DNA of 64,000 bases from Adineta ricciae (lineage: Eukaryota; Rotifera; Eurotatoria; Adinetida; Adinetidae), in the NCBI GenBank assembly GCA_905250025.1, contig CAJNOJ010000120.1, positions 124,001 to 188,000 on the forward strand, read 5' to 3'. Below, one piece after another: positions 1 through 64,000 of the stretch. A program made the position numbers and the translations under genes. The notes under the pieces are model-generated. The model did no database searches, was not told where the DNA came from, and saw only the letters and a list, made by a program, of their open reading frames with translations. How positions within the stretch are numbered: position 1 is the first letter of the stretch; each line of letters starts with the position of its first letter.

Positions 1-315
1 TGCAATGGGAAATCGAGAAGCTTTTTCTGTTCCTTTGGCAATAACTTTAGCGGGAGCATCAAGTAAAGACACATCTTGTAATTCTACCGTTACTTTAGCA
101 CCGCGTTCAATCCGTACTTTCGAATTCTCTGGAAATAGTACCCGACCACGAATAACAAGTTTTTCTTCTGTTTTAGATGTTGGTACTGCATCTAAACGAA
201 ATCAGCACACATACAATTGAATCGTACAGAAGACAAACAAAACATTTGGCATACCGTTCAATGCCAGTACACAAACAATACAAAAAATGAAACCGATTCG
301 ACGTAGGGATTTCAT
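1..315 (-). CDS. Secreted YbaY/YscW-like domain protein (3' part outside the window)
   Basis: The minus-strand start ATG is at 315-313. Exon 1 (315-255) encodes a basic N-terminus followed by a hydrophobic stretch (IGFIFCIVCVLALN), a likely signal peptide. An intron of about 63 nt (254-192, GTATGC..TTTAG) follows, then exon 2 from 191 to the window edge. The mature part reads GRVLFPE...IERGAKVTVELQDVSLLDAPAKVIA. This matches the core of the bacterial YbaY/YscW lipoprotein-chaperone-like family, where the pattern is V.G.V....LPPGA.LTV.L.DVS.ADAPA.. followed by IA. Family assignment rests on this motif only. Function in animals is unknown and I infer none. The C-terminus lies outside the window. 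The intron and signal peptide argue that it is a genuine eukaryotic gene and not bacterial contamination. Confidence 0.6.
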
Positions 316-964
316 GGGTGAAACTAAAAGAAAACAATAGATCTTAATAACGATTCAATGCTAAACAATTCGCGCTTTATACCGTCTCGTGAAATCTAAT
401 AGTGTGTTAGGATAAGATTATCTATTAGGATGAAAAGACACTTATCAAAGAGAAAAAAACAAAATGATGAATATATATTTCACTATTTAGGTTATTATTG
501 AAGTAAAGAAACGTGATAGATCATTTGCCAACGAGTAACTACCGAAATGTCTTTTATTTGAGAGTATTAATCGAAAAATATCATTTTTAACTTGTCATGT
601 CTCTAAGCCCGACTAAAATCAAAGATTTCGACACAATATCAAATACAATTAATAATATACTATTGATGTGATAGATCAAGTATGTGTTGTGATATATAAA
701 CTTCTTTTTTTATTTATATTGACATGCGATTACATTGAACTATTCGATTTCCTGTATGATAATCGTTTCTTTCCGTTGTTCTTGGTAAAAATTCAATGTT
801 TTATACATTTCAAAACATGATCAGATCCTAATCGATTTTAATCGTCTATCAAAAACTGTCCTGTCCAATGTTACAACATCACACGTGACTCCGGGTTCAT
901 AATAAGCCACATCCGCTCCACCGTACTTTCCGTAACATTTATGTTGAACTATTTATAAAGAAGA
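316..964. other. Intergenic, nothing recognised
   Basis: About 650 AT-rich bases upstream of the YbaY/YscW-like gene and downstream of the small minus-strand ORF. I see no convincing exon, RNA gene or repeat here. It presumably holds the promoter of the minus-strand gene starting at 315. Confidence 0.4.
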
Positions 965-1312
965 CTATCGTTCTTTGAGTGATAAATCAATTTGTTTCAA
1001 TGTTTTGATTGTGTGATTTATAATCATATCTTTTTCATCACTATAAATAATAACTCTTAAGATAGAACCTTCATACCTGCCATCATATATCGTGACAGTT
1101 TCAAACAACGCTCGATTAATACTATACACAGGCTCATTAAAATCTCTCGTAAAACTTCCATGTTTTCTCACTTGCTCAAGAAAGAAAGAGTCAGCATTTA
1201 TCATAATCAACACATGGATGAACCAATTAGAAACAAAATGCGGTAGGGACTCGTTGACAAAGAGAGGAAATATAACAAGAGTAGTATGTCTTAAACCATC
1301 ATTTGACGCCAT
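965..1312 (-). CDS. Hypothetical 115-residue protein
   Basis: Uninterrupted minus-strand ORF from ATG at 1312 (MASNDGLRHTTLVIF) to a stop at about 965. It has mixed alpha/beta-like composition, with hydrophobic strands near the start and around LRVIIYSDE, and a basic C-terminus. There is no signal peptide, transmembrane segment or motif I recognise. The plus strand also has a short ORF over part of it (1092-1319), but the minus frame is longer and has a more protein-like composition. It lies head to head with the anoctamin gene (start about 1578). It could be a small cytosolic adaptor or chaperone subunit, but I cannot name a family. Confidence 0.4.
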   Translation of the reverse strand: MASNDGLRHTTLVIFPLFVNESLPHFVSNWFIHVLIMINADSFFLEQVRKHGSFTRDFNEPVYSINRALFETVTIYDGRYEGSILRVIIYSDEKDMIINHTIKTLKQIDLSLKER

Positions 1313-1577
1313 CTTCTGATCATAATTCTATTAGGAAAAAAAATTAATCATCGTCTTTTAGAAATCGTTTGGTACCATCTGTCGCACTCTATCATCATCA
1401 TTCTGATTGCCACCTCTTCTCCTGTTCAAGACCGAACGAGACTTAACCAGCTAGACTTCGAACTTTTATCATCTATCTATTTGTTAATGATGCATCAATC
1501 AAATCGTTAAAAATACAACCTGTGTTTGTTGTTCGTTAGCTTTCAGTTTTAATATCGACGAAGAACATGTTGACATA

Positions 1578-4500
1578 ATGAATATTTTTCGTAAATAGAA
1601 AAAAAAACACAACTTTTATCCTATACGAAGTAATTCAATGAATTTTTAGGCTCGTATTTATCTGGTGAAAGTCCAGCAACAGTGTCTGATCTTGAGTCAA
1701 AAGGTAAAATTAGATCTTGTGTTCAATAGAGAACGAAAAAAAAAACAACATTCTGGAAAGATTCTTCTTTTCTCTTCATGTCTTCTTTCCAGAGTTAAGC
1801 AGACAGGATGCTCTTGAACATCGTGATTCATGTGAATCCTTCTATTCCTGTCGTTCTCTCCCGGGTATTTTACTTTTCTTCATCTACTAAATCATCTCAC
1901 TACTATTCTTCTATCACCTGATTATGATTTGCTTAATCTTTTCAATTAATTTTCAACATAGAATTAAATTGCATTCTGTTTTTAGAAACTCATCGAGATA
2001 ATGATTCATTTCTAATGAAAAACAGTATTGAATTCAATGGATATGCTAGTAAGTTATTAGAGATGAATAATATATGTTTATCTCTGTGATTTACATATTT
2101 ATTAAACATTTAATAGCCAATTTCTTTCGTTTCGTACGTCATTTTCTTCTTATGTAATTAGTAGATGATATTTGTAACGGCAAAGCAAACGTATTCGATA
2201 CAAAATGTTAAAAGACCGGAAGAAATATGCAGAGAGCTATTCATTCATCACTCAGTCTTTTCGACAGAAATATTTGCGAGAGAGAAAAAGAGAAAAAAAA
2301 AGATCGATGGAATGATGATTATTTGTTTGTATGCCTTTTCTTTTTTTTTTTATCATATTACTTCTCTTTATGTTTTTTTTTCATTCAGCGGTATAGAATG
2401 GGATTTTGTTGATGAATCCATTCTTTATCTTGGTGTTTCTTAATAAAACATTCGAACGAGAGGATCTTGGGGAAATTTAGTTGTATCTTTTCTTCTACAA
2501 AATAATGCTGTTTCTTAAGAGACGAATAAGGCGAGCTTTTTCTTTTCTTTTTCAATAAAGAGAGTTAATCAGTCAGAATATATCGTTCAGTCATTTCCTT
2601 GATAGTCGAACATCTGATGCTCGAAGAAAAAAAAAAGAGAAAAACATTGATCAATGTAAGTTTTAGATGATCGACAAGCAATGAATGCAAATCGAAATCA
2701 AAAGCAGCATGACATAATCGTTGATTCAGTAAGTTGACGAAAATAATTTGCTAATCTGAGCATTGATTTTAGAATTATGTTCATAAGAAAGTACCGATCG
2801 TGCCTATTGATCGCTCAAAATATATCTATTATAATGGAAAACTTCTTCCTGTCGATTATATTCTTGTTTATACACGTTATCATTCGAATCATTTTCGACG
2901 AAGAACTCATCGATCTAAGCGCCAACATGAAGAATATCGAGAATTTTTTCAAGATCGTCTTAGAAAATTAGGTTTCATTGTTGTTGAAGAACGATTAACT
3001 GACGAAGTTTGTAAAGATAACTTTGTTTCTCTGACGAGAAAAGCATTTTCAACATTCTCTTCTTAGCAAAATGATCTTCTCAATCTACGACAAGCTGAAA
3101 ACTCCGCTGATATTTCTGATAACAATAATAATACAAATGCAGAAAGTAATCATGTGCTTGCTCGTGGTTTTTCAACGTTACAACGACATGTGTCAATACG
3201 TTTACAAAATATCAGTTCACATTTAAAAAAAGATTCCACCGATACTCACAGTAAAGCTATTGATGAAGAAGAATCTGTTGAATTAGAAGATTCCAAAGAG
3301 AATATCAATCGAAAGAATGATTGTCAAGTATGTGATGTTTACACAAATCGATTAGAAATAACATTGTTATTTAGAATAAAAGAACGCTTTCGAACGAACG
3401 TGATGACGAATTGAAACAAGATGAAAGATATTTTGTCAAAATTCACGCACCTTTCGAAGCTTTATTAGTATTAGTAAGAAGCGATTGTAATCAATTGTAT
3501 GATATTTTATTATCCGATTTTGCATTTATAGGCTGAGAAATTAAAAGTTAAATTACCTTTTAGTGAAAATAAAGCACCATTGAGACCGGGATTATTTGAT
3601 CATGGTCTACCTTGTCAATTTACTCGTCTTAATCCAACTGAGTTTCCTCCTCCACATAATGGAAAAACATACTTTACTGCTTGTTATCAAAAGAGTCTTC
3701 ACTACAGGTAGGTTTTAATGTGAATGTACAACGAAGAGAATTTCCGACATCGGAATCTTCTTTGAGATTTTCGGAACATTTTGGTGATATTAATCAAGTA
3801 TTTCGTCCGGCCGAACGAAGTCGTTTAGTCTATGAAATTCTTCTCCGTTGTCCGTATAGATCGCCTGAACCATTACTAACTGGTAAGTGAAAATGAACTT
3901 CGAATTGTTTTTCTCTTATGCTACAACGACAAATCTTGTTAGCAATCGATGAGAAGAGAAAAATACTTGATCTTTTTAGACAGAATGCTTGTTTTATTAT
4001 TTGATGATCATGATCGTAAGTAGCTTGCAACTCGAATTTATAATACTTGCCTGCGACCACTAATCTCCTTTGATTGTTTTAACACTGATTTGAAAAACTA
4101 GACTTTTAGATTCATTTGTTCTTCTTTCATAATTCTAGCGATTGATGAAATTGAAAGTGAATCACCGGAAATGGATTCAACTGCACCAAATCTGGTTATG
4201 AATAGCCGACAATCACAAGCGAGTGAAAAACAAACATTAAAGATCGAAGAAGTTTTCACATCGAGTACACGAAGATCAGGTAAAACAAGATTCGGTAAAT
4301 GACGACATATTTATATTCATATTCATTTTGCTAGGCATGAAAGATACAGGTAAAGAGTAATACATAATGCGGTCTTTTATTTCATGCAGTTTTTCTCATA
4401 GGGATTGAAGTTTTACTTGAAGAAGGTGTTTACGAAGCAGCATTTCCATTACATGATCAGCTAATTGATGAAGAAGATGCTGGTGAACCTGAAACATGGA

Positions 4501-7239
4501 ACGATCGAATGGTAAATCATGAAACTTTGGACTCATTTATGATTTCTTGTTTTACTGATTAGAAATTATATCATCGTTGGGCAAGATTTAGTAATATATT
4601 TCGCGTTCAACCTATTCGAGCTATTCGAGACTATTATGGTGAACGTCTAGCATTCTATTTTGCTTGGCTTGGGTGGTATAATTCACTATTAACGGTCCCG
4701 TCGATTCTCGGAGTCTTTGTTCTTCTATGGGGCCTACTGTCAGTTAAATATGATCAACCAACATTAGATATATGTAATCCTACTTCCAGTTATTTAATGT
4801 GTCCAAAAATTGTAATGAAAGACGATATGTTGTTCTCACTCAATTTCATTTATTATTTCAGGATCGGCAAGCGTATTGGTTTTTAAATGAGACATGTTTT
4901 AATGCTAAAGTATGATGAAGAGAAGCAATTTTATATTACTTCATTTCTTTGTTAGATATCCTATATTTTTGATAATTCGGCTTCGGTAGCTTTTGCTATT
5001 ATCATCAGTATCTTTGCTGTCAGCGTGAATTTTCTTTGGCAAAGACAAGAGTATCGATTACAATTTGAATGGGATATGGTAAAGAAAATAGATGAAACTA
5101 GAGTAAACTAGTTTTCCTTTATTAGACGGATATTACTGAAGAAACCGAAACTTTGCGACCGGATTTTGAACGGCGTGTAGAAAAAACAATTATCAACAAA
5201 GTTACAGATAAACTTGAACCTTATGTACCTCTTTATAAACGTCTTATCAGTTATATGTACGCGGAGAGACATCTTATTCTCAAATTGAATGAATAACTTT
5301 GTTTAGGTCATCATTTTCAGTCGTATTATTTATGGTATTACTTGTTCTGGCTGTTGTTGCTGGCATTGTTGTCTATCGGTAATGATAAAACGGAGTATTT
5401 TCGTTAATAGTCAATGCTTTCTATTGATTAGATTAAGTGTTTCGGCAGCATTTAATACAATTGACCGAGAAATGTGGATTTATCGTTGGAAGCCAATCAT
5501 TGTTCCAATCACTGGAGGTCAGAACGTAAAGTCTTTATTAATATTCTATACACAGAGTTCTTCGTGCAGGTCATCGAGACCTTAAATATGAAATTAAGAT
5601 GCTTTTCCTTATATTTTTCTTCTATTTGCCTTTCAGCGTTAATCAATTTGGTCATTATTTTAATTTTACAATATTTCTATGAAATTCTGGCTATATGGTT
5701 AACGAATGCAGAATTGCATCGCACCGATAAGACTTATGAAGCGAGTCTAACAATAAAGATGTTTCTCTTTCAATTTGTAAACTATTACGCCAGTATATTC
5801 TATATTGCTTTGATAAAACCGTTGATTATCTACAAACCAACGCATCTTGATCATCATTCAAGACCGTTTCGTCTAGAAGAATGTGATGTTAGTGGTTGCG
5901 TATGGGAGTTATCGATCCAATTGATCATTATCATGGTCGGTAAACAACTGATATCGAACATATGGGAATTTTATTTTTCGAGATTATGGAACATGTGTCG
6001 AAAACGTATTAAATTTCGTCAAACCGTTCGTCAAATCAACAAACGAAATGCTAAAATGAAGCAAATGCATGATCAACCTTTGAACATGAATTTGAAACGT
6101 TCCTACGAAGAAGATTTTCTTTTACAACCATTTGAACTGACAACACTTTTTTATGAATATTTGGAAATCATTTTACAATTTGGTTTTGTCACATTTTTTT
6201 GTTTATCGTTTCCTCTGGCACCATTATTTGCATTCATTAATAATATTTTCGAAATACGTATCGATGCACTCAAAGTTGTCAAAGAATTTCGTCGACCTGT
6301 TGCACGTCCCGCGACGGGTATTGGAACATGGAATTCGATTTTACCCATCATGGCAAAAGTAACTGTTCTATCCAATGCATTTTTGATTGCGATCACATCG
6401 GAATATATTCCTCGACATGTTTATTATTGGACAATTGGAAATTATTCATTGAATGGTTTCCTTCATCATACATTGGCACCATTTCATCCAAGTGATTTTC
6501 CTCCCGTAATCAATCGCACATTACTGGAGTGTGAATTTATTGAATTTCGATTGATTGATTTATCAAAACAATCAACGTTTTTCTTACCATTTGCACAATC
6601 ATATCATCTATCACATTTTGATTGCAATTCGTCGTTGGCAAATGAAATACGCTCACAGATCGATTTTTCCACTTGTTATTATAAAGATTATCGACTTGTA
6701 AGTCGTATTATCGAATGAGCCAACTAGTTTTCTATTTTATTCGTTTTTCATCATAGGATCATACACATAATTATGCACGATCGTACATGTTTTACTACGT
6801 TATGGTAGCAAGATTAGCATTTGTCATTATTTTCGAGGTAAAATCATAGTTTATTACACGACTGTGCCAGAATAAGTCTTCCCATCTCGGTGGGTTTTTT
6901 TTTCTTTTAGCATTTTGTATACAGTATCTTATTTCTTGTTCGAAATTTTATACCACGTGGTCCGCGAAGCATTCGAGCTCAACTCGAACGATGTCGTTAT
7001 TTAGTTCAACAAATGTATTGGTATGTCTGAAAGATTATCATTTAGAACATAACCGAGAACGTGTATCTCTTAGGGGTGCCGAACTCTACGCCCAGAATCC
7101 GAATTTGATCAAAAAGGATGAAAATCGTGTTCGAGTTGATGAAGCTGAGCATGATCAACGTCGTCAGAGTACTCTTCCTTCTTTGATGACACCGACGAAT
7201 GATTTAACTTTCACTGGAACTGTTGGTTTGGACGTGTAA
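1578..7239 (+). CDS. Anoctamin (TMEM16) family channel or lipid scramblase
   Basis: Multi-exon gene. The likely start is ATG at 1578 (a short exon ending 1590), then exons near 1650-1703, 1793-1864, about 1984-2050, about 2666-2727, 2775-3008, 3067-3332, and onward through about 4138-4280, 4404-4510, 4561-5079, 5128-5260, 5640-6699, 6757-6838 and 6911-7019, ending in 7073-7239. The N-terminal cytosolic dimerisation domain is visible (PVDYILVYTRY...RREFF-like basic stretch, then FVKIHAPFEALLVLAEKL). The membrane domain opens with the family signature IRDYYGERLAFYFAWLGWY, and TM8 carries QFGFVTFFCLSFPLAPLFA followed by NNIFEIRIDA. Extracellular cysteines (DICNPTSSYLMCPK) are present. Family members are Ca2+-activated Cl- channels or phospholipid scramblases in plasma or internal membranes; which activity applies here cannot be told by eye. 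The protein ends GTVGLDV. A long (~0.6 kb) intron lies between the exons ending 2050 and starting ~2666. The start exon is the least certain part. Confidence 0.9.
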
Positions 7240-7444
7240 TATCAATTCCATTTCATTCCGCTCAATGGTACATGTTGACAATCATCTGATTAGGTTTATT
7301 TCACTCTCGTGATACAGTTATGAACTCAGTGTGTTGATGTTGTTAATCTAATTTTCTTTCGAAATATACATATCTCTTAGTTGACAGAAGAATTTTATTC
7401 GGTATTTTATATACAGAAAAAAAGGAATAGGTGAATCATTCGTT

Positions 7445-10400
7445 TTAGACATACGATATGTTTTGTGAAAGGAAATCTGCAAGATATTTTGTTAAATCTA
7501 ACTGTTCGAAATGATGTTGACTGGGAATATCTAAGTTTTTGCGAATAATTTTTCGAGCGATTTCGGATAATTTCAATGGCGTTGATTGCAATTGGTTGAT
7601 TCGTGTTTTAAGCAGGACTATATCGTCATTTGATTGCTCAGCAGTGAATTGTGGAAGAAATTTGTGATTAATTATGGAATAAAATTGCTCAATGTCATAA
7701 AAATAGCGAATTAATTGGATAACATTGAAAAAGTATTCGCACACGGTGATGTATTCTTTGTCTTTTCGATTGATTAACACAATTGTATCTGGATAAATAG
7801 AAATAGTATTCAATAAATGGATGATGAATTCCGTTTTATCCATTATCGGTGAACAATTGTATTCAAGTAAAGTTAAATAAAATAATGGACAATCGTTGAC
7901 CAACGTACCCGGAAATATAGGCAATTTCGAGTCGTGTAAACGTGCACCTTTCTCTAATAATTGACGAAGATGTTCAACATTAAGATCATGATGATGATAT
8001 TGTGCACGTTGATATAGAAGATCGAGTAATGTCGATCCACAATGTAATTCATTGATATCTGGATTTGTTTTCTAAATAAAAGGAAACAAAAAGGATGAAG
8101 AGAAGTTTGTCTTATTCAAATGAATTTACCAGCCAATAATCAATAAAATATCGAGCAGCATGTTGATCACCATGTCGAACAACTGTGTGCAAAAATGTTC
8201 CTTTGGGTTCATCAACTTGCTCATAAGTACATCCATTTTGCATGAGAAATTCGATTATTTCTAATGATTTTGTACTTTTGACCAAGCAAGCATAATGCAA
8301 AGCTGTATATCCATGAAGGCATCGTGCTAGTATATCAATTTTGTAATTTGAAATTAAGTATTTCACCACTTCTAGTTTGCCTTGCATGCATGCGATTAAT
8401 AATGGTGATATTTTCGATGGATTACTCTGATCATTTAATAAATCTTCATGTTCACCTTTATATAAATCGATCAAATCGGATTTATAATCTTCATCGTTTT
8501 TTGATAATAATAAACCAGTATGAATAGGTAAATAATTCTCACTATCGCGCACATCAATTCGAGCATTGCATAGAAGAAGATAATGGACAAGATGGTAGTC
8601 ATTGCTTGTAAATGCATAAAATAATGGTGTTTGTTGATAAAAATCGAGTACGTTAATACTCAAACCACCAACTTCAATTAAATAGAACGCACATGTCATA
8701 GAGCCACTTTTACATGCTAAATGTAGTGCTGTCTGCTGTTCATTATTCACGCCGTTGATATCAGCACCGTTCTTTAATAATAGGTAAACAACATCTGCTT
8801 GTTGAAAATTCGCTGCTAATAGTAATGGTTTCATTCCATCCGCTGCCGATTCATTGATGATTTCTTTGCTTTCTGATTTCGAAAGAAGACACCTCGTTAA
8901 CTGATAAGCATTTGTAGGATGTTGAACAGCTAAATGCAATGGTGTATCACCGATAACGTCCTGGATATTAATCTTCACGTTATTGTCAATCAAAAGCTGA
9001 ACAAGTTTGTCATTTCCGGAACTTAATGCATAGAAAAGACAATTTCGATTATTGGCATCCAATGCATTGATATCGATTTTTGATGACTTGAGCAATAAGG
9101 AAACTAGATCATAATTGTCCAATTGACATGCAACATGAAGAGATTGTCGAGAAAACATATCTTGTTTGCTTAAAATAACATCTTTTTCAATCAACAAACG
9201 ACATAGATCGATGGCTTGATAGACTGTACATAACATAAATGGATCAATTAACTGTTCAGTTCGTTTTTCGAAATCGAAGATGCCATTTTTATCATTGAGT
9301 AATAATTTTAACATATCTGAACGTTTAGTTATGTTTCTTGACATACAAATATAATGCACAGCGGTATTGCCATTCATATCGCATCGATCTCGTTCTAAAT
9401 TTCGATATTGTAACAAATATTCAATACCATCAAGAAAACACTCATCAATGGTAATCATTAACGGTGTTCGTCCGATGATTGTGGCCTTATTTAATAGATC
9501 AGGTTGACGTTCGAGAAGAAGTTGCATCAGACTGAGATTATGACTTAAACAGGCATATGTTAATAAAGTGCGACCTTGATGATCCGATTGAGTTAAATCA
9601 ATAGAATAGAAATTGTTTTCACAATAGTTTAGCAAGTATTTCATTAGATCATATTGTCCTTGTTGATCATCCTGCGTTATCTCTTCTATATAGGCTGGCA
9701 TGCAGAGAAAATGGATCGATGTTCGTCCAAAGTCATCTTGAGCCGTAAGCTGAATACCTTTGGAAAGAAACAGATCAACTAAAATGCGGTTTCGTGTCCA
9801 ACAAGCATAATGAATTGGCTGAATGTTGAATTTATCACATGCATTCACACATGCACCATGCTCAATTAAATCCTGTGCTAATTGTGTTGTATGCTTTGCT
9901 CGGCATGTCCAATGCAATGGAGTTGATAATTCTGTTGATATCATATTGACTCTCGCACCATGGTTTATCAGGAGTCGAAGTGTATGTGCATATGAAACGA
10001 GTCGTTTAGGAAAATATTTTGACCAAAGACAAACCAATTGAAGGCCTGTTAGATTACGAATCAATTCTTGTTTGTTTGTTTTGATGTTTTCATATACTAA
10101 TGAAAATGTTTCATTGATATCTTGTTCATTTTCAAGATATAACAAGCAAACTTGACTAAAACCATAGATACATGCTTCATGAAATCCACTCATGGTTGAT
10201 GAAACACGTTTTTCTTGTTTGTAATGATGAACATTTTTTTCTAAAAGATATTTTACCAATTCATACGACTGTATATCATAGAGAAATCGTAAGAGTGTAT
10301 CAACTTTATCGCTCGATGTTTTATCATGTAATAATGTCATGTAAAACTCATCTAGTTCAGTTAATAATTCTTGCTCCCATAGTTCGACGAGATAAAGAAG

Positions 10401-10607
10401 ATTCGGAATCCAATCTTGAATGTATTTTGCTAGAAAGAAAACGACAAAGTAGCTAACATGTCATGTGAAATCATCATACTTACCGTCGATAATATCTGAT
10501 TCAGTTAGCTTACGTGACAGCTCAGTCGCATCTTGTAAATAATTGTCTTCTGTGTTTAATTTCCAAAAGTCATAAATTAACGAGATTTTAGTCGTATCGA
10601 GCAACAT
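7445..10607 (-). CDS. Ankyrin-repeat protein with C-terminal SOCS-box-like segment
   Basis: Three minus-strand exons: 10607-10484, 10429-8130 and 8071-7445. They sum to 3051 nt, an exact frame giving 1016 residues. Start is MLLDTTKIS. The large middle exon holds a long array of ankyrin repeats (repeated units such as GRTPLMITI, GDTPLHLAV, QQTALHLACKSG and GYTALHYACL, about 30-35 residues apart). The C-terminal exon ends with PLKLSEIARKIIRKNL followed by a spaced L.LTKYLADFL. This resembles a SOCS box (PLSL..LCR..IRK.L...LPLP..L..YL), as in ASB proteins that recruit Elongin B/C and Cullin-5 to form a ubiquitin ligase. I infer a substrate-adaptor role. It is longer than typical vertebrate ASBs (about 300-600 residues). 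The ankyrin call is firm; the SOCS-box call is moderate. It converges on the anoctamin 3' end. Confidence 0.85.
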
Positions 10608-12765
10608 TATTTTTTATTCTTTTTCATTAAACATAACAATCAAAAGACATATTGATTTGATATATTTTGGTAAGGAATATTTATATCCCAAAATGAAATA
10701 AACGACGTCATTTACATTATTTTAGTTAATTGTTAATTGAATGAAGCACGTGAACACATGTTTTTTTTTATATACCTTTAGTTAACGAAACATATGACTG
10801 GTGAAGACACGCGTTTACATTTGTCGAAATTTTGCGCAATTCGAATACGGGCCTATTCATGACGTACTTTTCTTTCTGATACGCATGAAATAACAGTCGA
10901 ACACAAAAATAACGGCAAAATTAGTTGCTCATTCAGTACAACAGAGGAAACGAAATAGGAATTTTTCGCCCTACATTCTTGTTTCTTTCTCTATTCATCA
11001 TAGTAATCATGTCATAGACAGTGATTTGTCTTGTAAACGTAATTTATGGTAAGGCAATACGTTTTCTATATATTGATCACAATTAAGAGAAATTTCTATC
11101 GCTAATTGTTCGAAAAAAAAACGAAAGGAAAAGTGTGAGTATTCTCACACATTCATGTAACAATATTTTTAAAGTAAATGAAAGGTAATAAGAGTTTCAA
11201 TCTACATGAAATGCACTGTAGAGAAGAAGAAAGCTGCTTTCAAATCATCAATTTAATAATAACAAGAAAACTAAACAAACAGTTTTTTGAGTATCAGCGT
11301 TCACTACAACAGACTTCATCTCTAGTGAAGGACAAGTTCAACATGAAAGTAGTGACATTGATTGTCATGTCGTCCCGATTTGAATTAATCAAGCGAGAAA
11401 AAAAAACAAGCGAACGAACAAAAAAAGAAGAACGTAATAATAAAAGAAGCTGGGTGAAACAATTCAACATTTCTTATGCAAGTATACATAAAAAAGTAGC
11501 ATGTCCCAATACCAATTTGATTTGACTCAACAAATATGTAAGGTCAAAATACCCTTAACTGAAAGTTGCGAACGAAGCGAAAGACCAAAGTCCAAACTTG
11601 AATTCAACTATTCATTTTTCGAGTTATACATGCATGATTATTCTATGATATATCGAAAGAGTGGTTACCGCCGGTTGACATGATGGACCTGCTTCGTTGG
11701 CGAACTGTTGGTACGTTTTTCGTTTGCGGAGGAACTGCCATTCTAGCATGGAAGACAGGATTGTGTAAATTACGATTTTGAAGAAAAGTTTATGTTCTGA
11801 AGAAATTTATCTTTGTGATCGCTTTCGATAATAGATGTGTATTTGGTTTAAGGTTTTACAGAAAGGAAATGAAAGCGATGAGTAAGGTATACTCGTGTTC
11901 ACGCTCTTCGTTTGTACTGACCTTCTGGTCACTGAGCAATGACTGAGATAATGATCCATCTTTGTCATTCACGTTTCTATATGTATTACAGTAGCTCGAT
12001 TTAGAGAGATGTCTGAAGAACTAAACACTTAAGTAAATCGATGATTAAAATTTATTACTTTGAAGCTAGCATAGAAGAATTCGCATGACCAAACGATATG
12101 TTAGCTAAAAGCTTTTTTACTAAATAAGTCCACTCGATTCAGAATTTAATTCTACATCGAATACTGACATTTTCATGGGCGGGACTTCTTTAATACAAAA
12201 TTTTTTTAACTAACACACCGTTTCATCGTGCTCTTCACACTTGTTACCTTCCACTAGACTAGACCAAACGCAGAAAACAACAAAATGAGCTTATTAAGAA
12301 CGCACCTTCAACTCGTTGGGAAATGTTCCAATCGAGTGCTCTACTTTGCCGACGAAACAGAATCCTTCAGATTATCTTTCACAAAATTCATACTGTATCA
12401 TCATGGCAGTTTATCACGGTCGACGATCAAGAGGGGCTAATTTCTTATTTGGTTTTCGTCGAAAATACAGTATCTAAAGAATGGGTTAATCAGATGAAGG
12501 TTTTTATGCGATTTACTATCACAACTATGTCGAATATATAATGACTTTTTTTATCAATGACCTGAGTACTGGGTAACGCGGATAATTATTCAATAGATGT
12601 CAGTAATCACCAGTATCCTACAGACCAATCCAATTTGAGATAGCAGTAGAGGTCCATGAAGTTATTCTTCAATGGTACGAACAGAAGAATTTTTGGTTAC
12701 CGTTCATTTGTCTACGTTCGTTTCATCTGTAGTAAATCGATATTATCATTTGAATGTGTTTTTAG
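10608..12765. other. 2.2 kb intergenic region with unresolved short ORFs
   Basis: This lies between the divergent ankyrin gene and the EP400-like gene. It contains short plus-strand ORFs without recognisable homology (for example 11178-11525 and 12323-12541). It also has a 33-codon ORF at about 11690 with one hydrophobic segment (TFFVCGGTAILAWKTG) and another start at about 12284 (MSLLRTHLQL). These could be exons of small membrane or mitochondrial proteins, but I cannot join them into a convincing gene. No repeats or RNA genes were recognised. Promoters for the two flanking divergent genes must lie here. Confidence 0.35.
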
Positions 12766-15700
12766 ATGACTTCTGTGGTGGAGTCTTCTACCACAATAGA
12801 TGATGAATCAACGTCGACTACATTAAAACGACGTCGATCATCAACTACAATTCCAAATGAGACAGACACGGACGAAATGCCGTTTAAACGCGTTCGTTCT
12901 TCATCTTCTTCTACTAATCAGTTACCATCCGATACAAATACCCTTCCATCCATGTTCACATGTCTTAATAACATAGTTCAATGTCATCGTAATCTAGTTC
13001 GCGACTATGTAAATTTACAAATGTGTGATCGTCCTGATTTATCATTAGATGAACAACGTTTTATTCAAGCTGAAGAAGATCTTATTGAGAAAGTTGAAAA
13101 GAATCTCCATGATATTAATCATGTACCATCGACGCCACCTTCACGAAACGGTAAACGTCAACGATACCAATCGATGAATTCCACAAGTCAATCTGTTGAT
13201 CGTGTTAAACATGAAACACTTATCTTAAAGCGAATAGATGAATTAAAAGCTGATGGTAAATGGACGAATCAACGTTTAGCGAAATGTTTAGAGCCAAACA
13301 AACGTAAAACACATTGGGATTACCTGCTCGATGAAATGCGTTGGTTAGCTGAAGATTTCGAACTAGAGAAACGTTGGAAACAAGCAATGGCAAAGAAGCT
13401 TTCTCTAGCGGTTCTCAAATATTTTCGCGATAAACAAAACCTTGAACAGCAACAACAACACGACGAAATCAAACATTTACGTAAACATGCACAATTTGCA
13501 TGCCGAGAAGTAATGCATTTCTGGAAAAATATCCATAACATCGCTGAATATAAAGCAATAACACGTACACAACAACTAAGGAAATATCAGTTAGATTTAC
13601 CTTTGAATATCAGTGTCGATCAACCAGAGAAATATTCTGATTGGCTGGTACAATCATTGAGAAATTCGGCTGTGCCACATTTAAACAATGAAATCGACAT
13701 GGATGAAGAGACCGATGATGAAGAAACTATTGAACGTGAGGAACAAAACGAACCAGATGAATATGATTTGAATGAATTACAAGAATTAAAAGATGGTCAA
13801 GAAGAATCGCTTGACACTCTATTGAAACGTCACTATGGAATTGATCTATTAGATTCATCAATGGAAAATGCAGACAATAATTTCGATGATGGTCAATTGT
13901 GTGAAGTACTTGATGATGAACTCGACGAACAAGATCCTCCATCAAATCAAGAACCAATTACAACCGAGAAACAAGTGGAAGATCTTGCATCAGCAGCTCA
14001 ATCATTACAACCAACAGGTCTCACACTCCAGACAACTTCAGTTAACATACCGGTGCCTTTTCTGCTTAAACATTCATTGAGAGATTATCAACATGTGGGT
14101 TTCGATTGGCTAGTTACATTCTATGAACATAAACTCAATTGTATATTAGCTGATGAAATGGGTTTAGGTAAAACAATTCAAACCATTGCCTTGCTTGCAC
14201 ATTTAGCGTGTAAAAAAGGCGTTTGGGGTCCACATTTAATCGTTGTTCCAACGAATGTTATGCTTAATTGGGAATTAGAATTGAAGAAATGGTCTCCTGC
14301 ATTTAAAATTTTGACTTATCATGGTTTCATAGAAGAGTGTCAAGAATGGACAAATGTGAATGCATTTCATATTTGTATTACATCATATAAACTTCTTCTG
14401 CAAGATACAAAACTTTTTCAACGAAAACAATGGAAATATCTCATTCTAGACGAAGCACAAAATATTAAAAATTTTCAATCACCACGATGGCAAACATTGT
14501 TAAACATTCATTCCCAACGTCGATTATTATTGACTGGCACACCCTTACCAAATTCATTAGTAGAGTTGTGGTCGCTGATGCATTTTCTAATACCAAATTT
14601 ACTTGCATCACATGAAGATTTTCGTGAATGGTTTCCAGATTCGTCAACAGAAACGGATGATTCAATAATAAAGCGTTTGCACAAGACTTTAAGTGCGTTT
14701 GTTTTACGTCGTTCGACAAATGATGTGGAAAAACAACTGCCGAATAAGCATGAACATATTCTAATGTGCCGTTTATCGGAAAGACAAAGAGAATTATATG
14801 AAAATTTCATTCAATGTCAGTCAACACGTGATACTATTCAACAGGGGTCTTATGTGTCTATGATGAATATACTTATGCAATTAAGGAAAGTTTGTAATCA
14901 TCCAGATCTATTTGAACCAAGACCAATCATTTCACCATTTGTATTTCAAAAGCATTCGATTACATGTGATGTACCAACATTAGTTACTGACCTTCGATTC
15001 AAAAATCCATATTTAGCCTTGAATTCTTCGCGTAATGATGCATTCTTTAGTTATCGAATTCAGTTTGCTTTACAAGCAACTAGAGAGATGATTATGAACG
15101 CGATCAACCACTTGAATACGGATGATATGGATGATGATCATCATCTTCCGCGAATCCAATTAACAACAGATATTATCGAACGATATAGAGATGGATCAGC
15201 ATGGTTTCAGACCAATGGGAAGCTAAGAAATCTTCGCACTCGTTCCAGGATGAAACCAAGACTGTTAATTGAAAGGCAATTTCCATCGGATGAAATATAC
15301 GATGAGATTTGTAAACAACGTGAAGAAGAACGTTTGACTCGTTATGAATTCTTATGTGAAATTAATGCAGAACGATGTCAAAATTGTCCATTATATGGTT
15401 CTGATCTTCTTCAACAAATTGAATCAGTCATGCATCCATGCTATTCCTCAAATCGAACGATATTCAATGGTTATGCATTATGTCAACATGTTCATCAAAG
15501 TTTAACAACGATAAAAGATTATATGTCAATGACAAATGCACTTCGAGCATTAATTAAACCGAATCGAGATAGGTTAGATGAATTGAAAGATATACTCGAT
15601 CGATTTATCCTGTGCACAGCACGTGTATTAGCTTTTCCCGTTGAGTTGTCTCGACTGAATGGAATTTCTCAAACAACAAAAGCGACGACTGAAAAACCTT

Positions 15701-18657
15701 TAATTGAAGTTCTATCTTCGATTGATTTCGATGTTCTCTCATCAATGAACGATATACAACAAAATATGCTACTACAATTTCCTGAACGACAATTGATTGA
15801 ATATGATTGTGGAAAATTACAAACACTTCATCAGTTACTTTCTGATTTCAAACAAAACGAACATCGTTGTTTAATTTTTACTCAAATGACCAAAATGCTC
15901 GATATTCTCGAAAGATTTTTGAACTACCATGCTTATACATACGTACGACTAGATGGAACAATGCCTGTCCTACAAAGACAATTATTGATAGAACGATTCA
16001 ATAGTGATAACAAGATCTTCGTTTGCATTCTATCGACACGTGCAGGAGGGATTGATGGGAATTTAACCGGTGCTGATACAGTTATTTTTTATGATTCGGA
16101 TTGGAATCCAATAATGAACGCCCAAGCACAAAATCGATGTCATCGAATTCGACAGGTGAAAGACGTCCATATTTATCGGTAAGGATCTTCGTTTTATATG
16201 AAATACTTTGAATATCTAAATTATCTATTCTATAGACTCATCAGTGAAAACACAGTGGAAGAAAATATCTTGCAAAATGCCAATCAAAAACATTTACTCG
16301 GTGATATCACTGTCGATGATCGTAGTTTCGATATCAGTTATTTTCAAAAGGTATGAATTAGTCGTATTTTACATCAATGTGATTTACTGTTTTTCTTCTT
16401 GATATACTAGAATCATATTCGTCAATTATTCGGTCAATCAGTTGACGCTAATCGATCGTTGAGCACAACTGACGAAGATCTAACTGCGACACAATTTCAA
16501 GAAGCTATTGCTTCAGTCGAAGATGAATCAGATCGTCAAGCTGCTGATGAATTAATCAATGAAATGATAAACAATATGCATGAATTCAATGAAGGAGAAA
16601 CAAATGAAGAACAAATAACTGACAAACAACATCAACGACAAATGGACGAAGTTGAAGAAGAATTACAAACACTTGATGATCAGGTATAAATCTATCGATA
16701 TTCTGTTCAATTGAACCGAAAAAATGCTTTCCTTTTGCCATATTCTAGCTTCGACCGATTGAACGATATGTGTTACGTTGTTTGGAAACCAATCGTGACG
16801 AATATGATTTGACACAAATGAATTTTAATAGCCATGTAATCCGTTGTATTCAACTGCTCATTGTAATCTAGAGTTTTATTCATACTTCTAGTTTGATACA
16901 GATCAAATTCGAAAAGATTGGCATTCATCACGTTTGAAAGCATTGAAAGAAGAAGAAGACAAACAACTTGAACAAGCAGATGATGAAAAGATGTATACAT
17001 ATGCACGGGACAACGAAAGAAAGGTGAAATATAAATATACATATACGTATACAAAGATAGTTTGGTAGAGAATAAAGATCTACAGTTAGACTTCTGGAAG
17101 AAACAATAATTAAAACACCAAATGACAAATAACTAATTTGTTTTTCCTTTGTTTAGATTTGGGTTACGGAAGATGGACAGATGTTTGAGGTTTGTATAAC
17201 TACATTTCGAACGAGTGTTTGAATAGTCGCGTTTTATTAGATATGGTGTGGTATTATAATGAAGTATTCAGCAGATGAAGATCAGGAATTCTACAATGAT
17301 GATGAGCTTGATATTGGTTATGAACATGAAGCAATGCTTATCGAATCAGAAGAATACGTTCGGTTCCCATTACCAAAAGGTAAAAGTAGAATACTATCAG
17401 ATCAGGGTTTTTTTATAGTATCTCTTTTAGCACTTGCTAATGCAACGAATGTGTCCAAAATGGATACGAATATTCTTGTGCCACGTTCGCTGTTCGATCG
17501 ATCGAATTTACTGCTCAATACTCAGTCATCCTCGTTATCAACAAATACATTAAACAAACCAAAACAAACACCAACAAATAATAAAATCTTTCCAGCAAAT
17601 GTTACCACTCCAACAACACCACCACAAGCAAATACCAAAGCTCGTCAATTGTATGTTAACAATGGTACAACCACAACTCCACTGCCGAATACTTCGAATT
17701 CGAACGTGATTGTTTCGGCATCAGCATCAAATACGCCGCGACCTGTCAAACTAGAAGAAATCCTTTCAAAAGATAACCTTCAAGGTTTATTAGAAATCGA
17801 CAACAGCGATTGGCTCATATCCGAAGATTACAAAGTTTTGGACACCATTCAAAATATTCAGCAATTACCACTATCATCCATGTCATTCTCGAGTACCGCC
17901 AATGCTAACAAACCACAATCGATGTCGTCCAACACATCTTTATCGTCATCACCATTATTACCATCAACACTGCCATCGTCGTCAGCATCCTCATCAATGG
18001 TAAATAATACCACAAATGCACTGACGCAGAATTGGGATTTTATTTCTGATAACGTGAATCGTTATTCGCGTGTGTTACGTACGCCCAAACAATGTAAACA
18101 CCGTTTTGAACAAGTTATCGGTCCACGAGAAGAAGGTCGGGTCGTGTACGATCTCATCAAAAAGAAGAAACATGTCATAAAAGGATCTGTCAAAGTAAGA
18201 TCAGTGCTAAGAAAAAAGAACCTATTTTCTACTCTATATATTTGAATTTGAAGATGTCAGATGATAACTGGCAAATGTTACGTACAAATCAACTATTTGT
18301 TCATGATAATTGCCAGAAATTAGTCCAAATCTATCATCAAAAGTTCGAAAGTATTTCTCAATTTGATCAGCAGCTATCATCATTAGTCTATTTAAATAAA
18401 TTTAAACAAATTCAAGCTGCTCAAGTTGCACATCATCATATGCGAGGCTTGAAACCGAGCTCACTGTTGCAAGAGAACAGTAAGTGACTCTTTGTTCGGA
18501 GAAGATGTTTTGAATTGTGTGTGATTCAGATATCAATATCGATCTTCCATTGGCACCTGGTGACGTTTCATATCAACGGTCAGAACGGGAGAAAGAATTA
18601 AAACAACAGCAACAACAACAACAACAGCAACAGCAACAACAACAACAACAACAGCAG

Positions 18658-18737
<80 letters not shown>

Positions 18738-21130
18738 GCAACAACAGCAACAACAACAACAGATCACTCAGCTTATTACTGGCACTGTTCCTGCACAACA
18801 ACAGATACCCACTACACCCACTAGTATTGAAACTATCAAACAGCAACAGCTTTCATCTGCGAGTGCCGTATTGACACCAGCAATGAATTCTCGAGTAAGT
18901 CAATTTCTTTTTGTTCTTTCCCGCTCAGCAATACTCTATTTAGATCCGTCCATCACTATCACAAAATACTCCTACATCAGTCAATGCATCACCTTCAACA
19001 CCTTTATCGCTCATTCAAACATCATCTCCATCCAATCCACCTACAATTCAACGAACTGTTTCAAATAATATCATTGTTGCTACTAACGACCATCATAGTA
19101 TCACTTCAACTCGTTCGCAAAGCGCCACTTTACCACCTCGATCGAGTGTACGTACTAGAAACTCATTCTTTCCACAGGTAAAATACGTCTGGTTTTCTAA
19201 CTTTGTAGCTTCCATCTTCTACGGCCATCAATTCCACGTCTTCATCATCGCAATCATTGATCCCGACTACTACTACTATTGTTGGTCAAAGGCCAATGCA
19301 AGTTTTACCATCCAATAATTTGCCTACAAATGAAGTAACTACATCACAGCAGAAACAAACTGGAACTGGTATGAGTAGATTTGCGTTTTACGTCTCGACG
19401 GACTATGTTTTTTCCGTAGTTCAAATTTCTGTGAATGATTACCGCAATGTCCGTGGTGTTTCACAACAACACCAGCAACAGCAGCAAACAGGTGTCAATG
19501 CAACGCCAACTACGAATCTTCAAGTTCGTGCACCAAATAGTTTTACACGAAATCAAACTCAAGTATGTGAAAACTCAACTATTTCTAAAAGAAAATCACC
19601 CTGTTTACAATACAATCGTTTCCACTTTAGACACCTATGCTAACTGCTCTCGAAGGCCGTTCTCAAACTCTATCGTCTCCAAAATCTCAACCGACACAAC
19701 CACAACAGCGACCACCGTCAACCACGCCACGTCCACAATCTATCACACAATCTCAGATTGACTACCCTGTTCAACAACAAGTTAAACCTCTCACATCGTC
19801 AACTGTAATTCTAATTGGAAAAACTGTTATAGCCTATTCTATCTATTCACATTCTAGTCTCAATCAACTCTTCCGATTGCTGTTGTTCGTCCAGCGCAAC
19901 ATCCGCCGACATCAAATACTCCACCAGTGTCAAATTCTCCAACATCACCTTCGAACCTTCCTTCTGTCAATATCACTCTACCTTCAACAAGTAAGTCGAG
20001 TTAGTTATTGACAAATGTCATTGTCCTCATTTGTTTCTACATAGACAAATTAGCTACATCAGTAAATACAACAGGAGGCGCAACAACTATAACAAATAAT
20101 TCTCCTCAACAACTACGTACGACAACAACAACGTTTCTACCTAATAAACAACAACCTACATCCCAAACTCAAACAATTCCAACACAAATTCGACAGTTAA
20201 TTACAAATACGGCTAACAACCCTCTGCAAACACAATCGACAACGAATGCGCAACGATTAACAGAAGCTGCACAGCGTTCACCAACGAATGTAAGTATCGA
20301 AAAGCTGCTTTTTGAATATCTCATTGTTTTTCTTCTAGTTTCAACAATTACTTACATCACGCGCAGCCGCTCTATCCGGTCAAGTCCGTAATGTGCGTAT
20401 CGTAACATTTAACGCTGGAACCACCCCAACGACAGGCATTGGTGATACAACATCGACAACAACAATAAATCCATCCCAAACAACTTTGCAACCAACAAAT
20501 ATTACTTATAGTCGCGCAAATTCAACTTCTACATTAATACCACGTTCAACAATTAATATCGAACAAGACATTTCACCTCATATAGCAGCACAAATACAAC
20601 GTCTTAAATCATTCGAAGTTACAACTACAGATGCTAATGATCCAACCCAAGCTCCACGTGCAGTACTTGTTCCAGCACGAACAATATCTGGTGCATCAAC
20701 ACCGTCGACAACAACTGTAGGTCCAACGGCCAAGATCAAATCTACATCGTTAATTGACCCAGCAGCGCTCGGCTTGACAGGTAAAACCTCTCAAGCTAAT
20801 TTTGTTCTTCAATTACCATCAATAACAACCTCACCGGGTGGAGATGATCAAGCAACAACAAATGCATCTGGATTATTTCGACAAAGTCTGATGCAACAGT
20901 TAAATTTAAGACCATCAAATATAAATCAACGCGCTCAGTCGCCAACAACAATTTCCAGCGCGACAAATTCAATGACTTTGAATCGATTAGTTCCCCAATT
21001 TCATATTCGTACCACAGCTGCGCTCAGTTCTTCACCTACAACAACACAACTGTCAGCTGGGCAAGTTATGAACGAACAAATAGCGTCATCATCCCCTCCA
21101 CCTGCCTCGTCTTCATCTTCTACGACTTGA
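12766..21130 (+). CDS. EP400: EP400/Domino-family SWR1-type SNF2 chromatin remodelling ATPase
   Basis: A very large first exon (12766-16178) is followed by many short-intron exons (16236-16350, 16411-16683, 16749-16835, 16892-17023, 17157-17189, 17241-17379, 17431-18194, 18254-18479, 18530-about 18893, and more to the stop at 21130), roughly 2,400 residues. The HSA domain is near residues 175-200 (HWDYLLDEMRWLAEDFELEKRW). Walker A is DEMGLGKT near 462 and the DEAQ box near 561, then a long insertion splitting the ATPase, as in SWR1/INO80 enzymes, and the C-lobe with RLDGTMPVLQRQ near 1061. A SANT domain (NWDFISDNVNRYSR..RTPKQCKHRFE) and an EP400-like INIDLPLAPGDV segment follow, then polyglutamine and a T/N/Q/S-rich tail. 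Family role: nuclear ATPase that exchanges H2A.Z within a TIP60/SWR-type complex. Odd points: motif V reads TRAGGIDGNLTGAD and motif VI QNRCHRIRQ. An acceptor-like TTTTTAG abuts the ATG. Confidence 0.92.
18601..18762 (+). repeat. CAA/CAG tract encoding about 54 glutamines
   Basis: A nearly uninterrupted run of CAA and CAG codons inside the EP400-like gene, immediately after EREKELK and before ITQLITGTV. CAA and CAG are mixed, so it is an imperfect trinucleotide array. EP400 orthologues often carry glutamine-rich tails. The opposite strand gives spurious polycysteine and polyleucine frames, which are not genes. Confidence 0.95.
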
Positions 21131-21180
21131 TAATTGTTTTCTTTCTGTCTTTTTTTTCTATATCTTCGATGTACAGTTAG

Positions 21181-21480
21181 TCAGCTTGACCGTTTATTTT
21201 TTTTTCTAGTCGAAACCAGAAACAGAAAACTTATTTTTTATTGTGCACGCTAGAGAACGTGTTCTTCCCCGAAGATCTTTTCATATTGGCTTAAAGTATT
21301 TGTAGAATTCGGTCTTGAAACTGATATTTTTATATTATCTCGCCCGAATTTGTTATATGCATATACATTACCTTATCTGAGGATAGAAATGCNTCAGCTT
21401 GACCGTTTATTTTTTTTTCTAGTCGAAACCAGAAACAGAAAACTTATTTTTTATTGTGCACGCTAGAGAACGTGTTCTTC
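21181..21480. repeat. 87-base direct repeat flanking a 125-base inverted copy, with one undetermined base
   Basis: Bases 21181-21267 recur exactly at 21394-21480. Between them, 21268-21392 is the exact reverse complement of 21774-21898, which belongs to an exon/intron junction of the NOC4L-like gene. Position 21393, exactly at the joint, is an n. Perfect identity in both the direct and inverted copies, plus an n at the breakpoint, points to an assembly joint (contig end placed in both orientations) rather than an old duplication. A real inverted duplication cannot be excluded by reading alone. Confidence 0.9.
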
Positions 21481-21668
21481 ATCTTTATATACATGTGTAC
21501 TTATATATATATATTATTGCAAAGAAATTCAAGAAGAAAGAAAAAGATCTTCTCAGGGATATATATGTATGCGTTCTCATTTGTTCGTTTTTTCCCAAGA
21601 AGATCGACAAATAAACGAAAACTCCAATAATTCATGTTTTTTTTCTCTTTGATTATTATTAGATTAAT

Positions 21669-22873
21669 ATGAAAGACGACAAATTAATTGAATATTTGTT
21701 TCCATCGAAGAAGAAAAGAAAATCAACAAGTGAAAGTTTAGAAGATAAGCAAAAATATGACGCACGTCTATTGGCATTTCTATCCTCAGATAAGGTAATG
21801 TATATGCATATAACAAATTCGGGCGAGATAATATAAAAATATCAGTTTCAAGACCGAATTCTACAAATACTTTAAGCCAATATGAAAAGATCTTCGGGGA
21901 AAAAAGCTATCCACACCCTTTAAAGTACATTCTCACTAATTTTAGTTGGATGCAACGTTGTACCGTCGGATTCTATTACAAATGCCTACAAAAATAATTC
22001 CACGCATGGCCAATCCATTACTTCTAGCCGATTTCTTGACAAGTTCATATGAGACACAAAACAATGCATCAAAAATTCTTGCACTACATGGTCTTTATGT
22101 ATTATTGACCCAATATAATCTGGAATATCCATTCTTCTTTGGTAAACTCTATGCATTATTAACTGTGGATTTGTTCAGTGCGAAATATAAAGCGAGATTT
22201 TTCTATTTACTCGATATATTTCTTCAATCCTCGTATGTTTACCTTTGTTTTCATAGAAAATAAGTTTGTTGAAATATTCTATTTAGACATTTGCCAGCAA
22301 ATTTAGTAGCTAGTTTTGCTAAACGTCTTGCTCGATTAGCTTTATTGATTCCACAACATGATCAATGTTTAATCATAACATTTATTTACAATTTAATTGT
22401 TCGACATCCGACCATTCGAGTCATGATCGATCGACAATCGACTTCACCAGTCAAAGATGACACGTATTCACCCGAAGAACGAGATCCAAACAAATCAAAT
22501 GCCATCGATAGTTCATTATGGGAAATCGAAGTAAAATCATAAAACTATCACCGATCATCTTTGAAAATCTATCAAAATTTCTAGTCATTAACTCATCACC
22601 ATCATCCCGATGTGGCTACTTGTGCTCTTGCATTGATGTCTCTACGAAAAACGAATCATGAACGAGAGATTCATCCGTTGTTAGAAATCGATTACGATGA
22701 AGTTTGTCTTTTGATAACTTATTTGTTGTTTCTTCACGTTCTTTTCTATTTAGATGTTTGAACATGATTGTAATCGATCAAATCGGTCTCGCAAGAAAAA
22801 AAATAAAATAAAAACAACACCTACTACCGATTGTCCGATCAATTATAATACAGCGATTAGCTTATTTGATTGA
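21669..22873 (+). CDS. NOC4L: NOC4L, C-terminal half (5' part missing)
   Basis: Exons 21669-21794, 21946-22232, 22287-22530, 22585-22701 and 22754-22873 sum to 894 nt (297 residues, frame exact). The sequence matches the NOC4/CBF domain of the ribosome-biogenesis factor NOC4: LLLADFLTSSYE, LALHGLYVLLTQYNLEYP, KYKARFFYLLDIFLQSSHLPANLVASFAKRLARLAL, IYNLIVRHP and ALDSSLWE-like IDSSLWEIE. In yeast and animals NOC4 works with NOP14 in 40S subunit assembly in the nucleolus. The family is about 500-550 residues, so roughly the first 220-250 are absent. No N-terminal exons are visible between the EP400 stop and 21669, where the repeat/n anomaly lies. ATG 21669 may be an internal methionine. The likely explanation is lost sequence at an assembly joint; a truncated pseudogene is the alternative. 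Confidence 0.88.
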
Positions 22874-23066
22874 TAATAACGTCGTTGTTTTTCTTTTTAT
22901 TGCAAAAAAGAATAAAGATAAAAACATTCTCTCAAAACGAAGCACCTTGCATTGCACGGAATGAATGTTTAATAAAAAGAACAAAAAACAAATGAGGTAG
23001 CGTATTAGTTCAGATCTGACAGTTAATCGAAGCAAGAAAAAAAGCAAGAACGCAGAAGTTTTAACT

Positions 23067-24350
23067 TTAAGGTTTCGGACGTCGATGTATCTGCATAAAC
23101 TTGGCTTTCTTTGTAACGGGCTTTTGAGGATTTCCGAACAATTTATAGTATTCCAATAATAGTTCTTTCCAGTAAAGTTCGACATTTTGCATTGTGAGTG
23201 CATTCCAGATAAAATCGCGTCCTTGTCGGGCAATCTTTGCAACCAAACGGTCATTGCTTTGTGCGAATAATAGAATATCTTTGACTTCATGTAAATCAGT
23301 CGAAATTGGAATGTAATGATACCATGGTTCAAGACGATCATAGAAGAATTCAATCCAATCAGATCCAACATGTAAAACAAGTGAACCACATAAAAACAAA
23401 TGGCGTAAACGAAACGATGCAGCTACACCACGAAAATTGAATAAATATTTAAACTGACAGAAGTCTTCATGTTTTAATTCACTCGCTGGTGGGTAACCTA
23501 ATGTGTCTTCGTCCGACTTCCACGCTTGGTTTTTTGTATACTGTGCATCGAGTAAGTCAGGACTGCTGCGAGATAATAAAATAAGCGGGTCACGTTCCGG
23601 CGATGTTCGTGAGCCACGAAAGAAGCCACGGGATTCTTTTTTCGACCATGGGTAAGTTTGGCGAGCTTTGTTCAGCGTTTGTCTCATAACGTCCCATCGA
23701 CCGATACCTGTTGGATAGACACTACCCAATGCTGGCCCGCCATCCCAGAATGCCCAAGCTGGATAGAGAATATCTGTATCACGAGAATCTAATGATTTGC
23801 TGAATGATAAGATTGGGATAGTGGGTTGATTTTGTGGCCAATCGTAAGTATTCAATAAAAATTCCATATCGGGTAAGGAATCGATGATGTTGAGAAGAAA
23901 GTGTTCGATGCCATGATTTCGTGCTGGAAAAATCAATTGATCTTCAGTTTGACGGTATAAACGATGATTGATGATCTGATAGAGCGTAAGACGATGAGCA
24001 TGTGCAGTAGCTTCGCTTACAGTTAGCTGTCGTCGTATGCCATCAATCGATTGATTTTTCCAGTAGGAAAAGTCTCGGTCGATTTGTTGATGAAATACTG
24101 TCAGATTTGGATCGTCTGTTCGATTCAAATGATCTTTTTCGGCTTGCTCAATCAACTTAATATATTTCTCCCATTGTACATCCGTGGGCGATAACAATGG
24201 CTGGTTTTCATCACGAAAATACTTCGTTTTCTCATGATTAACATCGCCTGATTCATACTCAGGTGAAGTATCTATTTTTGCACATAAGAAGAGATAAATG
24301 ATAATAATAAGATGCACACCGTGAAATGACATTCTTTTATTCACAAGCAA
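23067..24350 (-). CDS. POGLUT1: POGLUT1 (Rumi) protein O-glucosyltransferase, GT90 family
   Basis: A single-exon ORF of 427 residues. A second in-frame ATG (MSFHGVHL) gives a cleaner signal peptide (LIIIIYLFLCAKI). The CAP10/GT90 domain is very well conserved: TYDWPQ with the likely catalytic aspartate, ILYPAWAFWDGGPA, YPTGIGRWD, RGSRTSPERDPLILLSRSSP, YTKNQAWKSDEDTLG, then KYLFNFRGVAASFRLRHLFL and CGSLVLHVGSDWIEFFYD. The known role of the family is transfer of glucose from UDP-glucose to serine in EGF repeats (C-x-S-x-P/A-C) of Notch and similar proteins in the ER. Vertebrate and fly enzymes end in a KTEL/KDEL-like ER-retention signal. This one ends in HRRPKP with no such signal. It is intronless in an intron-rich neighbourhood, and head to head with the bZIP gene. 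Confidence 0.95.
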   Translation of the reverse strand: MLVNKRMSFHGVHLIIIIYLFLCAKIDTSPEYESGDVNHEKTKYFRDENQPLLSPTDVQWEKYIKLIEQAEKDHLNRTDDPNLTVFHQQIDRDFSYWKNQSIDGIRRQLTVSEATAHAHRLTLYQIINHRLYRQTEDQLIFPARNHGIEHFLLNIIDSLPDMEFLLNTYDWPQNQPTIPILSFSKSLDSRDTDILYPAWAFWDGGPALGSVYPTGIGRWDVMRQTLNKARQTYPWSKKESRGFFRGSRTSPERDPLILLSRSSPDLLDAQYTKNQAWKSDEDTLGYPPASELKHEDFCQFKYLFNFRGVAASFRLRHLFLCGSLVLHVGSDWIEFFYDRLEPWYHYIPISTDLHEVKDILLFAQSNDRLVAKIARQGRDFIWNALTMQNVELYWKELLLEYYKLFGNPQKPVTKKAKFMQIHRRPKP

Positions 24351-24846
24351 GCTATTCGAATGAGTATTTTTTTATTCGTTCTTCGTCTTGTAACTGCGTC
24401 GTATAAATAAGAGATTAATAAATCATTAAAGCGACATCTATCGAAAAACAAATGTTGTTGTTGTGTTTTTTTTCTTTTTTATTAAAGTCTATTTTTGCTG
24501 ACTGAAAAGTAAAATAAGATTCTTTTTTTGGTCGAGAAAATTGATTTGATTATCTTTGAAAGAAAATCATTCGCATTTGAAGATTGATTGTTTTTTTTTT
24601 GGGATTTTTTATTCTGTCTTTATGTTGTTTTTGTATCTGAATATATTTGTTTATTTGTTTATGAAAAAATTCCAAGATAAAATGCATTAAGTCACCATAC
24701 GATCTATCTCTGCTATCTGCATCGTTTTTACGCAAACAATCTACGATTTCTCTCCTGTTGTTTTCTTTCTTCTCGATTTCACACATAATATATTCGTTTT
24801 AGATTTGTTTTTTTTTTATTATTTAATTTTGTAAATTGAATTTTCA
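24351..24846. promoter_or_regulatory. Divergent spacer between POGLUT1 and the bZIP gene
   Basis: About 500 AT-rich bases with T and A runs separate the two divergent starts. It must contain both promoters and the bZIP 5' leader, including an acceptor-like TTTTAG at about 24803. A minus-strand ORF (24550-24786) is low-complexity lysine/glutamine-rich and I do not believe it. No specific element recognised. Confidence 0.35.
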
Positions 24847-26490
24847 ATGCAAGCAGACGAAGCAGAATTCGAAGGAGTATCGAATACATTAGACACTCCA
24901 TCAATAATGACACCAAATATTGTTATGCCACTCCAGACATACAAACCGTCATTTCTTTCAATGGATTCCACACCTACAGCTGACAATAATAACGAGAATC
25001 CTAAACCGTCGAATTTGTCTTCTATGATTACGAAGACGAACGGTGAAATGCCATTGACGTCGGCCGATGTGAAAGTATCAAGAATCGAAGATGAACTGAA
25101 GCAAAGTTTAAGTGAACCACGTAAGCCGACACCGTCGCCATTTCAAAAAATATCATCAACGCCCGTTTTCAACTTGGATAAACCAGTTCCTGTCATAGTT
25201 ACCGATGATGGAATAACAGTTGAAGTCCCATCAACAGCAGATGTATGATACGAGCTTTTAATGAGTCATCAATCACTTTGTATTTGTGTATAGGTTGTTA
25301 AAGAACTAGAAGCATTGACAAATGTAAATCCGTTAACGCTTCAAGCGAAAACATTAACCAATGAAACAAATGAACGTGAAGCAAGTACAATGAATGGTGA
25401 TAATATTCGTTATGATTCTCCGCCAACAATAAATATGGGTAATATTGTCTCTCCGAAGAAGAAGTTCCTTATTCGAAGTCAATCCCATACAGAGCCAACA
25501 TCACCAATACAGAATAATAATAATAATTCTCAATCTCAAAAAAGTGATAATAGTATTTCAAATACACAAAATGGTTTCGATGATGAAAATTCAATGGATG
25601 ATTCTATGAATAACAGTTTTGCACGCATACCAGATCTACACGCAGGAACACATCATAGTGATACTCATGTGAATAATAATCATCAGTTCAAATCTACCAT
25701 AGATAATGCCAATGATCTAAATATACAGCTAAGATTAGATCACAATGGTTTACCGCATTCGCTGAATAAACAACAAACTATCATTATGAACAGTATTAAC
25801 CAGAATAAGCGACCATATCCACAAGCTAATCTTGGTAGAACAAAGATTGTTTGAGTTTAATCATATACATCTGTTTTTTTCTCTCTCTCTCTCATTTTAG
25901 GTACGGGTAATCCGGCAATGACTAAAACAGGTACACTAATCATTCCACAGCCATCATTAAATGAGGTGTCATCAAGTGATTTATCAACGAATGTGAAACG
26001 TCAAAGAACAGTTCCAATACCAATGAATACAACAAGTATGAGTTTTCGTCCACCATTTCCATCCTCATCAACATCTGGTAATGCATCGCATGCAATACCA
26101 TCGACAACAAACAATTCGAATTCAAATGTGGGTACGGAGGATCAACGAAAGAAACAAATTCGTGATAGCAATCGTGAAGCAGCACGACGTTGTCGAGAAC
26201 GTCGCCGGCAGTACATTGAACAGCTCGAAGGAAACTTAGAACAGTATAAATTACAAATAAAACAAGTGAGTGACAAATTAGCTCGTGTCGAACGCGAAAA
26301 TACTCAATTACGAGCAATTCTATCTGAAACGAAAATTCTCCATCCATCCACACATCTTGCCATCAATGATTCCCATATTGAATATACAAATGTTATTGCC
26401 GCAAATTCAATTGATCACATGTCCGATTCGAACCATCACGCAGAGAGTGGAACTATTCAAAGGAACTATATTAATAGAAATAATCTTTAG
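24847..26490 (+). CDS. bZIP transcription factor (ATF2/CREB-type basic region)
   Basis: Exons 24847-25242, 25294-25834 and 25901-26490 sum to 1527 nt (508 residues, frame exact). The N-terminal two thirds are low-complexity, rich in N, S, T and P, without a domain I recognise. At the C-terminus a clear bZIP occurs: basic region RKKQIRDSNREAARRCRERR, with the N..AA..CR signature typical of ATF/AP-1 class factors, followed by a leucine-zipper-like heptad (L in YIEQLEGNLEQYKLQ, then VSDKLARVERENTQLRAIL). Role inferred from family: nuclear, dimeric, binds CRE/AP-1-like sites. The N..AA..CR basic motif is closest to ATF2/ATF7, but I see no N-terminal C2H2 finger, so I give no symbol. Confidence 0.88.
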
Positions 26491-27095
26491 TCTTCCAGTA
26501 ATTTTCTTTTTTTTTAACCATACATGTCCATCGGTAAGAGGATACTGTTTATTTTATTTTTTTTGAAAAAAACAAATCCATATAGAAAAGGGATATCACA
26601 GTGTTAAGCCGGTTTATTATTATTTTTCTTTCTTCATGTACATTCTGTCTCCGCAGAAAAACCTATTTTCTTTCTTGCAGTGACTTGTTTTTCTTTTTCT
26701 TTGTAGTGCTATATTGTCATTGTATATAAACGTAGTAAAACAACTTTCTATCTACTACTACCACTAACTTTCCCCCTTCATTTTATGTGTGGAGCAAAAT
26801 CAAAGTTTCTATATTTTTCTTGTTTCTGTTTGTCCTGATAGATCTTATTGTATCGCTTGAGCATAGGTGTATATGCGATGATAATTTTTATTTATCTTTT
26901 ATGCTCTTGGTTATTTGACTGTCATATGTCTTTATATATTTATGTACTCACTTTGCCATCAATATCCTTCATGTTATAACTATGTTTTTATTTTTTCTGC
27001 TCTTGTTTAAAAATATATTGTTTTGTGTATGAAAAATTGAATTTAAAAATAAAAAAAGAATATTAATTGATTGAAAAGTTTGTTTTATTTTTTAG
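26491..27095. other. 3' region of the bZIP gene and upstream region of the LDLa gene
   Basis: About 600 T-rich bases with no ORF of substance. An AATAAA-like signal near 27046 fits bZIP transcript termination, and TTTTTTAG immediately before ATG 27096 looks like a splice or trans-splice acceptor. Nothing else seen. Confidence 0.4.
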
Positions 27096-28329
27096 ATGAA
27101 TATGCGATTTTTCATCTTAATTTGTTTCATAGCAAGCGTTTCTTCGTCTGTCGATAGATGTAAGTTCGTTTTGTTATTCCATTTTGATTGATTTCATTTG
27201 ATTATTCTAGTTCTAATCAATTCTATCGATAATTGCTGGGCAATCGAGACAAATAATACCATCACAGATGCATATAGTGCACTGATTAGTTTCTCACCCA
27301 TACTTGCTGAAAAGATCGATCCTTGTTCAGTACATATAACTAATCCATGGATATCAGAAATACAAAATGGCTTTGGAATCTATCTTCCTCATGGTATGGA
27401 TTGCTCATCGATTATAACTATCGAATGTCTACCAGGCAGTGCTCTCTTTCAACACGTATGTATTAACATGAGAGAAGCAGAGAAAAGTTATTTGTGAATT
27501 TCATTTCAGACAATGCCTTCATCTGTTCAATATACATGCCGAACGAATACAAGTGGTATCGTCATGCCGTGTAATTCGATTTCATTAACATCGAAACGGA
27601 ATGTCACTTATCAAGGATCGAGACGGGTCGTCGATGTTCAACTTGTTGCGTTAGCAAAAGGTCCGTTACGAAGATTTGTTTTGCTCAAATTGGTTATCAA
27701 TGTAATTTGATATTTAGAACCATGCATGAATAAAGATCTATTCTTTCAATGTCCCAAAGATTATCCTCGTTCATGTATTGCTCGAGAACTTCGATGTAAT
27801 GGACGAACCGAATGTTTTAGTGGGGACGACGAATATCACTGTGAACGTAAGGTGAAAAGATCGAATAATTTCTTGAAGCTTTTTTTCCTTTCAATTTAGA
27901 TTCTTATGGAGAAGGTTATCTTCCACTAGGACTGATTATTCTTCTGATAATAGGATTTCTCTTTGTTGTTTGTATTGTATCAACAAGTGAGTTTCTTTTC
28001 TTCATATGCGCCATCCTATTTATTTCTTTTATTTGTTAGTTTTTGCATGTTGTTTCTGTCGGGCTGCATGCCATGCAATTATTCGTCGTTTTCATCCATC
28101 GAAAAAACAGAAACTGTTTCAAAGTACATAAATATTCAACTATCCCCTACTTTTATTCGTTGTTTTCAAATATTTAGAAAATGATACGACCATGATTACG
28201 GGTGAAGATGCTGGTCTAATGAGAGGTCTTACCACATCGCATGTCGTTGAGACTCTACCTCAACAACATACTGAACCGGCACCATTAATTATCGATTCAA
28301 CAAAACCTGTTTATCCTCATCTCTCATGA
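27096..28329 (+). CDS. Single-pass membrane protein with one LDL-receptor class A domain (copy 1)
   Basis: Start ATG 27096 gives a signal peptide (MRFFILICFIASVSSS). Successive short exons follow: to 27160, about 27211-27455, 27511-27659, 27718-27848, 27901-27986, 28040-28122 and 28179-28329. The ectodomain has several cysteines. An LDLa module is evident: CMNKDLFFQC...SCIARELRCNGRTECFSGDDEYHC, with the six cysteines and acidic D..DE calcium cage of the family. It is followed by a transmembrane helix (LGLIILLIIGFLFVVCIV), a Cys-rich juxtamembrane stretch (FACCFCRAACH) and a short cytoplasmic tail. LDLa modules bind ligands or calcium; the ligand is unknown. It is a neighbour and likely paralogue of the next gene (same order of signal peptide, ectodomain, LDLa and TM). 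Confidence 0.8.
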
Positions 28330-28642
28330 TGTCAAACATCTCAACATACATATGTACGAATACATCTAATTAATCAATTTAATGTGGATCTTCTCTTGTC
28401 GGATACATATTCATAATCTCGCTGATACGTTTTTCTTCTTTTTCCTTTCTCTTTCTTTCAAGTCAGATAATGTTCGACTACTTTTGTGAGTATCATTTCT
28501 TGATATGTTTTGGCTGAGGGCGTTTTTTTTGCTTCCTATTGAATGAATCTTCCACTGAAATGAAATGTAAATGTTTGTCATATCATGAATAAAGGCTCTC
28601 TCATCTGTCATATAAATAACATATTCTCATGATCTATTTCAG
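28330..28642. other. Spacer between the two LDLa genes
   Basis: About 310 bases with an AATAAA at 28589-28594 that probably ends the first LDLa transcript, and an acceptor-like CTATTTCAG directly before the next ATG at 28643. No ORF on either strand that I would call a gene. Confidence 0.4.
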
Positions 28643-29781
28643 ATGTTAGTTTATAGTTTTCTTATCCCTTTTTTATTATTATCACCATTATCGGCTAAAG
28701 TCACATATTGTAAGAAGAAAAATTTACAAATGAAGACTAGTGCACATCTTTCACTTTCATTTAGTTAATCTCGAGAATATTTACGGACCTTATTGCAATG
28801 CACAGAATACATTCACACTTGATGCCGGTGTTGTTCGATATGCTGGGTATGTTTTCCAGGAAAGGATTCTCTTGATATGAATATCTGTGAGATTTAGAAC
28901 ACCATGGCTTGGTAAATGTGAATTAAACCTACAAAGTTGCTGTTTACCAATGTTGAACGGCTCATCTCTTGCTGCTAATTTATCAATCTCAACGAGATTT
29001 TATATTCACTTGTTGAAACCACCTACGTGTCGAACAGAATATGTAATTATTGAAGCTGAAACCGGTGAAATGGTAATAAATCTACTATGATCGAGAAAGA
29101 GGCATAAACATTGACTATCTTTACAGATTCCTATTGATTGTAATACAACAGAGGGTGCTGAATACTATTTGGACACTGAACGACTAAAAGTAATCTATCA
29201 TCGATTAGAAAAGTTTCCAATCTCAAAGTTTTCAATGGTCGTCACACCACTGAAATTCAAAACACGTAAATATCTTCGAAGAAAGAATAAGACGAGCATT
29301 GACTTGCAAATTTCCATTTGTAGGAATGTTTACGCCGTGCGGTTTCGATTGTTTTACAGATACGTATTGTATCGATCGTAGTCTCGTTTGTGATCGATAT
29401 CAAAACTGTCCGAATCGCGTTGATGAATCGCATTGTGAATACAGTACGTTTTACTTTATGACTTTCAACTTTATTGTATCATTTGCATATCTAGGTCAAA
29501 ATCGACCATCGTTATCGTTTCATGGAAAAGTGGCTCTTTTTGCCGTTCTCTTGGTTATCATATCAGTCGATGTTTCATCGATATTGATTTGTTATTTCTG
29601 TTGTGGAATCTCCAATCGAAATCGTTTGGGTTCAAAAGATCGAAAATCCGGTACGTAGAGTCGAACGGCGATCGTCTTTTATGATATCTTTCTTTTTCTT
29701 CTAGCTCCAACAAATATAGAAGAAGGTGCTGCTCCTAGAACCCCTCTTTTGCAATCAACCACGCCTAACGATAATAATTAA
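28643..29781 (+). CDS. Single-pass membrane protein with one LDL-receptor class A domain (copy 2)
   Basis: Start ATG 28643 encodes a signal peptide (FLIPFLLLSPLSA). Exons with roughly 50-60 nt introns follow, with the last exon about 29705-29781. The ectodomain has CELNLQSCC and N-glycosylation sites (NGSS, NLS). Next comes a compact LDLa-like module (CGFDCFTDTYCIDRSLVCD then NCPNRVDESHC), a transmembrane helix (VALFAVLLVIISVDVSSILICYFCC) and a short tail ending TPLLQSTTPNDNN. Architecture parallels the upstream gene, so the pair looks like a diverged tandem duplication. The first half of the LDLa domain is less canonical than in copy 1. Function unknown. Confidence 0.75.
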
Positions 29782-30004
29782 TCTCATTTTTTTTTATACT
29801 TGGTGCTTATTTTTACCATATCGTTTTCTACCTTTCTATCCGACATCTACGTTTTGTTGTCTTTTATCGTGCAGATAAAATAGATTTTATTCTCTTTTTT
29901 TTTTCTACAAATCAGTCAGCCTAGTTTTTATTCATTTCAATTCTGTTTGTTTTCGATGATTCATTTATGACTTGAATGCATTGAATAGACATAAATGACT
30001 CGAA

Positions 30005-30075
30005 AAGCGAATCTCATCCGACTTATTCATCCAGAACTGGTTTCTGAACAAGTCATCATCGGACAGAACGAAATG
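30005..30075 (-). promoter_or_regulatory. Candidate SECIS element in the GPx 3' UTR
   Basis: On the minus strand, AUGAU (30059-30055) is followed by helix strand GACUUGUUCA (30054-30045). Then come an unpaired G plus AAA (30044-30041), a mini-helix CCA/UGG closing GUUC (30040-30031), one A, the partner strand UGAAUAAGUC (30029-30020) and GGAU (30019-30016). All ten helix pairs form, with one G-U. The UGAU/GGAU quartet gives U.U, G.A, A.G and U.G, fitting the UGAN/KGAW SECIS core. The AAA in an internal loop below a small apical helix fits a type II SECIS. Location about 500 nt after the UGA, just past the stop, is suitable. The lower stem pairs less well. Confidence 0.72.
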
Positions 30076-30106
30076 AATAAAAACAAATGCGCCTCTTTTT
30101 TTCTGT

Positions 30107-30921
30107 TTACTTGTCGAAATATTTTTTCATCTGGAGAAGTTTTTCAATAAATTGTCGAATGAATAGTGGTTCAGCATCACTATCAAATCTCATTATTGGA
30201 TGTCCATTGAAATCAATCAGAAACTTCTCAAAATTCCATCGAATATCATCGGAATGATGTGGTTCATAGAATATCGCCGTATGATCTTCGAAATCCTTTC
30301 TCGGCGATGGTATAGATAACTTGAGATATTCATACAAAGGGTGTTGTTTCTTTCCGTTGACATCAACAAGCCAAAAGAGAGGAAATTTCGGAATAAAATC
30401 ATTTCCAGGTCGCACATATTTTAAACCATTTAACAATTCAAGTTTGCTTTCAGCTGGTTCTTGATAACCGAATTGATTACATGGAATAGCGAGAATGGTA
30501 AATAGATTCGTTGAAGCAAACTCTTCTTGTAATGCATTCAATTGAAGATATTGAAATGTAACACGTCAGAATGTCGCAACATTCACAATTAAACATAATT
30601 GATTTCTATATTTTGATAAAGATTGTTTCTTCAAATCAAGATCTTCTAGCTCAAAATCATAGATCGTTCGAGTATGTAGACATGTACGACAACGTGCGAA
30701 TGGTATACGATTATTTTTGTCTTGAACTAGGGAGAAGAAAATACGATTGTTTGCCTTCGATCAGAAAGACATTTACAGTATTTCATATCAAGTGTAGCGG
30801 TTGAATAGTGTTTAAGAAGATCTATGATCATATCTCGTTGTTGATACTGACTTTTTTTTCGTTCGTTGTCGTCAGTTGATGAATCTTTGCCCTTGACCGC
30901 AGTGATAGGTAACATCGACAT
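30107..30921 (-). CDS. Glutathione peroxidase with in-frame UGA (probable selenoprotein)
   Basis: Minus-strand exons 30921-30777 and 30726-30107 sum to 765 nt (254 residues), in frame only if the TGA at 30568-30566 is read through. That codon sits at residue 102, exactly at the catalytic position, in LCLIVNVATF-UGA-RVTFQYLQL; family consensus is NVASYU/C.LT. The other catalytic residues are present: the NQFG..E loop (IPCNQFGYQEPAE) and WNFEKFLID near the C-terminus. Known role: reduction of hydroperoxides with glutathione or thioredoxin. A SECIS-like hairpin lies 40-100 nt past the stop. The N-terminus is about 60-70 residues longer than in most GPx, has no clear signal peptide, and carries a CRTC motif. 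The alternative is a pseudogene with a nonsense change, but otherwise intact coding and the hairpin argue against it. Confidence 0.9.
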
Positions 30922-31048
30922 TTTTTTTTCTCTTCTTTCTCCTCGCGTTTTAATATGTAAGGAAGAAAGAGAACAAAAAAGAAATTTGTATAAAAATGAA
31001 AGAGGCTCGTAGCAACGTAATGATTATTTATTTGTTTTTCAGATCACA
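30922..31048. promoter_or_regulatory. Compact divergent promoter between GPx and sideroflexin-5
   Basis: Only about 127 bases separate the two divergent ATGs. The region contains T and A runs and TTTTTCAG just before the sideroflexin leader. It must drive or process both transcripts. No TATA box or named site can be supported. Confidence 0.45.
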
Positions 31049-32688
31049 ATGTCTTATCCGCCATTTGAATTAGGAAAAAGTAGATATGACCTCGTAAGAC
31101 TGGAATTTGTCGACGTTTTTAATGAATTTCTTTATGATTGGTTTATTATTAGAATACTTATTGGGGACGGTTTACACATTTTATGAATATTATCGATCCT
31201 CGAACATTGTTTGTTAGCGATGTAAATTCAATTCGAAATATTCTGTCAACGATTGAATTATCATGAAATTATTATCTATTTAGGCTAAATTAAACGAATG
31301 TCGTCAATTATTGGAGCAGTTTCAATCGAAAACATTACCAGCAGGTGTCACTGATAAAGATTTATGGGAAGCACAGAAAACTGTTCAGGTAATTCTTCGT
31401 ATTCGAAAGGTTTGATTACTTGATCAGTTTCATCATAGGCAATTGTTCATCCTGATACGGGAAAGAAAATTTTCATGCCATTTCGAATGGCAGGTAAGAT
31501 GGATGTTTGTTGTATTTCTCGATGATATTCAGCAGAAAAAATCGAAATGTTCCCTTCCAACGCATATCTTCAATAACATAAATGTTATTCGATATGTAAT
31601 AAACAAATAACAGTTGATTGTTTTCTCGAGAGAATTGATTAACTTTATTAGATTTTCTTGTTTATCAAAGGTTACGTCCCATTTGGTACACCGATTGTCG
31701 TTGGCCTTCTCATGCCGAATCCAACGTTAAAACAGATAATCTTTTGGCAATGGTTGAATCAAAGGTATCGACACAGCTGAAGTTTCATGAGAAATGCAAT
31801 ATCCTCTATTATTATTCATAGTCATAATGCTGGTGTTAATTATGCAAATCGCAATGCAACTCAACATACACCAACATCAAAATTTGCCATTGGTTATTTA
31901 AGTGCTGTGACTGTTTCAGTCTCGATCGCTGTAAATTCACTGTTGTTTTCATTTGGTTGCTATATGAAAAGATTATTCGTGATTACTTGTAGGTTGGTTT
32001 AACGATGATCATTCGTCGTGCAAAAGCTCTTCCACCAAAATGGAAGACCATCGTTGAGAGATTTGTTCCATTACCCGCTGTTGGTATGGCGAGACTACTT
32101 TCACCTGATTAGTTACTAATCATATTTAATTTAGCGTGTGCAAGTACCTGCAATGTTCTGTTCATGCGTTTTCATGAATTATCTGAGGGTATTCAAGTCA
32201 TCGACGAACAAAACAAGCCTATAGGTGTGTCTCAAATAGCAGCGAAAAAGGTTAGCTTCATAAAAAATATCAATTTTATGTCTCGATTTTCGTACTTTAG
32301 GCCTTGACCGAGATGGCAATGACACGTGCCTTTCTACCCGTGCCTATACTCTCTATACCGCCTATTATTATGTTAGCATTTGAAAAGTAAGATCGAAGAA
32401 TTTCTATGTAATTCAATTGAAGTCATTGTGTTTTATGCAGAAATATACTTCGTCGTTTTCCGCGTTTAAACATACCGTTGAATACGCTGGCATGTACTTT
32501 TTCATTTGGATTAGCATTACCAATGTCAATAGCTTTATTCCCACAGAAATCCAAAGTAAATATTATAAATTTCTGCTCAATGTTTATCCTTAGATGTTTT
32601 ATTTTGACAGGTGGCGACTAGTGAACTCGAAAAAGAGATCCAAGCCAAAACGGCTCAACCTTATGTTTATTACAATAAAGGACTTTAA
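31049..32688 (+). CDS. SFXN5: Sideroflexin-5, mitochondrial inner-membrane carrier
   Basis: Eleven exons (31049-31093, 31153-31221, 31284-31388, 31439-31493, 31671-31764, 31822-31930, 31993-32083, 32135-32250, 32301-32386, 32441-32555, 32611-32688) sum to 963 nt (320 residues, frame exact). This is the usual sideroflexin length. Signatures: [23 protein letters not shown], the conserved [29 protein letters not shown]..., [21 protein letters not shown], and the C-terminal YYNKGL. The [14 protein letters not shown] and NQSHNA segments resemble SFXN5 more than SFXN1/3. Sideroflexins are multi-pass inner-membrane proteins; SFXN1/3 carry serine and SFXN5 has been linked to citrate transport, but the substrate here is only inferred. 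Head to head with GPx. Confidence 0.95.
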
Positions 32689-32954
32689 TTAAAAGATTTT
32701 TACGCCTAGAATTGTCTTTCAATGTCTTCTCGACGATAGAAGAGGCAGTTGCTAAAAAGTTTTCGCTTTCATTTTAGATAGGATTTTTTCTATCCATTCA
32801 TACGATTACATTTTTACGAATCATTATAAACGTATTTTTCTCTCCTCGAAATGTCTCCCACATAATAGACATCCAGAAAAATGATCACGTTCATAACAAA
32901 TAAAATAAGAAGAATAAGACATATGACAGACTTTTGTCTATTCTAGATTAAACC

Positions 32955-33562
32955 ATGTCATTTTTCAACTTGACATTGATGGGCTATGACGATCGGTTCA
33001 AATCTCTAAAACGTTCGGAGCCAACAAGTACTGATGCTGGTTCGTCTGAATTACGAAAAGTACCAACAGGAGGTCAGACAAAAAGCGCACTGGAAAAACA
33101 ACTAGCACGTGAAATGACTGGAGACTTACAATCACGGGAATGGACAATACCAGCCGTATCGAACTTGTGAGTATCCTGAAATAACCACTAAAGATAATTA
33201 CTTGTTTTCTATATCAGAAATTATCATACTCTTCGTACAATGCATGTACGTGGCGATCAAAATCCATATCAAGCATCACGGCGTCCGATGACTGCTGCTC
33301 AGGATAGTAAGAAAAGTTGATTTGTTTCATCAAACATCAACATGTATGCGTTCGATTACTAGTTGGATGGTGGAATAAAGATGCACCATTGAAAACAAGA
33401 GAGCCATGGACTCATGTAAAACGTCACGTTCATGCTCAATCTGAAATGACAAAGTAAAATCCTCATTTGTTTTCTTGCCACTCTCATTGGTTACCTTGAT
33501 ATGAATGTTTTAGATTTGTCGATGATATGGTCCTCACAGATCGCTACTTTCGTCTTTTTTAA
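32955..33562 (+). CDS. SPMIP11: SPMIP11 (TEX49)-like sperm microtubule inner protein
   Basis: Four short exons, about 32955-33166, 33219-33310, 33361-33455 and 33514-33562. The N-terminus MSFFNLTLMGYDDRFK and the C-terminal pattern GWWNKDAPLKTREPW followed by SEMTKFVDDMVLTDRYFRLF match vertebrate TEX49 (MAFFNL.L.GYQ...; WW...PW...SAMTRFMDHSILNDRTF.LY) over both ends. The middle is unlike. Known role: structural protein inside sperm axonemal doublet microtubules. In an animal without males it would more likely serve other motile cilia, which is inference. Acceptor-like CTATTCTAG lies just upstream of the ATG. The next gene starts only 163 bases downstream. Confidence 0.8.
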
Positions 33563-33724
33563 ACTTTTTTTTTATTTGCCAGTTTTCACTTTTGCTATGC
33601 TTCATTCCGTCCATAATCGATCACGAATAATATAGTTTGCTTTTCTGAATAAATCAATACATTTTGAAATATAATTTAACAAAATAATTCTGTAATCTCC
33701 TTTGCTTTCTTTCTAGTTGTTATC

Positions 33725-34405
33725 ATGAAAGTAATCATATTCGGTGCCACCGGTGGAATCGGTTCCGAATGTGTTCGACAAGCCATCGAAGACAAAGATA
33801 TTGAACTTATCACAGTTGTTACACGTCGACCATTTGACAATTGTATTACTTCGGACAAACTTCATGTCGTACTTCATGCGGATTTTCTTGACTACACTTC
33901 ACTATTAAATTTATTTGAAACTCATCAGATATGTATTTGGGCATTAGGTATATCACAAAATGCTGTGAATGAACGCGAATACATAGAAATTACTCATGAT
34001 TATACAATCGCGGCAGTGAAAGCTATCGCGAGTGTTAATCAGACCATGAGGTTTGTATTTATCAGCGGAATGGGCGCCGATTCAACTGAACAAAGTCGAT
34101 TTTTATTCGGCCGTGTCAAAGGTAAAACTGAAAATGATCTAGTCAACGAAGGTGGTCTCAGAGAAATTTACACTGTTCGTCCAGCCAGTGTTTTATTTTC
34201 TCAACCGCTCTCAAACAAAGCTTGGTACGAACGAGCTATTCAACCTCTCGCTCATATAATGACACTGGTGAAACCATCATGGACTATAACATCGACTGCA
34301 TTAGCACGTGCAATTTTATACATTGGGAAAAATGGGCATCATGCAACATTGTTTGAAAATGAAGATCTGAAACATGTTGTTAGTCAGAACAATCTGGTGG
34401 AATGA
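33725..34405 (+). CDS. Atypical SDR / NAD(P)-binding Rossmann protein
   Basis: Intronless, 226 residues. The N-terminus MKVIIFGATGGIGSECVRQAI is a classic Rossmann beta-alpha-beta with GxxGxxG. Later elements include ADFLDYTSL, WALGISQNAVN, FVFISGMGAD, a KGKTENDL helix and YTVRPASVLF, which fits the NAD(P)H-binding/TIP30-HTATIP2-like atypical short-chain dehydrogenase group. There is no classic YxxxK active site, so catalysis is uncertain. Probably a cytosolic NADP(H)-binding oxidoreductase or redox sensor. CTTTCTAG lies just before the ATG, as at several genes here. Close spacing to SPMIP11 could reflect an operon. Lack of introns may hint at retroposition or transfer, but the coding composition looks local. 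Confidence 0.8.
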   Translation: MKVIIFGATGGIGSECVRQAIEDKDIELITVVTRRPFDNCITSDKLHVVLHADFLDYTSLLNLFETHQICIWALGISQNAVNEREYIEITHDYTIAAVKAIASVNQTMRFVFISGMGADSTEQSRFLFGRVKGKTENDLVNEGGLREIYTVRPASVLFSQPLSNKAWYERAIQPLAHIMTLVKPSWTITSTALARAILYIGKNGHHATLFENEDLKHVVSQNNLVE

Positions 34406-35233
34406 AATACTTTATTTATTTAGTCAGCATATATTTTTTTTTGTTATTTACTGAATAAAATACAGGGTATTATTGGTTTCTTTAATAATCGAAGTTTTTC
34501 TGCATATAATAGATACTAATCAGCATAGTAGTTTGAGTTTTATGCTTGGGAACGTTGAACTTACGATTTGGACTTCAAATTTTTAATAATGAACATTCAA
34601 CAGAAAATATTCTCAACAATAATGATCACTCAAATGAGACTGAGATACTGATCTACAGAATGTGTGTGATAAACCGAACAAAATCGATAGATCCGATATT
34701 TAAATGATAGAATTAGTTTATTATATTTATAAATATGTATATATTTATTTCATTTCTCTGTTGACAGTAAGAAAACAGAGTATTATTAATTCTAGTTAAC
34801 AATCGAGCATTGTGAAACATATTTGTTGCATTGAATTAGTAACATAAATGTAGTATTTTTTTTCATGTAAGAAGAGAAAAAAACAGAACAAAGTAGTAGT
34901 TTCAGACAGAGTCAAACAAAACCCAACAAACAAAACAGAATTCAACTGTTCAATGAACAAGAAAATAGTTAGGGAATGTGTGCACAGAGAAAGAGAAAAT
35001 TGGACGAAATATAGAGAAATCAAGAAGAAGAAAAAAATGCAGATTGATGGTATTTAACTGAACAACTAAATCTTTTTCTATGAATTGTACAATGATTAAT
35101 TTTGTCTGTTAATAATTATAAATAAAGAATAAATAAGTCAATAAAGCCTCTCGCTGAAAATAAATACACAAGCTCTACACAACATACAGATTTAACAGAC
35201 ACATACATATACTCAAGATTTCTTTCGACAGTT
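34406..35233. other. Convergent 3' region between the SDR gene and CLINT1
   Basis: About 830 AT-rich bases containing AATAAA-like signals on both strands (for example about 34454 on plus and several TTTATT on the CLINT1 side). A minus-strand ORF at 34796-35023 is hydrophobic low-complexity and not supported as a gene. Nothing else recognised. Confidence 0.4.
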
Positions 35234-38200
35234 TTATTTCAATATTGGACGGCTACCTACACCGTGTGTTGGAAGTGCTAAAATGGGAACAGAAGATGAT
35301 GATGATATTGGGAAGATTGAATGAAAATAATTTATACTTGAGTTTGGAAACATGGAATGAATATTGTTATTATTCATCATCATCATTTGCGATGGAAATC
35401 CACTATTTGTTGGACTGGTTGGACTGGTGAGTTGATTGAGTGGTAATGAAGATTTTTGTGCATCGCCACGAGTATGTGGAATTAAATTATTCAATGATAT
35501 GTCAATTTTACCGTGTGCCGATGTCCAAGTATTCTGAAAGCGAGAGAAGAAAACGATTTGTTTTCAAGAAAACATTTGAATAGAGCAAACAATGCAAAAG
35601 AATGAAATCCCATGAAAAATTAGTTGATTTTGATGAAAAGCGGTAAAATGTTAGAGCAGCGATGATACCTGTTTCTCCAAAGTAGAAAGATTTTGTTGTT
35701 GATCTACTTCAGGGGATGAGGTCGGAAAGACTGCCTATATAAAGAATTAGTATTTTGCAGTACTTCGTTGCGGTTTCTTTCTCTTTCGGTCTCTTTGAAA
35801 TAACATATTTAGTCGAAACACTTACATTAAATGAATTATTGTTTGGTCTATTGAATTGTTGTTGTGTAGACGGAAACATCATCGGTTGTTGTGGTGGAAA
35901 CATCTGTGGACGTACAAATGATTGTTGTTGAGGGGCGAAAAACGTGTTCGTTTGCTGAGTTGGTTGAGGTGATGTCATAAAAAAGTCTAAATCATTTGAT
36001 GATGAGTTGTTAGTAGTTGGGAATGCTGGTTTTGTTGTCGTTGTAGACATTGGTTGTAAAAGATCTGTTGACGTTGTTGTTTGTTGGAATAAATCAAATG
36101 GATCGAATTTCACCGAAGATGGAGGAACTGATGGAGTAGAATTCGTGTTAGCTGTCCAAACTGAAGCTTGTGTTCTAGAAAAAAAGAACATTCATTTTAT
36201 GGGTGATTTTGAAGATCGAAAGCGAGTTTACGCTGTAGTTGGTGGTATCACTTGTTTGGTTGGAATATCTGTTGCTTCTTGAAATTGACCAAAATCATCA
36301 TCAAGTGGTGATTGAGTAGTGGGCGCTTGAACATATGGAGCAAAACCGTCATCGTCATCACCACCTAACAGATCAACAACAGGTGCTTGAGGTGTTACAG
36401 GTGTTGCAACTGGCGCAGCCATTTGTGGTTTTTTAGTCGTGTTTGTCGAGGACTATAGACAATAATCACAGAGTTATTTGTTTGATACATAATTGATGAT
36501 AATATTAGTCATAAATACTCTGGTAATAAACTTATTATCGATTTCGATGTTTTGGTATAGGTTAAAGATTACTTCATAAAAAAATCATTCCACTTGACTA
36601 AATTATTTTTATGCTCCTAGCGATTAATAAAGCTTCAATGCGTGCATTCATATTCCTGATTAGTAGACAATGGTAATTTGCTCATGGAAAGAAGCAAGAA
36701 TAGCATTCACAAAATTTTCCCTTCATTCTTCCGGAAATTTAAATTCTGCTAAATAGTCTCGATGGCGATCGTCTAGTTTTCAAATAGATTCTCACTATTG
36801 TTCTCCTCCGATTACCTTGATATGCTCTTTCGTGTCTTATCTATCCCGTATTCTTTATCTTTCATTCAGAATTTACAATCGCTTATGAGATAATTTCATA
36901 ACTTACTCGAGTTTTATTTGCTGTTGTTGAAGTTTTTGTGACTTCAAAATCACTCTCCTATAATTAAATCGAAATGAATGCAAAAATATCGAGACAAAAA
37001 GTAGAAATGAAAGACGACAAACAGAGCAATTTGTTTACAATGAGAAACAATGCTTCATTTTCATTCTCAGACGAAAATTTCTATAGTTAAATGTTGGTCT
37101 TTCGTTAAATTTCTCTTGCCGTTTACCTTGGTTTTATTACGATACTCTGGTTTTGGATCATTCCACGTAGAATCGTGATATTCGTTACTCTTTTTCGAGT
37201 ATCGATTTTCATCATCACTAAAAATAAAACAGAAAAACGTCAAGATCCGGTGATTAACAATGAAGTTTGCTCAGTATGTTATGAATGGATAGAATAATGC
37301 ATTCATCAATCTATCTCAGATGACGCGCATGATAATTATCATCCCTGCAAATTCAGAATAATCACCTAACGTCCGGTGAATAATCGTGTGATGGTCGTCG
37401 TTGATCAAGAACCATTTCTTTCATTTTATTAGCTAAATCTTCCGCTTTGTTAAAACCTTCTTCAAATATCGACGGATTTGTCGATCGCCATCGACCATCT
37501 AATTCAACGAAATCTTTCTTTCGCGTTGAATTACTTCCACTACTGGACTCTTCGTAGTCATTCCAGCGATCACCTAGAAGGTAATTTGTCAAATGAAATC
37601 CAGCGAATATTATCGAAAACTAACCATAACGGCAGGACGATGTATCACTTCCAACACCAACGTATTTATCACGATTGACTTTCGCTTTCTTCCGTTCATC
37701 GCGAAGTCGATCGTCATCTTGAATGAATTCAACTATTTCTTTCACTTTATGACGTACTAGAGAACATAAACCATTGTTAATGTTAAATAATTCCGTACGT
37801 GTAAATGTCGTCTTACCATTAATGCCTTGATCTTTTCCTTGTTCATCATGATAGGAAAAACTTTCCAAACTTTTCAGATCATAGAGATGCTCTCGTGCTG
37901 ATGTCACTACTTTATCGCTTCCGTTTCTGATTAAGTAGGTTAAAACGAGCAGAGACTAAAACAGAACAAAATGCATACATTGAATCAGTCGATTCTCCAA
38001 CTGGATTTATCATTTCAATGAAGTGAAAATAAAAATCTGTTCTATCTTCAATTACAACGTAAACAAGAGAAGATAAAACTTAATCGCAAATCGATAACAT
38101 ATCCATTTCATTTCTTCGACGATCGTTATCTATCTGGCAAGTTATGTACAATAGAGTCAAACATACTTTATATGTTCGTCGCCATAATTTTTTATCTTGT

Positions 38201-38499
38201 CCAAAACAACGTTTCCACAACATTCCCATTAACTATAATAGCAATTAAAGATAAACTCAATACGGATTCAAATAAGATCATCATACTTCAGTATAATGCT
38301 CATAGGAATAGGATAACTGAGAAAGTTCTTGTAGTAATTTGCCAGATGGACCCCATGATTCATCATTAGTCGCTTCAACAACTTTGGCTTCTGTTTCCGT
38401 GTAGTTCATAACAATATTAGTTGCTTTATCGAATAATTCACGAACTTTATAAGGCATGGCTGGCATATAACTACTTAAGTTTATTTTACTGAGATCCAT
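35234..38499 (-). CDS. CLINT1: Clathrin interactor 1 / epsinR (ENTH-domain protein)
   Basis: Start ATG 38499 (MDLSKINLSSYMPAMPYK). Exon 1 runs to 38287, exon 2 lies about 38228-38165, followed by exons near 37970-37817, 37759-37624, 37574-37368, 37218-37129, 36959-36908, 36452-36229, 36178-about 35826, 35736-35670 and 35533-35234. The ENTH domain matches epsinR closely: KVRELFDKATNIVMNYTETEAKV, EATNDESWGPSG, LWRRTYKSLLVLTYLIRNGS, then VVTSAREHLYDLKSLE, DEQGKDQGIN and VEFIQDDDRLRDERKKAK. The C-terminal tail is Q/N/S/T/P-rich with acidic-phenylalanine motifs (DDDFGQF, DPFDLF) that in epsinR bind the AP-1/GGA gamma-ear and clathrin. Role: phosphoinositide binding and clathrin coat assembly at TGN/endosomes. 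Divergent from the next gene by 480 bases. Confidence 0.93.
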
Positions 38500-38978
38500 C
38501 GTTAAATTCAACTTCTGAAAAAGAAAGATTTGGAGAAGAACATTGCAAATAACAAAGTTTTGCGTCAAAGAAAAACTAGTTGCGATGCAAAACAGAAAGA
38601 AGAGAAAAAAAAAAGAACATCAACGAGTGATGAATAAAATGAATATCGAAGTGGATCAGACAAAGCGAGTAAAAGAACCGAAGGTAATGATGATGATGAT
38701 GACGCGGTGACGAGAACGGCGACCATTTGAGTGGTTGCACTTAACTTACTACTGAACTTCATTGGTATCTTCGTTGGTTTCTCATAACTATTCAAAATTT
38801 TTAATAGAAAAATTCCGTTGATTTGTTATTCAAAAAAATTAATTCGGTAGGAAAATTTTCTCTCCACGGTGATGTCGCTAAGAACTGAGAGACATGTCGA
38901 GAATCGATTAACCAATAAGAACTGTTGATGACATGGACCGTCATTTAATTTAATGTTGCAGGTTATGAGAGAGATATT
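38500..38978. promoter_or_regulatory. Divergent spacer between CLINT1 and the KIAA2013-like gene
   Basis: About 480 bases. The minus-strand ORF at 38565-38795 is a serine/leucine-rich frame that likely reflects CLINT1 leader sequence and not a protein. Presumably promoters for both genes. No specific element identified. Confidence 0.35.
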
Positions 38979-41591
38979 ATGACTATAAATCTCAGAGTAA
39001 GATCATATATTTTCATTAATTAAACGATCTCATTAACATAATTGATATAGAGTCTCTTCAAGGATATTGATCGTCGCTATGGTATTACTTATACATATCG
39101 TCGTTTGAAGCGAAGGTAGGTAAGTTGAGAATTAGCTGAAATTTGGTGCATAAACACCGGTTTCGTTGCCAAAATTTTCTTCGTTTAGGTCCTAAAACAG
39201 CTTTTTCTATCTTTGTGATAAATATGCGTTTCGGCATAACAATTAAAGGCAGATTTTATATCATTCGACAGTAGGCTTTTGTCATTTGCTATTTGAATTT
39301 TGTTGAATCTGAATAACTAACCAGTCTAGTATTTCTTTTCCTTTTCGAATAAGTTTCTTATCTGATTTAGAACTCGTCGATCGTTTCTTTGTCTCATCAT
39401 TATCACTATCATCATTTTCTATCTATTCGTTAAATGGACACCTCACGAGGTCACATACAAGAACAGTACGTTCTCGAAAAACAAATTCTGAAACTAGACT
39501 ACCTATTTGTATATTAGTTAATTACGATCGATGTTTGCAAAACCGATTGGAACAATTTTCACGGGATCAAGAGGAAATGAACACAATTTTCAATCATGAC
39601 CCGATTCAGTATGGAGAAATCGTTAGTTTGCCATTCACAGGTTAGAAATCACACCATAAATAAACATTCAAAATATGATTATCTGTATCTCTTGTATATT
39701 CAGGTAATGGTTACCTTGGTCTTTCTTTATCCAGTCAATCTCATATACAACTTTTAACTGATATTCGTTCCCAATTCATATCTACTGGTTACTCTCCAAT
39801 TGTTCATATTTCGTCTGATACATGGGAGGCTTCGAGTGTAACATTATTACAAATGAAACAAGGTCTTGTCAAACGTATTCAATGTTATAAACTTAGTCAA
39901 GAACGTTCTGCACATGTTACTCAATCTTTATATGTACATCGACAGCGACCATCGTTGATTGTTCAAGATATCGAAATCACTAATCCCAGTGAACACACCC
40001 TTGACCTTGGATTACTACAAAAGAAAGAAATATCGAAAACGGATGTCCAACAACTTGATGAACAAGATGTTCGATTTGACTCGTCAACAGATAGTTATCT
40101 AATGACAACGAATCAAATATCAACACGGCAAAATAATCCTATTATATATGTTATTATTACGAATAAATTACTTTCGAATACCAATGTTAAACCCGGTAGG
40201 TATGTTCAAATGAAGTCAGATAGGATTGCTTATTACGTTCGCTAAAATGTTTCTCTTTTTTAGCCTAGAAAAACAAACAGTTTTAACTGTAGTGAAGTTT
40301 TCTTCTCCTCTTTCGAAAGCTTCCATTGCAAATGAAACCTATCTCAACGAATGGAAAGTTAAATTACAAAAACAAGCCAAAGATGACATGGCAAATGCTC
40401 TTTCAACATCATCTGTTCGATTATTAAAAGAGCATGTCAATACATGGTCATCCATATGGCAAAGCGGTTTTCGCATGAGTCGTTCATTAGCACCTTCAGC
40501 CATGAATGGAGATGTTATCAATCGAACGCTTTACTATGTTCTTTGTTCAACTCCATCGCCGATTTATGAATTTAATATTGATGAAAGTAAAAGAAATGAG
40601 TTGAATCAGAGCCTCTTTCAAATGGAGCAATGCTATGAAAGTCATTCAACATTGTAAGTTCTACTGAAATCTTTAATATCTATTCCAATGACTGCTTTCA
40701 ATGTAGAATCGGAGAAAAACTATGGATATCGCCTGGTGATGATCTAGCTGTATCACAATTAGCTAATCTATGGCGTTCGACGTTATCTCGAAAGGGTTGT
40801 TTTACATTAATGCGAAGTGGTATGTTCTCAAATTCAGTTCTACTCATTAGGAAAATCTTTGTCGTACATGGTTTTGTTTTTATAGGTGCTGATGGTGTTC
40901 TTCAATCTATGTTGCTTTCCATCGGTGGTATACGTTTTCGTACACATCATTTAGAGATGTATCTCGATCCGAAGGAGCTTCATCGTGATATGTTTTTTCG
41001 TTCGATTAATTTCGGTAAACAATATCATGTAAATATAAGTATTACTGTTGGTCACGATAATCGTGCTGTTATCGATGTATCGATTGATAATGAAAATGCT
41101 CAGGCTTATGCATGCGATGCTGGTTGTTTAGATCCGCCAACAAAATTAAGGTTGTTCATACATGTTTTTCTTCTGTGTGATAGAAAGTTTGTTTATTTTT
41201 CTTTCCAGTCATCAACCGGTACGCTTTCCGGTAAAAATGACAAGTCCACCAACAGCAATTCTCTACATTGCCGAAGATTTCGAGTATATGACACAATTAA
41301 AAGACACACTACATGTAAAAGAAGTCGAAATCGGTATGAATGCACCCTTTTTTCTTTTACTAGAAATCTACTTGACGTTTAATTTTTGTTTATTCAGCTC
41401 CTCCTCATGCACATGATGTTCTCGCACTTCACCGACACGGTCATAAACTTGGCGGCTTACCTATAGTCTTCTGGATTGCATTAGCATTTTTAATCGTTAT
41501 ATTCCATTTATTTTTATTAAAAATCATTCTGAATGAAATGGGATTCTTCAAACATACATTACCAAACTACACAAGGCCTCGTGTTCTATAA
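38979..41591 (+). CDS. KIAA2013-like (DUF2152) membrane glycoprotein
   Basis: Probable start ATG 38979 (MTINLR), then exons about 39053-39115, 39371-39470, 39516-39640, 39703-40197, 40263-40653, 40707-40819, 40887-41150, 41209-41334 and 41399-41591. The frame joins cleanly through an N-terminal hydrophobic anchor ([19 protein letters not shown]) and a long lumenal/extracellular region beginning [21 protein letters not shown] second hydrophobic segment ([20 protein letters not shown]) lies near the C-terminus, which ends TRPRVL. This order and the GNGYLG start of the globular domain resemble the conserved animal protein KIAA2013 (Pfam DUF2152), of unknown biochemical role. The family call is from memory of layout and short motifs only, so moderate. 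Potential N-glycosylation sites include NISI and NRTL. Confidence 0.62.
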
Positions 41592-42345
41592 CTCTAAACT
41601 TGTTGTTTTCTAATTCATTCGCATTTGTAAAGATGAATATCTGTTTATGTTTGTTTTCAAATCACTGTTTAACTTCGTTATTTTATATTTCAAACGAGAA
41701 GACTTGGGAAGAAAAACAAAATCGAATAAATAGTCCGAGAACATGGTTGCTTGTCGATTAACTTTTAGTTGTTAATAATACACAAAATCAGATTTGCATG
41801 GTGACGACTCGTCATCAAAAGTTGTTTGACATTTTCTTTTTTTTTCTCTTCTAATGACTGTCGATCATAATTTATGATTTTGAAAAGGAAGAATAAAAGA
41901 AAAGTCTTAAAGAACAATAGTTCGCTAAGGAGAAAAAACAATCACTTTGTTCCTTTGTACAACGAGATCTGCTGAATTTTTTTATGCCTTATCGTTAAAC
42001 TGTCAATATTGCACACATTTGATTTCGATTAGATGAGATTTTCTTCTTCTTCTTCTTTTTCTCTCACTCATCCTACTAAAAGAGTTTCAGTGTCGTTTAC
42101 GATAACAACAACATCGATACCAAACAAAATCTTGTAATTGTGTTGTTGTTGTTGTCGCTGAAGAGAAGGAGAAAAGTAAAGAAGAGAGAGAAAAAAAAAG
42201 TAAAAAATATCTTGTGATGAAACTCACGTCTCAAGGATCGATTTAAAACAAAAATAACTTGTATAATTCTTTTTGTTCTTAGCTTTTTCATTGTTTGCAT
42301 CGTTTATTTTTAAGGATAATCGTATCCGAAAGAAAATCTAGCTCA
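41592..42345. other. Intergenic, nothing recognised
   Basis: About 750 bases, T-rich with AAGAGAGAGAAAAAA and CTTCTTCTT low-complexity tracts. AATAAA occurs near 41723 and likely ends the upstream transcript. Minus-strand ORF 42097-42300 is low-complexity. No RNA gene or element recognised. Confidence 0.4.
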
Positions 42346-44758
42346 ATGAAGCCACCGAAATCTTGGACTAAAACAACTGAGCCGTCATCTTACGATCAAA
42401 TCTACAAATTTCTCGAACATTCGCTAAATGAATGTTTGTCTTTCATCGACGAAATCGAAAATGAATACTATCAAGATACATCGACTTCAGTGAACATTAA
42501 ACCTAAACTTCAAACAGCCAGAAGACCACAATCTGTTAATACACTTATTGCATGGTCAGGACCATTGAATGAATTACGAAACGCACGTCTTCTTAGTGAT
42601 ATTCGAAATGGTAAAACAGCACGGGATCTTCTAACTGAAGCCAGAACGGGAAATTTCGGTGATTCAATATCGGATGAGTGTGTCAATCTGTTGAAGAATA
42701 TTTTGGATAAAACAAACGATCAATTACATTCAAAAATGCCATTATTAGCAAATAAAATCGCGGAATGTATGAATTTAATGGAACAATACTTTCTTTCGTT
42801 TTATGATATTGATAATATTCAAGAAGTTGTTCAAAAACGAAGAAATGATCGACCACCGGTAAGTATCTCTACTTGCAACAGTGACGTATTTATCGAGTAG
42901 ATCATTCATTCATAGTTAGATAGTTGAGAATCACTTTGAGATGATCGAGTCATTCTTTTTAGAACATTCTACAAGTGTATTGCAAGAAAAATTAAGGTAT
43001 ACCTTGCATGTGCATGATAATTCTATTGTTTGTTCTTTTTTTTTCTCATACTTTTGCATGAAACGAAGGAGATCTTTCTACCTCAGTTTGATTTCATGTC
43101 TCGTGTTACTTAGGATGAATACGTAGAAACAGCGTATACTTATGAAAAAGCTCGATGGACGCATATATTTCAAGTGAATAAGTCAATAAAAATCTTATCA
43201 GAAATGCAACAACGTGCTGAAGACACTCGAGGCATTGTCATGTCATCTTTATCGAAAGAATGTCAAGAATTGGCTGTTCGTTGTGATTGTACATCACTTT
43301 CATACATATTCGCGTTGCCCGAATGTTATATTGAAGCTCGACGAGCAATTCAAGCTCTTCGAACTTGGTTAAGTGAAGATTCGAAATACACATCATTTAT
43401 TCAAACGTAATTTTTCAGTTACACGAATGACTGAATAGAATATAGCGCAGTTTTTAGGTCATTGAAAGTGCTGGATGAAAAGTTCGCTGACGAGAAGAAG
43501 AATTTCGAATTTGCCAAAGCACATCTTAGTCATGTTGAACATCGAGTAATTATAGGAAATTGATCATTTTAATGATTATAAATATCAATCGATTTTCCTA
43601 GGCGGATTCCTTTCAAACCCAATTGAATAAAGCTGAACAAGAAAATGAACTCAATGCGAAAAAATTTGAAGAACTCGAAGAACGGCTAGATACGAAAGAA
43701 CGAGAATATCTATCAAAGCGTTTGACATCAGAAGTGTATGAGGATCAATTGAAAAAAATGCTTCAAGCAGCCGAAGAACCCGATGCTGTTGATAATCATT
43801 TATCCATCGAACGATTTCAGCAAGAGATTAAACAATTTGCCAGAGAGTTGCCAAAATTAAAAGCTCAAATGGAAACAATTAAAGGACGTATTGCGTTTTT
43901 TAAACAGCGCAAAGAAGAATTAGCAGCGATGCGTACAGAACACAAACGCTTGGCGCAAGAAGCACAGGTGGCATTAGAAGAGAAAATTTTAAGAGAAAAC
44001 GAATTCAATCGCGTAGCGAATTGTCGAGATGTAATACGAAATATTTACAGATGTCGTTCAACGAATGATTTGCCACAGAAAATCTTCTATTCTCTACCAA
44101 TTCGATCGAGAAGATCAGGTGAAGCTGATAATGGTAAGGCACACTTGACTTCGTTTATAACATGAAAAAGAAGAGTAGAATCTATTTGATTCTATTCCAG
44201 ACGATCTGTCCAAAGCTATTCGTCTCGTTGCAAAAAGTATCGGCCGTGATTGGACTCGACTCTATTGGCAGTTACCTTTTCATCCGGCACGTGGTCAAGA
44301 AGAAATATCGAAAGATATTGAATACATCGACGATAAATACCATCGAGGTGATGTTCATCAAGTTCGTATAGATTTGAATTGGTCAACTAATGTTATTGAC
44401 ATGTACTATTGATGACTTTGTCTAGGCACAAGCAGCAGATTCATTGAATAAATGGCGACGTTTCCATACACGTGCCGTACTTGACGATCTAATTCAAGCA
44501 CTTCGTAAAGTACGTCGCCAGGATGTAGTACAAACTATTGAACGACGTATTCTCAAACCCAAAATATCCATCAATGATATACATGAAGATGTCGACCCCC
44601 GAAAGAAAGAAATTGAAGATTTAAATCGAAAATTGAATCATTTATTTGACAAAATTAAAACAGGTGCTATTACCACACACGACACATATTCCTATTCAAC
44701 TATTGGTATCGCCCCGCTACGCCCGGTTAGAAGACACCGCACTCTGGCCACACATTGA
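42346..44758 (+). CDS. Coiled-coil protein with C-terminal Death domain
   Basis: Likely start ATG 42346 (MKPPKSWTKTTEPSS), with exons about 42346-42859, 43114-43407, 43459-43542, 43603-44133, 44200-44348 and 44427-44758. The N-terminal half is helical and acidic, without a domain I recognise. The middle (about 43620-44030) is a strong coiled coil rich in K/E/Q/L (ELEERLDTKEREYLSKRL, ARELPKLKAQMETIKGRI). The C-terminal part resembles a Death domain: LVAKSIGRDWTRLYWQL, then ADSLNKWRRF...VLDDLIQALRKVRRQDVVQTIE, the alpha5-alpha6 signature. Death domains mediate homotypic assembly in apoptotic or innate immune signalling, so an adaptor or scaffold role is plausible. I do not recognise a named orthologue. 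Confidence 0.65.
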
Positions 44759-45309
44759 ATTGCACTTTTGTTTGCACTAACTTTTCTTTTTGAATATATC
44801 ACTATTTTTCAAAAACTGCACCTTTCAATGCACTTTGCCATTTCATTGAACACACGCACTTTTGTATATCTGCACAAATATTACTTTTAATCTTGATTTT
44901 CGTACGAGATCAAATGATATGATTGATTATTCATGCTTTCTGAAGAATTAGGTCGACTAAAGTTTTCTTTATTTACAGATGAATGATCGTAGAATGACGA
45001 AAAGTACGGATTTTACTTCGTAACACTCATCGTATCCTCTCTCAAATGAACAACTCAACAAAGTTGACGCAGAAACTCATTCATACACAATGGACGGTGC
45101 TTTATCTAGAAAAACACATGTTTTATATTCGCTTTCATATTTTATTATTTGATGTCCTCAATAAATTATGGAAAATCAATGGGCTTCTGTTATCCGCTTT
45201 GACAAAAAGACATTTTTTCATGTATGACAACGAGATTGAATCTTTGGTTAGAGTTGGGTGAAGTAGTATTGTTGCCGTGAATTTCCATGTTTATATAAAA
45301 AGACAAAAA
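44759..45309. other. Intergenic, upstream side of the 5S locus
   Basis: About 550 bases. ORF 45046-45261 on plus has no recognisable motif and ends near the 5S terminator; I do not call it. TTTATATAAAAAGACAAAAA next to the 5S gene supplies its minus-strand T-run terminator. Confidence 0.4.
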
Positions 45310-45427
45310 GCTTACGACACTCGGTATTCCCAGGCGGTCACCCATCCAAGTACTAACCGAGCCCGACGTTGCTTAACTTCAGTGATCGGACGAGAACTGG
45401 TGTATTCAACGTGGTATGGCCGTAAGC
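45310..45427 (-). rRNA. 5S ribosomal RNA
   Basis: The reverse complement starts GCTTACGGCCATACCACGTT and ends ATACCGAGTGTCGTAAGC, 118 nt, with complementary termini forming helix I. The pol III internal promoter is intact: box A-like AAGTTAAGCAACGTCGGGC and box C-like TTAGTACTTGGATGGGTGAC. The sequence is of metazoan type. The 3' end is followed on the minus strand by TTTTTGTCTTTTT, an RNA polymerase III terminator. A single copy sits alone between protein genes, not in a visible tandem array. Its role is the structural RNA of the large ribosomal subunit. Confidence 0.97.
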
Positions 45428-46642
45428 GTATATAACTATCTTAGATTTCATCGTTTGTCTAACGTTAAACCAAATCTTTCATCAGAAATATTTGCCAAAA
45501 ATGCAGCGCATAGTTCGTTTTTTTTAAATTGTAGTAATGCTATTCCCTCCAATCATGCAAAAACATTAAAACTAAGAATTCTTTATATATAATTTATATT
45601 TTATGCAATTGCTTTTATTATCTCCGCGTGAAACCCTTTTCTGAATCAGACTGAAAGATTTTTATTTGATATAAGTACACGCTTTTAAGTATGCACCACT
45701 GCCCATCCGTTTTAATTAATTTCAGCATTTTTCTTATGTACTGAAAGACGTCTACATTGTATCTATCGTTCAAACTCAGTTACCGAAGTCATCTGATGTC
45801 TCTGGAAAAATAACATACTTTCCAGCAACGTTGCATACTCCGTGCATGTCATTCCAATCTAATATTCGTATTTTAACGATGTCATATAGTGTCTATACGT
45901 TTAGTTTTCTCAATGGGGAATAAAGCCATGGCTAGTTGTGTTGTTGAAAGTCAACGTCTGCAATGTGTCATACATTACGTGTTTTGATGAAGAATTCTGG
46001 TTTATCTCTAGAAGTCATTGACAAGTCTCATCCATTATTCGTGATTGTAGAGCTTTTGTTGACCCTTTAAAAATCGTATGCATCATTTCACAATCATCAA
46101 AACAAGTGAGAGAATATATGAGCAAATCAGATTTCGTATTGACTGCGTAAATATTCATTTTTACCCATAGAAATCGTAGAAATCCTTTTCGATTTCGTTT
46201 CTAATGATCAAAATAACTACCTATGAAAATATTCATCAGTGATCGTTATAGTAAAATCGTTCTGACTACGTGATCATGATGTCAGTCAATCTAATTAATC
46301 AAAAATCAAACGTCAATATTTATTTATGAACTTGTACGGTATTCTCTCTCTTACTTTCCTGCCTTTTGACAAGCAGTTCGCATACACTTCGTTCTCATCG
46401 ATAGAGCACAATAATCTTGTTGATTTAACTTTTCATTTATATCGGCTATTATTTCTTTGAAAATGTTCTCTACCTTACCGTCAACGTAGGTGTATTCTGA
46501 CTACCGACATACTCCATACTCAAACAAAACAAATTGCATCGAACGAGAGCAGACCACAGAATCCGCTCATTTTTTCTCTCCTCTCTTCTATTTTTATCAG
46601 TCAATTACTTTTCATATTACTTGAAAACGTTAAAAGTGAAAT
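45428..46642. other. 1.2 kb intergenic, nothing recognised
   Basis: AT-rich sequence between the 5S gene and the His-rich ORF. GTATATAACTATC just upstream of the 5S start could act as an AT-rich upstream element. Otherwise no ORF above about 60 codons, repeat or RNA gene seen. Confidence 0.4.
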
Positions 46643-48127
46643 ATGGCGTATCATATTAAAAAAGAGTATTTAAAAAATTGGGATATACAAGAGAGAACCG
46701 ATAATCGAGCACTTTTTCTTGCAAACGATTATGACGAAGAAGATATTTACATATCGGAACGCTCATCAATCACTTCATCCAATGATACATGCCAATTAAT
46801 TAGCGCAGACAATGAACAAATACCAACAGCAACGTCTTTGTCCCCGCGTTTACCATCTTCTCGAAAGGCGCCACATAGTCTTCGATACACATACAATGAT
46901 TTACCCTCGAATGGCATTCCAGTGGCTGTTCAATATCAAAAACAGAAAAAGGAAGAAAAGACTAAGAAGAACACCCTTCATAAAGCACCGCCTGGTCACG
47001 GAACTTTAGTACCTTTACCAGAGGTAAAGCCAACCGGTGTTGATGATAATTATTATCCGTATTGGTATTATTACAAATTGAAAAATCCTGATTGGATCGC
47101 ACGTCAACGCCAGGCGAATCATCAGCAGAAGGCTCCATATAATTTAACTGAAACTTCAAAATATCCTTCTCAACCTTCCCTGACAACATTACCGATCAAA
47201 CCAAAAAAGCGAACGCCGAACTCTCGTCCGAATGGAGTACCCGTCGTCCAGAATAAACAACATCATGATCATTCGGAGAAAGATTCAGTTACACCATCGC
47301 ATGTGGTATTGCACCAAGATCATGACACTCCTCAACAACGGCCAACGTCGAGACGCTACGTACCATTAAAAGATCCAGACAATCATGATTATTATGAACA
47401 ACAACCAAAACGAAAAGTACTACCAGATCGCCGTAAACTTAAAACAGAATATGAATGGACAGATCACTATTTACAATCGATATCAAATAAACCACCACAA
47501 AACCCAAGTAATCTAATAATAACACCCAAACCAATCGCGAATCGGTCAAAAATTCAATCAAAAAATACCGATAAATATTTTTTTACCTCTGACATGAACG
47601 ACGATGACAGTTATTACCTTCCTCAACATCATCATCATCATCATCACCATCACCATACTCCTGCACAACAAAATCGTTCTCATGTACAGACTCATGGTCA
47701 TCATCATCCTTATCCTCCTTCTATTCCCTCGGAATCAAATCACCTCTATCATCGAACAACTTTACAAAATATTTCTCATCAGGACGAATACCATCAACAA
47801 CACCTACACATTCGTCGTCGTTCGTCGTCAGGTGCATACATTGACTCTGACGTTCAAGTCGTAGACATTTTATATGACGATCCATATCCACATACATCTA
47901 CGTTGTATAACCAAATTCCTTATTTACCAGCGATTACAAATAGTCATCAACAAAAAGTTCATGTCAATCGATATCCAGTTGATTACTATGGAGCATTGTC
48001 TCAACTACCAAATAGTAGAGCCTACAAACAAACAACCGGAAAAGCGAAGACTTACAAGCCGAAAATACATTCACGATTTTCTGATCATCATCTGCAGAAT
48101 GTCACAGACAAGAGACTCGTAGTTTGA
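46643..48127 (+). CDS. Orphan low-complexity protein, Tyr/His/Gln/Pro-rich
   Basis: Intronless ORF of 494 residues from MAYHIKKEYLKNWD. No signal peptide or transmembrane segment. The N-terminal third is charged (NDYDEEDIYISERSS). A YYPYWYYYKLKNPDW aromatic patch lies near residue 135. Basic/proline stretches follow, then a run of ten histidines (about 47625-47655) and many scattered H, Q and Y. Codon use and open length support real coding, but I recognise no family. Such composition suggests an intrinsically disordered, possibly metal-binding or cytoskeletal/structural protein; this is inference. The nearest neighbours (5S rRNA, tetraspanin) do not indicate a role. Confidence 0.6.
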   Translation: MAYHIKKEYLKNWDIQERTDNRALFLANDYDEEDIYISERSSITSSNDTCQLISADNEQIPTATSLSPRLPSSRKAPHSLRYTYNDLPSNGIPVAVQYQKQKKEEKTKKNTLHKAPPGHGTLVPLPEVKPTGVDDNYYPYWYYYKLKNPDWIARQRQANHQQKAPYNLTETSKYPSQPSLTTLPIKPKKRTPNSRPNGVPVVQNKQHHDHSEKDSVTPSHVVLHQDHDTPQQRPTSRRYVPLKDPDNHDYYEQQPKRKVLPDRRKLKTEYEWTDHYLQSISNKPPQNPSNLIITPKPIANRSKIQSKNTDKYFFTSDMNDDDSYYLPQHHHHHHHHHHTPAQQNRSHVQTHGHHHPYPPSIPSESNHLYHRTTLQNISHQDEYHQQHLHIRRRSSSGAYIDSDVQVVDILYDDPYPHTSTLYNQIPYLPAITNSHQQKVHVNRYPVDYYGALSQLPNSRAYKQTTGKAKTYKPKIHSRFSDHHLQNVTDKRLVV

Positions 48128-48739
48128 TGCATTGTATATGTATTTTGTATCAAATAATGCGCACACTTATTTCCGTAAAGAAAAGCCATAATCGGGTAGT
48201 GCGATAATGTTCACTTTCATTGACCTTCTAAAATGTTTATAACAAGTACTTGATTTTAAAGAGACATCGAGTTCAATCAAACCCGAATTTGAGATAGAAT
48301 GAGACAAGGACAAATAAAAACTTGAATTTCACACCATCATTTAATAGTAATGTTAAACACTTCAGTAAGATTTTATAGTTATAATCACTTGAATAATCAA
48401 GAGCAAGTATTGAAAAGAAACCATATTGTATGGTTAAAGCGCCACCTATCAGTCATCGTTTCTGATTTGTTATGTTGAAAGTCCATGTTAAACTTATTGT
48501 TTCTTCAAGTAATGGATGAGAACAGGAAAAAAACAAATAATTCGAATGGCTAGGCGAAATAAACAAGGCACAACTAGTTAATCAGAAGGAAATTTGATCT
48601 GAAAAGATCGTTTATCATCGGAATTTGACCATGTGTCTAACCTTCTATTTAAAGTGAAATTCGATTTCAAGAACATCTTCATTGCAATCAGTTACTCAAT
48701 TGTTTATCATTTTTCTTACAACAAACAGAATTTTCAAAA
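48128..48739. other. Intergenic, nothing recognised
   Basis: About 600 bases upstream of the tetraspanin gene. An acceptor-like TTTCTTACAACAAACAG precedes its ATG. No ORF, repeat or RNA gene recognised. Confidence 0.4.
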
Positions 48740-49964
48740 ATGACTTCGACACCGATGAAAAAACCTGATAGATTCAATGCCAACAATAAAGGATACTGTA
48801 GTGTGTTCGGTATTAAAGCTTCAATCATTATTGTCGGTTTTCTTCTATTGGTAGCTGTTCTCTCCTTGTCTTATTTATCGTTTTGGACAATTGTAACCAA
48901 ACATAAATACGCTTTGCTCGCTTCAGCCTATCTTTATACGACTGCAACATATTGTTTATTATTATCAGCAATAATTACGTGTGTAGCAATTATTGTCCTA
49001 TTTATTACTTCGTGGAATGAATATGAAAAAGGATTGAAATTTGTAAGTCTATTTTGAAGAAGGAAATGGTTTACTATTCAAACACGAATGGTTTAGACGT
49101 TATTGATATTGGTATTAACATTCGCTTGTGAAATAACAGCTGGTTTACTAGCATTTGGTTATACAGTTAATGTGAGTTGACTGAATTGTTCAATTGGAAA
49201 ATAAATGCAAATATTTAGCTCGAAGAACGTTTATCGATAAATTTACTTGAAACCATTCAATATAAGTATCTATTCGATAGTGGAAAAACGAAATCATTCG
49301 ATCAAATGCAGAGACTCGTATGTCGAATTTTTCAGAAGCTCGATTATATTTATGATTTCGCTTTTAGCTTCGATGTTGTGGATCAAAATCATTTGAAGTA
49401 AGATCATTTCTTCTCATAATCATCTAATCAAAACATCTCGAATTGACTATAGGATTGGCAATTAAACTCGCATTTTAACGCATCGATGAATTCAGCTGTA
49501 CCCGACAGTTGTTGCAAATCGTATGAACCGAAATGCGCTCGAAAACCGTACGGCAAACACCCTTCGAATATATTTTCACACGTACGTTAACAATTAGAAG
49601 AGTAGAACGAAGAAATCGCTAGTTCTGTCTTCATTCAAATGTTACTAAGTACAAAATATCACTTTTATTTTTGAATAGGGCTGTTCACCTGCACTGTACA
49701 ATTTTTATCATACACACTTAGTTACACTTGGATGTGTTACAGTAGGCGTCGCATCTCTTCAGGTGAGATTGTTTTTTTGTTATTGACTCAATAATCAGTT
49801 ACATATCTTCATAGATATTTATTATTATTCTGCTTGTCTGGCTGATACAGCGTCTTGAAAAAATACGAATTCGTAATCAATCGACTATATCTGCCACCAA
49901 AGTGCGTCGTATGTCGAATGAGATTACTTATTATCCAATTCAATCGTCGGCATCAGTCAAATAA
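48740..49964 (+). CDS. Tetraspanin
   Basis: ATG 48740, exons about 48740-49041, 49098-49171, 49220-49318, 49368-49397, 49453-49580, 49679-49761 and 49814-49964. Four hydrophobic segments are visible: KASIIIVGFLLLVAVLSLSY, TATYCLLLSAIITCVAIIVL, LLILVLTFACEITAGLLAF and LGCVTVGVASLQIFIIILLV. The large extracellular loop between TM3 and TM4 has the diagnostic CCG (LLRCCGSKSFEDW) and a PDSCC motif (AVPDSCCKSYEPKC), plus further paired cysteines. Tetraspanins organise membrane microdomains with integrins and other partners; the partner here is unknown. Cytosolic tail is short, ending SASVK. RBM26/27 starts 242 bases downstream. Confidence 0.9.
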
Positions 49965-50205
49965 TGTTTTGTTTTTTTTTCCGGAAAATCAATGCATGAT
50001 ATCGCACTTCCATCTAACTACTTCAGATATATTTCACAGTTGTTTTTCTCTTTAAGTTGTGAAAACTAATTTTCCAGATCGATTTGGAATGCTCAATTTT
50101 GCATGCACGTACGAAGAAAGAAATTTTAATCTTCGTGACTTTTTCTAGATTTGTTGTAACGTGAAAAGATTCGCTTTTGTATATAATTAAAGAATCGTTA
50201 TTTTC

Positions 50206-53200
50206 ATGTTGATCGACGACGAAGTAGCATTACGAGAATGGCTCGTTGCAACACTCGAGCCGATGTAGGTTCTCTTCCTTTCCAATGAATATCATCGCAT
50301 ATTATTTATCTTAATGTAGATGCGACGCAGAGCCCATGGCTTTAGCTCGTTATGTTCTCGCTCTGGTAGCGAAAGATAAACCATTAGACAAATTACGTGA
50401 AAACTGTATTGATCGATTAGAAGTCTTTCTTGATCGTGGTATGTAGATTTAACTTGTTTTCGATTGGTTGAGATTTGTATGTATGGCTGTGCGTTGAATT
50501 TTTAGCCACAAAAGATTTTGTTGATCAATTGTTTGACGTCATTCGAAATGGACGGTATATTCCCGAAGCAAAAAAAGTCCGTTTTCGTTTTTATTGGAAA
50601 TTCGTATGGAATGAATTCATATTTTCTTTAGGAAAATGTGCAACCCAAAGCGAGTGATAGTAGTGATGAGAAATCAGCAGAATCATCTGAACTGTTAGAA
50701 CCACAAAATTCTTCGTCGCCAGCGAAACAAGATAATGAACAACAACAGCAACAAATCCCTACGATTTCTCAAGACACATCATCTTCTGAACAAACCACAG
50801 TTGCTCAACAACAATCATCTGGAGCGATAATCCAACCTGTTAAAAGACGGTATTCCTACCGTTCATCTTCCGGTCGTCATCATTCGCCTAATCCGCGACG
50901 GCATGTGAATACGACCAGTGGCGGTGCTAATCGCCATCAGACATCGTCACACTATCGTCAAACAACAAATTCCAATAATCAACGTTCGAATCGTTCATCG
51001 TCTCGCTCACGTTCCGGTTCACCACCGCCAGCAAAACGTGCACAACGTTCCTATTCACATTCATCATCCGGTTCATCCTCACGTTCCTCGCCATCACGTC
51101 CAATCAGTACTATTCATCAAGCACCGACGACAAATACAAATTTTTTATACAAAAAAATACCTTGTAGTGATTTTTTTGAAAATAAAGGTTACTGTGCACT
51201 CGGAGATTCATGTCCATATGATCATGGAACAAATGCTCTTGTTTTCGAACAACAGCAACAACAACAACAGCAGCAGCAACAACAACAACAAACATATTAT
51301 CCGCCTTATCAGCAATATGGAATGCCTCCAGCTCATCTTCATCCACATTACCACGAATATAATCCCGAAACACCTGAATTAAAACATGGATCACATCAAG
51401 GTCCACCAATGTACATGAGGCATCCTATGCATCACCATCATGCGCGCATGCAAGGTCCACCATTACCAGCAGGACAACCACCATTATCACAACAGCAAAT
51501 GATGATGATGAATCCTCAACGTACACTTGTTACTGTGGTGACCAATGCTGAACCATTGCCGCTCGAACAAAAACTACGACAAAATGATTCAAGTATAAAC
51601 TATTAATTGTTTTCTATTTCGTACTCAACATTTCCATTGTTGCTTTTTTCTTTTCGTCTAGTGGGAATACCGGGTGGTCCGATGATGTACCCTAAACGAC
51701 ATGGTACTGCCGGCCCTTATCCAAATGATCGACGACCACAACAACAAATGCAACAACAGCATCAGCATCAGCATCAGCATCAGCATCCGCATCAGCAGCA
51801 ACACCAGCAGCAGCAGCAGCAGCAGCAAGAACAAGCACCCGCTAATGATTCAAATAACAATAACAATACTAACACGGCTAACAGTCATACGAATCCTTCG
51901 AATTCAAATAATGGATATCATGGGCGAGGATGGAAACGTCCATGTATGTTAATGATCATGCACAAAGACGTTGGTATTTATTTATTCGTTTGTTTGAATT
52001 TAGGGCAAAAGCCAGATGGATCTAGTGCAACACCAGCCACTCTTGAAATACGTAAAATTCCGGTTGAATTCAATACCATTTCCAAATTAAACGAGCACTT
52101 TAGCAAGTTCGGTACAGTTACAAACGTTCAAGTATATTCTATATTTCATTTGATCTTTATTTTTTAATAAACACAAGCCTTTTGTCTCTTAGATTGCTTA
52201 TGATGGAGCACCCGATTCAGCTCTGGTTGCCTATGCCACCCAGCATCAAGCTGAGACGGCTTATAAAAATCCTCAGCCATTATTTAATAATCGTTTCATT
52301 AAGATCTTCTGGCACAACAATAATAAGGTAAATCATCATGAACAAAACATCGAAATCTGCATCGAGATTTTGCATTTTCTAGGGGCAATCTTCTGGTAAC
52401 AATAGTAATAGTTCTAATCAATCCACGCAGCAATCAGCAGCGACAGCATCGTCGTCATCAGATGTGGCACCAACTAAGAAACCATCAACGAGCACACCCA
52501 ATCCCATGAAACTTCACTGGATGAAAATGCAACAACTATCAGGAAACAAAACCGATCAAACACCAACGGTATTTTATTGATCGTATTCGTTCTAAACTTA
52601 TTCTTCATAAATCATTTCGTAGACTACTCAGCCAACTACAACTCAAACAACAGCAACAGCAACGGTAACTCCTGCAGCGGTAGCGGCACCCGTAGCCCCT
52701 GTAGCTGCGCCAACTTCAAAGAAAACGACTCACCCATCTTCAACGATTACGAAAAAAGAAGCAGCGAAGAAAGCTGCCGTTGAAATTCAACGTAAAAAAC
52801 AAGGTTTACTTGAAGAACAAATTCAACAGCAGAAACTATTACTAAAAAAATTAGAAGTCGCTGAGACAAATACCGAGAAAGAATCTATTCGATCTTTGAT
52901 GAAACAAGTCGATTCTACTATTGTGATGCTTAAAGATTCACTGCGTTTAACAGCACCCGTCAAAACATCATCGTCGTCTTTGTCAGCAGCAGCAACATCA
53001 AAGCCGGTCCCACCGACGAAAATCAGTCAGCAGGATGCACTCAAACAACGTGCGCAGACTTTACGGAAACAACTTGAGACTCTTAGAGCTAAAACATCAG
53101 CAGACATGGTAATTAACATTTGATAATCTTGTAAAACATCGTTTACACAGAAGTTTCGTTTAGCGTCGTGCAATGAGCTCAACATTAGGTCAATCATCAT

Positions 53201-53974
53201 TCAATTTGACAAATGCTCACAATGATAATGAACATAATATCAAACAAAAACAACTAGTTATTAAAAACATCAATGATTTACCACGAAATGAATTAGAAGG
53301 CTTTTTAAAGGTTCATATCAATATTCTATGAGAAAACATTCAATTCTCTACCTCCCTCTCACTTTTTTAGAAATCTGGAGCGACAAAAATTCAATCGGGT
53401 GATAATGACAATACACTACTTGTAACATATTCTTCTCAATCGGATGCAGATAAAGTAAAGAAATCAATGTGTCATATTATTCTCATGTTCCATTCATGTC
53501 TTATTTTAGATACAACAGAATGGACTAACATTTCAGGATCGTAATCTTGATGTCTCTTTCAATGCAGACACGTCATTAAACACCAGTGGTAAAAAGCGAA
53601 CTCTCTCAGAAACCATCGAAGATGAACTGCTTGGCGCAACATCCGCGGACACGACTCATGAAGGTGCAGAGGATGATGATGATAATGACGATGATGATGA
53701 TGAACCCGAAGCAAAACGAAGAAATCAAAGTCAAACCAGTGATGTTGATGAGAGCGAAGATGTAAGTTCCAATTGAAAGAAAAGATTCCATTGTACAACT
53801 TATCTTTAACTTCAGATTGAAGAAGATCAACTCTTAGCGGATACTAGTCGATCGTCAAATACTCGTGAATCAAAACATACGAATCTTTCTTTGAATAGTC
53901 ATGACGAATTGAATCAACATTACGAATTTGAACCCCAAGATCTTGACGATGAAGTTCAATTACTCAATTCTTGA
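50206..53974 (+). CDS. RBM26: RBM26/RBM27-type RNA-binding protein (PWI-like, CCCH, RRM)
   Basis: Start ATG 50206. Short exons encode the PWI-like N-terminal domain: LREWLVATLEPICDAEPMAL, ARYVLALVAKDKPLDKLREN and ATKDFVDQLFDVI, as in RBM26/27. A large exon (about 50634-51590) has an S/R/H-rich region and a CCCH zinc finger (CSDFFENKGYCALGDSCPYDH). Next come Q/H-rich stretches, then an RRM with TLEIRKIPVEFNTISKLNEH, FGTVTNVQ, and NNRFIKIFWHNN, near-identical in layout to RBM26. A coiled coil (KQGLLEEQIQQQKLLLKKL), a second RRM-like fold (QLVIKNINDLPRNE) and an acidic tail ending DDEVQLLNS complete it. The family is nuclear and linked to exosome-targeting (PAXT) RNA decay. RBM26 and RBM27 are vertebrate paralogues, so the symbol stands for either. 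Confidence 0.93.
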
Positions 53975-55595
53975 TACAGTATTTGTATTCAATATTGAAT
54001 AGGAATATTATTAAACAAAATATACCCTATACTTTGAACATTTCTTGAAAATACAGTTGGTGTCTTTTTGTTTTCGTTTTGCTTTTCTCTTCTTTCTTTC
54101 GGCGTGTGCATGTTTCTCTCTTTCTTTCTTTCTTTTTTTTGTCTATTTCGCGCCTCTAGTTATTTGTTTCGTTTATTTGTTCTATTTGATTCTGTTAGAT
54201 GTCGTAAACCATCATACACACATACGCGTATTGCATACTTCCATCAAAACAAACAGACAAAAAAAACGCACAAAACTATATATTATACAAAATAAAAAAC
54301 GAATCTAGCTAAATATTCATATGAACACTAGGAAAAATGACGGTGTTCAGTCAAGCATATAAAATTTAATCTTTTTAATCTACGTGTTGTTACAAATATA
54401 TTATGTACAAGACTGATTAGTTGATACTATGATGCACTATAAGTACTTTCATTATTCGAATATAAATATACAAAAACGAACATTGATATTGAATGTGTCT
54501 AATCGAAACATAGTGATGGATATTCTTTTTATTACTATTGATTAATATATGTTGATGTGAGAATGAAGACGAAAGTACGATATTGTTAATTCAAATTAAG
54601 ATTAGACGCATCCTGACATATGCGCTCGTGTCACGTTGAACGTTAACTCGAATAGATAGATCATCTGATATTCATACTTGTTCTTCTTTTGGAATAAACA
54701 AGTGGCATATGCTATACACCTCGCAAGAACAGAATGTTGTTTTTCTTTGAACGAATGTCTGTGTCCACCAATACAAACATCGTACACTTTTCTTTTATTT
54801 GTTGTTGAGTGTAACTTACAACATTAGATCAGCATATAAAAACCATTTGTAGGGCTATTCGTTTGATTCTTTAGGAATAATGTTTAAATTGAACTATTTG
54901 TGATATCAAATCATCAATCAAATTGATGTAATCAAAGATGATATGTTGAACTAATATTTATAAAAAAATTATTCGCATACATATAGATAAAATCTTCTGT
55001 CTAACTAATGACAAATGAGTTTTGTATAAAAAAAATGCTATTCTTCATTAGAGATCATTCATGATAGCATCGTTTTCTCGCGAATTCACCACGTATTTGT
55101 CTCACAATCTATTTGCAGAAACATAGAGATGTCCGGTAGATCGCTGTTCGAAAACGAATATAGAGAAAAACATTTCTCTCTTATCTATGGTAATAGACAT
55201 AAGAGAGTTTTATTATCGTGGTGAGTATAGTTATTTGTGTTGGGTGACAGAGGTACATGAAAGGTCAATGGACAATCTGGCAATAGGTCACCGTGAGAAA
55301 GAAAGAAAAAACGAAAAAGAAAAAATCGATAGCTATCGTCACTACCGCCTTACGATCACACATCTACTATTTTCATTCATTTTCTATATCGACATCTTTT
55401 CGATTGATACGGTCCGCTGAACAGCAAATGTCGTGTATCATCTATTGTGTCTAGTAAGTATTAATGATAAGAAGCGTGCTTTGTTTTTACTCTTAACATC
55501 ACGGCTTCATTTTTGAACAACAGAAAAAGTAATACCTGGTGTTTGTGTCAATGACAGTCTCTTCATATCACTAGAATATTTCAATACAGATCGTT
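53975..55595. other. 1.6 kb intergenic, low-complexity, nothing recognised
   Basis: Begins with the RBM26/27 3' region (AATAAAAAACG near 54290) and contains CTTTCTTTCTTTC-type pyrimidine tracts at about 54118-54140. The ORFs at 54045-54308 and 55187-55420 are hydrophobic or charged low-complexity frames without motifs; I do not call them. No RNA gene seen. TTTCAATACAG ends just before ATG 55596. Confidence 0.4.
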
Positions 55596-58051
55596 ATGCA
55601 TTATCCAACAGCGGAATATACTTATGTAGATGAAAACGGGCAAAATATAGAACCATCAAGATATGTACAACACTTTTATACTGATAATAATGATCAAGCT
55701 GCTTCTCATGTGGTCGTAGATGAGAATAATTATGATTGTAGTCAACAACAACAGCAACAACAAATACAATACCGACCGATTGTTATTGATGGTTCTCAGC
55801 CACTGTAAGTTGCATGTGTAAATCTTGAGAAAGTTTTCGAACAAAAGAATTATTTGTTTTCATTTACGCATATTTTTTATCTTATCTATGAAGCGTAACT
55901 AGACATCAATAAATCGATAATTTCGTATGTTAGTTCTTCTTTTAAAAACCGAATGAATAATTAAATTGTTGTCCAATACAGATAATCATATGTTTTGGAT
56001 TTATTTTTATATTTTTTATTCTTTCCTATTTGATTCGTCATGCCTGCCAATAATAAAACTCGATTATTAGCAAATATAAATTAGATTTCGATTTCTTTAG
56101 AGCGAAATGTAGTGTACTATACTTGGGCACAGCGATTTCTTCGCCTGGTCAACGTGGTATAGATGCTATACAAGAACCTTTATCCCGACGATATCCCGTA
56201 GATGGAAAAGAAGTTGTTCGAGGTATGCCCATATCTGTTTTCTTTTAACAATCGAAAATATCGTTTGAAATTTCTTAGGTATTGAAGCATGGTTGTCCGT
56301 CTATGACAATGGGTTACAATTACAATTTGCTCGTGATCCATCTGTTGTTTTATTCTATCCGATACGTTCACTCATCTACTGTGCTAGTATTCGTTTCGCC
56401 ACACGAACTCAAACAGGTGCCGAATTTCCGAATGGATGGCGTTTCGTACCTTTGGATTCGCCAGCAGCTGCTCGAATGGAAAACACACGTAACCCACCCT
56501 TATTCGCCGTCACTTTTCGACGTACTCGCCATTTACCTGTTGATGAATGTCATTCATTTGTTACGAAGACAAGACAGGCTGCTCTAGCGCTTGTTCAAGC
56601 ATGTTTTAGCGCCTATCAAGCAACTGTGCCCCATCAGGATTGTTCCAAAGTGCCACTCTATTTCAAAGTATGAGAATGCAAACGATTGTAATTTGGAATA
56701 TTGAACGATATGATTGCATAGGTTGATGATTACGGATCGAAGAATAAAGAAATTGATAACGAAATACGTATCGTACCGGCACCCGACCGCGAGCGTACAC
56801 TAGATTATCAAACAAATACGGAAGGCGGTGGATTCTATTATAAAACAGATCGAGTGCCTATTGATATTTGGCAACTGTGGGAACATCATAAATATGACAA
56901 TGATCGATCGACAAGTAAAAATCGTTCAGTGTCATCGAGATGTAAGTAGAAAAACAAAGTAGAGGTTTTTTCCTGAAAGCACATTTACAATTTCTTTTCC
57001 TTATTCAGCGCAATCGTGTAGTTCAAATCGAACAAGTTCTTCATCATCATCATCATCGACAGTCTCATCTTCGTGTTCATCTTGTCATCATAGTCGACGT
57101 AGTCGACGGCGGCGTAGGCGACGATTGACATCGATAGCATCTATCTCTGCAAGTCAACGTCCAATACAGCAGCAGCAGCAGCCAACTACCCAACCAGCTC
57201 CATCCTTTCCACTATCGGATTGCCAGTCGCTAATAACAAACACGGTAACAACTGCAACAACACCTGTTCCTCAATCAGGACAGACAACCATGGATCCATA
57301 TGCACCAGCACCCAATCTAATACGTGTCGAACGAATCAAAGATGTCAATTCAGGCCAAGATGTTTTTATTCGATGGGTGAGCGAAGCAAATCCTTCGTCG
57401 ACAGTCTATGATGAACAACAAACATCTGCGCCCCAACAAAGTTACTCGACTCAACCACCAACGAGCTCAGGAGTCAACTATCAATATCAAATGAATCAAG
57501 AGCTACCTAGTGAAGTTGAACGTTTAACGATGGAAGATGAACATCTACGGAAATCGCTTATATTTGACGATCGACCACCATCGATAGCATCGAATTTCAA
57601 GCAGAAAAAATACAAAAAACGTGACCATCATCGTAGTTTCGACGATGAGAAAGCCAACTACGAAATAGTCAATGGTTTCTTTGAAGATCGTCAAGGAAGA
57701 AAACGTCCGGTTAAACTTGATCGTACACGTGTCACCACTGTAAAAGATTACCGACATGCATACAACGATGCTGTTAATTCATCTGCTCCACAAACCGATC
57801 GTCGTCATAGTTATCTGGCTACATCCATAGTGCAACAGCCAGCAATGCGAGAAAAGCAACAATATCCTATGCCAACGTATCCCCGACCGACAGCTCAACC
57901 AATGATGAGACCGTTCGGAACACCCTTTCTTCCGCGTGCAACACATTTCTATCCTCAACAACCATTTAATGCAACGCCGTTGTATTCTCAGACGAATTTC
58001 ATGAATGGACCTCCTATGTCACATCCGCCATTTTGGTATCGACCCATGTAG
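55596..58051 (+). CDS. Phosphotyrosine-binding (PTB/PID) domain protein with disordered tail
   Basis: Exons about 55596-55804, 56101-56223, 56279-56668, 56722-56941 and 57008-58051. The N-terminus is short and Q-rich. A PTB/PID domain follows: KCSVLYLGTAISSPGQRGID, then VVRGIEAWLSVYDNGLQL, FYPIRSLIYCASIRFA, PPLFAVTFRRT, and CHSFVTKTRQAALALVQACF, matching the beta-strand/C-terminal helix order of PID domains. Next come a Ser-rich then Arg-rich segment (SRRSRRRRRRRL), Q/P-rich regions and a C-terminus rich in P, F and Y. PTB domains bind NPxY-type tails of receptors as adaptors; the partner is unknown. The first intron is unusually long (about 300 nt). No named orthologue recognised. Confidence 0.78.
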
Positions 58052-58451
58052 TAGTTTCTGAGTTTTGTGTTAGTTGTTTCTCTTCGTTCATGTTGTTATT
58101 CTCGTTTTAATAAAAATAAGAAAACTTTTTTCGTAAATAAGTTTCCTTCCGTCTGGAACATAATATTTTTCATATCCGAATTCTCTCAGGGCATCGATGA
58201 CGTCTAACATTACGCAAATCTAAGTCATCTCCAAAGCACATTGTTCACAAAGTTAACAGAAGAATAACAATTGTTGATTTTATTCTTGTGATGCATTGAA
58301 ATCACAATATTTACCAAAAATAAATACAAATTCTCTTATCATTTCATATGTGCCTAGTACTTATGGACATGTGTCTCCGTGTATAACCAAACCTATAAAT
58401 TATTCTTATATCGTGAAAGAATTTAGCAGATACTTTGTGTCGACATAGATC
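58052..58451. other. Intergenic, nothing recognised
   Basis: About 400 bases with AATAAAAATAAG near 58109 as a poly(A)-type signal for the PTB gene. GAATTTAGCAG precedes the SNARE leader. Nothing else seen. Confidence 0.4.
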
Positions 58452-58730
58452 ATGTCTTTAGAGCAACTTCAGAATGAAATCACTGGTGTAACGAATCTTA
58501 CAAGAGAAAATATACATCTATTAGAACAACAGCATATTAACTTGGAAAAATTGAGCTCAGCAGCTACGCATTTGCACGATGAAACGGATCGCTTTGCACG
58601 TGTTACCAACAAAACGAAATGGCGAATGTGGTGCAAAAATAATCTTCAAAAGATTAAGATCGCGTTAACCCTTCTTACTATTCTCATTGTATTGATCATG
58701 TTAATCATGTTTAGTAGATTCGTCTATTGA
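58452..58730 (+). CDS. Synaptobrevin/VAMP-like R-SNARE with Q at the zero layer
   Basis: Intronless, 92 residues. A SNARE motif (LQNEITGVTNLTRENIHLLE...) is followed by KWRMWCKN and a C-terminal anchor (ALTLLTILIVLIMLIMFSRF), the VAMP layout with no N-terminal longin domain. Aligning to synaptobrevin (V..VLER.QKLSEL) places hydrophobic layers at -3 (L), +4 (L), +7 (L), +11 (A), +14 (L) and +21 (F) around one position. That position, arginine in R-SNAREs, is glutamine here (LLEQQHINLEKL). Family role: vesicle side of membrane-fusion SNARE complexes. The anchor and layer spacing make the family call firm; its fusion partner set is unknown. Confidence 0.85.
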   Translation: MSLEQLQNEITGVTNLTRENIHLLEQQHINLEKLSSAATHLHDETDRFARVTNKTKWRMWCKNNLQKIKIALTLLTILIVLIMLIMFSRFVY

Positions 58731-59450
58731 TCAACGACGCACAACTACAAACTAGTGACATCTGACTATAAAAATCTATAAGAATTCTATGGAAGCTAAT
58801 TAAACGAGCAAAGAACACGAAGTTTTATAGTTGATTTAATTTTCTTTGTTATTTTACTGATTTAATAATAAGAAGAAACTAATTAGGAGGCTATAATTTC
58901 AAATAAGATTTCTAATCTAATGATTCATTGATATAAACCAATTGAAAATGATTTGACATCCCCTCCTCATGTGAAAAAAATTTCGAAATTTTTTCCTATT
59001 CTAACGTTGGATTTTTCTTTTCTCTCGTAGAAAAAAAAAGAGCAACATGCATCATCGAATGTCTTTTCTCGTTTATTTCTTTTCACTTGAGAAGCGCAGG
59101 CGTTGAGTACACATTCAAATACATAGCTGTTATTCAGTGACGTTATTCGTCAAAATCGTCTCTCATCGATTGTTTCTTTTCTAGTATTTATTTATACAGC
59201 AATCAGTTTTTATCGTCCAGTTATCGACGAAAACAACATTTAATACTTTATTTTAATTAACATTCTTTCAACCTATTGTCTTGGATTAGATAATAATTTA
59301 TTGATTCATTTCTTCTTCTGAACAATCAAACTTTCGACCACTAAGTGGTGTTTACCTCCTATGACTAATCGGTATTCGATACGTGCATCAAATTAATAGA
59401 ACGGAGCAGATATTTAACAGAAATCTTTTCATTTTTCTTTGTCATATTTC
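58731..59450. other. Intergenic, nothing recognised
   Basis: About 720 AT-rich bases between the SNARE gene and eIF4G. Pyrimidine and A runs but no ORF, repeat or RNA gene seen. It presumably contains the eIF4G promoter and leader. Confidence 0.4.
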
Positions 59451-62400
59451 ATGCAAACTATGAATCCTGAGCAAGCAATGTATTTTCAAAACTTGAATGA
59501 CTATCCTCAACATCCAAACGGTCGTTTCACCGTGAATGGACAAGGTAGGACAAAATTCATTGAATTCTTCTCTATAGTAAATATTCTGTATTGAATTCTT
59601 ACAGATTACGATTCACAAATACCTAACTTATACAACCAACCTGGAGTAAGATTTCGATCGATATGTCTGTCCCATCTACATGTATTTCATATCTAGTATT
59701 ACCCTCAAATGCCCACCGTGTTTCAACCACGACCAATGTATATGAATCAATCTTATGGACCACATGGCGCATTTCTCTATCCAAATAATCTCTCAGTATG
59801 ATCTTCGTTTTCTATATGATATTTAAAAGGATTAAGTTTGTTTGCTTTGCTAGAATGCACAAGTTCCTCTTATCCGACCACCGAATGAATCGCAAAATAC
59901 TGCACCCAGTGCAACGCCGAGTGCAGCACCGAGTGTACCACCGAATTATAGAATGCCACTATTTGTACCGTCACAACAAACTGTACCGTCTCAAGTATAT
60001 CAACGTAATATTTGTCAGAATAAAAAAAACCTTTGTAATCAATACTTGCTTTATTTTCTGTAGCTGCCCCTAACCAAACATCCATACCGCCATACCAAAC
60101 AACTACTCCAATACCTACCACACCTTATTTTGTGTCTAATAGCGGACAAATACTATCGCCGGTTAGTTTCTCACGTTCACTGATGTGATCAGCGAATAGT
60201 TTATATATTTTGATAAACGCTCATTACTTTTTCTAGATCAGTCAACCATATGTGTATTCATCTCAGTCTTCGCAAGTCCCAGGTAGAGTATCATTGATAT
60301 AGCACGCATTGGACACATTTAATCCTATGAATTTTATTTTAGAAAAACGTAAAAGAACTCCGTTAGCAATTGTTGATCCATCATCTAATCAACGTGTGGA
60401 CACAAGTAGTCCATCGATAAGCGTGTCGTCGTCAGTAGCATCGAATGAAGTTAAAAAACCCTTTTCCGATAAGGTATAAAGTCAAAAAAAGTCGCTTGGT
60501 TCACATAGTTGAATCGCGTATGATTATATTATTTAGAAAGCATGCGTTTCAGTCAATGGTGGTTCAGTTACAAAAACTAGTCAAGTTGATGATCATATTC
60601 AAAATGATGTCGATGATAAATCGAGTAGTGGAACCAATCAAAATGGTGTTGATGATGATAATGAACAAGATTGTTCGGAATTATCAGAACAATACGAAAT
60701 CGAATCTTCACATTCGGATATTGTGGTAAGCGTTGTATTTAATCAAATCTCTCGCAAGCCCTTTGAACTTCTTTTCGAGTATTGAAACTAAATTGAACGA
60801 CTTTTTTTCCACGAGCAATGAGCGTGTCATAATCTTATTGAGTTTTTTCCCAGTCTGACTCATGCGACGCCATCTTGTTGCAATGAATCACTGAAATTTC
60901 CTTTTCATTCGACGTTGCAAGAATGTCTTATCAACATGGTCATGCATAAAAAAGCTGATATTGTGCAATAGTCGAGAAAAAGAAACGATAGCTGCTTCCT
61001 TGTAAACAACAATGAAGCATTTTAAAATCTTAAACTTTCGTAAAAGAATACCCATTCGAGTAAAATTATGGTATCACAAACTAAACACCTACGAACGAGA
61101 ATCTTTTATTCCCGAAGTGCAAGAGTATAGTTGAATAGTGAAAATTATAACGTCTACGATCCTTTGTCTCGTTGTAGTCTGATGCAGACAATCAATTAAC
61201 AGACGAAAGATTATTATCTTCCAGCCATGTAGAACCACCTCAACAAACGTCATCAAGCGAGGCATCTGAAGATATTCTACCGACATCTACCGTAACCGAT
61301 TCGCCACAATCAAAACGTCTCCAATACAGTATTCAAGAACTTCTTAGTAAACGTTCTGCTCCCCTTGCACAGAAACGACCAACAAATTTGAAATTTGTCC
61401 GTGAGATCGAGACTGGAAAACAAAAGACAGTCGATGCTACCGCTCAATTCATTCGGGATGTTCGATTAATCTTAAACAAACTAACACCACAAAACCGAAC
61501 AATACTAGTCGAACAATTGGAAAAACTTGAACTTGATCGTCACGAACGATTAGAAGGAATGATCGATATTATCTTCTCGAAAGCTGTCGAAGAACCTAAA
61601 TACTGTTCGATGTATGCTGAATTATGTGATAGTTTTCAAAAGAAACAAATCACAGTACCAAATCAAAATGGTCAGACAACAACAATTTCTTTTCGACAAG
61701 TTTTATTATCACGTTGTCAAACACGTTTTGAAAATGACTATCGAGTAGACATTAACTATGACCAACGAAAAGCAGATGTTGATAAAATCACCGACGAAAA
61801 ACTTCAGAAAGAAGAAGCCGAAAACTTAGAAGAAGCTTTGAACAAAGCAAAACGACGACATTTCGGCAATATCCTGTAAGTCAAAACTAGCAAACGAAGT
61901 AGCGCAAACTGACTTTTCTCTCTGTAGCTTTATTGGTGAACTATTTAAACTGGGCATGTTAACAGAATCCATCATGTATAGCTGTATGGAAAATTTACTG
62001 AAAGACAAAACTGATGAGGAAAATCTCGAATGTTTATGTCGCCTTCTACGTACTGTTGGCAAAACATTTGATGAAAAGGTATAGTATTTCAAAATATATT
62101 GTTTGGATTTTGTAATGATTCTTTTCTTTTCCTCTTTGTGTTTGAATAGCAACAGAAAGTTAGTATACGATAAAATCACTAAAATTGCAAATGTTTTCAC
62201 TAACATTCGTTTTATGTCTAACAGCATGTTTTATTATTGATCAGCTTTGATTGCTAATCCGACTCACGAATGTTTTTGTTTTAGCCAGCGAATAAGAAAG
62301 CAATGGCCAAAACCTACCATGAGTTAAACGACATTGTCCAACAAAATCAAATATCACTACGAACACGATTTATGATTCAAGATCTGTTAGAACTGAGAGA

Positions 62401-64000
62401 GGTAACTGATGCTCGAAGAATGTTTTCGGCTTCACGAACTGACATTTCTGTGTAGGCTAAGTGGATTCCTCGTATGGCTGAAGCCAAACCAGTAACCATC
62501 GATGAAATTCATGAACAAGATCGACGCAAACGTGAACAAGAAGAACGTGACAGACAACAACGAGCAGATCAATATCGAAACAATGCCGGTGGAAATAACA
62601 ATTACGGATCGGGTAATCCACCATTATATACAGGATCGCGAGGAAGTCGAGGCAGCGGATCAAAACAACAATCAAATCGACAAGCTTCAGATCGAACCGA
62701 TAAAGGCTTTAACGTGAACTCCATACGACAATATCAATCAACAGACAAGAAAGCTAATGCACCAGTAAGCATGATAATCAATTCAGAGATTTCCTTATAC
62801 AAATTGTTGTCCTTATAGCAATTGAATCTAAAACCGCAAGGAGTCTGGGGTAAAGCAAGCACAACTGAAAAGAAATCTGAAGATGATCAAGCCAATGCCA
62901 ACCGGTGAGCATTTTTTAATTTAGATGTACATACGATTCTAGAAGTGGCAAACTCTTCTTTTAGAACCACTAAACCTTTGACAACTTCTATACCATCGTT
63001 CCGCCCACAAAACATGCTATTCTCCAAAGCTGTCTCTAACTCTACCCAACGCCCGCCAGTCAATGTAAATTAGAACAACATTTGTGTGATCACCATTCAT
63101 CTATTTTATTTTCGTATTTCTCTTAGGGATTATCACGTGATAACGAAGAAGTCAACTCCAGTAACACATCAATGTCAAATTCACGTGAAGGATCACGTGC
63201 TGTCAGTCGTGAACAATCTCGTAATGCTTCACCAGATCCAAGTACGGCTAAAAGATCTGCAACTTCGTCAACGGAAAATAGTCAAGCGTTCGATGAGGGC
63301 AAAACTCAATCTCGCGTACATGCATTAACTGAAGAATATACAGAAAATTATTCCGACCAACATGATCGCTCTGTGAAAGTGAGTTGCCGAACGAAATGAT
63401 ACATTGCTGGTAATGACTTTTCTCTTATTTTGCAGGAAGCTATTGAAGATTTGACTGATTTTTGCACATCGAACACTGATCAACAAGCAATTATCATTCG
63501 AGAATTATTCACGAATGTGTTAGAAGCGAAACCACGTGCACGAAAAGCTATCGGACACCTACTTGGCTGTGCTTTCAGAGAAAAAGTTATATCAAACGAC
63601 GGATTCCCCACTGGGTATGAAAAATAACAATTTATAGCATGACATCTACTTGTGTATTGATTATTTTCAGTTTTCAAATGGTAGTTGAAGCTGTACCCGA
63701 TTACATAGTCGATATTCCATTCATTTGGCAATATATAGGTGAAATCCTTGGTGCATTTATGGGTGTTGTAGAATCGAATATGATGTTATTGAAATCTATC
63801 TTACAATCTGTTCCCGATGACAAATCTAAACAATTGTTTCAATACATTATTCGATACGCATCAGAATTTTCTGTAAGAATCGATCATCTTCGCTTTTATC
63901 TCGTGTATTTTTATGCTCTTGTCTTCTAGTCCAAGCCTCAAGTGCAGAAATCTTGGGAATCAACTGGTTATTCTCTCAATGATCTATTGAAGTCGAACAT
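59451..64000 (+). CDS. EIF4G: Eukaryotic translation initiation factor 4G (3' end outside the window)
   Basis: Start ATG 59451 ([12 protein letters not shown]), first exons 59451-59544 and 59605-59645, then many exons. The N-terminal part is Q/P/N/S-rich. An eIF4E-binding site Y-x4-L-phi is visible as [10 protein letters not shown] (about 61325). The MIF4G domain follows, from [21 protein letters not shown] through [20 protein letters not shown] and [12 protein letters not shown] to [12 protein letters not shown], the eIF4A-binding scaffold. After an R/Q/S-rich linker comes the MA3 domain (AIEDLTDFC..., [40 protein letters not shown]). The open frame continues past 64000, so the third HEAT/W2 region is not seen. 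Role: cytoplasmic scaffold joining eIF4E, eIF4A and eIF3 for cap-dependent initiation. The MA3 domain places it with eIF4G1/3. Confidence 0.95.

Follow-up and report, generated by a model that had tools for sequence, protein, structure and literature searches.

A glutathione peroxidase frame with one in-frame TGA and a SECIS-like hairpin: a probable selenocysteine gene

Does the TGA that interrupts a glutathione peroxidase (GPx) frame end the protein there, or is it read as selenocysteine (Sec)? The question is raised by a locus in the stretch of DNA analysed here, 64 kb long and referred to below as the window. A sequence-only reading of the locus had taken it for a Sec-containing GPx; the observation behind that reading, an in-frame TGA together with a hairpin, is confirmed, and its interpretation is supported by our analysis. 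Judged from sequence, this is probably a genuine, working Sec GPx gene. Genes of this kind, Sec GPx with a SECIS element, have long been known, and that of the window is an ordinary member of them.

The glutathione peroxidase frame and its TGA

The minus strand of the window (contig C120) carries a two-exon GPx frame, 30921-30777 joined to 30726-30107, which after splicing has 254 codons, a stop codon and exactly one internal stop, a TGA. The first exon (30777..30921) holds 48 codons and one base and lies wholly outside the GPx similarity, the PDB matches beginning at residue 62 at the earliest; its start was taken as the first ATG, 30921, a further upstream exon being possible. It is followed by an intron of 50 nt (30727..30776, GT..AG) and by the second exon (30107..30726), which carries the GPx domain, ends with TAA at 30109-30107 and, with the TGA read as U, brings the frame a PF00255 match of 109.1 bits against a cut-off of 27. 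The TGA (30566..30568, minus strand) occupies the peroxidatic Sec/Cys position, NVATF-U-RVTFQY, and aligns to the active-site Cys of 2i3y in the comparison with PDB sequences. This anatomy is seen directly. It had been claimed that the frame is broken by this TGA only, on the catalytic Cys/Sec position, and that the rest is intact with exons in frame; frame, TGA and splice sites are all as claimed.

The protein was compared with PDB sequences with C typed at the TGA. The highest scores, from 147.7 down to 114 bits, went to six chains of the classical kind (epididymal GPx, GPx3, GPx6, GPx2, 1gp1 and GPx1), followed by 2p5q (named GPx 5, 170 residues) with 85.8, designed GPx4-like proteins with at most 83.6, natural GPx4 with at most 82.5, and GPx7 and GPx8 with at most 66.4 bits. 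By score, the predicted protein is a classical GPx of the GPx1/2/3/5/6 type and not a GPx4, GPx7 or GPx8. The best matches, which cover roughly residues 67-238 with 147.7 to 134.6 bits, belong to the GPx3/5/6 group (2r37, a GPx3; 2i3y, the epididymal GPx; 7fc2, a GPx6), with which it has in common NVA, PCNQFG, LKYVRPG and DIRWNFEKFL. Unlike these three chains, which have Gly after the active-site residue, the window protein has Arg there, and its N-terminal 60-66 residues or so are without similarity to the group. GPx4, which we take to belong to the same Pfam family and to miss the KYVRPG stretch, resembles the window protein in the active-site region but scores much lower, its best natural chain reaching those 82.5 bits. 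When aligned by eye to 2i3y, the catalytic tetrad is found as U, Q in CNQFG, and W and N in IRWNFEKF, which we take to fill the Sec/Cys, Gln, Trp and Asn roles of glutathione peroxidases.

The hairpin behind the gene

Behind the frame, 506 nt past the TGA and 47 nt past the stop codon, lies the core of a SECIS-like hairpin (30016..30059, minus strand). It consists of an AUGAU quartet arm, a helix of ten pairs (nine Watson-Crick and one G-U), AAA, a CCAG/CUGG mini-helix and a GGAU quartet arm, so the SECIS layout that had been described for the minus-strand 3' region is indeed present at 30059-30016. Downstream of it there is an AATAAA, a possible polyadenylation signal (29927..29932, minus strand), and another at 29891-29886; the whole stretch presumably constitutes the 3' UTR of the GPx gene. 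The hairpin is of the AUGA_AA type, to which, according to the available text of a survey of invertebrates, almost all non-sponge invertebrate SECIS elements found belong (PMC3473315).

Against the Rfam model SECIS_1 (RF00031), positions 30069-30010 of the minus strand score 26.3 bits, with an E of 0.013 for 1.1 kb searched; the gathering cut-off of 35 is not reached. The alignment spans the model's full length, and AUGA, helix, AAA, apical mini-helix and GA quartet match in register; it is in the weak lower stem that the hairpin departs from the model. The minimum free energy fold of the region (-18.9 kcal/mol) pairs the quartet strands and is not the SECIS fold, the best fold with the quartet held unpaired having -12.7 kcal/mol. 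Nearest-neighbour energies ignore the non-Watson-Crick quartet, and therefore a different minimum free energy fold is neither proof nor refutation of the SECIS fold.

How often would such a hairpin occur by chance? After the hairpin was seen, a strict descriptor was composed that asks for ATGAN, a helix with 10 of 10 pairs, AA or CC, and NGAN. Run over the 64 kb, both strands included, it matched this hairpin and nothing else, the expectation from 60 Markov shuffles being 0.05; with 9 of 10 pairs there was still one match, against 0.8 expected. For any given 3' UTR of 300 nt the chance rate is about 1e-4 with 10 of 10 pairs and about 2e-3 with 9 of 10. A wider descriptor gave two matches on both strands of the window, the GPx hairpin (score 20) and a weaker one (score 14). 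In the whole genome as searched by us (130.46 Mb in 1033 contigs) about 102 chance matches to the strict descriptor are to be expected, so that the hairpin carries weight only in combination with the TGA.

A warning in the same direction comes from the genome-wide SECIS_1 search, which scored 133 of 2992 candidates and at E up to 10 returned five matches, including both GPx hairpins (that of the window and that of a second copy described below). The best two were on contigs C201, which with 36.4 bits was alone among the scored candidates in passing the Rfam cut-off, and C99, with 27.3; C694 (26.1) was also among the five. The C201 hairpin (C201:15675-15737, minus strand; L033) stands just behind a reverse transcriptase frame of 1130 codons, in which PF00078 matches with 114 bits and an endonuclease weakly; the frame ends with TAA and contains no in-frame TGA. 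The best SECIS_1 match thus stands behind the frame of a LINE-like element without any in-frame TGA, and therefore a hairpin alone proves nothing. The one on C99 (C99:35736-35798, minus strand; L034) follows the last 88 codons of a frame of this type, all that C99 keeps of it, 62.5% identical to those of C201. The layout of the LINE hairpin is AUGAU, helix, AAA, CUG..CAG and UGAU; between C201 and C99, which are 79% alike, one stem pair is changed on both sides and one is broken, as judged by eye. A DNA search found the LINE hairpin in four places, two of them short pieces of only 69 and 63 matching bases (C694:17809-17877 and C559:14148-14210). It is conceivable, if quite improbable, that this hairpin would be a real SBP2 ligand and that 3' ends of mobile elements could seed SECIS elements into 3' UTRs of genes.

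A second copy and selection behind the TGA

A second copy of the locus, on contig C82, matches the window collinearly along 9.5 kb, in two pieces that are 94.8% and 92.5% identical to it. It keeps the TGA, the splice sites and the frame, and its hairpin is the same in every letter; the exons of the two copies differ by one indel of 3 nt and the introns by 1 nt in length (51 nt in C82). Over 150 nt of the 3' UTR around the hairpin, a stretch picked post hoc, there is no difference at all between these loci that have diverged by 5%.

For the whole GPx frame the two copies give dS 0.136 and dN 0.017, a ratio of 0.124, and after the TGA the ratio is 0.076, with 12 synonymous and 4 non-synonymous changes. 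Among 5000 neutral simulations a single one had as few amino-acid changes, and 2406 contained a stop. The low dN/dS after the TGA shows that the stretch behind it is selected as protein. Second copy and purifying selection are seen directly, and the selection behind the TGA is, in our view, the strongest single result of this work.

A pseudogene, or a Cys GPx with a nonsense mutation next to a chance hairpin, would agree with the presence of an internal stop, with the Rfam score below cut-off and with the number of SECIS-like hairpins that the strict descriptor expects by chance in a genome. It is opposed by a frame that is kept in both copies with so low a dN/dS after the stop, by the position of this stop exactly on the catalytic codon and by a hairpin unchanged between the copies, and we hold it to be very improbable. 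The sequence-only reading had named frame-disrupting changes elsewhere as the sign of a pseudogene; in the comparison of two copies from one genome the C82 copy is without frame damage, and the low dN/dS speaks for a living gene. The TGA is known from the assembly alone and not from reads, and a sequence or assembly error might have made it from a Cys codon (TGT or TGC). However, the same TGA occurs in two contigs 5% apart and the SECIS would be left unexplained, which makes an error extremely improbable.

Selenocysteine machinery and other UGA-bearing genes

The claim that this animal keeps the Sec-insertion machinery is borne out by tRNA-Sec, SBP2, eEFSec, SepSecS and two SPS2 genes in the same genome. 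A tRNA-SeC(tca) is found in identical letters on C165 and C275 with 69.8 bits, over the cut-off, and four further matches are below it. SBP2 on C95 reaches 158.4 bits with the SBP2 chain of 7zjw, the runner-up having 29.5. For eEFSec on C76 the PDB comparison gives 156.5 bits, other kinds of protein following at 67.3 or less, and SepSecS on C11 has 285.8 bits. The SPS2 genes on C29 (L043/L046) and C10 (L045/L047), about 75% alike, both have TGA in KG-U-GCKVP. PSTK has a weak match on C130 (38.9 bits, below cut-off). Searches for tRNA-Sec, selB and selD also match all 14 prokaryote controls, over the cut-off in 5, 2 and 2 of them, so that these family matches alone are not specific. The tRNA-Sec call was therefore based on score and on the anticodon UCA given by ARAGORN, while eEFSec and SBP2 were called from their PDB scores and SPS2 from joined-exon scores over the cut-off together with the motif. 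C411 and C59, which gave the best selB-family matches, were rejected as eEFSec, since on inspection by eye they resemble mitochondrial EF-Tu and GUF1/LepA.

Besides these machinery genes, further TGA-bearing families are seen directly in the genome. SelW-like genes on C152 (L067) and C61 (L072) have CGA-U and SECIS-like hairpins behind both by the wider descriptor, and TGA in CxxU is found in another SelW-like gene on C90 (L069) and in SelT-like genes on C10 (L068) and C190 (L071); the SelW-like and SelT-like names were given by eye from translations and the Rdx family match. The TGAs of the SPS2, SelW-like and SelT-like genes sit at what we take to be the known Sec positions. All this shows that the animal retains an apparently complete Sec system, and several families of selenoproteins with it.

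The wider descriptor matched behind five of the nine UGA genes scanned (both GPx copies, SPS2 on C29, and SelW-like on C152 and C61). No descriptor match was found behind SelW-like on C90 and SelT-like on C10 and C190, whose 3' ends are possibly incompletely covered. Neither Rfam nor the first descriptor found a SECIS in the SPS2 3' ends; the SPS2 matches are post hoc, because the descriptor was widened after helices had been spotted there by eye, and the hairpin of SPS2 on C10 is SECIS-like by eye only. The helix closes with AAC/GTT in one SPS2 hairpin and with AGC/GCT in the other, a change on either side by which the pair is kept. Cys homologues (GPx on C194, C90 and C353, SelT-like on C48) have no SECIS-like hairpin by the wider descriptor in any of the four. 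The comparison of a SECIS predictor with Cys homologues, which had also been proposed, thus came out divided: the Cys homologues lack the hairpin, but Rfam SECIS_1 scores that of the window below its cut-off.

Selection after the TGA speaks only for translation and not for which residue goes in, and the UGA might be decoded by another route, being reassigned to Trp or Cys or simply read through. Against this stand a tRNA-SeC whose anticodon is UCA and factors specific to Sec, as well as the TGAs of SPS2, SelW-like and SelT-like genes at known Sec positions, the check being confined to those genes, and such decoding deserves very little credence. Decoding as Sec is the reading that we prefer. 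Bound to the SECIS hairpin behind the frame, in the 3' UTR, SBP2 would recruit eEFSec with Sec-tRNA(UCA), because of which the ribosome would decode the UGA at 30568-30566 as selenocysteine, and the product would be a classical glutathione peroxidase with Sec as the peroxidatic residue. Points against it are the Rfam score, the minimum free energy fold, the UGA genes without a descriptor match, the Arg in place of Gly after the active-site residue and the weakness of the PSTK match. It is nevertheless very likely that the locus is a functional selenoprotein gene of this sort; Sec insertion itself, expression and peroxidase activity we infer from the gene and its company.

The GPx, tRNA-Sec, SelW-like and SelT-like locus pairs are 5-10% apart and the SPS2 pair about 25%, which would fit the paired four-copy genome described for the rotifer Adineta vaga (PMC7730656) and suggests that the host may be a bdelloid rotifer. 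GPx04 is the only GPx subfamily that one survey reports for Rotifera (PMC8614756); if the host is a rotifer, a Sec-bearing classical GPx would add to the table of that survey and would survive in a group for which only GPx4 is listed there. The invertebrate SECIS survey mentioned above covered six invertebrates, and the word rotifer is absent from its available text (PMC3473315). Five GPx genes are given for Adineta vaga in a paper whose main text, as available, has no word beginning with 'selen' (PMC10809525). Among the literature matches listed, in titles and abstract openings, there was no description of this gene, of a rotifer selenoproteome or of a LINE-borne SECIS. Standard annotation may plausibly lose or cut the Sec GPx of the window in gene catalogues, and, should this animal prove to be a bdelloid rotifer, work on its antioxidant defence would do well to verify that Sec enzymes have been included.

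The pattern TGTGGG, which we take to be that of bdelloid telomeres, had 38 matches, and the reversed pattern used as control had 44. For the thioredoxin reductase family the genome gave 27 matches. GPx loci on C108 and C1 have a Cys-like translation, SECSYT. A further GPx, on C194 (C194:56770-57158, L041), looks classical and carries Cys (TATYCQYT) at the Sec site, and the descriptor picks up no SECIS-like hairpin behind it, so that, with its type judged by eye, Sec and Cys versions occur in one genome. The window also holds a 5S rRNA gene (45309-45427, minus strand, 115.8 bits), the sole entry in its gathering-level Rfam scan.
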